A stretch of 64,000 nt of DNA from contig CM049306.1 of NCBI GenBank assembly GCA_026874595.1, positions 58,100,019 to 58,164,018 on the forward strand, read 5' to 3'. Below the pieces are notes generated by a model. That model searched no databases and had not been told where the DNA came from. It saw nothing but the letters and a program-made list of their open reading frames with translations. A program made the translations under genes and the position numbers. Shown here piece by piece: positions 1 to 64,000 of the stretch. Every line of letters starts with the position of its first letter. Position 1 is the stretch's first letter. The stretch comes from Sipunculus nudus. Taxonomy: Eukaryota > Annelida > Sipuncula > Golfingiida > Sipunculidae.

Positions 1-31
1 ACCAACCTGGCAGTGGAATATTGCAGGGTAC
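1..31 (-). CDS. NICN1: NICN1 coding exon 5 (partial, cut by window edge)
   Basis: An acceptor with a pyrimidine tract (ttttttcag) at 32-33 is followed in phase 0 by ten open codons reading VPCNIPLPGW, then the window ends. The P-G-W end fits the FPKW-L region of vertebrate nicolin-1, but the match is short, so this exon is less certain than exons 1-4. Confidence 0.65.
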
Positions 32-3000
32 CTGAAAAAATAATAATAACAGGATTATGTATGTACATGTATTCCCTTATTTCACCAGATAAATGAACCA
101 AAAGTCAACAGACTGGTACGACTCTTCAAGACAAAAGGAATATCTACACAGTTACTCTGATTAATGCACAAGTTAATTTACAAATATCAATACATAGGTC
201 AGAGTTTTTCTCAATAATTGCCCCATACCTTCAACTGCTCAATGGTTTTCCCTGGCTTTCTAATCTAGTAAAGCTGAATAGTAAAAATATTTATGTTTGT
301 ATATTGAAAATTTGATTTTCAAATATTTTTTAAACTTAGTTTCCTTTTCTTTATTCAAAATGCTTGCTATGCCAGTGTTTCAGTACTGTTAATCTAATCC
401 ACTTGACATACACAAGCATTTAGTCCCCTAATACACTTTTATTTAGAGTAAAACTGATGAGTTGATCCTGAAACCACTACATCAAAATTAAGACAGAATG
501 GAGTATATTAAGGGCTGACTCATCAAGAATAAGAACCATTTTTTTTACTCAAAGCCTAAATCTAAATATTAATCTGACACTAAAACAAAACATTATTACA
601 GTGGAAGAAAACAGTGTCAGTTTGTTCTTTTAGTAGGATGTTCTCATTCAAAATCATTACTGTATCCAAAGTAATAATTACTGTGATGAAAACTCTCTGT
701 CAACAATGATGATCCACTGACCATCGGTTTAGGCGGCACAGAAATGGACTGATAATATTTTCATCATTATAATTTCTTGTTTTGATAGTTTATTAAGGAA
801 TTTATTTGAAACCTTACAGATTAAAGAGTTCATTAATGAAAACTGGTCTTGGGACATCACTTTATCAAGTGCAAGCTACTGGGTGTTAATTTTGTACAGA
901 ACTGTTTCAATTTGCTCTCTGCTGGAAAAGTTCCAATTTGATCTATACTTTTCCTATTGGAACAATAAAAATCACTAAAAAATTACATATATATATATAT
1001 ATACATTAGATAAATACCCACCTCTACAGAATGTTTGTAAAGCCTGATGTCCTCAATCTTAAACTCTTTCCATACAGGGGACGGCTGTCTAAGAATAAAC
1101 CTCATACCCACTATATTTGTCAGCTCAAATCTCAGCTGCAAAGAACAAAGAACATGTTAAATAATTAACACAAACTGGGGATGGTTGCCTTAGAATAAAC
1201 CTCAGACCCACCATATTGGTCAGCTCAAGCCTCAGCTGTAGAGAAAACATAAAATGTTCAATTCCATGCATACACAAACTGGGGATGGTTGCCTTAGACT
1301 AAGCTTCCACTCAAAGCTCAGCTGAAGTGAAAACAAATGTTAAATACCATACACAAACTTGGGATAGTTGCCGCAGAATAGACCTCAGATTCACTAAAAA
1401 GGGCAGCTCAAACCTCAGCTATAGAGAACAAACAAGGGGGCCATGGGTCACTGTGCTCAGCTGAAGTTGACCTTGAAGGTAAAAAAATTAAAATAATATC
1501 AAATGGAGAAAAAGTCTGAGAGGAAAAGGTAATATAGGCCATGGCTGGTTGACATGATTGGTTTGTATTGATGTGTAAGAAATTGTTGCAAATAATATTT
1601 TTTTACCAAAGCATGCATCTCCTAATGTTAAAATTAAAGCAGGTGACCAGTTTGTGAACATAAGATGTATATTATAACCATGATCATTGGTTGACTTTTT
1701 GATAAATTGTTGACAGTCCGATAGTTTACACATTTGTTAAATTGGATCTTTTTTTAATAATATATATTATTTGATATATGTTTTTTTTTATTTGATAAAA
1801 TCTATACATTTGAAATACAACTCATGTCCCCAGTCCACAGGTGCAAGGACTTGGGGGGGGGGGGGGGGGGTAGGAATGGAATGATGGGTGGTAACAATAG
1901 GATTTTCACTTAATTCAACCATGCTTACAGGATAAAGAAGTTCATTCACAATTACTTTATATTTAAACAAGTGACCCATGGGTCATGAAGCTCAGCTGAC
2001 TGGGAAGAGATTCGCAAAAGGAAATTTTATCATCTGAAAGGTAGTATATTCCCATTCAACTGAAGCATCAAACAGATTAACCAACAGGCCAAAATTGTGT
2101 CTGTATTTATATATCTCAAAAATAGAGAAAAAATGTGTAAACTTTAAAAAAATACAGGTGGCTCCACCAGTGTGCAGAAACTAATAAAAACACTTAATGG
2201 TCAATATCCATGCAAATAATCATAGTGATCTCTGCATTAGTTGTTCAGATACTCCAGCTTTTGTATCAAATTTTTTATTATTCTGAGGGATACTTTGGAG
2301 TCCTATAGCTTGAAGGATATGGGCAACAGAGACCTAATTTCAGGTTTCCACAGACACTTTTCATGGGCCTCCTTGCAACACAAGAATGAAGATTTTAGGT
2401 CCAGTTGTCACAATTTGTGCCACGTTAACAGATGACAGCATTGTTAAAGGTCTCAAAAATAGAGAAAAAAATTCGTAAAAAATCGAAAAATACAGGTGGC
2501 GCCAAAAATCATAACCATCAGTGATGTAGTTAATGAGATATTGAAGTTTTTGTATGAAATTTTTTACTATTCTTGGGGGTACTTTGGGGCCAAATAGCTC
2601 AAAGGATATGAGTAACAAAGACCTTATTTCTGGTTTCCATGGAGACTTTTCATAGGTATCTCACTTTGTCAAGAATGAAGATTCTAGGTCCAGTCTATAC
2701 GATTTGTGCCCTGTTAACAGATGTTCACATTTTTAAAGGTCTCAAAAATAGAGAAAACAATTTGAAAAGAATCGAAAATTACAGGTGGCGCCACCAGTCT
2801 GTAGAAACTGATGAAACATCTCATGATCAATATGTATGCCAAAAATCATGACCATCAGTGATGTAGTTAATGAAATATTGAAGTTTTTGTATGAAATTTT
2901 TTACTATTCTGGGGGGTACTTTGGGGCCCAATAGCTCAAAGGATTTGGGTAACAGAGACCTAATCTCTGGTTTCCAAGGAGATTTTTTATCGACCTCTCA

Positions 3001-3516
3001 GAATGTCAAGTTACAAGATTGTAAGTCCGGTGGTTATGATTTGTGCCAGGTTAACGGACAGACGGATAGACAGACAGACGGACGATCGCTATAGCTCAGC
3101 ATGACTGAAAGTCAGCTGAGCTAAAAAGGACAAACAGACTGGTAGACAAACAAAGCTGATAAAATATGAAGTTTCAATAATATCTTATTTATTTTATTAT
3201 ATCAAATCACATCTGCAATATTACACAACTGAATATATAAGTTGCTTTCAAGTTTCAGACCTGAATAGCTTTAATCAATCCACATACAGCATTCAACAGT
3301 GTTTATAGAAATAATTTCATAATTAATATATATTTAATGATAATGGAGAGATGATGGACAGACAGCTGATCACTTTATGTTCCATTTTCCTGAGGCAAGA
3401 ATATGTTTTAATTAAATTTTAATTTTTTCTTATCAAATTATTAAGTTAAATATATTTTACACATTTGCAATAAAAACTAATGTCCCAGTTCACAGGTGCA
3501 AAGGAATCAATGGCAG

Positions 3517-3547
<31 letters not shown>

Positions 3548-6500
3548 TGCGGGGTGACAGCATTTACAACACTTCTGCATATACATACACGGCAAACAAA
3601 GTATGATCTCCTATTCTGCTGAGGTAGGAAAATAATGAACAAATGTTTGTATTAGATCCTCATTCTTTTATCACATCAATTTTTTTTATGTTTAGTTAAT
3701 ATTTCTATACATTTCCAATATAACATATATATCTGAATCTAAAAGTTGATTTATAATTCTAAATTGCATCATCATTAATCTCTATCTTGTCACAGCATGC
3801 ATACAAATATATATGTTTATTTTTTACCAAATTAATATATCCTTTAAATTTGCAAACTAATAAATATCTGAAAATAATACTTGATTCAGATTTCACAATT
3901 TTTAATTGTGCCTTTATGTATCCATAATTTCCTTTATATTTTATAAATAGAGGCATACTTACGGGTCTTATTTTATTTTAATTGGTCAAAATAATTTAAA
4001 AGAAAATTTATTTCTTTAAAAATGCTACATTAACCCAACATGGCATCTTCCAGATTACTCCTTGAATTACTTTTTCAAGGAAAGTTTTAGTATATTGGAG
4101 TGGAAACAGCATTACAAGTAACTAATTCAGTGAACTTAATAAGAATTACTGCATAACAATCACTGGTGTGTAGGGTTGGCGTGGGGGGGGGGGGGGGGGG
4201 GGAGGGGGGGGGACCGAGGGGATGCTATGAGAATTACTGTACACCTGTCACAGCAGGGGATCTCCCCCAGTGACTGTAACAAATCAGGGACCCTGGCATA
4301 GCTGACTTCCAGTGACCAGCAGTGGGCGGCCTGCATCTGGATAAACAAAGTAACTACAATAGAGCCTAAATAAAAAAATTCAATAACTAGCCTAATTTTC
4401 AAGCTTTTATTTTCAAATTTCAGATTTAAAAAAATTAAATACTTATGTTTACATGCTGTGAAAATTAATTCAACAGTGCTCACATGAAAAAAACGTGCCA
4501 TGGTCAAAGACGGGCAAAATTTAAGGTACTGATTTTATTTTTATGCTAATAACTTAAAAAATTTACAAAATTTAGAAATAATTTTGGGTATACAATTGAA
4601 TCTTAATTAAACAAAGTCATATACATGGAAAAAAAATCTCTAGCTTCAAAAATTTTCATGTTTAGTGAGTAAATATTTTTCCTGATTTTTAACACAGTGC
4701 ATTATGTCCAGGCTCATAACTTCAAGAAATTACACTCAACGAACCTAATTTCTGGCATGTATATAGGAAATATATCAGAGAATAATTATGGTAAATATTA
4801 AGGAAAACAGATCAGTGGTTTTGATATAAGGCAGTCCTGAAGTGTGATAATAGGACTTTTATTGAAATTTGAGGTTTTTCCTTAATATCTCGAAGGAAGG
4901 AAGTCGCAGTGACCCAATTTTTGGTTTGGTTGGAGATCTTGGGGACATCTAACAGTATGCCAAATTTTGGATTCGTAGGTCTAACGGTTTCAAAACATGC
5001 CAGTTTAACGGACGGACGGACAGACAGACAGCATACGGACAAAGGACCACGACTATAGCTCAGATGACTTATAGTCAGCTGAGCTAAAAACCAGTTAAAA
5101 CCAGCTATTCACCTGCTTTATTGGTAGAAGGTGTTTCTGGCTAAGTACTCGGCATTAGGGCTGGAAGTCAGAGTAATACTTATCCAGTATTACAGTCCAA
5201 AATTTGGACAAAAGAATGTTTATGTATTCATGCATAATATCTGATTATCACTGTTAACTAATGGGCAGTTTTTTAATAATATTTTTGTTAGAGGTAACGG
5301 CCTCCATTTTTTTGGAATAATATTTTTTTTGAAATTAACAATAATAACTTAACTATGTATATGTTCATCTGCAGAATTCCATTCCAGACAGAGACATTGA
5401 CAGAGCAGTATTATATGCTTCTTCTCATTTTACATCCTGGTGTTACCCTGGCTACTGCCTCTTTGGGCCCTGGGTGCTTAATTGTCCACATTACTCAGTC
5501 ATATCACTGAAGAACCCCCAAAAGGCACACTCATGTGTGAGTGATACAAGGCTGTGGGGCAAAGTCTTCCCATTAAACATGCTGAGCGCTTACCCTGGGT
5601 GGGGGCCGACCTTGAAAAATCTCATCACCTCAGCTGAGATTCAAACTCATCATCTCCCAGCTTTGAGTCCTGTGCTCTACCCCTGAGCTACAGAAGCCTG
5701 TTCTAATGGGCAGTTTATATTTATTGATGACCATAGAGCTTTTGACTTTTGCAAGACATTATAAACATAATATATACATAATATATAGCTTATTTGGAAG
5801 TGACTTATTGGTTTATGAGTTTCATGCTTAGGAGTGGATTTCCACTCTATTCACCTGTGTTCCTTCATTGGAAGAAAGTAATGCTGTCACTAAGTGAAAT
5901 TTATACATTTTTAAAGCTGTTACTATGTAAAATTTATACATAAAACTGAAATTTAAGTTGTTATAGAATGTTGCCATGGCAACAATTACCTGAGTTGGTA
6001 ATGCCTTTTGAGTACTCATATCCAAAATTTTGTACCCTTTTCAGTTCTACTCTGCCCATATATTGATAAACTGTTGGTAATTCCTGCTGAAAAGGTTCTT
6101 ACAACTCCCCTGTGATGGAGAAACGACCATGTTTATATACAAGCAGTCACTGAACATGGTACAGCACTACATGTGCCACAGAAAAGGCATGTAACCAGAG
6201 GTGGTTGACTTCACATATGTGGAAGCTGTAAGGTCCCTAGTTGTTGGTGTTAAGAATAATTGAAGAAATGCAAGCTTTTGACATTTGTAAAAATCTGCAG
6301 CCAGTTGTTCGTGCTGGACCTTGAAAAGTATACCAAGGTCATCTATATTTGACCTTGATTTAGCCTTTCATATGGTGCAGCAATTGTGTGAATATGGTGA
6401 CTATGTTATTTTTTTTTCAAGTTACAGCATCAACACCATTTTGAACTGACAAACAGATGGCAAACAGACATTTCTTTATCCCTAGCTGTTTATTAGTAGC

Positions 6501-9500
6501 CCAAAGTAATCTTGGACAGAGAAGTATTGCAAAGATTGCAAAAAAAAAAAAAAACTCACTGAATATACTTCATCCAACATTTTAACTCAAAGACAATAGA
6601 TCTTTTAATCTTAATGTTAAGAACTTTTGAATATATTTTGATAACTTCATCTTGAAAGAGTGAGTAAATCTGACCTGTTTCTTTGTGATGGTGAAGTAAT
6701 CCTCACTCCCAGTCTCACAGTGGGCATCTGGCATCAGCTGCTTCCTCTTCAGGCATGTCTGCCATTTTGGATCAACTGCAAGATGAATGGTTTTTATTTA
6801 CAGTGACACATATAACCAGACTATTAAAACTATGTCATCTTGTTGAGTAGGTAGGTAAAAATGCACAACTGAAATGGTTCAAGAACCGCAAGAATCTGCT
6901 GATAAAAAATAAGTTGTCTCAGGAGCCTAAACTAAGTCTGACACAAGTGATTTAATTGTGCGAATCATTTGTTATATATCAAATATGTTGAAAAATATGT
7001 AAAAAAAAACAAAGAAGGGATGTGATTTAATGGTAAATCATATTCTTTTAAATTAATTTTTTTCTGGTGCAAATTTTCTATCTATGTAAGTATAATAATA
7101 GAGATGACAATTATAAACATGTTAATTAACCTGAGTGATATCATAATCACAAGCTTATGATTGGACATGATAGAAACACAAACTACAAATCCCAATAAAC
7201 CTAATTACTAAGTTCTATATACTGCATGACTGGCTAGTCCAGTAAGCTGCAGTTGGTATCCTCTTAAGTCTTGTCATAGACAGGGATTTGTATCAGAAAT
7301 ATTTTCTCTGAATTCTTTGGGGACAGTCATGGAGAAGGACTTGCATGTGGGATGTTTTCTCTGAATAAGGATTTGTATGCGAGACACTTTCTCTGAACTC
7401 TTCTTGGGGGACATTAATGGACAAGGATTTACATGTGGGATACTTTCTCTGAACTCCTCTTGGAGGATAGCCATGTCCAGGGAGTTGTGTGGGGGGATGC
7501 CTGATTATCCCACATGAGTTAGAGGTGTTTTGCAACATGTGTCTGAGATTTTAAAGGTGTTTATTTCCTTCCTGACATTGGTATGTGGTAAACAAATATT
7601 TAAGAGATTAAAATAACATACTTATAGATCCCAAAATCAGTGTCCAGTCCTTGAATCAAATCATTACAGATATCTAAAAGAGGGCTAATTTACAATGGGA
7701 AGCACAAATTATAGAATTTTCCAAAATGTCAGAAGGAGCTAGGCTGCACCCTCATTTATGCATCCTTGGAAAACCTATGTATTCAGGATGGATGTAAGAA
7801 ATTTGAAAATGTCTAATTCTTCAAACCTCTGTCCAGTTATTATGAAACTAGTATTTTCTTTGTTTATTTACTCATTAAAGTATCCCATTAGTTTTTGAGA
7901 TGAACAAACCAATTTATTCACTCTACACTTAGCATTATCATTCTTATATTTTCACTTCTTACTTCTTTCAGGCAGTGAAAAAATAAAAGAATAGAAGTTT
8001 TCATGCCAAGAAATTGTGAAGTGCAAGTTTTTTTCAAAAGAAAAAGGCATTTGATTCTAGCAGTGATTTGTTCTAAAACTTGAATTTCTGAAGAAAACTA
8101 TAGAATTAGTATGTTAGATAATACTGTAAAAGTAATAATTAAATTTATAATACAGCAGAAAAAGTCTCTCATCATAATTTCAGGATGAAATATGAAAAAT
8201 GGACATGGAACAATATTGAGACAAAATGTCAACAAGATAAAATAGGGGCAGATGCAAATGATGAAATTATTTGTTTCATGCAAACCTGCCTGAAGTATAG
8301 TTTGGTAACATTATAAAGTGTGCATGACACACATAGGTCAAGCTTTATTCAGTGAGTGGCTCTATTGAAAGTTACATAAAGATACCTACAATTCCAATTA
8401 AAAAGCTAGCCAATTTAAAAGCAGCTTGAACAATCCTTGATATATCAGCTGTCTGCATATGATAATGGCAAGTGATCTGAAGGCTGTGAAAGCAGCATCC
8501 AAGAGCACATGTGATGATATTTTTATTGATAATATCAGGGATGTCGGCTCCACTGATGAAATATTATCCAGGTTCTTTTTAATTTTTTTCTCATGATGAG
8601 AGGAACAGGTTTTATAGGAACTTCATTCTGAGAAGGCAAAAAGCATTTATAAACATTTTCTTTCTGCCTGAAATTTGACCGCTTTGTTTAAGCAATATTT
8701 ACATACACAAACCTGTCAGGTAAAAATAATGATCAGTATGATAAGTATGTCTTATGTTATTTCATTATTACCGATATTACAATATTATCTCACAGGTGTC
8801 ATATGGGTCATGATGCTCAGCTGAATGATATATCATAGTATACTGATTATACAGGCTTAACAGGCCTTCCTTCATGTTGCCTTCATTTAGGTGTGTAATT
8901 TATTCTATAAAGGCCATATAGGAAATAACTTGACATAATTTAAATAAATCATTTGTATACTAGGCAAAATATAAAGAAAATGGAAAAAATATAAGCTTAA
9001 TAAAAAAAATATAAGCTTTTATCTTTTATCTAAAAATTCATATACTGTTCAGATTTTCAGCTGATCAATGTTTCTTTAGCTTAAAAGCCACCAATGTTTG
9101 GAACTTAGAAAATATCTAACCCTTGCATCACTTAAAACGAATTAAAAACATTTTTGGCAGGCTTTTTGTCATTAAAATGTATTTGCTTTATCGCAAGTGA
9201 ATTAGCATCTCAATAAATACATGTGTGAAAGAGAAATGAAGGGGGCACAGGGAGAGGTATAGGGGTTAGGTTTTCCTTCAAGAAATTGTCCTCTGTAAGT
9301 GGGTATGATCACGTTCCTGTCTTAGTGCTGTAAGTCTGACTATCAGAGATAATGGTGCTATATAAAAACTACATATTATTATTATTATTATTATTATAAT
9401 TACTAATATTATTATTATTATCAACTGTATAGTTGCTTAAAATGTTCTAATGCACAAGGCTCTTTAAAAATAAATTGAAAATAACTTGAAAAAATGAGGT

Positions 9501-12500
9501 CAATGACCAGGTTTGAAAAAAAAGTTAAACATGAACTTGCCCCATCATACACAGGCTCATAACAATAACAATATTTACTAAACATGGTCTGGTCAGTCAA
9601 CCTATTGATGTGATCACAGCTGTTAAGTTATAGTAAAAAAAAATATTAAAATGCAAATTAATTCCTTTCAATATAGAAATTATCCATATAGTTTCCCTAA
9701 AAGAAAGACCTTAATAAAGCAATAATCCTTTTAAACACATATGATGCAGTTATATTCACACATAAAAAATATCATAATACAAACATGGTTAATCAAAAGA
9801 TTTAGTCAAAATAATGAAATAATTAGTACAGCTGTGGAGTCCTAAGATGTGCTTTGATGTTAAATTTATAAAAACCAGGAGCCACCACCAGTAAAGATAT
9901 CTTATTCAAATATCTTTTTTAGATCAAGTCTGGAATCTGCAAAAACAACACAATTACGATTATTAAAAAATCTCTGTATTATTAAGGGAAGATAGGAATC
10001 ATAGGAATCATGCAGTTCTGATGAAAAACTAAGCATGCTAAGAAGAGCAAATTCAGTCCTTATTAACAAGAAAATCAGACTGAGGTGATCGTTTTCCTCC
10101 ACCTGGGAAGCACTCACCTTTCCCTTTTCTTATCCCTATGAAGATGCAATGTGAATAAAAAAACAAGTCAACATCTCATATAGAATAACTCTGCTCAAGG
10201 CCATAGAAATCTCTTTCTCCTTTTAGAAAAATATGTTAAAACTTTTGTGAAACAAAAAAATGTTATAATATAAAAAATTCTTGATACATTATGTATTCCA
10301 TTTTATATACAAGTGTAAAAAAATATGAAAACCTGGGAAGGAATACTCTCACCATGTGATAACCTGAAAACAATTTTTTAAAACTGATATACAAGCAGTA
10401 AATGATTCATATGATAAAATTATTATCATTTTTAGATGTACAAAACTCCAAAATATTTCTACTCTAGAAATTTTTATAACAAAAAAGAAGCAATGATGTT
10501 CACTTTATCAGTGGAATAAATCATGAACTCTTGCAGTGAAACTGTCAACCACTGCCACCAAAAATTTGTTATATACTGAGAGTGCAGATTCAAGTCCAAC
10601 CTTAGGAATTACTATTGGTTTTCAAACATGGCACCAAAGTTAAGATTCCAAAGCCATGCTGACAGCATTTTTCAAACACCATTCAAACTCTCTGATCTTT
10701 TAAATTGTATCTGCATGCTCATTAAAACTTTTAGTTAGTTACAAATTTGTTTTGGGGCAATGGCAGGGGGTTTACGGGAGTAGAGGTTGTCATAGCAATA
10801 CCTAGCAATCATGATTGACTGCCCCATAGTCATACTATCAAGCCTCTGGCAGCTATGCCTTAAGAGACCTTGACTCATCAAGCTGTTCAAGTGTCTAGTT
10901 CATGAATAATGAACAAGGCAACTGAACCGATCAAATGACTCACATTTATTTTACGTGCTTATCAGAGCATGTCTGGTGGGATTTTAAAGGTTCAGCATTG
11001 CTGGGAAGGGCATCTAGAATCTGATCAATCAAATAAAGCCATATAAACCTGTTCCATTCCTGTTGCATGTGCTCTTGTCCAGATGGCATGTGATCAGTGA
11101 ATTGTTTAAAATTTTTTAATTGGATTTGATTGGTAGTTGTGAAATTTGCTCAAAAATTTGTAGGCTTGATAATTATTTATTAAATAGTTGCATGAGGAGC
11201 AAGGTCTCTGAATAAATAGGTGCCAGAGGCTTGATAATATGAAAATAGTCAGCTATAAAATATCATCATAGAATGTAATAAACCAGTTTCTAAGGGTGTG
11301 ACATCCTCTGTGCACAGGCCTACATGTCTATAAGTATGCCAACATGTTGGTACTTTGTTGACAATGTTTCATGAAATATTCACCTGGCAAGATAAGTAAG
11401 ATGAATAATGGGGTCATTATATAACTGACTGCTCAGCATGTCTTATTTACAAAGCTTTGTTTTAGTATTTAAGACTTTCATTTAAGATCTTCTTGCACAC
11501 ATCACAAGCCTGACCAAAAAAGAGGACTGTTTAGTGTCTGCTAAGAAAGTAATTAGGTAGTTACTTATAAGTAAGTAGTTGTATGAATGTGCCTGCACAA
11601 CCTTTGACTAGATCACAAGGATGTAACAGCAAAGAACATAAAGTTACTTCTGTCTCTGTAAATATGAGCTTAAGTTAACATTGATCACCAAGATCTACAC
11701 TGGAACATTAGTGAGGGATTAATATTAGATTATCAGGTATTCAACTTTACACAGTCAAATTTTCCAGATACAATATTTTTTTTTTAAACCACAAGAACTT
11801 TGATACAAAAATTCAATTCAATTATGATAAGAAAAAAATTGACAGCAGGATGGTCAGAGAAATCTCCAGAAGCAAACATTCATATGTCTTTCTGTTTGAT
11901 CTTGGAAAATAAAAGCCAAGAACATGTTCTAATTTGCACTATATCTAAAATAATATTAAACAAGCTTAAGGTAGAAAATAGATTTTGAATTTAATACACT
12001 TAAATGACCATATGGTATCTTTGTCAATTAACTTTCAAAAACTTATAACCAATAGTGCCTAAATGAATGAGCTCAATTCACCAGTCAGACATTTAAACAC
12101 AAGCTTTACAGATGCTTGCACTCACTAAGTGTGCAAGAAATACATATCATACCTTAAGTTCTGACAGGGGTTGATTGGTTCAAGCATTATTCTGCACAGA
12201 GTACTCACCATCTGGGCGTGATTCTTTAAACTGCACTCTGACAGACAACCAGGCAGTGTAGAAGTTCTTGAAGTGAATCTCACCAACCTTCAAAGACAAT
12301 TCTGATTGAAATGAGCAGCCAGCTCTTATTATGGCACATATGCTACATTCATCAAGTATATAATATAGAGTACATGAAGAAATCCTTCTCTAATTTGTTG
12401 ATGAGGATGCCGTCATCCCAAGAGCATTCCTATGGGTTTTACTTGGAGAATATGGGTTTATTGATCACTGTCACATGGTCTTTGTGTGTGTCTGTCAGGA

Positions 12501-13396
12501 TGGTTACAAGTAGTAGTTGAGAACAGTTAGAAAGATAAGTTTATATTACAACCTAAAAATATTTCATTTAAAATGTGATGCCAGAAGCTGTCTATAATGA
12601 TTAAAAATACACTATTTGATTACAAGTGTTGTTCATCATTTTATACATCAGCTCAGCCATGTCACACCATCAAACACCCTCTGCCGATAAATTCCCACCT
12701 TGACATTGACCTTGGAGTACTTTTCTCTTGTATTTCTGTGCCCTTTCCATACCCTGAATCATTTATATTTACTTTAAAGACTGTCAGACTGTTCCATAAT
12801 TTAGCTTTCTGCATGAAGTTCTTAACTAAATCAAAACACAGGCTGACTTTTCCTGACTTTCACAAATATTCTAAAAATTCCATGAGTTTTGATGAAATTC
12901 CCTGATATTTCATATATTCTGAAAATAATTTTCCCTGATTTTTTCCTGACCCTGTGATATTTTGAACCATTTTGGAAGCATGCTGGAAATGATTATCACC
13001 TCTAGTTGGACCCTTGGTCATGATTTTTCCTGGGTAAGATACACATGTGAGAAGTGGTTTGGCGAATACAAGCCCTGCACTAAATGACATCACAGTTCAG
13101 TCTGCTTAATGGCTGCTATAGACTAAAGTGTACGCGTACAGTTGAAAAAAAAATGATTTGTGAAGTGGAAAATATAGTAAATATATAATATAAGAAATGT
13201 AGATGTACATAAAAATCTTCATTTATAGCCTGCTGACAAGACTCAATAAACTTACCTCTACAAAGTAGACATTTGGAAAAGTGACGTCAATAATTGAGCA
13301 GCCTGTGCTGAAATCTGAGCGTTGATCACCTATCTTGATCCCGACGGCAGGTTTGATTGTACAGTTAATTGGCTGTGGTCCTGCTTCAGCTGCCAT
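1..13396 (-). CDS. NICN1: Nicolin-1 gene (five exons seen, 3' end outside window)
   Basis: This is the best-supported gene of the window. Nicolin-1 is known as a subunit of the tubulin polyglutamylase complex that works with TTLL1 to add glutamate chains to tubulin tails on axonal and ciliary microtubules; it is non-catalytic. Five exons joined on the minus strand give about 155 residues. They align nearly gap-free with my recollection of vertebrate nicolin-1: DVTFP near residue 37, an F-K-N-aromatic-Y stretch at the start of exon 2, a KW-TCL segment in exon 3, and ILRQPSP in exon 4. All introns are GT-AG (introns 1 to 4 about 968, 5433, 5539 and 990 bp) with phases 0, 1, 0, 0. The vertebrate protein is about 213 aa, so some 55-60 residues lie beyond position 1. 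No signal peptide or membrane segment is visible. Family identity rests on recognition, not on a search. Confidence 0.93.
1022..1135 (-). CDS. NICN1: NICN1 coding exon 4
   Basis: This exon has 114 bp, exactly 38 codons, phase 0 at both ends. It carries the most conserved block of nicolin-1, GMRFILRQPSPVW, followed by an EDIRLYKH segment equivalent to the vertebrate EELQIY block. The acceptor is strong (gttctttgcag) and the donor is GAG|GTGGGT. The spacing from the end of exon 3 to ILRQPSP is identical to the vertebrate protein. The intron just upstream holds three partial copies of this exon. Confidence 0.95.
1170..1418 (-). pseudogene. Three partial tandem copies of NICN1 exon 4 in intron 3
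   Basis: Reading on the minus strand, the 5' half of exon 4 with its acceptor and preceding pyrimidine tract recurs at about 1352-1418, 1275-1321 and 1170-1235. All three keep a usable AG acceptor and an open phase-0 frame starting LR or LS. The copy nearest exon 4 still reads RFILRQPSPV, the middle copy has lost about six codons in frame, and the farthest is most diverged (RSILRQLSQV). All three end at the same place after the PSPV codons, where the sequence becomes GTTTGTGT. They therefore lack the second half of the exon and its donor. They look like decaying tandem duplicates rather than functional alternative exons. Confidence 0.75.
1976..3123. mobile_element. Nested ~1.15-kb repeat with short inverted ends
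   Basis: It begins CATGGGTCATGAAGCTCAGCTGAC and ends GTCAGCTGAGCT, so AGCTCAGCTGAC and its reverse complement form a 12-bp terminal inverted repeat. It lies inside the longer repeat that uses similar ends. A clear target duplication was not found. Inside is a threefold tandem array (see 2111-3060) followed by a GACGGATAGACAGACAGACG tail. It is a non-autonomous element; no transposase is visible. Confidence 0.55.
2111..3060. repeat. Three ~300-bp tandem units with GGTGGCGCC motif
   Basis: Each unit runs through 'tctcaaaaatagagaaaa', an acaggtggcgcca-type motif (2155, 2495 and 2785), 'gatgtagttaatgaaatatt', 'tactttggggcc', 'gacctaatttctggtttcca' and 'gatttgtgccaggttaac'. Units start near 2111, 2450 and 2745. 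They are diverged, so the array is old. Confidence 0.7.
5420..5700 (-). repeat. tRNA-derived SINE, family A, copy 1
   Basis: On the minus strand the head has an A box (TAGCTCAGGGGTAGAGC, 5674-5690) and a B box (GAGTTTGAATCTCAG, 5634-5648) at tRNA-like spacing. These are followed by a conserved GGCCCCCACCCAGGGT core. The same head and core occur at 17866 and 49265. It is not a functional tRNA because the acceptor stem does not pair. It lies in intron 3 of the nicolin gene. Confidence 0.8.
6675..6775 (-). CDS. NICN1: NICN1 coding exon 3
   Basis: This exon has 101 bp, enters in phase 1 (completing a Val or Gly codon split across the intron) and leaves in phase 0. It encodes a segment with KWQTCLKRKQLMPDAH, corresponding to the KW-TCL-(R/K)-LMPDPH region of vertebrate nicolin-1, followed by an acidic stretch and TKKQ. 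The borders are ttgcag|TT and CAG|GTCAGA. The donor is weaker than the others in the gene. Confidence 0.93.
7265..7495. repeat. Degenerate ~60-bp minisatellite, 3-4 units
   Basis: The string 'ggatttgtatg..' followed by 'actttctctgaactcttctt' and 'ggggacagtcat' recurs about every 55-70 bp across this stretch in nicolin intron 2. Units differ by substitutions and one is shortened. Confidence 0.7.
9376..9421. repeat. (ATT)n microsatellite
   Basis: Imperfect ATT trinucleotide tract with one interruption (ataattactaat), in nicolin intron 2. Confidence 0.85.
10831..11241. mobile_element. MITE-like inverted repeat, ~0.41 kb
   Basis: The left arm 10831-10875 (CATACTATCAAGCCTCTGGC...) pairs with the right arm 11199-11241, whose reverse complement starts CATATTATCAAGCCTCTGGC. 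The arms are about 43-45 bp with scattered mismatches and enclose about 320 bp of AT-rich non-coding sequence. The similarity continues weakly outward (tagtca on both sides). No clear target duplication was identified. It sits in nicolin intron 2. Confidence 0.65.
12209..12287 (-). CDS. NICN1: NICN1 coding exon 2
   Basis: This exon has 79 bp and enters in phase 0 from exon 1. It begins VGEIHFKNFY, equivalent to the IIFKNYY stretch of vertebrate nicolin-1, and keeps exact spacing to the DVTFP motif of exon 1. The donor is CAGATG|GTGAGT and leaves phase 1. The acceptor used here is ctttgaag|GTTGG. A competing AG (caatcag) lies 14 bases upstream; its use would add 14 nt and bring a TGA into frame at once, which argues for the downstream site. 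Confidence 0.92.
12835..12960. repeat. TTCCCTGA-rich dispersed repeat fragment
   Basis: The stretch repeats tttcctgactttc, aattccctgata, ttttccctgatt and ttttcctgaccc. This resembles a widespread 'ttccctgatttt' repeat of invertebrate genomes, recognised from memory only. It accounts for the open frames on both strands here, inside nicolin intron 1. Confidence 0.35.
13256..13396 (-). CDS. NICN1: NICN1 coding exon 1 (start codon, residues 1-47)
   Basis: This exon starts at the ATG whose first base is 13396 (context gaggATGG) and gives 47 codons ending in a phase-0 donor, GAG|GTAAGT. An in-frame TGA lies seven codons upstream, so this is the first usable ATG of the frame. The peptide begins MAAEAGPQ and reaches IIDVTFPNV, which matches the conserved N-terminal strand of nicolin-1. 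A possible acceptor (ttcag) lies just upstream of the ATG, so the 5' UTR may itself be spliced. No TATA box or CpG-rich promoter is evident in the few hundred bases upstream. Confidence 0.9.
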
Positions 13397-13730
13397 CCTC
13401 CTGAATCACACGATAGTCAGATCTTAAATGTTACATCCACATACTATTGAACACATACCAGAATATATATAATTACAAATACATTAGTAAATGCCTAAAT
13501 AATATTTTACCTTCTGGTATGTCTGCACAATTATATCATTAACTATAATGAAACTTTAAATCTGCATCAATAAACGCACACCAGGATATATATTCTGTAA
13601 GTAACAATAAGAATATCTTATAATATAAATATACCTTTAAGCTTATATTAAAACCTTAAAGTAAGATATATGAATAATAATAGTTCAAAAAGGTAGAAAA
13701 ATGTAGGAGAGGAACATATGAATACCATGC

Positions 13731-13825
13731 CATCAAAAAGAAAGGTAACTCTAGATGACATGTAAATAGACTAATCTGAAAGAAAGGCAGCTACAGGACA
13801 TGCACCTAAGAAAACAAGGAACCAG
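13731..13825. repeat. Left remnant of the ~58-bp minisatellite
   Basis: The phrases 'gaaaggtaactctaga' and 'gactaatctgaaagaaaggcagct' match the units of the array at 14835-15392. The two parts are separated by the dimeric repeat at about 13880-14835. Confidence 0.6.
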
Positions 13826-13879
13826 AAACACAAATACTCCCCCACCCCATGCATAACTCCAGTGTGGGTATTTTCTGTG

Positions 13880-14835
13880 ACATGTATTCAACTAGCTCCA
13901 AAGAAAACTTGCATATGATTTGAAGGCTAAGTGTTCTAATTTACTGACCTATCAGAACAAAAGTGAAAAAGACCATTTTTTTGTGTGCAGAAAGTTGTTT
14001 AACAGAGATGGCCCTACCTGCAGGTGATAATCACATGTCAGTCATGTGTTGAATAAGTCTGTAAAATTTGGTGAAGAAAGCAGCAAGGGTCTTAGAGACA
14101 TGTGGTAAAAGAATGGGGGGTGGGGGGGGGGGGGTGGGTGGACAGCTAGACTTCCGCATGCCAAGACTCACAGACAGTAGGATGCAGATCATTTTAGTAG
14201 TCCTTCCTCTTATGACAGGGGACTTACAATTATCATGTTTCCCCTAATAATGGAGGCACCAACATCTGAACAGCAAAGTATGAAAATGTTGACCTCTGAC
14301 CTTGAACTTTGACCCTCTGACCCAAAAATCTAAAAATCACACATCAAACATGATCAACATGTATACACAATTTGGTGTTAAAAGCTGCAGTGGTTCCTTA
14401 GGTATATAACAGCTTTCACAACATACACAGAAACATGTAAAATCAAGAATTTTTGCCATCAGCAAACTTTGAAAGTCCCATGAAAACATTTTGAAAGAAA
14501 TCCAGTTCAACCTTACATTCATTTAAAATCCCTTGGCCTAAGGAATTGTTGTATATGTTTTGAAGGATCAGGTGTTCTTATTTATTCACTGATCAGTAAA
14601 AAAGCGAAAAAGACCCTTTAGGATCGTGAAAAGTAGGGTAACAGTAGGTGGCGCCACCTGCAGGTCATAATCACATGCCAGTCATCTCAATAATATGTAC
14701 AAAAATTTGGGGAAGAAAGCTGCAAGTGTTTTGGAGATATTTGGTAGAGAAGAAGGCAGAACGGATGGAAAGACAGATGGACAGATGGAAAGTTCCAGAC
14801 AATTTTAGTAGTCCCTCCTCCTACGGCGGGGAACT
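13880..14835. repeat. Dimeric ~640-bp-period repeat
   Basis: Two diverged units are recognisable. 'ttgaaggctaagtgttct', 'ctacctgcaggtgataatca' and 'attttagtagtccttcctc' near 13918, 14015 and 14192 recur as related strings near 14556, 14655 and 14804. The second unit carries GGTGGCGCCACCTGCAGG, the palindromic motif also seen in other repeats here. The first unit contains a G-tract at 14115-14134. Confidence 0.6.
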
Positions 14836-15392
14836 AATAAACAGTGTCTTATATGAAAGAAAGGCTACTCTGATAGAGGAACATTATAAAACAATGTCTG
14901 ATTTGAAAGAAAATACAGCTTTTGGAGAGAGGCATTATAAGATTAGTATCTTATCTGAAAGAAGGGCAGCTCTAGAAAAGGAACATCATAAACATTGTCT
15001 GATATGTAAATAAAGAAACTCCATGAGAGTAACACAGGGAAGTATTTGATATAAGAGTAAGGTAACTAGGGCAGGGAAATACGGTAAGAATGGCACGTGT
15101 CTGATCTGAAAGAAAGGCAACTCTAGGGCAGGGATATAAGAATAGTGTCTGATCTGAAAGAAAGGCAACTCTAGGAGACAGACATAAGAATGGTGTGTGA
15201 TATGTAAGAAAGTATTTAAATTAAACTCTAGGAGAAGGATATATAAGAGTGTGTGATCTGAAAGAAGGGCAACTCAAGAAAAGGAATTAAAGAAACAGTG
15301 TCTGATAAGAAAATGAAGAAATTTTAGGAGAGGGACATAAAATCTGAAGGAAATGCAAATTAATCTACAAGAGGAACGTAAGAATAGTATCA
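14835..15392. repeat. Degenerate ~58-bp minisatellite, about 9-10 units
   Basis: The consensus is roughly 'gtgtctgatctgaaagaaagg' then 'caactctaggagagggacataagaata'. Units vary in length and many have lost segments. The open frames on both strands here are repeat-derived. Confidence 0.8.
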
Positions 15393-17865
15393 GATCTTTC
15401 CTGCAAGAACTGCTCAATGTCTGCACAAGACATTCCCCTGACATGATTGCATATTAATATAGATTCTCTGATAAGATGAAAGAAAGAGTGTTTTGTTGTT
15501 ACAGAATGAGCACTAATATAATAATGTCAGTATGAGGACTGAAGGTGTGTTGAAGAACTGTTATACATGATTAAAGCCATTGATCTGGAACACAATACAC
15601 TGTGACCACTGGAAAACTAATTTACCAGAATTACCTGTTTAACATAAAAGATTGATGAAGCAACGAGCATTTAAAAAAATTAAATTGTAACTTAATATTT
15701 GGTGACAGTTTTTATGTGATTCTATGCTGAACAAGTTCACAAAAAATATGCAATATATTTAATGAAAGAGCATAAATATTGTTTATTCACCCTTTGATGT
15801 TATAATATTACTACCTGTGAGAAATACAAAGATTTAGTTTGATATTAATAGCAATATTTCAATTTAACATTACAAAAGAAAATGGTTTGTTAATCTGGTA
15901 TTTACTCAAGGTATTTAAGTGTTATGTTAGTCACAAAGGTACCCCTTTCACATTTCCAAGAGCAAAGTGAATCAGGTACAATTAATCAGTGATTTAAACA
16001 TTATACCATGCTTCAATAAAACTCATAATATACCTTGCAATTGGAAAACATAAAGACTAAAAAAATAAGTTTTGATTTACATGTTGTGTAGCACCCGGTG
16101 ATTCGCTGCTGTCTGATAACTAGACATATTTCTTCTGGATGAACTGTTCGGTTTATCTCATATAACAGGGTACAAATTATACTCCTGGTTTTGAATCAGT
16201 AGATCTGTATCACAGAATGTAAAACACTGCAGCATTGACTGCCCTGAGAATGAACACTGGCTGAACCTCAAGGGATATCTGATCAATTACAGGTATCCAC
16301 TGTTCTGGTGAAGTACTGACACACACACCTGTATATCATACAGTACTGGCCTGCCATGAAGACAGAGTAAAGGAAAAATTCCAACTGGCAAGATGCCATT
16401 AGTAATTAACTAGTCAAGCCACTCTGTAACCATGAGGAATCATGCATTTTTAATCTACATCCAGGCCAGGGAGTTATACACAGCACACATTTATCCATGG
16501 TTTATTCATGCTGATGTTTGATATATGGCAATAAGCTTGCCATCTGATCTTAGTAGCAAGGCCACAGTGAATGAAGGGTATGTAAGGCTGCCGTGCTCGT
16601 TCAACACCTGACCCATTTAAATGAATAGACAATTGGTCATGTAAAAACAATGAAATCGCCATGCCCTTTCTTAACTGAGAGAAGACAAATGTTAATAGGA
16701 TATCCAGGCTCCTATGTTTATTTCATGCTATGCTGTGCATGATCCTTTATTGATAGCTTGGATATAATGAGGCCCAAATGAATCCTTTACATAAACAGGG
16801 TCATTCAAGAAAATTATTTTTTTTTCAAAGGTAATCATATAAGTTTATACATATGACTTGTCACATTTCTTACTAGGAAAATAAACATACAATAGAAATA
16901 TTTAATGAAAAGCTATGTGTTTGCAACTCTAGCCTGTAACCCTTTGAAGCTGAATTTTAAAAAAAAGCAAGACCAATTAGCAAAAACAAACATAATAAAG
17001 TTGGATAACAAATATTTCAGTTGATTTGATTCAATTTTTAAATAATTGAAACTTTCATAGACTGGATTGAGTCCCAGATGGCATTATTCACTCAATGCCT
17101 GAGAGAATATTGTCTTCAAAGTGGATCAGAATAAAATTGTACCTGCCATGATCATTACATAATATGTCTGTTGGTTGTCATCTTAGCTGGTCTCTGGGAT
17201 CAACAAAACTACTAGTTTGGACATGAAAACAGGCTATCCTAAAGCTTTAGTGGATACGATGGTACACTTAAAATCTAATTCAGTTTTCTTCAAAAGTGTG
17301 CATGGTAAAAAGACAGGAACACATCCAGTTAAAATATAAAATAATGAAGGATGAAATATTAAACCTTCAAGACAATCCTGATGGTCTTCCATGAAAGAAA
17401 GACATGTTTATATATTTAAGCATGAAAATACCAAGGATCCATAAACTGCTGTACAGTATTATACAGATGTTTGTACAAAACTTAATACACCTTAATTACC
17501 TCACCAAAATAAGTAGTTATAATGATAAGTCCAAGAAAAAGCAAGACAACATGATTATAATGCTTCTCCTTTATCTATTAATGGTGGCTGTTCTCCTTGC
17601 TGTGTCACAATTTCAAATATTCAATTTCAAACAGCAATGACATGTTCATGACGATAACCCAGGACTGAACAGTCTTGTACTACATGGGACATGTGGCCTT
17701 ACAGGTATTAAAAAATCTTGCTCCATGGCAGTAGTAATAATATTAGCAAGAAGAAACAAGTTTGCTTGATTAATTTTCCTTGTAAATTTATAAATGAAAA
17801 CCTGCTATGACAGGGACCATCTCTGTGGTCACAAACGAATATATTCTGCAAAGATGCAAAATTTT
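15393..17865. other. Non-coding stretch, no gene seen
   Basis: This is AT-rich sequence without a convincing exon, RNA gene or transposon end. One 60-bp open segment at 16233-16292 is flanked by an AG and a GTATCC and is treated as a weak lead only. Confidence 0.5.
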
Positions 17866-18180
17866 ACAGGCCCTAGGTCTAGAGGTAAAGCACAGGGCTC
17901 CAAGCCAGGAGCTCGTGAGTTTGAATCTTAGCAAAGGCGGGGCAGTTTTCAGGGCGGGCCCCCACCCAGGGTGAGTGAGCAGGCTTTATGGGAGACTGTG
18001 TCCAACAAGAGTGTTTCACTCACAAACCAGTGCACCTTTGGGGGATCCTTGGCGTTATAACCCAGCAATGGGGATGACACACATTCAGGACCCCCAGGAG
18101 TGGTACAATAAGCCAGAATATCACGTGTAAGCCCCTGTCAAGTAGTCTAAAACTGGAATAAAATTCTGCAGAAGTACATA
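17866..18180 (+). repeat. tRNA-derived SINE, family A, copy 2
   Basis: The A box lies near 17875-17892 (TAGGTCTAGAGGTAAAGC) and the B box at 17917-17930 (GAGTTTGAATCTTA). Then come GCCCCCACCCAGGGTGAGTG and a 'cacctttgggggatcctt' block, in the order seen in copy 1 on the opposite strand. The 3' boundary is approximate. Confidence 0.8.
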
Positions 18181-18461
18181 GTGCTTATAGTTAAGCAAGC
18201 ATTAAAAAAATGTAGGCAGTAACCTCCACCAAAAAAATCTAAAACAAGCAAATTCAAGGAATTTATGTCATCCGCTTCCGCCTTCAAGTCTGGGATGATT
18301 TTAAGGTCTGGGATGACTTAGTGCAAAAAGTTTTAACCATGCTAAACACATAGCAGCACCTGGCAGTTACTGCAAAAAATTCAAGTAATTTATGTCACCT
18401 GCTAGCGACACCTGTAGGTGATTAGTGACAATAAATGTGCTGATTCATCATATCAATAACT

Positions 18462-19130
18462 AGATATTCCTTGGCACCGCAGGTGCCATAGTATCCCCAG
18501 ACAATTAATCCCCCCTTTTAGAATAGGCTCTCCATCTTCAGCAGCATATATATACTGACACTTGGCATTAAGCGACAATGGTTTCTACCATCTATTAACT
18601 TGAAAAAACATAATTTTTCACCAAATACGGGGGCCAATATGGTTAATCACTCTTGAGAAAAGATCATTAATTTATTTTACGGAAATGGGAAGGTAGGTGG
18701 CGCCAACTGTCTGGTTTACGAGATTATTTTCCAAGATGGATAGACATAACCAAATTTAAGATCAATACCTTGAACCACTCTGGAGATATTAGCAATTTTC
18801 ACCCAAAGCTCATGCACAGATGGATGCCATGGCAAAACAATTGCAGGTGAAGCCACCAGTCTTGAGTACAAGATGGAGGAGTCCAAGCTCTATGGATATG
18901 CAATCATAGGGCAAATCACTCCTCAGAAAAGGGCATTAATTTAATCTACAATTTAAATAGGCCTTGTCCTCTCACCCATATTTATGCACATGTCAAGTTT
19001 GGTAAAGATCCCTAAAATGTTTTTTTACTTATCGCGTCCAAACAAAATCTCTGCTGTGGCAGCGCGACCATGCTTAAAAAAAATAGCACCTAAACTTTGT
19101 CTGGGGATGCAATGAAAGATGCTATAGTAT
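18462..19130. mobile_element. Hairpin-ended interspersed repeat, copy 1
   Basis: The left end has the palindrome GGCACC-gca-GGTGCC followed by atagtatccccagaca. The right end has tttgtctggggatgc, so the 'atccccagaca' segment is inverted between the ends. The right part (18960-19080: 'gtcctctcaccc', 'tgtcaagtttggtaaagatc', 'aaatctctgctg') matches 21238-21360. No coding region is present. Confidence 0.6.
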
Positions 19131-19224
19131 TATTATCTTATCAAACAGACACACCAAAACCAATCCCATCCAAGGTATGCATGAGAGCAATCACTGACCG
19201 AAATTTGAATGAAATCAGATAATA

Positions 19225-19298
19225 GATCTATAATTAGATCTATCATATCATCGTAATTGTGGATCTATAATTAGATCTATCATATCATCGTAATTGTG
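19225..19298. repeat. Perfect 37-bp tandem duplication
   Basis: Two adjacent identical 37-bp units begin GATCTATAATTAGATC. They are identical as far as read, so the duplication is recent. Confidence 0.9.
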
Positions 19299-20242
19299 GT
19301 AGATGATGGAACATTTGTTCATCATGTATAAAACACAGTTCATCAGCTTCCACTTAACTGAGATAAGGCAATGTGACCAAGGATAAATAGAAATACCACA
19401 GAATAAACTGGTCTGAGACTGCACATTGGCATAGATAAGCACTGTAATGAAATAAAATGTATATTCTGTTCCAACATTCTTCAATTAGCTTTTTTTCCAA
19501 TTTTTTTTCAAATTAATTTAATTAAGAAACCAAAATCAGTGGTCATGTGAGGTAAAAAAATACCATTTAAGGCACAATAGTGAATTGAAATGTAAAGAAA
19601 ATTTAATTACCACCATGTTGTATTTGGGATTTTATACCATGCTGTCTTTCAAGGGAACCTATTAAAAAACAGTGATTGAAACCTCTGCTTTCAGAAATGA
19701 CATTCAACTGTTGTTACAGTGGCCACAAAAATCACATCCTCAGTATAATAGCAAGGCCTTCTATTATGTTGTCAGTCATTGTCCAGGCTATTGTCCAGAT
19801 TATTTGTTTTAATGACTTGCATTGTAGAAGTCACACAATTATATTTGACTGCTTTTTACATATTACTTTCATCTTTTAGCGGGAGCTTCTGGAAGGTAGC
19901 ATATTATTTTAATTTAAGTTACTTTAGTATATCAAGTTCTGTCTGTTAAAGTGACAATAAAGTTTTAGACTTTAAAGTAACTGGTATAAAATTTCAACAC
20001 AGGAAAAGACAGACTGAGGGTTACTGAACAGGCTATAGACAGCTTTCTATGGGTGAGTGCCTTCACCAAGACAAAAATTTGTAAGGAGTTTATAAATACC
20101 AAAGATATAAATCACAGGGGTGTAAAAATGCATCAAATAACTGATGAATTGAATTGCAACCCCTCCTTTAAATTGTTATCAAAGCATTTTGTGTGATGTC
20201 ACAGCTATTTATCTTGTATGTGCATGAGATACACTTTTAACT
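19299..20242. other. Non-coding stretch, no gene seen
   Basis: AT-rich unique-looking sequence. Short open frames only, without splice context. Confidence 0.45.
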
Positions 20243-21395
20243 AGACATTTCTTGGCACCGCTGGTGCCAAAGTATCGCCAGACAAATGAGGTTTTGTGAT
20301 ATTTTGTTGATATAATGTGATGTATTTGTATTTTAGCAATGAATGTGAGAAACATTTGTACAAAATATAGGAATATTTAAAGTGAAGGCAATTGTTATGT
20401 AAAAGGTTATGTATAAATAGAAGTATATATTTAATGATGTATTGAGTTGTATATGTATGTTTGGAGTAACTTGTTTGAGAAATAAACTGCATTCCAAAAT
20501 ATCCAACATTTGAAAAAAAAATTAAATTAAAAAAAAAATTAAATTAAATTAAATTTTAAAATTAAATTTAAAATTAAATATACCTCATTCCATAAACCAT
20601 ATCTATATACATGCATAACATGAAAGAAATCTGTCCATTACTGTTTGACTTATAATGCTCACAGTATATACTGTCAAGTGGCAATGATGGGGTATTCAAA
20701 GGCGCAAAAAACAAGAAAAGGACAACAGGTGGTGCCACCTATCTTCTGCAAAAGACAAAACTATCCAAGATCTTCCGTCAACTTGATTTTTGGACCAATC
20801 CATGCATCCCTTTTTAAGATATTCATGATTTTTTGTGATTTTCACCATATATGGTAATATTCAAGGTCAAAGCCACTCTCAAAGGAAAGGTCATGACCCC
20901 AATTTTAATATACATCATCCCATAGCCGATACCTATGTACATGCATAATATTAAAGAAATCTGTCAATCAGTTTTTGACTTGTGATGCTAAAAGTACTGT
21001 CAAGTGGCAATGATGGGGGTATTAAACGGCACAAAAACAAGAAAAGGATACTAGGTGGCACGACCAGTTTCCGGTACATGACATCACTATCCAAGATCTT
21101 TGTCCAACTTGATTTTTGGATAAATCCATGAAAGATTTCTTGAGATATTTAAGAATTTGTGTGATTTTCCCCAAAAATGGATCTATTCAAGGTCAAGGTC
21201 ACTCTCCTAGTTGAGGTCATGACCCCATTTTAAATAGGCTTCGTCCTCTCACCTATATCTATAAATGTGTCAAGTTTGAAAAAGATCCTTGAAATATTTT
21301 TTGAGTTATTGTGTCCAAAAGAAATCTCTGCGGCGGCGGCGGCGGCGCAACCGTGCCTAAACCATAGTATCTCCAGACTATGTCTGGCGATACAA
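20243..21395. mobile_element. Hairpin-ended interspersed repeat, copy 2
   Basis: The left end carries TTGGCACC-gct-GGTGCCAA, a perfect 8-bp stem, then agtatcgccagaca. The right end at 21367-21393 folds as GTATC-t-CCAGAC-tat-GTCTGG-c-GATAC. The interior has two ~329-bp tandem units (about 20643-20970 and 20972-21235) with 'caagtggcaatgatggg', a GGTGGYRCSACC motif, 'aacttgatttttgga' and 'ggtcatgacccc'. An (AAATT)n tract lies at 20511-20582 and a GGC-repeat at 21329-21348. It is homologous to 18462-19130 at its right side. Confidence 0.65.
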
Positions 21396-21802
21396 ATATT
21401 CACTGGCAGACCACTCCAAGCACATAGAAACATGAATGTCAGAAGGTGATGAACAGAGGAAGAGCTTCACATTTTGTATACTTTCTTAAATTAACTAACA
21501 TTGATTTTTGATACTTTTATTTTTTTTTAACTTTACTTCTTAATAAAGAATTGTATCAAGATTTGAACAGAGGGTAAATCAATTCTAAAGGCCTTCACAA
21601 GTCAGAGACCTGATAAATAATAATCAATTTAGTTGATCATCTTCAGTGTAAAGAACATTCACTTTCTTCACAGTCCTACTACAATGAAGAATTAATCCAC
21701 CAGGTCAAAAGAGTCAGACCAGATTTATACACCAAAAGCATTGATCACTTTAGGGTATGATCAACATTTTCTTTACAGTGCCTTAACATGCTATAGTACT
21801 TA

Positions 21803-21905
21803 CAGTCGGACCCCGTTAATCCGGCACCATCGGGGATTAGGAATTATGCCGGATTACGCAGTTTGCCGGATTACATTCCGTATTACATTCCGTTGTATTA
21901 CATTC
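21803..21905. mobile_element. Pogo-like transposon terminus (fragment)
   Basis: TACAGTCGGACCCCGTTAAT, followed by ccggcaccatcgggg and repeated 'ccggattac', resembles the CAGT..CCCCGTTAATCCG ends of pogo/Tigger-type DNA transposons. Only one end was found, so it is a fragment or solo end. Confidence 0.5.
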
Positions 21906-22729
21906 ATTAATGCTAGAGCTATAAAGGCAAGTGGCAATTCGTTCTAACAAACATGTACAACCATATACACCAAGTAACAAGTGAGGTTAATGACTGATGA
22001 TTCCCTTGTTTTTATAAATATATACCTGCCTTCTTTGAATGAATGCTGTTAGATAAGCATTAAGCCTTTATGTCCAGAAAGCCAACAAACATGCAATTGA
22101 GTTTATCTTAAATGGTGATTGGAATAAACTTACAGCAGTAGATGGGCATGGTATCATGTATTCCCTTTATACATAAAACATCTGCTGTTTCTATCTCTTG
22201 AAAACAATTAAACATTAATATATTTCATCTAATCAAATAATTAAAACACTTTAATGCTCAATTCCCCCATACATGAATACAATATTAGCACACTAACAAA
22301 ATTACAAAACTTCTACCAGTCATTTAGAGCTGATGATTCAAGCTATCTGTGATCTGCAAGACAAAATTTCATGAAAACTGTATGATGATGGGGATATTCA
22401 TCTGCATATTATTTCAGTTTTATCCTCCAAAGAATAATATTTGATGAGCTTATGCTCTTACGTTACTGCTGTATATTATCAAGTGAAGTAAAACTGTTTG
22501 CAGAAATTTATGTAAGTTGCATGCACCATAAACTTTTAGCAGCTGTTAAAGCTATCCAAGATAATCAGTATATAAACAGACCTCAAAGCAATTTGAAATT
22601 TGAAGCAAACCAAATGCGAAGAAATATGATCTTTTATTTGATCATTTAATAAAAAAACCTAAGAAATTTGACAAATAAAAATTTGCTAAAAATTGTGGAA
22701 TTTTCTGCTCAAGACAGAAGGATAACAGA
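21906..22729. other. Non-coding stretch, no gene seen
   Basis: No exon-like, RNA-like or repeat structure stood out. Confidence 0.4.
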
Positions 22730-22795
22730 CAAAGACCAGTCCCTAGTTAGCTGTAGCTAGAGCTCAGTATGACCACAAGTCAGCTAAGCTGATAT
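22730..22795. repeat. Terminal fragment of the AGCTCAG repeat family
   Basis: 'agctagagctcagtatgacc' then 'acaagtcagctaagct' matches the right ends at 3090-3123 and 5050-5088 with a few changes. The body of the element was not recognised next to it. Confidence 0.5.
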
Positions 22796-22831
22796 GGATC
22801 CTGAATCCAGTAAATCCACAAATGTGAATCG

Positions 22832-23553
22832 CCCATCTGACAGATATTGTGGGACCGACATGGCTAGGTCCCATCTGACAGATATTGTGGGACCGACATG
22901 GCTAGGTCCCATCTGACAGATATTGTGGGACCGACATGGCTAGGTCCCATCTGACAGATATTGTGGGACCGACATGGCTAGGTCCCATCTGACAGATATT
23001 GTGGGACCGACATGGCTAGGTCCCATCTGACAGATATTGTGGGACCGACATGGCTAGGTCCCATCTGACAGATATTGTGGGACCGACATGGCTAGGTCCC
23101 ATCTGACAGATATTGTGGGACCGACATGGCTAGGTCCCATCTGACAGATATTGTGGGACCGACATGGCTAGGTCCCATCTGACAGATATTGTGGGACCGA
23201 CATGGCTAGGTCCCATCTGACAGATATTGTGGGACCGACATGGCTAGGTCCCATCTGACAGATATTGTGGGACCGACATGGCTAGGTCCCATCTGACAGA
23301 TATTGTGGGACCGACATGGCTAGGTCCCATCTGACAGATATTGTGGGACCGACATGGCTAGGTCCCATCTGACAGATATTGTGGGACCGACATGGCTAGG
23401 TCCCATCTGACAGATATTGTGGGACTGACATGGCTAGGTCCCATCTGACAGATATTGTGGGACCGACATGGCTAGGTCCCATCTGACAGATATTGTGGGA
23501 CCGACATGGCTAGGTCCCATCTGACAGATATTGTGGGACCGACATGGCTAGGT
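22832..23553. repeat. 38-bp satellite array, 19 exact units
   Basis: The array is 722 bp, exactly 19 x 38 bp. The unit starts CCCATCTGACAGATATTGTG and continues to the next CCC. As read, the only difference between units is C to T at 23426. Each unit contains TGGGACC and GGTCCCA ten bases apart, a 7-bp inverted repeat able to form a hairpin. Since 38 is not a multiple of 3, the open frames here are coincidental. Near identity means recent expansion or strong homogenisation. Copy number could be collapsed in an assembly. Confidence 0.97.
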
Positions 23554-25471
23554 TCCTGGACAATAAAATGACTAATTGAATTCTGGTGGTATACAGGAGT
23601 ATTACTGTTAGGACTGACCCCTAGTGCTGGAGGGCCCTCTGTATGACCAACGTTCACCACACAACCCACACAAAGTAAGGATACACCAATAAATCTTCTG
23701 TCCTGTAGTCCACCCACGAAAGTGGCAGTTACCTGGCTTCATACCATGATAGAAAGGTACAACTGATAACCACAAATATATTCCCTTCAATAGGTACATT
23801 AACAGATTTATATAATAAAGTGCAATTTTAACACAAGTCTATGTTTCAACTGACCTATAAAAAAACCATACACTGAAAAATGTCAATCTGCAATTAATTT
23901 TTCCTAATTGGCAATGTTTACATAGCAAATAAAAAATTCAGTCTTTAAAGTTTGTGAAGTTAATAATCATTCATACTGATTTTCAACACAGGAAAGTAAC
24001 TTATTTAATTACTTCACAAAATTAGCAGGCAGGAGGGTCAAGTGTACTGAATTTGATAAGCATTTGCCCTGATTTGCAACATGGCTACAACATGCAGGTG
24101 AACTAGAAAAGCACTGACAGAGCACCTACCTCCCCCAATACCTTTAATGACCCTCATCAAGCTCAGGCCTTAAATCTGACTGGTCTCCTGTGACATAACT
24201 AAATTGTTTATTTACACTCCGCCCTCCCTTCCTTAAATTTTCATTTAAATATATCACCGAAAATGTTTGGAGATTATGTTAACAAACACCACTTGGAGCC
24301 ACAGATGGCAACAAAGTGGATCACATGCCCAATTTAATACCTTGTATATGTCTATGTTTCTGACTCATTACCAGACAACCGTTACTTTATGAGTGCCAAT
24401 TAATATACTGATGATTGGTCATTTTCCTTCAAATCAATTAAACTGGTTGCATTTTTGCATAACTGATCATAAATGATTTTGTATGCATATCCAAAGAAGT
24501 CATATTATCCAGAGAAAATATTCTTATTCTGTCAGAGGTATAAGAAAGACAGGGCACAAACAGCGAACAGCATCAAAACGTGACCTTGTGCAACAAATAA
24601 GGGTAAAAAGCCAGGCCATTACCCGGACTTTCAGCCTCATGTACAAGTTGGACTGAATCTTGGTCAATATTTCATAAATAACTCTATACCACATTTTCAC
24701 GATAATACAGACAGTACATAGATAGTGCACTGGTTGTCTTTTTGTTCGTGAGGTTTCAAATTTGCAATATTCACAAAACAGCAATTATCATTCACAAAAC
24801 AGCAATTATCACGAAATAATACCTTCGTGTATAAGAAGTCCAATTGTGAAAGGCAAGTCAAAGGTTAAAAATTTTATATTTATTATAAATAATAATAGGC
24901 CTTGTGTGGTCAAGGATTGTTATAATAGATGATGTCTTCTAAATTATCTGCCATAAATTAAAAATAATTTCAACTCGTTCAATGTTCCCTTGAGAAATAG
25001 TTGATTCATACAATAATGGTAAACTTTGTGTAGGCTTCATGAAAATGGAACCCTTGTGAAACACTGGAAAAGCAGATATCGTGAAATTTTAGAATATGGA
25101 GCCAACCATAGAAATTGATCATTGGTCGGTTTTTGATCCTTCTACCATCGAATAAGATTTTACAACCGATTGCTACCACTACCAGTTACCTGGTACATTT
25201 ATGCTGAATAAGGAAATCTAATCTAGTGAAAACAGTTCTTTTAAACATTCAGTGCTCTGACATGACTGTTGTGATTATTTTTGATGCATTCCTTTCCATT
25301 ATGGTGACGTCACTATGACAGTATTTCACTGAAAGTGACTGAGAACTTTCAAAGGTTTGGACAAACACACTCCTTACACACATACACCTGCACTTTTATT
25401 AATTGGCAGCTGTAATTACACTCCTTTCTTTTTTACCAAATTCTAATGCTTAACAATTTCAGGGGTAAAAT

Positions 25472-25473
<2 letters not shown>
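23554..25473. other. Non-coding stretch, minor repeats only
   Basis: No exon is supported. A ~22-bp direct duplication (attcacaaaacagcaattatc) lies at about 24769-24812. A CRE-like palindrome TGACGTCA lies near 25303. Confidence 0.45.

Positions 25474-25516
<43 letters not shown>
25474..25516. repeat. (AT)n microsatellite
   Basis: Uninterrupted AT dinucleotide tract of about 42 bp. Confidence 0.95.
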
Positions 25517-25520
<4 letters not shown>

Positions 25521-27629
25521 AATAAATGAACAGAGAGGCAAGCTTTTGGTAATCAGGGAAAAAATATTCTTTCCTAAATGTGAAAGGAATCTCCTCAGAT
25601 ACAGGAAGGACTTTAGTTCATTATCTTTTTATTTGCAGGCCACAAACTACAGCCAAATATATCCAATTTAATCATAAACAATGTCCTACATCTCACAATG
25701 TTGGATTAACAAAAGGACTATACACATTTCAGGAGGAACCTCTGCACAAACTCAAAATCCCTGGTCACCTTGTTTTCTTCAAGACATATAAAGGAAATCA
25801 GAGGACATAATATGCATCAGGAACAGTCCTGAAGTTTATTCCTTCCTTTGGATAAATGGCCCACTTTATGTCTTAAAAAACTATGATGCAGCTGTCAAAA
25901 TGCACCAGTAACCTCCATAAATCAGGGATGCACCTCTCCTTTAGGTTAATGATTTCTAGGTCCTGCCAGGTTTGCAAATTCTGTGGCATCAAAACTGCTC
26001 AGGATTTAAAAAAGAGCAAGGCAGCAGAAAATTACAGACAATCAGTACTGGTTGTAGCAAGGTGGTGACAGGAGAAATTCAATATACAGAAAAGATGACA
26101 AGGTGGTACAAGTGTGTTTGTTGTTAATAATATGCTTGACAGGTGGTGACATCTGTAGGCAATTTTAAATGTTGTCAATAAAACAAAATGAAACGGATGA
26201 ACGACTATTCTTTTCCTGGAACAAAATAAAAGTTCTGGAGTTAAGGTGGATCTTGATGTATTATGTATATGATACTAAAAACTCCATGAAAACAAACATT
26301 TCCTGGCTTCAGCACTATGTACACCTAATTAATACAGTCATAGAACCTGGAACCCTATTCCTCCACTCAGTCTGGGCACTTCTGTGATGCGTCCAAAAAT
26401 ACCACACTTGATATACATATATAATATGTGAGTGAAATGTTTCAGGTGTGCTTTCTGGAGATGAAAAAAAGTTGCAGTACCTTGTGTTTTCACTCATCCT
26501 TGTTGAACATCTATTATATACACGGCAAAAACACTCTATCATGGTAGAGGCAGCTGTGCTAGCTCTCCTCGACAAATAAAAGTCACCAGCTGCACAGAGT
26601 TGGCCATTCAGAATTGTTCTTCATATTCATAGCCTGCATGTATACAACACATCTGCTTTTTATATCGTCTGGTTTCTTTGAGGAGATTAAGAAGTGGTAA
26701 AGGCTGCCGGCTGTAGCAATAGATTGCCTATATATGGTGAATGCTGGTAGGCATCAAATCACTGTAATCGTTGGCTTGTTGTTGTAATGTATTAAACAGT
26801 AATGTTAATACATGGACTGTGTATCATCTGGCAAATAGTGAAATGAACTGATTCATGATACAGCATGGCAATATGCAAATCAGTTTGCAAACATTCTGTC
26901 CTACATAATACACAGCAAGAAATAATCACTGACCCCTAGCTTTCAAGCAGCTCCTTGGACACAGTTAACTACTGGCTGCCCATTATTAGATTAAGTTCAG
27001 TATATTAAGAGATTTTTTAAATTCTTTGCAGTTTCTATATCTGTTAGTTTAGATAAAGTTTCTCAAAAGATTTGCAAACTAGCAAATGTTGCAGTGCATG
27101 ATTGAATCAGAATCAGACCTCAAACAAAGATCATGGACTTTCAAGAGTTTAGAAGTTTGTTACACCCATATTAATAATGTTGCCATGAGTAGTTAATCAG
27201 CAAATTATCAGCAATTTCATTAGCAATGGTCAGTGAATAAGATCATTATAATACGTGTACATAAATTAATCGGCATCAATATGTAGCAGTATGTAGCAGA
27301 GTTCTTCACAGACCCTACAAGAATGCCACATTTTATTGCCTTGAGTTTAGTCAGTGAAATGTTTTATGAATAAACTGTGTAATTTAAAGCCACTTTTAGC
27401 CATGTATAGACCTTATGACATGAAGGTATTATCCTTATAAATCTTATACCAGTATGAACTCGTTTACATGATATATTGAATGACAGTTGCTCATTTGATA
27501 TACTGAATATTTGATCACAAATTGCTTTTAAAGGCACCTCATTAAGCCCCAAGCAGGGAGTGAATGCAGGGATCATAATTTATTTAAAGGGTGCTTTTCT
27601 GATATCTGACACCTTTAAATAAAAAAAAG
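25517..27629. other. Non-coding stretch, no gene seen
   Basis: Short open frames only; none has convincing splice borders or a recognisable protein motif. Confidence 0.4.
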
Positions 27630-27744
27630 GACTCATGGGTCACGGCGCTCAGCTGATTGTGACAGTTATAACTGCATCACCATAGATTTTTTAAAGTTGC
27701 AATAAAAATACTATCCTCAGTGCTCAGGAACTAGAGCTCTATGA

Positions 27745-27777
<33 letters not shown>

Positions 27778-29398
27778 AGAAGAGTTACAGCACTTTTAGA
27801 TAGAAATACAGAATACGGAATTAAATGCAATGGTGCTAACAGAGACTGGTGGGAGTCACAGCACCTCTGCATATAAGGATAAAAATTTAATTTGAATGAA
27901 ATTTTTTTCAATATTTAAAAACAGGCAGAGAGATTGAAAACAAAGCAAATAACTTTACTTTGTCTACTGAGACAGGAAAATAATGAACAAATATTTGCAT
28001 TAGATTATTTTTTTTCTTTTGTTAAGTCATTTTTTTTTTTAAGTTTATAAATTTTACTATATATTTACAGTATATCATATATGTCTGAATATTTAAATTG
28101 ATTCACAAATCTTAACTGCATAAACATTTATACTTAATTTAGTCAGGTAACATCACATTATGCACAGAGATATATTTTTTTTTTATAAAATATATTTTAT
28201 TAAATTTGTAAAGCAAAAATTATATGAATATAACACTCCAGAATTCACAATTTAAAATTGAACCTTTATTTATCCATGAATTTTTTATATATTATCAAAT
28301 TATGCCTGGGTCAAATTATATTTTGTTTAATTATTTAAAAGGAAATAATTTCTTAAAAATGCTACTTCAGAACAAGGTGGCATCTCTTGGATTACTTCTT
28401 GAATTAATATTACAAGAAAAGTTGTGCACATTGGGTCAAAAACAGCTTTACATTTAAAAAAATTCAGTTGATAATAACAAACCATGCATAGGAATATAAT
28501 TGGTGATGGTGGTGGTGGTCTGGGGAAGGGGAAGGGGGGGGGGGGTGGTTAGGGTAGGGCCCATGAGAATAAGTGTATGTTTATTACAGCAGGGGTGTTC
28601 TGCCAGTGCAGCATCACTAATAAGGTTACCTAGGCAAGGCTGTAGTGCGCATGGGTGGGGTCTTGGATATACAAAATGCAAATACATTAGAGCATCTGAA
28701 AAACTTCAATAATTAGAATAAATTTTAAGCTTTTACTTTAAAATTTCAGAATTCAACAGATTAAATCCACATGTATCCTGGCTTTGAAAAATAAATTAAA
28801 TATACTTACGAGAAATAAACATGCCATGGTCAAATTTGGGCAAAATTTAAGGTACCAATTTTATATTTTTGCTAATATTTTTTAAAAAATTAAAAGATTT
28901 TGATCTAATTTTGGGTATAAAATTAAATTTTGATTAATTAAAGTTGTATTACTGGAAAAAAGTCCCTACCTTTAACACTTTTGGTCTTAAGTGACCAAAT
29001 ATTTTTCCTGATTTTTTACAAAGTGCAATATGTTTGGGCCCATAACTTTGTCAAATTATATGATGCAGGTCTAATTTCTGGCATGTACATAGGAACTGTA
29101 AAGAGGAATATATGGTAAATATGAGGAAAAACAGATGAGTGGTTTGATATTTAAGGCAGTCCTGAAGTGTGAAAATAGGTTTTTAATAAAAAATTGTGGT
29201 TTTTCCTTAATTTCTCAAAATCCCAAAGACACAGTTTTTGGCTTGGTAGGAGATCTTGAGGACATCTAACATTATGCCAAATTTTGGATTCCTAGGGTTT
29301 ACAGTTTCAAAAGGTGCCACATCTATACGGATGGACAGACAGATGACGGACAATGGACCATTACTATAGATAAGATGACTTATAGTCAGCTGAGCTAA
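27630..29398. mobile_element. Long interspersed repeat, copy 2 (~1.77 kb)
   Basis: It starts CATGGGTCACGGCGCTCAGC and ends ATAGTCAGCTGAGCT. The interior follows the order of 3470-5088: a G-run (here 31 G at 27746-27776), 'gacaggaaaataatgaacaa', AT-rich sequence, a second G-run near 28534, 'ggcagtcctgaagtgtgaa', 'tgccaaattttggattc' and a GGATGGACAGACAGATGACG tail. No coding region is present. This copy lacks the 1.15-kb insertion found in copy 1. Confidence 0.75.
27746..27776 (+). repeat. 31-base G tract
   Basis: An uninterrupted run of 31 G, able to form G-quadruplexes. Its length is unreliable in most sequencing. Confidence 0.9.
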
Positions 29399-29924
29399 AA
29401 CCATTTGAAACATTTATAAAAATATGTTAAAAAGTTTGGATCCCACCACACACAGCCTGTTAGTTTTGCTTATGTCCAAGTGTTTATTACACTTTGGGGC
29501 TGGACAAAATAATCCAAACGCATTAAATGAAGAGTCAGAAGAACCAGAGTTGTGCAAGGAGCATTTTGGAACTATTGTCCTTTCAAATTCTGAACAACTG
29601 CAAGCAACCACTTTGGGTTACATGATTTTCTGTTTGTCAACAATGTTGTGTTTACAAACAACTCATAGATAAATAAGCTCCTACCTCCATCACAGAGACA
29701 TTATAGGACTTTTCTTAACAGAAATTACCTAGAGTTAAGTAAAACATTCATCAAATAAGCCAGAAATCACATAAATTCTATAGACAAGGCAGATGAATTG
29801 CTGGCTTTAACTTCTTTCTAAATGATCCTGACAAACTCAAGCAGGAAAGGCCATTGTTTACTTAAAGGTACATAAACATTTGCAGTAACATGTGAATTAT
29901 TTCAAGCTATTTGACAGTATTAGT

Positions 29925-30110
29925 TCACTTTGGTTGAATATAAAAGTTTCCTAGCAATACCATCCCGGCAAACAGACATCTGATCTCCAATTCACCTGTT
30001 TTATAAATTGTTATGGTTCTCTGTGTTGTAAACAGTCCACGTGTCCATTAACCATAAAAAGACTGTGTGACCAAAGGTCTGATCTTGACCATGTGTGACA
30101 ACATCCAAGA
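29925..30110. repeat. Diverged duplicate pair, copy 1 (partner 30905-31095)
   Basis: 'aaaagtttcctagcaatacc', 'atcccggca', 'ttgttatggttctctgtgtt', 'gaacagtccacgtgt' and 'gactgtgtgacc' recur in the same order and orientation about 0.97 kb downstream. The function is unknown and neither copy has a convincing shared open frame. Confidence 0.65.
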
Positions 30111-30254
30111 AAGGACAAGAAATGTGAAAGATAAAACACAGAAGAAACACTGGTTGGAAGCTTGATTTGTAAAGTTCATGGTATTACCACCAGATGGCGT
30201 GGATGCTATGTTTTTGTTTTGTGCCTCTGATTGCGCCTGACCACCAGGGTTTGG

Positions 30255-30360
30255 GCCAGGTACAAGTGAAAGTACCTAGGTACAGGTACAGGTACTTGTG
30301 AACTGGCCAGGTACAGGTACAGGTACTTGATTTTCACAGAGTACCTAGGTACAGGTACAT
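30255..30360. repeat. AGGTAC hexamer-based repeat
   Basis: Repeated GTACAGGTACAGGTAC and GTACCTAGGTAC strings. The core GTACCTAGGTAC is palindromic, so the stretch can fold on itself. Confidence 0.85.
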
Positions 30361-30904
30361 TTATTTTAGGATCACTTCTACGACATTTTTACAGTTAATA
30401 ATAGCAGCATAAATTCACGTATATGCAAGTTAACATGTCTTTTTTTCTATCTAATAATACTAAAGTCATTTGCTTAAGTATATTTTATTAGAACTTATTA
30501 TCTGTATGGCACCATGCATTCACAAACATGATATGGAAGTGTATCAAAAATCCATTAAGGAGAAAACACTATCCATCAAGTACACCATAGCAGAACAGAT
30601 ATGTGAATAGGTCCCTTTTATACTAACCCAATAGAATGGCAAATCACCAAGACATTATCAGCACACAGTAATGACTATGTACACTGCTTTTTGCAGAATC
30701 CACAACTGTGATGACCTGTACAATTAAGCTATGCATGATTAAAATGTAGAAGTTACCAAAAAAAAAAACAAAAGTGCTAAATATACACATCAAAATTCAT
30801 CTGTTCATGTATTTGATAGTAAATGGGTCTTTCTGGCAACATAACAACATTCTAACTTTAAAGGGACATAATCAGGAGCAATATTATGCCTTTTCTTTCA
30901 CACT

Positions 30905-31095
30905 ATCAGTTCAGGTTTGCTTTATACAAAAGTTTCCCAGCAATACCATCCCAGCACATATTCTATGTACCTTGCATACGGCTGTTTAACATCTTGTTAT
31001 GGCTCTGTGTGTTAGTGAACACAGTCCAGGTGTGTCGGTTTCCCATAACAAGGCCGTGTGACTGGAGGTCCGATTGTGAGCCACAACACACAAAG
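30905..31095. repeat. Diverged duplicate pair, copy 2 (partner 29925-30110)
   Basis: 'aaaagtttcccagcaatacc', 'atcccagcaca', 'cttgttatggctctgtgtgtt' and 'gaacacagtccaggtgt' match the upstream copy. Copy 2 has extra bases between the blocks. Confidence 0.65.
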
Positions 31096-31932
31096 TTTCA
31101 ATCAGCGGGAACATGTAATACATTTTGGGGCCAATTTAGTCAGGGCATCTCATGATTGGCAGGTGTTGTTGCTCAGCAATGCACGGAGTCCCACACACTA
31201 TGTTTATATTGACACCTTGGATCGCGTTTGGTTGACTGTTTTAACACTCTTTTACAGGATAAAGCAAACAGTTTCAGGACAATGTTTTGGAATGTAAAAT
31301 TTTAATTTAAAGGGAAGAAGCTATTGTTCTTGTTAATTCAACATGCTTTATAGGCAATTGGCCCCTTAAAAATTTTAATGAAACATTATGCCCAAAAGAT
31401 CCTTGTAAGCCCTATGTGACTGAAGCATAATAAACTTTATGAACTTGTCCTGAGTGGATGTAAATCAAGTGGTACCCAGAGCGGACCCCTATTAACGAAA
31501 GCTTTTTCCAGTTCCAACAGCAATGAGATCAAAGCGGGGTCCAAGTCTAAATCCTGTTGCAGAGGACTGTGGGACACTTCACATAATCATGGCCACTTCT
31601 TCCCTATGTAAACGTTAGGGCTCTTGATAAAATTATGGATGTGTAGGACAATTGAGCATAACATTGGTGCTACACCCTATCAAATTTTCATAAAACAGTC
31701 AATGACAATATAAAGGTATATAAATATATCTTTTGTTGACACAGCCTAAAAAGTCACTTTTACAATTCCAAAGTGGTCTCTTATTTGGAACCTTGCACAG
31801 CCTCTTTATAAGGGTCAATCGCTCACAGCAGAGCGATTTAGAATAAAGTGTCTTGGCCGAAAACTTGGCAAGTCTTGGGAGGAGACAAGTACACTGTATA
31901 TCATAAATGTGGTTATGTGCAGAGCAGATATT

Positions 31933-32038
31933 TGCAGTGTTTCTCAGTTATTTGCCGTGTTTCTCAGTTATTTGTCATGTTTCTCAGTTATTTGCCGTGT
32001 TTCTAAGTTATCTGCAGTGTTTCTCAGTTATTTGCATT
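31933..32038. repeat. 21-bp minisatellite, five units
   Basis: The unit TGCAGTGTTTCTCAGTTATTT is repeated five times with single-base changes. Because 21 is a multiple of 3 the array is open in frame and yields a spurious repetitive peptide. Confidence 0.9.
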
Positions 32039-32944
32039 TGACGGAGTTTCCTCTCTGTAAGGTGCATCAAGTTTCTGAAAAACTATACAATCACTAACGC
32101 ACTGTCTTGACAATGTATGTTGATATGATTAGAATTCATATTTTGAAGAAGTAAGAGGCAGGTAAAAATAAGTGGCAAAATCAAGACACAAGTGGCTAGC
32201 AGCATGGTATAAAAACATTTTCTGTTCACACAAGTGTAATATCTCAGAGAGGTGAATGGGTCATTCTATATGGTCTGTCCCAGTACATGTGTCCCCATGC
32301 TTTTCTGGGATAATTTTTCATACAATTAAAGCAGTGTAAACCTTTCTTGTCGAAAGGTTGCAGGAGCTATTCCGCTGACTTCCTGCATAAAAAGTAATGC
32401 CTTACCTTGCTTTGAATTTGATTTTGTATGAGATAATTAATCCAAAATAAGACAAAACAAGTTACAGCATCTACAACTTATTCCTTGCCAAAGAACTGAT
32501 AATAAACAAGCCAGTCAAACTTATGACGTCGGTCTTATGAAGGTGACCCACAAACGAGCACTGTTAAGTCTTTGTGACGTCACTGTTGTCTGAAAAACAC
32601 ATAACTCAGCCACAGACATCGAAAGTGTACTTTGGAGGAATGTACTGTCCAGCAGTGCCAGGAAGATGCCATCCATGGTACTGCAGCATATATAATGCAA
32701 AAGAGTCACAAAGTAAAAGCGTCTTACATGATATATAACTACTTTACACAAAAAAACGGTGAAATATCTGTTAATATATCTACTTCAGACCAAAGGGCAT
32801 TTTTAAAATATATTCTTAAAATAATTATTGCAAAAAAACATGAAGACAAGGGTTTTTGGACGGATTATAGTCATGCCTAAGTTTCTAAACTATAATGACA
32901 ATTAGAGGTTTTTGATTGTCGTGGTCACGAGTTGACTTTCCTTA

Positions 32945-34556
32945 CACGTTACATCCACACAATGTTGTTGACAAGTGAACCAGTAGTGTATTTGCAGGCG
33001 CCCACTCAAACTAGGAGGGGAATGACTGAAAACAAGTCTTATCTGGTGCACATAATACACAAAAAGGTCAAATATGGCTTAAATAAATATCATTAAACAC
33101 ACTACTTAAGAACTTTGAAAACTCCCTTAAATCCTCCATCAGTGTACACATAAAAGGAGGACCCATCTTTGAAGGGTTAGCACTATAAGTGACAAGATAA
33201 TACACTAGACATGTTGGGTATTCTAGGTAATTATCATAAATACTGCATTATATGAAGATCTTATTAAGTGACCAACATGTCATATACAGTCGAGCCCATT
33301 TTGTGTCATATCGGTTAATAGAAAATCCCGTTTATTGTCACATAAGTCTGAAATCCCAAACCATTTCCTATATAAACAATGGTGAATCTGACTGTTAAAA
33401 TCATGGGATATTGTCATAATCCCGCTTATTGTCATGGTTAGAACCCTTGGCAATGATACCAGATCGCAGTTAATATCACATCAGGCGCCGACACAGCGAT
33501 CAACGAGGCCAAGAGCCTGTAATCGGTCAGGCGTATCAAACAATCAAATCTCCCACCTGTGTGCGGCAGGCAGTGCAGTGATGCATGCAGGTCACTCCCT
33601 GTCACTTAGTTAATTTACGTTTTAAGATACCACGGTAATCCACATCACTGCATTTCTTTGTACGTTCACAAGTGCAAGTTTGCTATCACATGTCATACAT
33701 AATGAACTCCTGGCCTTTGCAAGGTAGTGGTTTACACCTCGGTGACGTTTCGCAGAGATGATATGAAGCACGAGCTCTAAACGTTGCTTCCGACCGGAAA
33801 TCCCCTTTCAGGGTCCACGAAAAGGTTTTGTGAGCACTGGAGCACTGTTCTGTGGAGGTTTTGTGAGCAATGGAGGAGATACCCAGTCCAAAACCTCAAT
33901 CGCGGCGAAACTTCAGAAAGTTGACAATGGCATGACTATGCCCGCTCCCCCAACCATCCTGTCATAAAGACGATCATGGAGTTTGAGTCATGAATAAGAT
34001 ATCTAGAAAATAAGGCGCAATAGTCGGGAAATAATTATCTAGTAAAACAGTTTTCCTACGCATAAGGTTATAACCCTGCCACATATTTCCAGACAACTCT
34101 TTCTGTTGGCAAGCCGGATTTTGTCAGTTATTGAAGCATGCCGCACAAAACTTACAGGAAATAAATTGTCAGGTGCGCATAAACGCAATTTGATATGCCG
34201 TTGTGCAATAAAAATATTCATAAACGATTCTGTTTCCTTTTTATTGATGATTTATTTAATATAATTTGAGATATAATATGCTTCTTCTATGACTCAAAAG
34301 GACATCGATGTTGAAGCCCGCATAATGTCACATACCGGTTATTATCATAATTTTTGCATGCACCACCGACATGACAATAAGCGGGCTTGACTGTATATAC
34401 CATTTGGTCTTTCCATTGCAGTAATTTATCCAGTCTGAACGGTTCAGAATTTTTGGGTTTTATTATGCACCACCCTGGTTGGGGGTCACGCTGCAGATAC
34501 TTTCCCTCATGTAGCGTGCATCGGGGCCTGTCTCAGTCATGGTACAGCCTTGTCGT
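32945..34556. repeat. Segmental duplication copy 1 (carries a transposon)
   Basis: Outside the element at 33285-34395, this region matches 35214-35747 from 'gttacatccacacaa', 'aatgactgaaaacaagtctt' and 'gacatgttgggtattctagg' through 'ttatccagtctgaacggttc', 'ccctggttgggggtc' and 'gtctcagtcatggta'. The copies differ by substitutions and small indels. Their function is unknown. Confidence 0.85.
33285..34395. mobile_element. TA-flanked DNA transposon derivative, 1.11 kb
   Basis: The left end TACAGTCGAGCCCATTTTG and the reverse complement of the right end TACAGTCAAGCCCGCTTAT form imperfect terminal inverted repeats of about 30 bp. TA dinucleotides flank both sides. The matching position in the second segmental-duplication copy (35567-35575) has no insertion, which fixes the boundaries. 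CAGT-type ends with TA targets are typical of the Tc1/mariner-pogo group. No transposase frame is seen, so it is non-autonomous. The interior is GC-richer than its flanks. Confidence 0.85.
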
Positions 34557-35180
34557 GATCACCAGTTAACATTCCTTACCGTGACACAGGTTAAATCCTA
34601 GCCTATTTAGTTAGCCTCCCAGTGAGGCTTAAGAGCACTCTATTGAAAATATCGGTGTGCAAGCAAGGACACAGAAATTTAGATATATCAGATAATAAGC
34701 TTAAAATAAACAAACGTGGGTTTTTACTGGGTGTGTGAACCATTTCTAATAAGTGAAAATGAGAAAATTTGCAGATGGCTACTAGCCCCGCTTGGAACCA
34801 TTGCTTTGCTTGCACATTCTGTTTATTCACTAGGTGGCATTATTTTAGGGACCAGGCAGTAAATCTTATGCTTGGAATTAAGTTGGATTTCCATGATGAA
34901 TGAGTCTGAAACCTAAAAGCCAATCAGAGGAAGCACTTTGAAAAGTGGCTTCTCCCGGAGTCCTTGACCCTAAAGCAACATGTCATGTTTGGTTAGAAAC
35001 CTGGGAGCATTGCTTCTTAACTTTGCACCTGGATTATATGTTTCATTTTCTTATTTGAGCATGAAAACAAGTAAGGAGTCGTATTTAAGGGTATGTTTGC
35101 TAGATTGTGTTTGGTAATTTGGCCTAAGGAGGGACATTTAGTAATATCAGACAGGGCACCACAAGAATGCATGCAGCGCT

Positions 35181-35204
35181 CTCCGTCTCTGTATTTTAGA
35201 GACG
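35181..35204. other. Perfect 8-bp-stem hairpin
   Basis: CCGTCTCT-gtatttt-AGAGACGG. It lies just before the second segmental-duplication copy; no T-run follows. Confidence 0.6.
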
Positions 35205-35213
35205 GACACTCTG

Positions 35214-35747
35214 TCTAGTTACATCCATACAACGTCATGAAAGAGTAAACCATGCAGTAATGTATCTGCAGGCGCCCGCTCAAACTAGTTGCGGAATGAC
35301 TGAAAACAAGTCTTACCTGGTGCACATAATACAAAAAACCGGTCAAATATGGCTATGATAAATATCATTAAACACAATACCTGAGTGTGTACTTAGAAAC
35401 TCCCATGAATCCTCCATCATTGTACACATAAACGGAGGCCCCATGTTTGGGGAGTTAGCACTATGTATAAGTGACAAGATTATACACTAGACATGTCGGG
35501 TATTCTAGGTAATTATCATAAATACTGCGTTATATAAAGATGTTCAGTTTATTTAGCCATCGAAATGTCATACACCATTTTGTCTTTCCGTCACAGTGAA
35601 TTATCCAGTCTGAACGGTTCAAAATTTTTTGGTTTTCCCTTTCATTAAGCGCGACCCTGGTTGGGGGTCGCACTGCAGACACTTTCCCTCATGAAGCGTG
35701 CATGACTGAATCGGGGCCCGTCTCAGTCATGGTAAAGCCTACAGGAC
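35214..35747. repeat. Segmental duplication copy 2 (empty site)
   Basis: Colinear with 32945-34556 but without the 1.11-kb transposon; the pre-insertion sequence reads 'aatgtcatacaccatttt'. On the minus strand a strong donor-like CACCAG|GTAAG occurs near 35317, but no exon could be built on it. Confidence 0.85.
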
Positions 35748-35776
35748 AAGGTTTTGACAGCTCTCTACTCTAACGT

Positions 35777-36026
35777 CGGTCGGTCTTTTTACCGAGCGCT
35801 ACCGAGCGTACCGAGCGCTACCGAGTGCTAGCGCTCGGTAGGACTATTTACCTAGCGCTACCCTGGATTCATACCAGGCATTGCTCTGACCCGCGTGGAG
35901 CTACCGAGCGCTCGGTCTTTTTACCGATCGCTTACCCTGCTCTAACTACAGGCAGTGTTCTTACATACTTGGAACTCCCGAGCGCTAGGGACTTTTTACC
36001 GAGCGCCACCATCGCGCACATGACAA
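35777..36026 (+). repeat. Left inverted arm of foldback element
   Basis: About 250 bp ending at 'gcgcacatgacaa'. It contains several AGCGCT palindromes. It has one spacer module fewer than the right arm. Confidence 0.85.
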
Positions 36027-36242
36027 CTAGTTTTCTAACCGTAGGCCTATTCAGCACAAAACATCATATTCATGTTATTTAGAATAAAGCACAATTCTCA
36101 GTTAGTCCAGCAAACAAAATAAATAACGATGCATATAACTTGGATGATGTCGGATGATTTCTCACCAAACCCTGTAACACCTTTTGCATAAATTGCTTTG
36201 AATGACGGTTATATACCTATATATAAATATGTATGCTGACTA

Positions 36243-36335
36243 CCTATAACGCCATCATCGGAGCCATGGAGAGTGCCGCGATTAGTTATAATAACTTTTT
36301 GTACAATCCATGTAAAATAAATAAGATTATATTTA
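36243..36335 (+). repeat. SINE family B, 5'-truncated copy
   Basis: 'ggagccatggagagtgcc', 'attagttataataact' and 'aatccatgtaaaataaata' match the 3' half of the SINE at 41285-41505. The tRNA-like head is missing. It is nested inside the foldback element. Confidence 0.75.
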
Positions 36336-36472
36336 TGTATATATGAAGTTATTTAATGTTATGATATACATACATATAAGTTGGAGATATATATATATGA
36401 ATACATATATTCATGTATCAATATATATATATATATATTATTTAATATTATGCTATATATTTACATATATCA

Positions 36473-36474
<2 letters not shown>

Positions 36475-36538
<64 letters not shown>
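36475..36538. repeat. (AT)n microsatellite
   Basis: About 64 bp of uninterrupted AT, next to shorter AT tracts from 36391 onward. Confidence 0.95.
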
Positions 36539-36540
<2 letters not shown>

Positions 36541-36541
<1 letters not shown>

Positions 36542-36678
36542 GCGAAGGTAAAGATAAACAGTGACTTTTTTAGATAGACTAACTAGACTTACTAGTTTAT
36601 TAACATACGAGCTTTCGAAGCACACAGGCTTCTTCGTCAGGTGGTAATTCAACTACAGACTATAACACGGCTATAACG

Positions 36679-36680
<2 letters not shown>
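36541..36680 (-). mobile_element. Retroelement-like 3' tail fragment
   Basis: On the minus strand, CCTGACGAAGAAGCCTGTG is followed by tgcttcgaaagctcg and a 'ttaataaactagtaagtc' tail. The segment holds a GAAGC-cugugu-GCUUC hairpin between CTGACGA and GAAA. Similar CTGAYGAAG..hairpin..CGAAA tails follow reverse transcriptase genes in several retroelement groups, recalled and not checked. The fragment is flanked by (AT)n on both sides. Confidence 0.4.

Positions 36681-36731
<51 letters not shown>
36680..36731. repeat. (AT)n microsatellite
   Basis: About 50 bp of AT repeat adjoining the purine tract. Confidence 0.95.
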
Positions 36732-36738
<7 letters not shown>

Positions 36739-37076
36739 GGAGGAAGTGAGAGAGAGCGAAAGAGACAGAGAAAAGATAAAGTGAGCTATACTATATAAAA
36801 TATTTATCCGATATATAAAGGAGAGAGAGAAAAAAAGAAAGAAAGAGAGAGATAGAGAGAAAGAGAGACAGAGAAAGAACCTGAATCAGAGGGAAAAGTA
36901 ACAAAGACCTATACTTTATATAATATTTATTCGAAAATTCGATATAGGCTATATAGGAGAGATAGAAAGAAAGAAAAGAGAGATAAAGAGAGAGATAAAG
37001 AAAAAGGGAGAGGGAAAGAAAGAGAGAGAAAGTAAAAAAAAAAAAAGAGAGAGAGAGAGAGAGAATGATTGTGAAA
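36732..37076 (+). repeat. Polypurine (GA)-rich tract
   Basis: The plus strand is almost only A and G over long blocks (36732-36780, 36819-36900, 36955-37068), separated by two related AT-rich blocks around 36785-36815 and 36907-36950 (ctatac..tatataatatttatycga). The minus strand read as protein gives only Ser/Leu/Phe low-complexity sequence. Confidence 0.85.
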
Positions 37077-37170
37077 GATAACATATATAAGCCTATATTT
37101 ATTCATGGTCTATAAAATTAAACAAATACAATGTAAATAATTGAACATGATTTTTTATGTGTGAATGCAT

Positions 37171-37508
37171 TTGTCATGTGCGCCATGGCAGCGCTAGGTT
37201 AAAAGTCCTTAGCGCTCGGTTGTACCAAGACGTTTGAATTAAGTATGTAAGAACACTATACCCATGTAAGAGCAGGGTAGCGCTCGGTAAAAAGTCCCTA
37301 GCGCTCGGTAGCCCCACGTGGGTTATAGCATTGCCTGGGGTGAACCAAGGGCAGCGCTCGGTAAAGAGACCGAGCGCTCGGTAGCCCCAGGCGGGTCAGA
37401 GCAATGCCTGGTATGAATCCAGGGTAGCGCTCGGTAAAAAGTCCTACCGAGCGCTAGCGCTCGGTAGCGCTCGGTACGCTAGGTAGCGCTCGGTAAAAAG
37501 ACCGACCC
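37171..37508 (-). repeat. Right inverted arm of foldback element
   Basis: About 338 bp, the reverse complement of the left arm plus one additional spacer module (the one with 'cccacgtggggctaccga' in reverse orientation). Confidence 0.85.
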
Positions 37509-37517
37509 CTCTAACGT

Positions 37518-40500
37518 TAGTCTCTATGTCACTTACCCTTATTATCGTTCTTTCAGAACTAGCTGGCCAAGATCAACCGTTTACAACAGAACGGCATGCT
37601 TAATCAGATACACAGTCAGATATCTGACCTTGAAGTACACCAATCATCATACATTCAATACATCTTTGGCAGATGGGCCAGGTTCTATTTGCGAATACAG
37701 CTTTGGGCGGTAACTGGGGACAGGACCGTTTACACCAAGATGGGATTACATGCCATCCAGTCGCAGTAGTTTGTATATTATTCACTAGGTGTCAGACCAA
37801 GTTGGGCAAGGGAAGCTGGTCATCAGTCATGGAAAGGGGAAGCTTCAAGTTGTCCTCCTCTATTTCCCCCTCCACTTTTTTTTAAATTCAGGTGGTGATG
37901 GAAAGGGGGGGGGGGGGGGGAGGGGGGTACCGTATTTTATCACCCTCACCCACAATATCCTTTTAAAGATAATGTTAATTCACAATAAAAAATCACTTTC
38001 TGATATCAACAAGAAAATATATAGATTTTTTTTGGCATCAAATGATTAGATGAAATCGGCGTGATGGCGATTTAAAATTGGTTCCGGTGTTAAGAACCTA
38101 GCCTTTAACTGTTATTTGATTTTAAGTATCTAATTACACAACATATTATAATAAAGAGTTGAACAGTGTTACCTATAAGCTACTAAACATATTATAAGCA
38201 AAGTACATTTTATTTTAAAAAAAAAAACAAAAAATATAAAGAAAATTGAACAATCATGTATACAGACTACAGTATATTCAACTTCAAAAGTAGGCCTCAT
38301 TATTGCAGCTGATTTTACCAAACTATGTAGCAAATGTAACCATACTTTTTAGTGAAAATCTCGGAAACAAAAGCTTGATGCTAGAAAGCAGTGGTAGATT
38401 TTTCTATTTTCTTCAGCCTAGATTTTTAGAAACGTATCCACACCATGTGACAGGGTATCCGCCCCCCCCCCCCCCCCATCACGTCTTCAAGCCCTCCCCC
38501 ATTAAATATATCCCCATCCACTCCAGGTAAAAAGTGTACGAATATTTGTGTGTGTGTGTGTGATTTTACTCTGTATGATTTACACTAAACATTAGGCCTA
38601 CTATACACAAAGCAAAGAAAAAAAATAATAATATTGAAAGGCTCGCAAATGTCTAGTATTTACAAAGGACACATATCTGGTTTCAACAACAAGGCTGTCT
38701 TACTTCATTCAGATGTCTGTAGAAGCGAGATTTCTTTACACAAAAAAAGTTACAGTGTTACAAAACTCATAAAATATAAGTGAACTATATATAGCCTTTA
38801 GAATTGACCGAAAATTATATTGGACTAAGTTTTCGAATCACAAATCCTTCGATGAGCTCTCTGATGACAAATGAGACATTTCTGTGTGGATGTGACACAG
38901 CATGCATGACATTGGGAAAATTTTTCTGCTGCTTTGTAGACCGCAACCATTAACGTTGATATTTAATTATTCATTCAACTCTCTTTAATTCGAATTAGCA
39001 TGGCCGGATTTAAACCAATAGGAAGGCCGTGGGCTAGGACACCTTGCATGGAGGTCCAATTTAATGGCATCTGACCATGAAAAAAAATCCCTTGTTCTCA
39101 AGTAAAGCAATATAACATTGAAAATGCGGGTGTCTGTTAAAAACTGTAATAAGAAAAATTTCGGTCATTTACAGAAACTCGGGGCTCATCATATCCAAAG
39201 GGCAGACACCGTTCAATTTTCCCCAGGAACATAATAAAGGAAAAGAAAAGACGGCCAAAAGACTTTTATGAATTTCATTTTATGCATCTATACCTGTATT
39301 TAACTTGTGTACATTTAACTTTAACATAGAGCCCGGAATTTACACGACTTTAATGTAATTTCCGTGAGCAAAATTATAATTAAACAGAAATCTATTTAAA
39401 AAATAAATGCTAGAGTTAAATTCTTAATGTTATCGCTCGATGAGGAGCGTAATACTGGAAAGAAAGGACCAAACGTTGACTAGTTCATAAATTGAGCCGT
39501 TTGGCAATAAATAACCAGATATAAATAAAGCAAATTAACGAACGCAGCTAGTTCGCTATAGCCCACAGTTCGTGATGTTATTGGCCTGTATTAAGGTTTC
39601 TCAGGAAAAATTGTTCGGAACATTAAACCAATCCTGTATTGACATCCATATTAATGGCTTTCGTTAAAAGTTTGACCTCGGGGCAGCCAGTTTGAAAAAT
39701 AATTTTTAAAGAAGACCCGTTCAGTGGAAAGTCCTATTCCGATAATAGGAAAACCATGTTTGTATTTTGCTGTTCAGGGCACATTCTATATATATAGAGA
39801 TCATGTGATAGTGGTGCTTTATGTAACGGATTTTATGGGTATGTAAAATTGTATTTAATGAATTATTTCTTCATCAGTTACATAATTTAATCTAAGTTTT
39901 AGTACACGCTGACCATAAGCGTCGAAACAAATATATAAACTGGCGGTTTTTAGACGATCTAGGAAATTGAGCTAACATTCAAAATATGGTTACTTAGCAG
40001 ACAACAAAGTGATATCTTTTGTAATTAATATCTTTTGTAATAAAGAGAATGTAATATCATAAGAGAAAGTTGACTATCGAATGTTTGGCTTTGCTAATAT
40101 GGCCTTCATTTAATATCACCTATACAAGTAAGGGAAAAGTCAAACAAAGTTAAATGGAATCCTATTTGACAATTAACATTTCTTCGTAGGCTGAAAATAA
40201 AGAGTTTAATGTGCTAAGAATTAAGTACAAACAATCTTCATGATAAAATTTGATCAATTATTAGCAAAAATTACCCGGTAAACAAGGCTGTTATTAATTT
40301 CTTCATAATATTTGAACACCTACGCTCACATTTTATCAAACGTTTGGTGGCTTGGTGAAAGTTTAGAACATAAGAACAACTAAATTCTGATATGAACAAT
40401 TTTCCTTCAGGCATGTTTATAACATGAGGCGGGCGTGGCTTTATGTTTCTTTTACTTAAAAATCATGCTGATTGACTTATTAAAATGTATGAATCCTTCA

Positions 40501-41284
40501 GGAGAGGGGCAAAGTTTTGAATAACAAGGACAAGAAAAAGGAAGGAGGCTGTGGATAATGGATATCGTAAACGCACAATTCTTGCCAAAATGATATGAAG
40601 TTAAAGTGTCTCGCCACTTCGCCTAAAACAGAAATGACACACGGAAACTAACATTGGCTCCAGTTATAACAATATTTGACCCACATTTTCCATTTTTCTC
40701 AGAGTATGAATATAAAGCTGTCCTAATTGCAACCATCCCGCAACCAACCAGAGCCAACGAAATGATTTACTGCGATCCAGCTGACCCCAGTCCAATTCTA
40801 TGCATATTCTTAATTACACTTTTACTTTTCAAGGTTGCGAGATTTTCATTCTCAAAATCTCAGTAAATTTAAAACAGAAAATGACACACCTTTGCCGGGC
40901 CAGGTTAATCAAAGTACAAAAATAGCGTTATTGACCACAGAACTGCTATTGGGACCCCTTAAGAACCGGACAGCTGAAATATCTTGATTATTGCTTACCG
41001 CTTTTGCTTCTGAATAACATGTAAAGTTCATATCGGTATATTTTCTCCGAGTGTTCTTAATAAGAAATTGGAGTATAGCATACAATAGTTCTACTGCAAA
41101 TGCTGAAACTATCATTCAAGCCAATTTATATAGAACGTATGAATATTAAAAGAAAAATAGGTATAATATATACAATTGTTACGAGCTTCTACACCAGATG
41201 GCAGTGATGAACATCTGCGGTGTAACGTCAATAGTTACTATGGCATTATGAAGGATCATGTTTATGATAAAGGGATACTCTTTT
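37518..41284. other. Non-coding stretch, G- and C-tracts only
   Basis: G-tract at about 37906-37926 and C-tract at 38462-38477. An open segment follows an acceptor-like tttcag near 37553-37700, with open frames on both strands and no recognisable protein. Otherwise nothing is supported. Confidence 0.4.
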
Positions 41285-41505
41285 AGACAGTCGAGTGGTT
41301 AAACGATCGGCTCCCTCCACTGGCGACCCGGGTTCGAACCCCGGAGTAACTATGAGAATGGGTTGTAGTGGTCCGTCCAAGGTCGGTTTTCTCTGGTTTC
41401 CTCTAAGTCTTCAAACTACCGAACGCTACCATCCGAGCCACGAAGAGTGCCTCATATTAGTTATAATAACTAGTTGTAAAATCCATTTAAAATAAATAAA
41501 GTTTA
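41285..41505 (+). repeat. tRNA-derived SINE, family B
   Basis: The A box is TCGAGTGGTTAAACG (about 41290-41304) and the B box is GGGTTCGAACCCC (about 41330-41342). A tRNA-unrelated body and an AAAATAAATAAA tail follow. The head resembles a Ser/Leu-type tRNA but lacks a paired acceptor stem. A truncated relative lies at 36243-36335. Confidence 0.8.
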
Positions 41506-41595
41506 TATTTTTTATTCCTTTACAAATCTTCTTTTAAATTGTTCGTTCTTGACACATATATAATATTAACATATTTTCATTAAAAACAAAATCTT

Positions 41596-41615
41596 GCCAT
41601 GACACTTGTCATGGC
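41596..41615. other. Perfect 8-bp-stem hairpin
   Basis: GCCATGAC-actt-GTCATGGC, an uninterrupted stem with a 4-base loop in otherwise unstructured AT-rich sequence. Confidence 0.6.
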
Positions 41616-41879
41616 TACTTGTGACGGGTGGTTGATGGCTGGAGATTTATGTGGCAATATGTTTGCTTTCTCCTAGTGTTAATGGGGCTTAGTGGTTGGA
41701 CTCTAATGTGAGGAAACTAGAAATAAAATAATAACCTGCGGCAGGTTAAACCATTAAGTTCGTTTGGGTGAGATCTGATATTCTTAAGTTTTCTCCCTAA
41801 AACAGTCTGGTGCAGTTTCATTTCAAGTTCGGTGTAATGTTTTATGATAAAAAATTCTGTAAGGATCTTAAAGGTGCCC

Positions 41880-42300
41880 ATTCACCTACCTTTTGAAAAA
41901 GAATTTATGTGATTTCTGGCTTCCTCTGTGTGTATATTAATGATCTAAGGGTAATTTTTGGTTAAGAAAAGTCCTTATAATACCTTCGTGAAGTATGTAT
42001 GAACTTGCTTATCAACAACATGTTTTTACACATAGCAATGTTGATAAATGGTAAAAACATATTAGCTCAGGTGGTAGGTTGCATATATGCGGAAGTAGAA
42101 AGGTCACTTGTTGTAAAACGCCAGATGCCAGATGCCCTTATTGAATTTGTTATGATTATTTTGGGGGCCCCACATATTGTAAACACGTATATAAAAACAA
42201 AATAAGCAGCCTGTGTACGGTGACATTCACATGGCCATTTTTATAATAGCTCCGAGAGGTTACCTATAGTTAATAAAGGTCATATAGGTGATTTGGCCTC
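41880..42300 (+). repeat. Dispersed repeat C, copy 1
   Basis: In order it shares with 44595-45000: 'tatattaatgatctaa', 'gtatgaacttgcttatc', 'ggtggtaggttgcatat', 'agaaaggtcacttgttgtaa', 'ccagatgcccttattgaatt', 'attattttgggggcccca' and 'tataaaaacaaaa'. No coding frame. The A-rich end suggests a SINE or LINE tail. Confidence 0.65.
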
Positions 42301-42527
42301 TTTGAATTTTCACGGACTTCGGTGAACTAAACCTGAGAAAGTGTTTTTCGGTTTATTATGTTTGTCTCCACTCTCCTCATATATAGCGCTCTGCACTATA
42401 GGTATTAGACGCCGTTCTACAGTTTTGGGTGAGCTGCGAATTGCATGGATGCTAATGTTTTGCAATTTAAGCTCTGCAGGATGCGTGTGTTTATAAAACA
42501 TGCACATATGTTAATGATATATATATG

Positions 42528-42528
42528 T

Positions 42529-42562
<34 letters not shown>

Positions 42563-42604
42563 GACAGAGAGAGAGAGACAGAGACAGAGAGTGTGTGTGT
42601 GTGT
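42528..42604 (+). repeat. (GA)n / (GT)n microsatellite
   Basis: GA repeat with GACA interruptions, then (GT)n. Confidence 0.95.
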
Positions 42605-43701
42605 TTTTTATTCACAAGAAAGATGGTAGAAGCAATTAAATGCCGGCAGTTACTGCTTCTTGCATTCAGACTTGTAGCATATTAATAAGATGATCATATA
42701 TCTACATGTTTTCGGGGAAGCGAAGTCAAAACATCCCTTTAACTATTTTAATACTCCGACACCATAAATGCATGATGATAATTACATGTCTGAGCTTTAA
42801 CTCTCTGACATGGTGATATTTCTTTTTGGCCAATGCGAACTTCTAACGTTTATCAAACCGCTGTGTCCGCCTGGTAACCAGTCCATTAATTATGTGGCAA
42901 CTTTTCTGTTTCGCTAAAACCGTCAGATCTCGAGATGTAAGCTGTGTTGTGACCAAATCAATAAGCACACAAATCCATGAAATTGGTACGCTATATAGGA
43001 CAATTCTTAATACACTCTTTCATAGTGGTGAGGAGACTTTAAACGGTCTAAGCCTTGCTTTATTTGTATAATGCCAAATTGATGTTTCTATACATATATG
43101 GACTTTTTAAACAAACAAACCAAAAAAAAAAAAACATATATACAAGGAGCCTACGTTTGGAGATCAGCAACAAATAGTTTTGAATAGCTTCTCTCAATCA
43201 TCTAACATTTTCGATTTATATCAGAGGAATGCAGTTTATTAATGCAATTTTATCATCTTATTTTATCATATATACTAATGTCCCGAAATTGTGAAATTTT
43301 ACCAAGCCTGTCTAGACATCTGTAAACCATTGTCTTAATGTTCCAGGAAAAGAATTCACAATTATTACTGGTTAATTATTGAATATGATTAAATAGCATA
43401 CACCTAGCGGTTTTTAACTTTACAAAGCGAATATGCATTTCACATGAAGGAAGTCCTTCTCTATTGCTTAATTATCTGCAAGTTCATACCTTCTGAAAGC
43501 TCTGAAAGCACAAGAAGCTAAAATTAGTGACATCTAAGAAAAATGTGCAAGGAATGTTAAAAAGCCTTATTGGTGTTCACCAGCATGCGTTTTTAGATCA
43601 ATATGTCTAAAATATGTGTATGCTAAACAATGCACTAAAAATGGCATTCTCTAAGCCCATCCTGGTCTATCAGTACATATTATTTTCTTTTTGGATACAT
43701 T

Positions 43702-43703
<2 letters not shown>
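42605..43703. other. Non-coding stretch, no gene seen
   Basis: Nothing beyond short A-runs and chance frames. Confidence 0.4.

Positions 43704-43749
<46 letters not shown>
43704..43749. repeat. (AT)n microsatellite
   Basis: About 45 bp of uninterrupted AT. Confidence 0.95.
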
Positions 43750-43752
<3 letters not shown>

Positions 43753-44594
43753 TTGTATATATATGGTCACAGGAGGTCATGCAAGGTCGAATTGTGCCAG
43801 GTTAACTGGTCGGCAAGAGTGACCGTTCTCACAGGATGAGAGTCAAGTATATATTAAGTGGACTTGATACAAGATATGGCGACCATAGGGGAAGACACAG
43901 GCGCTACTTAAACTCTGCCACGGTAACCTCAAGTGCTCCAGAATCAACTCGCAGATGTATTGAGTGATACCAAAACCGTGCAATGACTCGCCTTCAGATG
44001 CAGACATGCCGCTAATGGATGCGGCTGAACAACTTCCGCCATCTCCTCCATTACCGTATCGAAGAAGATGCAAGTATCGCCGTGTCAGCCTGGAATCTAG
44101 AGATCGGTTATGGGGATTTTTTAGCCTTTATTTTTTATAAAGATACATACGAATGTTTCCTACGTACTTATAAGTCTATTAGATAATTTCGTATAAGCGG
44201 AAGGAATTTCCATAATGATATTTATTTTAGTACAGCAAAGGTATTTTATCATTTTCAGCCCTTGGCATATTTTGACTTATTTAACTTTGATAATCTATTT
44301 ATAAATTATGCGAAACAGAGGTTGAATAGGGGAGGACACTCGACAATATATTGTCGTCGATAGATATTGGGTGTGACATCAAGGTTTCATATTGTATTTA
44401 AAACTCTAAAAGTATTTTTTTTCATTTACTGATGTTACTGACCGGATAGGAAACATCATGGTCAGTTCCGTAGAACAGACTGATCAATGGCTGTTAACGT
44501 GAGGAAAAATATCCATACTCCGTGTACCAGACTATCTTTTCTCAGGCATTTGTCGGATGCCTGTTTTTGCACTCTCATTGTTGGGCCTTCCTGC

Positions 44595-45000
44595 TTATTT
44601 AAAGCCAGCCATATCCAATAACCTTATCTCTAAAATTTGGGTGATCTTTGGTCATCTCTGCGTATATATTAATATATAATTTTGTTAAGAATAGTGACGG
44701 ATGTATGAGCTTGTTTATCTACAAGAAAGTAACCTAAGGTGGGTGGTTGTATATGTACGGGAGTTGAAAGGTCAGTAGTTGCAAAACACTCTAAGCCAAT
44801 TTCTGGGTCATATGACTTGGCACCAGACGTCCTTCATCAATGTGCTTAGATTATTTTGTCGGCCCCCCACTTGTTATAATTATGTGAATAAAAACAACGA
44901 ACAACCTTTTTGCGGTGGGATCGACATTTTCTGGCCTATTGTTAAAAAGGTCTAAAGGATATTAATTCAGATATCGGAATAGGCATCTTTCATGTCGAAT
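44595..45000 (+). repeat. Dispersed repeat C, copy 2
   Basis: Same block order as 41880-42300, with an extra segment 'gccaatttctgggtcatat' before the CCAGACGTCC block. The end reads 'gtgaataaaaacaacg'. Confidence 0.65.
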
Positions 45001-45699
45001 ATACAACCAACAATAAATAACAATGTAATAGGACGAACAGAGAACACTTGCCTTTCTTGGTGATTCTTCACATCCTATGTTTATTTTCAAATGAACAAGA
45101 TAATGAGACAAGATAATGAGTGTTTATCTAATTGACCAGATAAAAAACAAGTCCTTTATTCGCTGATACGCATTCGTAAACACGGCAGGTAATTGCACTG
45201 CGTTTTCCCTTGTCACGGAGCCTGACATTGTATATACACCAAGTACGTACGTCAGTTCAGTCTTGGTCAGGACAACGTTTTCCCATGACCCAAAAAAGAA
45301 GTCCTTTGGGTAAAAAGTACAGCAGTGGATATAAGTCGCGTGTCGCGGTAAGGTCACACACTCCCACTAACAGGAATTTCTAAGTGTCTCTCCGTACTCT
45401 TGAGATTAGCTGTTCTAACTTTTTTTTTCCCTGTCCACACATATTATGCAGCATATTTTACTACATATTTATCTGTCTGGTACCCCGATGAGTGAAAATT
45501 CGCATCTGTGTTTCACAAACTTTTACAACTATTGTCACTTCCCTGTACATCTAAAATAACCCGGCCATATTCAACAGACCCACAGATGTCTCTAGGCCTA
45601 CAGTATTAACCTCTATAAGATCCCAGTTTTACTATGAACAGATATAGCACAAACGTACGTACTTAAAAGAAATCTTTAGTTCTGTACCCGAAAACCTGT

Positions 45700-46310
45700 A
45701 ACACTGCATGTTGTTACAGATGTCTCTTTTATTGTATGTGTATGTGCAGCGCTAGCATTGGCCGTTGCTATGACGACATAGCCCGGCCAACGCGTGGGGT
45801 CTCACGTGTAGACAGCGGCCATGCTAGTCTGGGGCTTTCTCGCCTGGCCTTGCCGGGTCGGCCCACGTGCGAACCCTGATATGTGGAAACACATCTATGT
45901 TGTTCCAGATGGTTCCTGTAACGCGTTTATACTGTGTATCATGTTAGGTTCTTTGGATTGTTCGAGAAATGGAAATTTCGCGGCTTGAGGTGATAGTTAT
46001 AAATAAGGGGGCTGAGTTTAGAGCCGACAGAAGAGAGGAGAGAAATATTCAAGCGGACGCAGAAGCGTGTAAGTCAGTTGTGGACCTTTTTCCGATAAGT
46101 GCAGAAATTATAGATTTTCTTCTAAATTTGTGACGGATCTTATATGGTCTTCAGTTTGTCCTCGGGATTATAACAAAAACTTCACTTTGGGATTACAACG
46201 GAATGATTTTGTGAATGAACTGAACTGTTATTCTCTGAGAAGATTTAATTGAACTGTTCATCTTGGTTGTACGTTATAAAGGACTTTTTTTCGCTGTGAC
46301 AGTGGTGGTA
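45700..46310 (+). mobile_element. Probable LTR (solo or degraded) with TATA box
   Basis: The segment starts near a TGTTACAG string (45712), has a GC-rich upstream part (45745-45880) and a TATA box (TATAAATA, about 45999-46006) followed by 'gagccgacagaagagagg', and ends near CTGTGACA (about 46296). TG..CA borders, a compact promoter and an isolated GC-rich block fit an LTR. No second LTR, target duplication or gag/pol frame was found, so a cellular promoter remains possible. Confidence 0.4.
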
Positions 46311-49006
46311 TCCAGGTACTGTACACTTTATTTATATACTTGTATTGATTTACTGTTGTACTGTTGTTATACCGTAAAATTGTATTGATTTAGTTTGTTG
46401 TAATGTTAGAATTTCACGCTGCCTAGTGTTACAGAATCTGATTTCTTTTATCTCCATTTCAAAATTTATGTTCGTCACGATTACGTGATCTGTTGATATT
46501 AGGTTCCGTAACAATGTATGCCCCTGAACTTGCTGAACCTGCATGCATAACTGACATTCATTGAACCATCCAGCCAAAAGCAACAAATTGCTCATTTTTA
46601 TGTTCGCAATCAAAACCAGCTTGCATAATAATGAACTTATCGCTGTCCATGAGAAAGCTTTCTCAAACTGCAGGTGGGCGCAAACAGCCTTCATGATGCC
46701 TTTGTGTCTGACATTCCAGACATTAATTCCCTGACAATTGCAGTCCGTTGACAGCCTGTCAGTAGTTGGCTCCTTAATAATCCCTGTGGATGTGTTTAAA
46801 GCTGCTCTTGATAAAGCTAATTCTGTTAGTTTATCAACAGCTACATTCTTAACAATCTTAATGTCTTTGCATAAAGCAAAACTGTTAAAGAAAGAAATCG
46901 GTATGGCAGACCATGGGTCAAGAAACCAGTGATTACATCTTTTGTTCAGACCGGTTGATTAAATTGTGGGGCGGCTCTCAACGTGGAGCCAGCGAAATGT
47001 ATTCAGATTTTGTCTGCACGATCATATCAATATCAATATCTCCAAGGGTTGTCAATGGACTTCATCGAAAGTTTGTGTAAGGGTTGACCACATTCAAAAA
47101 AGGAATGATTAAATTTTGGGACAGGTCGATAAAATACTTGTCTGTTTGTTCGTACAATATTTCACGGGAGAAAAGGTAAGCAGATGTATAGGCCTTTAGC
47201 CAAATGAAACTTGGGGTGGCGTGGTTAATTTTCGGGCATTTTAGTATTTGCGTGCATGGCCTCGCTCATTTTCCTCTTCGGGCCGCTTTGGTCACACAGT
47301 ACCTTCAGTTACAATGGCGTTGGCGGATGGGTGCGTTCTCCGAGTGTTTTTAGTTGTTTATACAATTGAGTTACAAAATATTTATGTCTATTGTGTGCTC
47401 ATATTCATATGAAGTTTAACAAAGGTCTCAACGTCTCTAATTCGATTTATTTTCGGTAAATAGCAATATTTCATATACGAGACAATGTAAAAATATATGT
47501 ACCAGTCAGCAAATGTTCAATAATATATTTTATTATCCGGTTTAAAGGTGTTAATGTATAGAATACGTCAAGATCTGTGTTAGATAATACTTCTTCCTAC
47601 TCAAGGTTTTTAAGAAAAGGGTTAAACACCATTTAATGTCTTAAAATATAAATTCTTGATTTAATATTACACAAAGCTTTCAACTATTCACGCACCTTTA
47701 CTATATACTGAACAATGTTTCCTGTTTGCTCTGAATAATATATGTAATGTAAATAATGATAGGTGCATACACCACAATAAGGTCGTACATCCTTTGATCA
47801 ATGGCATCAACTGTATATTTGGCCGAAAGTATTGTAATGACTCTTACCAAGTTTGTGCTATGTTTGGTCAATAAAATTCAAGTTAAAAGTATGCGGCGTG
47901 TCAGAGAACAGATGCCGGGCGCCTTCAATCTTTTTAGCAAATGAGCTGATAAATAAGTGACATCCAATTATGTAAAGTTCAAACTGAAGAATAACCAACA
48001 TTGGCACGGTACGCTATCTGGATGTAAATGATGCAGATGCTCTAGTACGCTATGGATTGCTAGATATGAAACCCGATAGACGACGCGCTGATTAAAGCTC
48101 CAAATTTAAACGAACACCCGGCTCCCAGCACTTGTCACATCTTACCCGTGCACAAACTAATAGACCACAGGTTGTAAATTATGCAGATACCCTGTTAGCG
48201 GCGGATTCAAGTTAAGAGTACTTAATCCCTCCCGAGGAAACCCAGCTAAGAACATCATCACACGGCTGCCACTAGAATGCAGGGACAGTGTATGGCATGT
48301 ACCGGACCACTACCATTACCGGCAACATCAATGGCCCATATATAACACAAGTCCTCCACAACATCATCAAAGGCTATGCAGGACACACATTTCCAATAAA
48401 GACTCAAAGGGCTCATTCAAATCATGTTCCTACCCTGGACTCGTACCTGTCAAGCATACAAACAAGTAGTATGTGGTTCCAAAATTATTGTTTTATTTTC
48501 AGTTTATTTCACATTTTTAGTGTAGCCCTTTAAATTTTACTCCAGTTCTGTTCAGCAATGGGGACCCGCAATACCCTTGCGCGACTTTAGTGACGCAACT
48601 TTATGTTTTTTGTCGAATTGTGTATGTGTGTGCTTGTGACAGCGGAAGCGTTTCATGGATCTTGATAACGCACGGGACGTTAAAAAGAGGAGATCTAGAA
48701 GTGACTGAAATTTACTTAACTTATTAACTCATAACAAACACCACACTGGCAAATTATTATCCCATATTTCATTTAAATTATTTCATTTCTTCAAGACTGG
48801 GGTTGGTGGCATTATCGCCTGAGGGACCAATTAAACTCCATTCACTGTAGCAATTACGGAGGTTAATTGGTGTAAGAGAACAAGATCCTTCCAGCCCCGG
48901 GAGAACATTCGTTTCGCTCGATATCTTATTTTGCATTCATTAATTTTTAATGGTGGCCTCTCGTCAGGGATAACGAATGGAATTAGATGCTGGAAAACAT
49001 CAAAAT
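46311..49006. other. Non-coding stretch with weak open frames
   Basis: A plus-strand frame (46738-46932) and an overlapping minus frame (46350-46694) have no recognised motif. An ATG in good context (acaATGGCG, 47314) opens a 31-codon frame after a GC-richer patch. None is called as a gene. Confidence 0.35.
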
Positions 49007-49994
49007 CAGGGCCAGATCCAGGATTTTCAGAAGGGATGGGTTTACTTTAAAATAGTACCCACAGTTTGTTTTGGTGGAGGATACCGCCTCCAATTTTATG
49101 CTCTCTTATCTAATTCGTAATCTAAGTGTGTAAATTTGCAGATTTTTATTTCGGTTTGGGACTACGTGATAGAGCGGTAGCACTCGGTTTCTATCGTATT
49201 ATTTTTAATGTGTCACCCAGGCCCGGTGTCTATCGCACCTGTGAGTCCTGGTGTGTAATCATCCCAATTGCTTGGTCAAAACACCGAGGAACCACAGAAC
49301 ACGCATTCGTTTGTAAGTGATACACGGCTGTGAGGCATAGCCTTCCCATTAAGCCTGCAGAACGCTCACCCTGGGTGGGGGCCGACCGTAAAAGTCTCAC
49401 CCTCGGCTTAGATTTTAACTCACGACCTCCAGGCTTTGGGTCCTGTGCTCTATATCTGAGCCACAGAAGCCTGTAATAAAATCCACAATACCTGGGAATC
49501 GGCTTTAAATATTCGGCGAAAACATGAATAACTTGTGGAGTTAACCCCCTTCAGGTCAATCAAACGTATTCCAAATATCTTTATGTTATCATATAACACA
49601 CTTGCCTTTACAATATAAATATATGTATTGCCGAAAGTGAAAAAAAATTTCAAGAAAAAAAAAATTATTTTATTTATTTTTACCACAAAAATTATTTATC
49701 ACTGTTGTGTGATTTGTTCAAAAGCTAATTGCACAATCTATGAGCACTCTCAACTCATCAGTGACGTCACACACGGGAAACCTCTGTGAAAATTCTAGAT
49801 CTCATCAAAAGCTTAGCAAAAACTGCATGTAATGCTAGATTTAAGTCATTTCTCAAATTTACCTATGATGTCACACTTTGCACAGCCAATCACATCAGGA
49901 ACCAGTCTCATCTAGATGCAATACAATGTAGTCTACACATAAAAAAAAAGTTTATCTAACCAAAACCTCACCTCTGGATCCGCCCTCGGAAACC
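49007..49994. mobile_element. hAT-like DNA transposon derivative, ~0.99 kb
   Basis: The left end CAGGGCCAGATCCAGGATTT and the inverted right end (cgagggcggatccagaggt) share a GGG-GGATCCAG core typical of hAT termini. The 8-mers ATCAAAAT (48999-49006) and CTCAAAAT (49995-50002) flank the element as a candidate 8-bp target duplication with one mismatch. The right boundary is uncertain by some 8 bp. There is no transposase; a family A SINE is nested inside. Confidence 0.6.
49265..49473 (-). repeat. tRNA-derived SINE, family A, copy 3
   Basis: On the minus strand: an A-box-like TGGCTCAGATATAGAGC (49447-49463), a degenerate B box (GAGTTAAAATCTA), the GGCCCCCACCCAGGGT core, and a 'gtatcacttacaaacg' block. 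It is more decayed than copies 1 and 2. Confidence 0.75.
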
Positions 49995-50002
49995 CTCAAA
50001 AT

Positions 50003-53000
50003 GTTCAGTCATGCACAGACCGATTATAAATCTAATAAGATTTATCGGTAGCGTCACCTGAGCTATATTAAATATGGAAAAAGCATGGAATAAAATAAAG
50101 TTATGTTTGATGTGACTGCCCAATGAATGGGGTTCAGTCAAAATAAATGATATTTGTCGTCTAACATAAAATGTACGCGTCAAATCGTCACATCAAACGG
50201 CGTTCTCACCTACCAGTTTAAACCTAGGCACTGGATAAAAAATGTAATTTTTATGGTCAGCTCTGAGGTCAAACTCTCATGTCACTGAGGCAATTTATAA
50301 CTGACAAGGCAACCACTGGATGAATCCTTTAGAGAATTCAATGATTTATCTCAGAGATTTGTGTTTAGATAATGAGTGATAACAAATGGTATTCATCGAT
50401 TGTCTATTGTTTGCCACTTAGAGCATCAGTTTTACTGAAGAAGCATCGGTTTCTTTAGATTTTTTGCTATGAAAACAGTCTACATTTCTATTTACAATTT
50501 CGACAATTCTGTTGTAATATTCTTGTTTTCTGACGTAATTTTAATATTTCCGATGAGATTTTCTTCATTTCTGTATAAAAATTTGAAATTTCTACACAGA
50601 CATTCTGCATATCTTTGCAAAGAATCATATTTCTAATGATTCAAATTTTTCCCCTGATCGGAAAAAAATTGCTTCTCTTCCGTTTGAATGTGAACAGCAT
50701 AAGAGTAATAATTCCCTGATCTGTTTTTTAAAGAGAAATCACAAAAATTAGCCCACAGAGTTTCCGGGGTTCACGGAGAGGGGGGGGGGGGACAGTTTGG
50801 TGACCAGCTTCGTTAATTTTTTTTTCAGACAGGTTTAGCAGGTGACTGCTTGCTTTTGTATCTGCTTGAGGACGTTCACGTGCTCTATCATCGCAGTTCA
50901 ATCATAATATTTAAAAAAAAGGAGAAATAATATGTGGTTATACATGAAGACCACCCGGGACCCTTTCCACATTACAAGTCAGTTCTATGGTGCATTCAAA
51001 AGCATTGCCGTTGGTGCTTTTAATACTAATATGCTGATTGGATGTAACCACGTTGTGTTTGTCAGGCTGAAATATATAAAAGAAGGTAATTCACTGGTGT
51101 CGGTGTTCTGGCTGATCCATTTAACGCGATCGTGTCTACATAGAAATAAAAGTTAACTGAAGCAAAATACTTTCGAATTTCCAACACGTTCTCCGAAATC
51201 CAGCTTCGATGCGCTTATTGTCAGTTCGTGTTGTATGTGGATTATGGTGAAGGCAATGCACTGTTTTCATTTCGTCAAGGGGGGAGGGGGGAACATTTCA
51301 AATGAGTAACGAATTAAAAAACACATAAATCACCTTTCACTATATCAGCAATATTCAAAAGTATGCATGTTTTTCTTAAGAATCTTTTTTGCCGTTTTGA
51401 CAATTTTTTTAAAACTGAATTTTGCCAAATTTTATCAAGAAAATTTGCACCACATATTTTAAAGATAGGGGCCGCCAGGAAGCAATCTGGTAAACTAAAC
51501 AGCTGTCTCATGGCCATTGGTTTAAAAAACCATATTTCCTTAGTACTTTGAGTCAACAGGACCTGCAATAACCAGATACGCCGCCCGAGTGAAGTTTTCA
51601 AGACATGTAAATAAAAAAAAACTGTTGAGATTTTAAGCCGCAAGTGAAATTTTTACCACCGATATAATAGGGTTTGTGTATCACAGGAAACACAGTAGTG
51701 GCGAGTTGCTTTCTATTTTTTTTTAAATTTCTTCCTTCAAACGTGTGTTCCAAGTTTCAACTAAAATTGCCTTGCAGCACAAAAAGAATACACAAAAAAC
51801 GTGAATACCTGTTTCAGAAATACATTTCATGTTCTCTTTTCAATGGATGAATCGTCAAATATCCAGATTTTCCGGTTGTTGTTTTCTATGTTTAGCAGTG
51901 AATGACTTCTCAGCAAAGTAGGTGTAGTTATTGTCGATTCTGCAATTGGCGCAGGATCCATGCGCTTAAGCTAATTTACACTTTGGTATGGAGAGTGAGT
52001 ACTTGCACGTACTGTTTGTTCAGATCAGTCTGGAGCAGGTCGTAATTTCATTACAAATGCCCTTTCTCTGCGGCTACTGATGTACACGTGAATCAATTAT
52101 TCCGTATCGAACCTGACAGACAGGCTCAGTTTGAACGGACTGAATTCTCTTGAAAGACGAAACCGAAAGAGGGATAATTCCCTCAATGCCTCCACAATAT
52201 TTTTTTAAATGATTTATAGCATTCGGCCTATACACACCGACTTATCTTCACCATGTGGTAAAAAAGTATGTTTTATGCTGTGATTTCTTGGGTTTGGTAA
52301 GAGGGAGGGAATAAATGTTGAACCAGTCTTATTGCTTAACATGCGAAAGTCGAGTTTGCACTAAACGCTCTGTGATTTGTCGAACTGGTCAGCTGACATT
52401 GAGTAGTTGTAGGAGCAACTTCGCATTATATATATCATTGCACACAGTTTAGTCTGGTTCAAATAAGAAGGAAAATGCTCCGGAGTTTTGAATATTTTTG
52501 CCAAATCATGTCAAGTTGGCTTTGGACTCGAGGGTCCTTGACTCGGCTTTTATGGAAGCTAGGATTTAAAATCATGGACCATCTAGCTCCAGTCTGGTAT
52601 AAAAAGGTCTGTCGTGCATACTAGGAAACACGCTACTAACACGTATATGTATACATTGCTGCAAGACAATAATTAAAAGGTCAGTACTGCCTGTTTCATA
52701 TCTTGTCTTTAAACGTTGTACTCCTTGTGTTCGGTGTTGCTTATTGTCCGAAGTCGTTATCTACTTTTCTAGCATCTTGGTATTCGGGTCATATGTCCGA
52801 TGATAGCTTCTATGAGCGTTCTACCTTGTATGGCATCCCGTAAAGACAATTGAAATGCGGCAGGAAAATTCACTTGCTGCCTTTTTCCTCACTTGGCCTT
52901 CTATCGTCTTGTATCGATGGCTCCTTTCAAAGTCTGTAACTAATTACTTTGTCAGAGTACAGCAACTTGCAATTTTCTGCATCTGCACCCCTAGCAGCGT

Positions 53001-53146
53001 TGAGAGCGATTTCGGTGTGTGCCTTGAAACAATCATTTAAGCGTTTGCGGCGTTATTCTTGCCTCCTCTCATGTCATGCGCAGAAAGTAATGAAAAGTTC
53101 CCTGTGCTGCTGTCCTATGCCTCGAAGATATCTGTGGGAAACCTCA
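50003..53146. other. Non-coding stretch, no supported gene
   Basis: G-tract at about 50781-50792. Open frames on both strands at 51314-51643 overlap one another and are not supported. Confidence 0.4.
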
Positions 53147-53152
53147 TTTATT
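53147..53152 (-). terminator. AATAAA poly(A) signal
   Basis: A canonical hexamer on the minus strand shortly after the stop codon of the 201-residue frame, in the sense orientation of that frame. Isolated AATAAA is frequent in AT-rich DNA, so the support comes from its position. Confidence 0.4.
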
Positions 53153-53178
53153 GCAGGGATTTTCCGTAGCTGGTTCAG

Positions 53179-53784
53179 CTAGTTTCCCTTGCAATGTGGA
53201 GATGGGTCGCTGGTATCACGTGTCTGATGGATCTGGTCCAGAGTGTTTGCACTGAATATGAAAGGTTCATGTGGCTGAAACGTAAGTGTTGAAACGCTTC
53301 CCTTGCTTTTACTGATGGCGCGCTCCTCTTTTAAGAGTTGGTTGACCAGATCGGGTGAGGCTTGGTCTGGGCGTTCCATGCATTGCATTGATGAAGCTGA
53401 AGAACATATAATAGTTTTAATAGTTTCACCATAATGGTGTCTTCTTCCTTCCTGCTGCCTTGAATTAGTGGAGTGCTGCTTGGGATCTCTCTTCAGCTGC
53501 TCAAAGATATCTTCCTGTTTCTCCTGAAGACTATCTATGATTGTCCTGTCCTTCTCATTCCTAACTATTTGGATCCGTATGTTCTGTAAACTGAAGTTAT
53601 CAATTTGTCTCATTGTTTTTATTCGCTTTCTGACAGAGGTCAGGCTGATGGTAAAATAAGTTTGTTTTATCTCATCAGTGCTGAAGATTAACCTAGGAAT
53701 AGTTTTTTTTTCGTTGTGGAGCGTAAGGATCACTCTGACCAGACGACGGCCTGTACAACACTTATGACTCGGTTTATCATCCAT
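53179..53784 (-). CDS. Uncharacterised 201-residue protein
   Basis: This is the longest open frame in the window: 201 codons plus a stop. The ATG is in strong context (aagccATGG) with an in-frame TGA eight codons upstream. The protein is basic and hydrophilic, without signal peptide or membrane segment. Residues 15-90 alternate short beta-type strands (RLVRVILTLH, YFTISL, IRIQIV). A charged helical, possibly coiled-coil stretch follows (DSLQEKQEDIFEQLKRD), then a disordered Ser/Gln/His-rich tail. I do not recognise the family. A poly(A) signal lies 27 bases after the stop. It may be a single-exon gene, the last exon of a longer gene, or a lineage-restricted gene. A chance frame of this length is unlikely at this base composition but not excluded. 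Confidence 0.5.
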   Translation of the reverse strand: MDDKPSHKCCTGRRLVRVILTLHNEKKTIPRLIFSTDEIKQTYFTISLTSVRKRIKTMRQIDNFSLQNIRIQIVRNEKDRTIIDSLQEKQEDIFEQLKRDPKQHSTNSRQQEGRRHHYGETIKTIICSSASSMQCMERPDQASPDLVNQLLKEERAISKSKGSVSTLTFQPHEPFIFSANTLDQIHQTRDTSDPSPHCKGN

Positions 53785-55612
53785 GGCTTGTTTTTTTTTC
53801 CATTTTCATCGTCCCCTAAAGTGCACTGACTCAGAATTCCCCCATTATTTCCTAATATGGATTGAGAACGAAATTGACATAGATGTCAGAAACTTAGACT
53901 GGAAGCTGAAAATAAGCAGCCAGTCCCATTCAAGCAGGAAATTGAAGCTGCTTATGATAATTTGACCATCATGGCGGTCGAGGTTACAGACTACCATGAC
54001 ACAGCGTTTATGGACCGCATGAATTGGACACATGCAACAATTCATGCCGGAAGTCGCCTAAAATTGACATGATTGATATAAAGTGCATACATATAATAAA
54101 TAAAAGTCAAGCATGATCTTAGAACAAATACCTATATTATAAACTTCCGTTTCAGTGTTGTACCATCGATTCCAGTGTCAGTTTCTGGAGAAGAGTGAAA
54201 GTGAAGGCTAGAGCATTTCTTCCGTAGTGATTGCCAGGCAGACGAGGTATTATGCAGTTGGGTTAAAGTTGAGAATTATCTGCAAACTAATAATCTCTCA
54301 CCACGGCCTCAGTGCTTTGGTCTTAGCATTCAGGGGTAGTCAAACGTAAACGAAAGGACCCTCATATTTTTAGTGTACAGTGGTCCTGGTCTTGGACAAT
54401 GCAGGCAACAGTATGGTAGTGAACAAAAGCATACCGTAGATGGATGTAAGGACGCAGCCCTTTTTCACTCCGCTTGATATTGAAATGGGTCGGACATACC
54501 GTCCTTCACTATGCGGGCCATCACGTAGTCATGGAATGATTTTATGATCTGATCAAATTTGGGTGAATAGTAAAAAGCTCATATACCTCGACAGAGGTGT
54601 TTAGAATTTTCGTCAGGTCGACGTAGGATGTAAAGTTTTCTGAATTTGGTGACAGAACTTGTAGTGACAATACTTGTAATTCCAAAAGTGCAAAGATAAC
54701 GCCTCTGTTTCTCCGAAAGCCTTTCAATCATAAGTTACCAATGTTTACCAGAGTATTGCTGTACTGAGGACAACAAAAGCGGTGGTATTTCACTGGAATT
54801 CTTGGTCTGGTCTGTTGTCCATAAGCGTCCTGACTGTCCAGGCTCCATTACGAGAGATTTGCTGCTTGTGGCTGAACCTTGAGTCTTTTTAAAGTATGTC
54901 CTTTTTGATTTTGATCGCGATTGGCTACCGTTTGCTGCCCTGAATAATTAAAGCATATTAAGCAATTTCTACAGGTAACCTTAACCCTAAGGGGGAGTGG
55001 TGGTGTGGTGTGGAACACTCCTGTACGAAGGTGGCTACAAAACCCCACCTTTGACTTTGAGTAGAGAACGACAATACCCTCATGAATGCATGAATACAGG
55101 TCCGTAAGTAGCGACTCTCAATGCTATCTCACACGTGCCACCGTCGCCACTCGCCGTACGTTTCAGAAATATGGAAAGTAGAGAGGAGGAGAAGTGGAGT
55201 ATGGCTGGAGATGCTGGAATGACAGATGAGTTCATCAACTAACCACTCTGAATTGCTGCAGGGGTTATCCCCTTAGAATATGTCTTTCTAAAGACTATCC
55301 ACAAGACACTGGGGCCATTCGTCCGTGCGTACGCAATAAGTGGCGGCCGCCAGGGAGCATATACACTCACAAGTTTGTCTGGATGCCGCGTCTTTGAAAC
55401 AAGAGTTCTACTATGTAGATGAAGCCTGAGTCCACTGTGTCCAGTTATCATGTTGCACCAGGTCACGGGGATTTATTTGGTGGTGAAGAGGCTTTGTACT
55501 TGTCAGGGGAATTGTTATACTAATCTCCCTTCAAGAAAGCAACAGCAGCAGCTGAAAGCGAGAGGTTGCACTACATGACGCTTCTTTTGAAAATGCATTT
55601 GAAGCTCCCTTG

Positions 55613-55617
<5 letters not shown>
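53785..55617. other. Non-coding stretch with weak open frames
   Basis: At about 54560-54640, on the minus strand, a CTGACGAAAATTCTAAACAC then CTGTCGAGGTATATGAGC string resembles a repeat tail. At 55240-55440 both strands are open for about 60 codons, without full splice borders. Neither is called. Confidence 0.35.

Positions 55618-55693
<76 letters not shown>
55618..55693 (+). repeat. (CA)n(CT)n(CA)n compound microsatellite
   Basis: About 28 bp CA, 34 bp CT and 14 bp CA in direct succession. Low-complexity frames on both strands come from it. Confidence 0.95.
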
Positions 55694-55814
55694 GCAATAT
55701 TGTCATTTTAGGTTTAATTTTCGATATAAGCAAATGGGCACAGGCGTGAACTAATAAGGCCGCTTTTGTTCTCGCATACAACTACTTAGTGGCAGCTGGT
55801 GAAGCACTCGGTTC

Positions 55815-55816
<2 letters not shown>

Positions 55817-55867
<51 letters not shown>
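55817..55867. repeat. (AT)n microsatellite
   Basis: About 50 bp of uninterrupted AT. Confidence 0.95.
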
Positions 55868-55868
<1 letters not shown>

Positions 55869-58800
55869 TTCCTGCACTTACGCAGCACACGCATCAAAGT
55901 TTGACGAGAAACTAGGCAATGTTCAAATCTGGTGATCGGGTATTTTTGCGAAGGTATGTATGCGATCTCTCAGTGTTTTCTAGTTAACATATTTTCGTGA
56001 CTGTAGTAAGTGTTCATTAATTCATGTTAATTTATTTAGTATGATCTCGGTCAACTAACACATATATACTCCCGAAACACAGAAGACAACGTCACGTTCA
56101 TTCTTTTAAATTATTATTTTTTTCTAATAAAGTTGCTTGACATTTTCCGAATATGAATAATAGATATGGACATGAAATTTGTGCCCTTGGGAGTAATAGA
56201 ACATGTCATTTAATATTAAAACACTTGACTTATCCCAAGATGGGACAATTCTAGCTGATTCTGGCACTATACTGGTCAATACAAGCTTTCGTGACATACT
56301 TCGGGGAAATGTCTCTGTTCTATTCAAATTTCCAAGTGACTTGTAATTTCCCCTGACAGACAATTTCTTGATCTAAGACTAAAACCCAAACGTCAAGGAC
56401 TACGATGGCGCCATCCTACGTTATTGTCAGCATGTAATGGTGACATTCCTGTTTATGCCTGTGTATTAGCCTTTTTGCTTGGGTCAGAGGCCGTTTAATC
56501 TCCGCTAACTACAGTGGATGTTGTTCTGTAAGCAGGGCATGGATGCTACTGCGATCTCCTGCAATTGCTGATTAGCTCTTGGTTCAAGCTTGGCCAAATG
56601 TCACCGTGACTGCGGGTTGTTTCTCATCAGTCTTTTCTGCGGATGGGGACAGTCGAGCCTAGGAATCTAAGCGTGTGCTTACTTGCAGCTGTACATGCCA
56701 TGCTGTTCGTCTTTACCTGCTATAATAATTGGCATCAATATGGGATTAGACCGGCTGAGACCTGGCGGTATTTTAAGAACTTGTCAGGTATACATTCCCC
56801 TCCGGGGAATCACATCGATTTCAAGTATCGTGCATTGAAGGGCCACCGTCGGTTGAAGCCTTGATACAGAACAATATTGTACTATAATCATTTATTCAAG
56901 TCTATCTTATCTTTAATGTGATCACATTATCCCCCAGGCAGACGCAGATGAAGCAGTGTGTATCTAAAACGAGTTGTTTTCCTGGTCCCTGGTAATGTCT
57001 ATATAAAATACACCTTATCCCATCGTAACCTGTAAAATCTATCGTTTTGATAAAAAAAATATCTATATATTCTTGCATCCATATAGTGAAGGTTTTATTT
57101 TCGTTGCTAGCTTGTTATTACGATTCTATATTCCACGGAATTCATAATGTAAGTTAGATATACAGAACACATGAGTCACTTAAAAAAATCGGATATAGTA
57201 CCAGTCATTGTAGGTCGAGGTATTTCTTTTGAATATGTACTGTAAAAGAGCCATCAAACATCTTGTATTCATTACATGGAAATTCCCTCGATGCCTTACT
57301 GGAAAGGAAACCATGTATCCAGAATATTAAGGGATAAAGAGAACATGGTTTTGTGTTTAAAAGCATTTCATTTGGGTTATTTATTCCATTGTTCTCCCAA
57401 TGAGTGAGAAAATATAAAAAATAGGATATTGTAAATAGAAATAATACGATTGGAAAATTGGGAGACTTCATTCATGTTTGATATTATTTCAAATACAGAA
57501 TTTACTGATAAATAATAACATGAAAAATACTGCTAGATGACGTGATTACCGGCCAATATTACTCGGAAGTGAGGTATCATGCGTGTGTTCGTAATTCACG
57601 GAATAATCTTTAAGGAAGCCTGTATATTTTGTATACTTTTTATTAGTAAATTATATTCGTGGAATATGGACTCCCATAATACCATGAAATGAAACACCCG
57701 CAAATCACCCAGAATCCAATGTATGTACCACGGTACTGGAGCGGTTGGTTTCCGCGAGGGAAGAAATGAAGAGGTTTCCAGTGGTTGCTTTTATGTTCCT
57801 CGAAACCTATTAGATGCCGTCTGTAAACAGCAGCTGACTGTTTGTCAATAGCTACGGGTAAACATAGCAGCTTCATGACGGGCACGCCCTCTGGTTTATT
57901 TACAACGTACTCATTGTCAAGCGATGATTAAAGACGAATGCCCATGGGGAGGCGGGATAAGCCATCAGTGGCCCAACCTCGGTTTGTATATGGCTGCAAA
58001 GACCGGCAGGTAATCGTGATAAACCTCGGCTGTCCGTATGCGCTTATTTCCTTTAATCTTTATTAACCAACACCCTCCTTATGAAGAAAAGCGTGGCAAC
58101 CATACCATTACTTTACAAATATCATCATCCAGTTTAATATTGTTATAGATATTGTACTCTCAGATGCAGTTGTCAAAAAACGAAGAAATTTATTACATGA
58201 CTTAATGTAGTGATTCAATGTTGTTGTCTGTTGGTGGTGTGTATACATGTACATTTGACATATATAAAAAAAAGGCCGCATCACGATGCTAGAAAGATGC
58301 TTATCTAAATCAAATAAAGGAACGTTTGATGCTCCGCAATAGGTCCACAACAGCTGTAAAGAAAACGATAAAGTGGACGATGTGATGGTTCCGTGATATT
58401 GACAACACAGGAAATAAGAGCTGAGTGGATACTATTGATTTATTTGGAGCTGCCAGACAGATACGATGTTTACTTGTGTCTCATGCCTTTGTGTTGCTGT
58501 GCTTTGCTTCGCTTTATTGACGTGGAGAGAAAGCACGTCTGTCCATACGGTATATATAGAAAGACTTCATGGATAATGTGTATTTTTATTAACTTACACA
58601 GCAGCACACTTAGGCATGCACGTGCGAACGTGTACGCACACTCAAGGACGAAACACGAGCGCGCCCACACGCCAACGCAAACGCAGAGACAACTAATATA
58701 TTTTTTTTTATTTTGGGGCGTAACTGGCTGGTATACGTTGCTTGAAGTAAATCATTTATTTAAGGTATTATTATGTCTAAATCATAATGACAGAGAATAT

Positions 58801-61800
58801 TGTAGCAGAAGTTGAAATCCTTATCCTTGAGAGTGAAATATCAAAATTTGGTTTCTACCTGCAGAAATAAATTCCCATCTCAACTGGTAGGATATCGAAG
58901 TTAACCTTCATGGATGTGTATTTTGATTTCTACTTGCAGAAATGCAAACCATAGCATAAATCCCACACAGTCGGACCATGAATTGAAGATATTGAAGTTG
59001 AATTGAAGATGTCAGATAAACTTTTGCCAGGGTAAATTCAGTAACACACAAAAATGTTATTTGTTATTTTCAAATCATATATTTAGAAAATTATCCATTC
59101 ATAGGCAAATTAACTTTATTAATTTTAGACATGCAAATAAAATATTGACAAAATGATCTATTTATTAGCGAATAACTCTATTTGTGTCACATGAAAATGT
59201 CACATTTATGAAAAATGTATCCCATATCTTTTACCTCAATCTACTGAAGATAAGCAGCTTTGTTTGTATCACATAACATCGGAGTATCCCATCAGATAAA
59301 ATTACTAGCTGCCAAAATACAAAATGATTATCGTTTTTCGTAATTTTTCCCATCAACACAGGAACATGTACATATTTGTGACAACATCAATTCATGTAAT
59401 ATTAAAATCACAGACAAAACAAAAAAAAAATGTTCATGGCTTAGGTGCTTAATTCCTGCCAAATGATGAATTATCTGCATCATAATATCTTATAAAATAA
59501 CATATTTACAATGTGATACAATAGATCATCACATCTGTCTATATGCAATACCGATTCAAGTTAAGGAGACTCCACGACACTTGAAGAACAAATCTGTTTC
59601 ATTTTCGTCCATGTGCAGCTTTTGTTTCCCAAGTTCCTTTGCAGGACAACGCAGTTTCCCATTTCGAACACTAACATTTGCGCTGCAGTTCATCCTTAAA
59701 GCTTGGAGGAGTATTCCCTCCTGCAAAGTGTGCCTGCTCATTTTCTGAATCGCAGAAAAAAATAATCCGCACGTAAACAAGAAACTTTGGGCCTCGGGCA
59801 GTCATGAATTATGGAGATATCTAGCGACAATAGAGTGAGTGCACAAAAGTTGATGACTCCAGCGAAAATCCGTTTCCATTATCTGACTGCGAAACACGAG
59901 GGCATAAAAACAAGCGGAATGTATGAATCAGTTTATAAACAACTGCATCTGCACATTCACAGGTGAGCACACAGGTTCAGCCACACTTTGAGAATTTGCC
60001 CACATAAAACCTCCATTCTGTGCGACTCATCACATCAGAAAGGTTCATTTCCACTCTTGTCATGAATCCTATAATGGAACGGTTGGTTTCAGGGAAGTCA
60101 ATATAGGGATGACGGTGGTATGTATCACCCCTACTTATTTGCAAAGAGGGATGGTCAATTTAATCAACCCCCCCCCCCATTACTCAAAGAATAGTATTAA
60201 ATATAAATAAAATATAAATAAAATAAATTGCAAATTAAATATATTAATGAACAGGATTATGGTCTGTGGTTCATTTTATGAGTTAACTATGAACTATTAA
60301 ATCTATACCTGGTTTAGAATTAAATTATACTAGAAACATAATACCTTATTTTCTAAAACTTTATACTTACTTGATATATATGTGAAATGTAATCAAGTAT
60401 ATTTATTTGAAATGTGTCATATAGACGCTAAATAGGAATATACATATGTGTGTTTGTGTCTGCGAGCCATCCCGGCTGGAGGATTCTGGAGAGATATAAG
60501 GACACTGCATTGAGGGCCTGTATGAAGGACCAGCGGAAGAAGATCAAGTGGAATCCAGGCAAAGTTTGAACTGATCTCGGCTCATGTCCCGGCACGACCA
60601 GAACGGCCAAATCGTTCATGGCATTTGTTTTGTGTCCAAAATAACTTATTCGTTTTGGCTGCTATCTCTTGAATCCTGAAGTGCCTTGACACTCCTGCCC
60701 ACCTGCCACAGTAGGCACCAAGGGTGACTAAAATGATAAATATATCTGAGAGTCTTCCGTTAAATTAAAAGACGTTTCGTCGCTGCAGGCGGCAACAATC
60801 ACAGAAGCACCAGTATATAGCTCTATCTGAATGAAGCTGCCTTCTAGGAACTCAAACTCTTTGTGTGCATGGCTCTCAACTTATCTGTAGATCGAACTTA
60901 ATTCTTCTTCCATAAGGTCACTGCATTGCATTAAAGGGATTTGTCCAGTTAACACTTTATAAAGCTTCCTCATTCGCAAATCTGCTGGTAGAAATTTAAA
61001 TTTCTATCACTATTTTATAGATATTCTGATTCCCTGGTAAGAATTACGATTCCACCAATACATTCAATATTTCAGCTCCAAAGATAGTAAATTCTCATTT
61101 ATGAAATTTGCAATTTAAGATATACAGTAGAATATTAGATGCAGGTATATTTAAAACCCGTCCAAAATTTAAGCCTTTCTATGATATTTCTCAATGCATT
61201 TGTTTCCCTGTCACACTATACTCAGTTGAAGTCGTCAATTTGAATTAAAAGCTTTAAAGAAAACGTCTTAGTTTAAGCGCTTTCAAGAGAGGTAACGAGA
61301 TTTGCTGAGATTTTTTTTTCAATCACTCCGCTTTCTGTCTGTACTGAATTACATCTTGTTCACCATACTAGGGTAATGGACTCGTTTTTCAATACTAATA
61401 AGATATATAGCTGTTCACATTCAGTAATTGGATATTGCATTTTTCTGTGGAACATTGCCTCATACCACATCTTGCTTCAGTGCATTCAAACTTTTATTTA
61501 GCTCTTATTGTTTTATATTATGGTCTTTAAGACCTGGTCAAATTAAGTGACCAAAGCTTTCATTCTAACAAGCTGCATAAAACAAATAGACTAAGCCACG
61601 GATTGAAAATGGTATTGGCCAGGCTTAATAATATTATCTGAAATGTCAGGTGTTATTAGCTATATCACATTGTAGGCCTATTCAGCCCTTTAGACCCGTC
61701 ATTTAAACGGACCTATTCCAATATCTGTCGTCTATCAATTGAAAATAATCCCTTGAACCTCTTGTAAACATAGTCCAGAAAACAGCGATTCCATCGGACT

Positions 61801-61840
61801 CGGGCTGTTCGTTATGTTAATATCCATTTATATTTTACAA
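55868..61840. other. Mostly unique non-coding sequence
   Basis: Apart from the candidate exon at 56643-56787, only short frames are present. A 36-codon plus-strand frame at about 60464-60571 reads GWRILERYKDTALRACMKDQ and then a basic end, which looks coding-like and may be a retroelement or gene fragment. C-tract at about 60169-60178. Confidence 0.4.
56643..56787 (+). CDS. Candidate first coding exon (membrane-anchored N terminus)
   Basis: An ATG opens 48 codons plus one base, ending at a good donor TTGTCAG|GTATAC. The peptide has a short polar N terminus (MGTVEPRN), then a hydrophobic stretch of about 18 residues (LSVCLLAAVHAMLFVFTC), then a polar Trp/Tyr-rich region. This fits a signal peptide or the signal anchor of a type II membrane protein such as a Golgi enzyme. 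No downstream exon was found and no family is recognised. The frame stays open 25 codons past the donor, so the splice call is not forced. Confidence 0.25.
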
Positions 61841-61876
61841 ATGGGGGATCGCGAAAATAATCCAAAAGCATCCTAG
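61841..61876 (+). promoter_or_regulatory. 11-codon upstream ORF before candidate start at 61884
   Basis: An ATG at 61841 (acaaATGGGG) gives 11 codons ending in TAG at 61874-61876, eight bases ahead of the next ATG and in another frame. If transcribed as part of the leader, it could lower translation of the following frame. Confidence 0.3.
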
Positions 61877-61883
61877 AAGGACA

Positions 61884-61949
61884 ATGGCGGAAAGTCAAAC
61901 GAATCAGTTTTGCAACAAATGCAATAAAACATTCACTGGGAGCATTCAG
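61884..61949 (+). CDS. Candidate first coding exon, half of a zinc finger
   Basis: The ATG is in near-ideal context (gacaATGGCG) and opens 22 codons ending at a donor, ATTCAG|GTACGG, in phase 0. The peptide MAESQTNQ is followed by FCNKCNKTFTGSIQ. The CxxC plus aromatic spacing matches the first half of a C2H2 or U1/matrin-type zinc finger, where TG-I often follows. The histidine half would have to come from a downstream exon, which I could not find before the window ends. Codon use is less AT-rich than the surroundings. The start of a nucleic-acid-binding zinc finger gene is likely but unproven. Confidence 0.45.
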
Positions 61950-62735
61950 GTACGGTGATTTCTCACAACCTGTAGATGAGCAAAGTTATGCATTAGCAGA
62001 TATCACCTAGAGTTTATTCATATATACACAGAGCAAAGTAGATATCGCATACATTCTACAAATACAAGCCAAGTGAATAGCTTGTTTCAAGCGCGGACAA
62101 AGGGCAATTCTTTTTAACGAGCAGAGGTTTGTCATTCCAAGGTCGATCACTATAATTCTTCCCGCTGAACTATGATGGTCCAAAGATGAATCTTTATAAA
62201 ATCGTAAATTGTAAACTATGCATTCAAATTCTTAAAACATCTACTCGCCTCAGGACGTGCACGCTGACTACCTGTCTGTAAAGTTTATGGAGATCACACC
62301 GTTTCGCACATACCACCGGACACACATACGCAAGCAGAGAACAACAGAAAAATAAAAACGTTTTAGAACTAGAAATCTGCATTCTACGGAATGCAAGCCC
62401 CGCGTTGCGAGATTCGCATTGTGGGATACTTCCAAAACCGTGTTTGCCTTCACGTATTCTTAGTTTCATTTGTGGAAAACCGACTGTACATTTTGTGTAC
62501 ATACCGACTGAGTATTCCTGGATGAAGTTCCTTAATCCGGATCATGTGCCGGGTCCACACCAAACCACAAAAGCACACATGATAAGTGGGAAGGGGGGGG
62601 GGGGGAGTATACCGTATTGACGGAAACAATAAGTACGAAGATCTACTGTGGGCCTCTCCCACTTATGGCATGAATACTGTTAATCCGCATGCTTTTTACG
62701 TGAAGAAGGGATCATATTGAGGTCTCAATACTTTG
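61950..62735. other. Non-coding stretch, G-tract only
   Basis: Presumed intron 1 of the zinc finger candidate. It contains a G-tract at about 62594-62606 followed by 'agtataccgtattgac', similar to the G-tract and 'taccgtattttatc' at 37906-37935. Confidence 0.35.
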
Positions 62736-62911
62736 CCCAACTCCTCCCGTGTAACATAAGCTGAATAGATGGTTTATAAAAGAAACATTATTCTTACAGT
62801 AAATTGATGTTTCTATACTCATACCCAACTCCTCTCGTGTAGCAGAATCAGAATAGATGGTCTGAAAAAAAGAACATTATTCTTACAGGAAATAATGATA
62901 TTCGTACATCC
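62736..62911. repeat. 88-bp tandem duplication
   Basis: Two units share 'cccaactcct', 'cgtgta', 'gaatagatggt', 'gaacattattcttacag' and 'aaat-gat'. They differ at about one position in six, so this is an old duplication. Confidence 0.75.
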
Positions 62912-64000
62912 CCCGAAACCAGACATGATTGGCAGGTATGGTGGTGTAACCTTGTTCCCTTCGTTATTCACGGTTTGCCCCTTAAATGACCGCTTGTTAA
63001 AGATAATCAATCACAGTATGTGCAGTAGTAAATCACCCCCAGCTGTTAATAATCTCTGCCGATCGAACTTGTGAATCAGAACTTAGATCGATAGCAGCAG
63101 GTATTCCAGTTTTCTCTCTTTGCTTGGCTCTAACTGTATTTATGTACACGATAATATCATGGCAAAGGTTCCATGTAACAAATAGAAACGGTTAATGACA
63201 CCAACACTACATTGGGTATTCTCTTGACGTCACGCAGTTCGGTGGATGTACGATATTCGTCAGTCATTTGTTTTCTGACGCCATCATAACAGGGACGTAC
63301 CCAGAGGGGTGCCGCAGGGGCCACGCCACTCCCACAGACTTTGCATGCAGCATTGTTGATTAATTTTTTTTTATACTTTCTAATTTGAGGAATAAATATT
63401 TGTCAAATTATGTTATGTATAAAATGATAATGCTTATATCAGGTATTATCATTATTTTATTCTTACATTATCAATGGTTGTGGATGGAAATAGATTGATC
63501 CCCGGAACGTTACTTCTGAATTGATCATTCGGTAATCAGATAACTTGAAAATCCCTATTGAATCATGTATTCCACACAAATGGATATTAAGTTAAATCGT
63601 ATGTAATGTTTGACACTTTGGTCAGTTCATTGTACATTTTCATTCATGCTTAAAAAATATTTTTTTTTAAATTAAAAAGTACAATATATTCTAGATTAAT
63701 CCTTGCCAGAATGAAAAGAAAGATATGAATTTTATTATAGGAATGTTATTATATTTACAACTGTGTACCATTTTCCAACATGTAGGCAAACATAAAGGAA
63801 TCCCTTTTCACTGGTTACGCCATGGTCAATGAGTTGTTGTCTGACATCCATAATGAGCTGACCACTGGCGCCCATCATTAGGTTGGTCGCTGACGCCGAT
63901 CAATAAGTATATTTCTGACACGTGTTTATCAGTCCATCACCCATCTGATCTTTGACGCCAGACATCCAACTGATTTCTGACGCACGTTCCTCAATCTGTT
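62912..64000. other. Non-coding stretch, no supported gene
   Basis: An acceptor-like 'catgtag' at about 63779-63785 is followed by 31 open codons, but no zinc finger residues. Near the right edge 'tctgacgc' type strings recur about every 25-40 bp from 63840 on, a possible degenerate short repeat that continues outside. Confidence 0.35.

Follow-up and report, generated by a model that had tools for sequence, protein, structure and literature searches.

Tandem exon duplication is a well-known phenomenon, and it includes mutually exclusive exons (a 2002 survey, cited in an excerpt of PMC9013439). Full-exon duplications are reported in about 4-7% of vertebrate genes; genes with partial, inter-boundary or intronic duplications, possible degenerate exons, are significantly more numerous (excerpt of PMC12343006). 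In the oyster alternative oxidase gene, exon 10 is duplicated and expressed (excerpt of PMC5589949).

The array described here, in the gene NICN1, belongs to the partial, degenerate kind. Like the tandem exon duplications treated in PMC9013439, it repeats homologous exon sequence beside the exon and keeps the acceptors; unlike them, as far as the excerpt describes them, its copies comprise only the acceptor and the 5' part of the exon, have no donor and look decayed. As in the partial, inter-boundary and intronic classes of Exonize (PMC12343006), exon sequence recurs in the neighbouring intron of its own gene, but NICN1 differs from these classes, as excerpted, in having three successive half-copies with an acceptor each and a hint of constraint at silent sites. 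With the oyster exon 10 it shares a within-gene tandem exon duplication whose final copy is the conserved one; in the oyster, however, both copies are expressed, and the resulting proteins are equal in size (PMC5589949). The NICN1 exon-4 array was not found among the literature matches listed, including those naming nicolin.

The NICN1 gene

The window, i.e. the whole 64-kb stretch of DNA that was analysed, carries on its minus strand four visible exons of NICN1 (nicolin-1), which we take to encode a subunit of the tubulin polyglutamylase complex. A query protein presumed to be human NICN1 gave minus-strand tblastn matches at 13369-13268, 12314-12231, 6767-6672 and 1138-1034, with E-values of 8e-4, 6e-4, 6e-6 and 4e-6 for exons 1 to 4 and identities of 40-50% over the four exons. 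As the exon 3-4 translation matched 0 Pfam families at E 1, and 0 PDB matches were found for NICN1 at E 0.01, the gene name rests on the similarity to this presumed query and on the coherent exon order. The exons are:

13256-13396, minus strand: NICN1 exon 1, coding part from the ATG, with phase-0 donor GAG/GTAAGT; from tblastn, sequence and frame, ends counted by hand
12209-12287, minus strand: NICN1 exon 2, phase 0 to phase 1; from tblastn, ends picked by splice phase and counted by hand
6675-6775, minus strand: NICN1 exon 3, donor CAG/GTCAGA, ending in phase 0; from tblastn, first base counted by hand
1022-1135, minus strand: true NICN1 exon 4, 114 nt or 38 codons, acceptor CAG, donor GAG/GTGGGT

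The four exons are in order and phase-consistent, and they join in frame at consensus splice sites when the joins are worked out by hand. The visible part of the gene appears intact, and later exons would fall outside the window edge. The original prediction had named exon 4, the minus strand, copy acceptors at 1235, 1321 and 1418 and the end of exon 3 at 6675, and all of these are right, the positions to the base. Its description of exon 4 as the most conserved finds no clear support: among the four exons its E-value is the best, yet its identity is the lowest, at 40% against 43-50% for the others.

Three window frames of at least 130 codons gave no Pfam match above cut-off and one weak match at E 0.094, and the whole window gave 0 Rfam matches at gathering scores. 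A search for a NICN1 outgroup in collections of viral contigs and prokaryote genomes led to 0 confirmed sequences from 11 pattern matches in one scan and 0 from 173 in another.

Structure of the exon-4 array

Directly upstream of exon 4 lie three tandem copies (A, B and C) of its 3' splice site and first ~63 nt. The first bases behind the acceptors are 1135 for the true exon and 1235, 1321 and 1418 for copies A, B and C. The array had been placed at 1170-1418, which is the right location, but its true span is slightly larger, about 1136-1436:

1136-1235, minus strand: copy A unit, 100 nt; 63 nt of exon-4-like sequence (1173-1235, LRLELTNMVGLRFILRQPSPV), then the junction and the 3' splice site of the true exon 4
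1236-1321, minus strand: copy B unit, 86 nt; 45 nt of exon-4-like sequence (1277-1321) with an 18-nt in-frame deletion, then the 3' splice site of copy A
1322-1418, minus strand: copy C unit, 97 nt; 63 nt of exon-4-like sequence (1356-1418, LRFELPFLVNLRSILRQLSQV), then the 3' splice site of copy B
1419-1436, minus strand: pyrimidine tract and AG (TATAG) of copy C, overlapping the end of a dispersed repeat
1430-1475, minus strand: dispersed repeat end, the upstream limit of the array; resembles 1951-2005, 8776-8827 and 27613-27663

In each copy the exon-like part runs into a junction common to the copies, GTTTGTGT, which is followed by the pyrimidine tract of the next unit. The phase-0 frame is open over the homologous 63, 45 and 63 nt of A, B and C, and each copy keeps a pyrimidine tract and AG. 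These features had been foreseen, as had the single in-frame deletion, which is the 18 nt missing from the copy at 1321, and the presence of three extra copies upstream in the order of transcription, which the unit matches from copy A confirm. The 101-nt unit of copy A is 80% identical to that of the true exon (E 6e-19), 80% to copy C (E 9e-17) and 69% to copy B (E 3e-8); the remaining reported unit pairs match less well (E up to 3e-5), and identities over all reported pairs are 69-80%. Between the true exon 4 unit and copy B no match was reported at E 0.05 or better, and the 64-kb window holds no further copies at E 0.05. With the exon-4 peptide as tblastn query, copy A was matched at E 7e-9 and copy C at E 0.002, and copy B merely over seven residues (E 0.53).

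The homology of exon 4 to its adjoining intron is thus significant, as in a tandem duplication, and Tandem Repeats Finder also calls the array (1077-1302, period 100, score 291). Within the first 2000 bases, the minus strand has the motif AGCTGAG at six sites, namely 1135, 1235, 1321, 1418, 1460 and 1995, of which 1460 and 1995 sit inside dispersed-repeat ends. The exon-4 donor GAG/GTGGGT is absent from all three copies, which are therefore not full-exon duplicates. This absence had been predicted; copy A does, however, carry an internal donor-like ATG/GTGGGT, with a score of 3.78.

Silent and replacement changes

Codons were compared over 21 positions; the 22nd codon, which touches the junction, was left out, and six codons of copy B are gaps. 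Between the true exon 4 and the consensus of the copies (the stem) there are 8 silent changes and 1 replacement. From their own consensus (the tips), copies A, B and C differ by 0, 0.5 and 2 silent and by 2, 5.5 and 9 replacement changes, in total ~2.5 silent and ~16.5 replacement, which suggests that the copies' own changes are those of unconstrained DNA. The contrast between stem and tips gives a Fisher p of 0.00017, for which the tip counts of 2.5 and 16.5 were set to 2 and 16. At a neutral expectation of 25-28% silent changes, the chance of at least 8 of 9 being silent is 0.0001-0.0003. The estimate from the four aligned copies agrees, on the tips, with the decay that had been raised as one possibility, but the 8:1 pattern on the stem had been missed. 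In this outgroup-free comparison of 21 codons, coding constraint on the duplicates is not seen on the tips and is suggested on the stem.

The 8:1 contrast alone would be expected if a constrained true exon carried all nine changes. Such an assignment is disfavoured by the time involved, to judge from the divergence at silent sites (0.48 from the true exon to A, 0.04 from A to B) and in the intron part, where the true unit differs from A at 14/34 and from B at 10/31 positions and A differs from B at 6/31. A codon model with a clock and a star tree prefers a constrained stem with an omega of 0.09-0.11 over a neutral stem (exon only, 2dlnL 5.67, p 0.017; with intron, 2dlnL 6.34, p 0.012); the intron rows were cut by hand from the alignment and comprise 34 columns, without copy C and the first bases after the junction. 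In simulations, a stem with at most one replacement was seen in 73/3814 accepted neutral runs (1.9%) and in 1439/5370 runs at an omega of 0.1 (27%), where runs were accepted when totals were similar and consensus ties were broken towards the true exon. Neutral settings with a short stem fit better than this pooled figure, with at most one replacement on the stem in 8/46 accepted runs at t 0.12, the shortest stem, and in 15/229 at t 0.18, both with a 10% stem. Behind the result for the stem are 21 codons and nine changes, analysed with a star tree and a clock; it suggests, but does not prove, that the copies descend from an exon 4 that was itself under selection, either an alternative exon or a paralogue.

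Our preferred explanation, to which we give roughly even weight, is that the copies are decaying relics, most likely non-functional now, whose ancestor was probably a working version of exon 4. NICN1 exon 4 would have been duplicated in tandem from its 3' splice site into its first part and later amplified to three extra units. As the differences that separate the ancestor from exon 4 are nearly all silent, it was probably not dead at the start; it may have belonged to a functional exon 4, either an alternative exon or a paralogue, before the loss of its 3' half and its amplification. That the copies are relics is suggested by their having changed mostly at amino-acid sites since their common ancestor.

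A plain neutral partial duplication without a functional past is a credible competitor, if not one we would back. The eight silent changes would then all lie on the branch of the true exon, and the copies would look young through recent duplication or conversion among themselves. This needs no extra steps, fits the neutral-like changes of the copies and the frequency of tandem arrays in this window, and is compatible with the short-stem simulations; against it stand the rarity of stems with at most one replacement in the pooled neutral runs, the likelihood ratio tests and the intron divergence between true exon and copies compared with that between A and B. A functional past would be needless if the true exon had simply changed faster at silent sites.

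More speculatively, and in our view rather improbably, the array could be what is left of a second exon 4 that was once under selection, NICN1 having long had two versions, either mutually exclusive or with one of them acquired from a paralogue by exchange. One version would then have lost its 3' half and been amplified, while dying, as a minisatellite of splice site plus half exon. If the ancestor was selected, the locus would be a readable fossil of alternative-exon loss, in which a constrained and a neutral phase can be separated; if it was not, the array is an ordinary decaying tandem duplication.

The copies may also reach further into exon 4, through its 21-nt tail. Ungapped, the tail matches B at 15/21 (P 0.0002), C at 13/21 (P 0.009) and A at 12/21 positions (P 0.06), and in B and C it would follow a 6-nt insert. 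As this comparison is significant for B and C yet the local alignment is weak (P 0.14 for B, 0.05 for C and 0.76 for A), the tail homology of the junction segment is left undecided. If real, the repeated unit would consist almost entirely of exon sequence and pyrimidine tract, the TTTAAC motif would be of exon origin, and the stem would have 9 silent and 2 replacement changes and a 6-nt insert (9/11 silent, P 0.0002, read by hand). A displaced exon-4 tail was also sought elsewhere in the window, where the best other match, near 46876 (E 0.046), was not convincing.

Splice signals and neighbouring repeats

With splice-site frequency matrices, the true acceptor scores 7.2 and those of A, B and C score 5.1, 5.1 and 3.9, which places them in the top 0.4%, 1.5%, 1.5% and 3.0% of the 3404 AGs of the strand. 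On the corresponding donor matrix the real donors of exons 3 and 4 reach 2.98 and 4.90, and the junction donors (GTTTGT) in the copies are poor, at -3.9 for A and B and -1.7 for C. Of the four acceptors, the true one and that of copy B are preceded by a branch-like TTAAC; copy A offers no more than TTTAT at -18, and YTNAY is lacking over 60 nt in copy C. The acceptor at 1135, with the best score of the four and as the sole one with a complete exon and donor behind it, is predicted to be used, and the copies would be intronic debris that is spliced out with the intron. The weaker acceptors, the missing exon-4 donor, the lack of TTAAC in two of three copies and the replacement-dominated changes make simple decay, which the original prediction had raised as an alternative, the best fit.

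It is unlikely that the copies act as working decoy acceptors. Exon 3 joined to a copy would run into stops, leading to nonsense-mediated decay and less NICN1, or to a truncated protein. The rank of each copy's AG is compatible with such a role, as is the read-through to the exon-4 donor, in which the exons, extended to 214, 300 and 397 nt, contain stops in every case, after 36 (A), 29 (B) and 35 (C) codons; however, the true acceptor is better, no copy has a complete exon and donor of its own, and the changes among the copies look unconstrained. Still less do we expect phase-0 mini-exons, either 24 nt of copy A up to ATG/GTGGGT or cassettes of 60, 42 and 60 nt from A, B and C up to GTTTGT. 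Lengths and phases would fit, and the donor-like site, in phase 0 after 24 nt, scores higher than the exon-3 donor, but one good GT out of 29 listed across the array and exon 4 is unremarkable, and the poor junction donors and replacement-dominated changes also argue against such exons. An assembly artefact fusing divergent haplotypes merits hardly any credence: the window comes from a single assembly, which may be imperfect, but copy A and the true exon show a silent divergence of ~0.5 and the units have diverged from one another, unlike what an allelic false duplication is expected to give.

Tandem arrays with a score of at least 80 fill 19 rows in the 64 kb, corresponding to 17 distinct loci, 11 of them with units of at least 20 nt. 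With such arrays common in the window, the birth of the exon-4 array needs no special cause. Copy C starts where the dispersed repeat ends. At its four sites (1430-1475, 1951-2005, 8776-8827 and 27613-27663) the repeat end reads CAGCTGAGC followed by RTGACCCAT. The repeat end and the exon-4 acceptor have the 8-mer CAGCTGAG in common, which may be coincidence. The intron that holds the array also contains, further upstream in the direction of transcription, three copies of a 163-nt repeat at 2212-3000 (74% and 90% to the reference) at spacings of 289 and 337 nt. Further away, a 38-nt unit is repeated 19 times at 22832-23553 with 99% matches, a recent satellite-like array, a 326-nt unit occurs twice at 20577-21233 (78% matches), and the 73-nt tandem unit at 37274-37442 contains the palindrome TACCGAGCGCTCGGTA.
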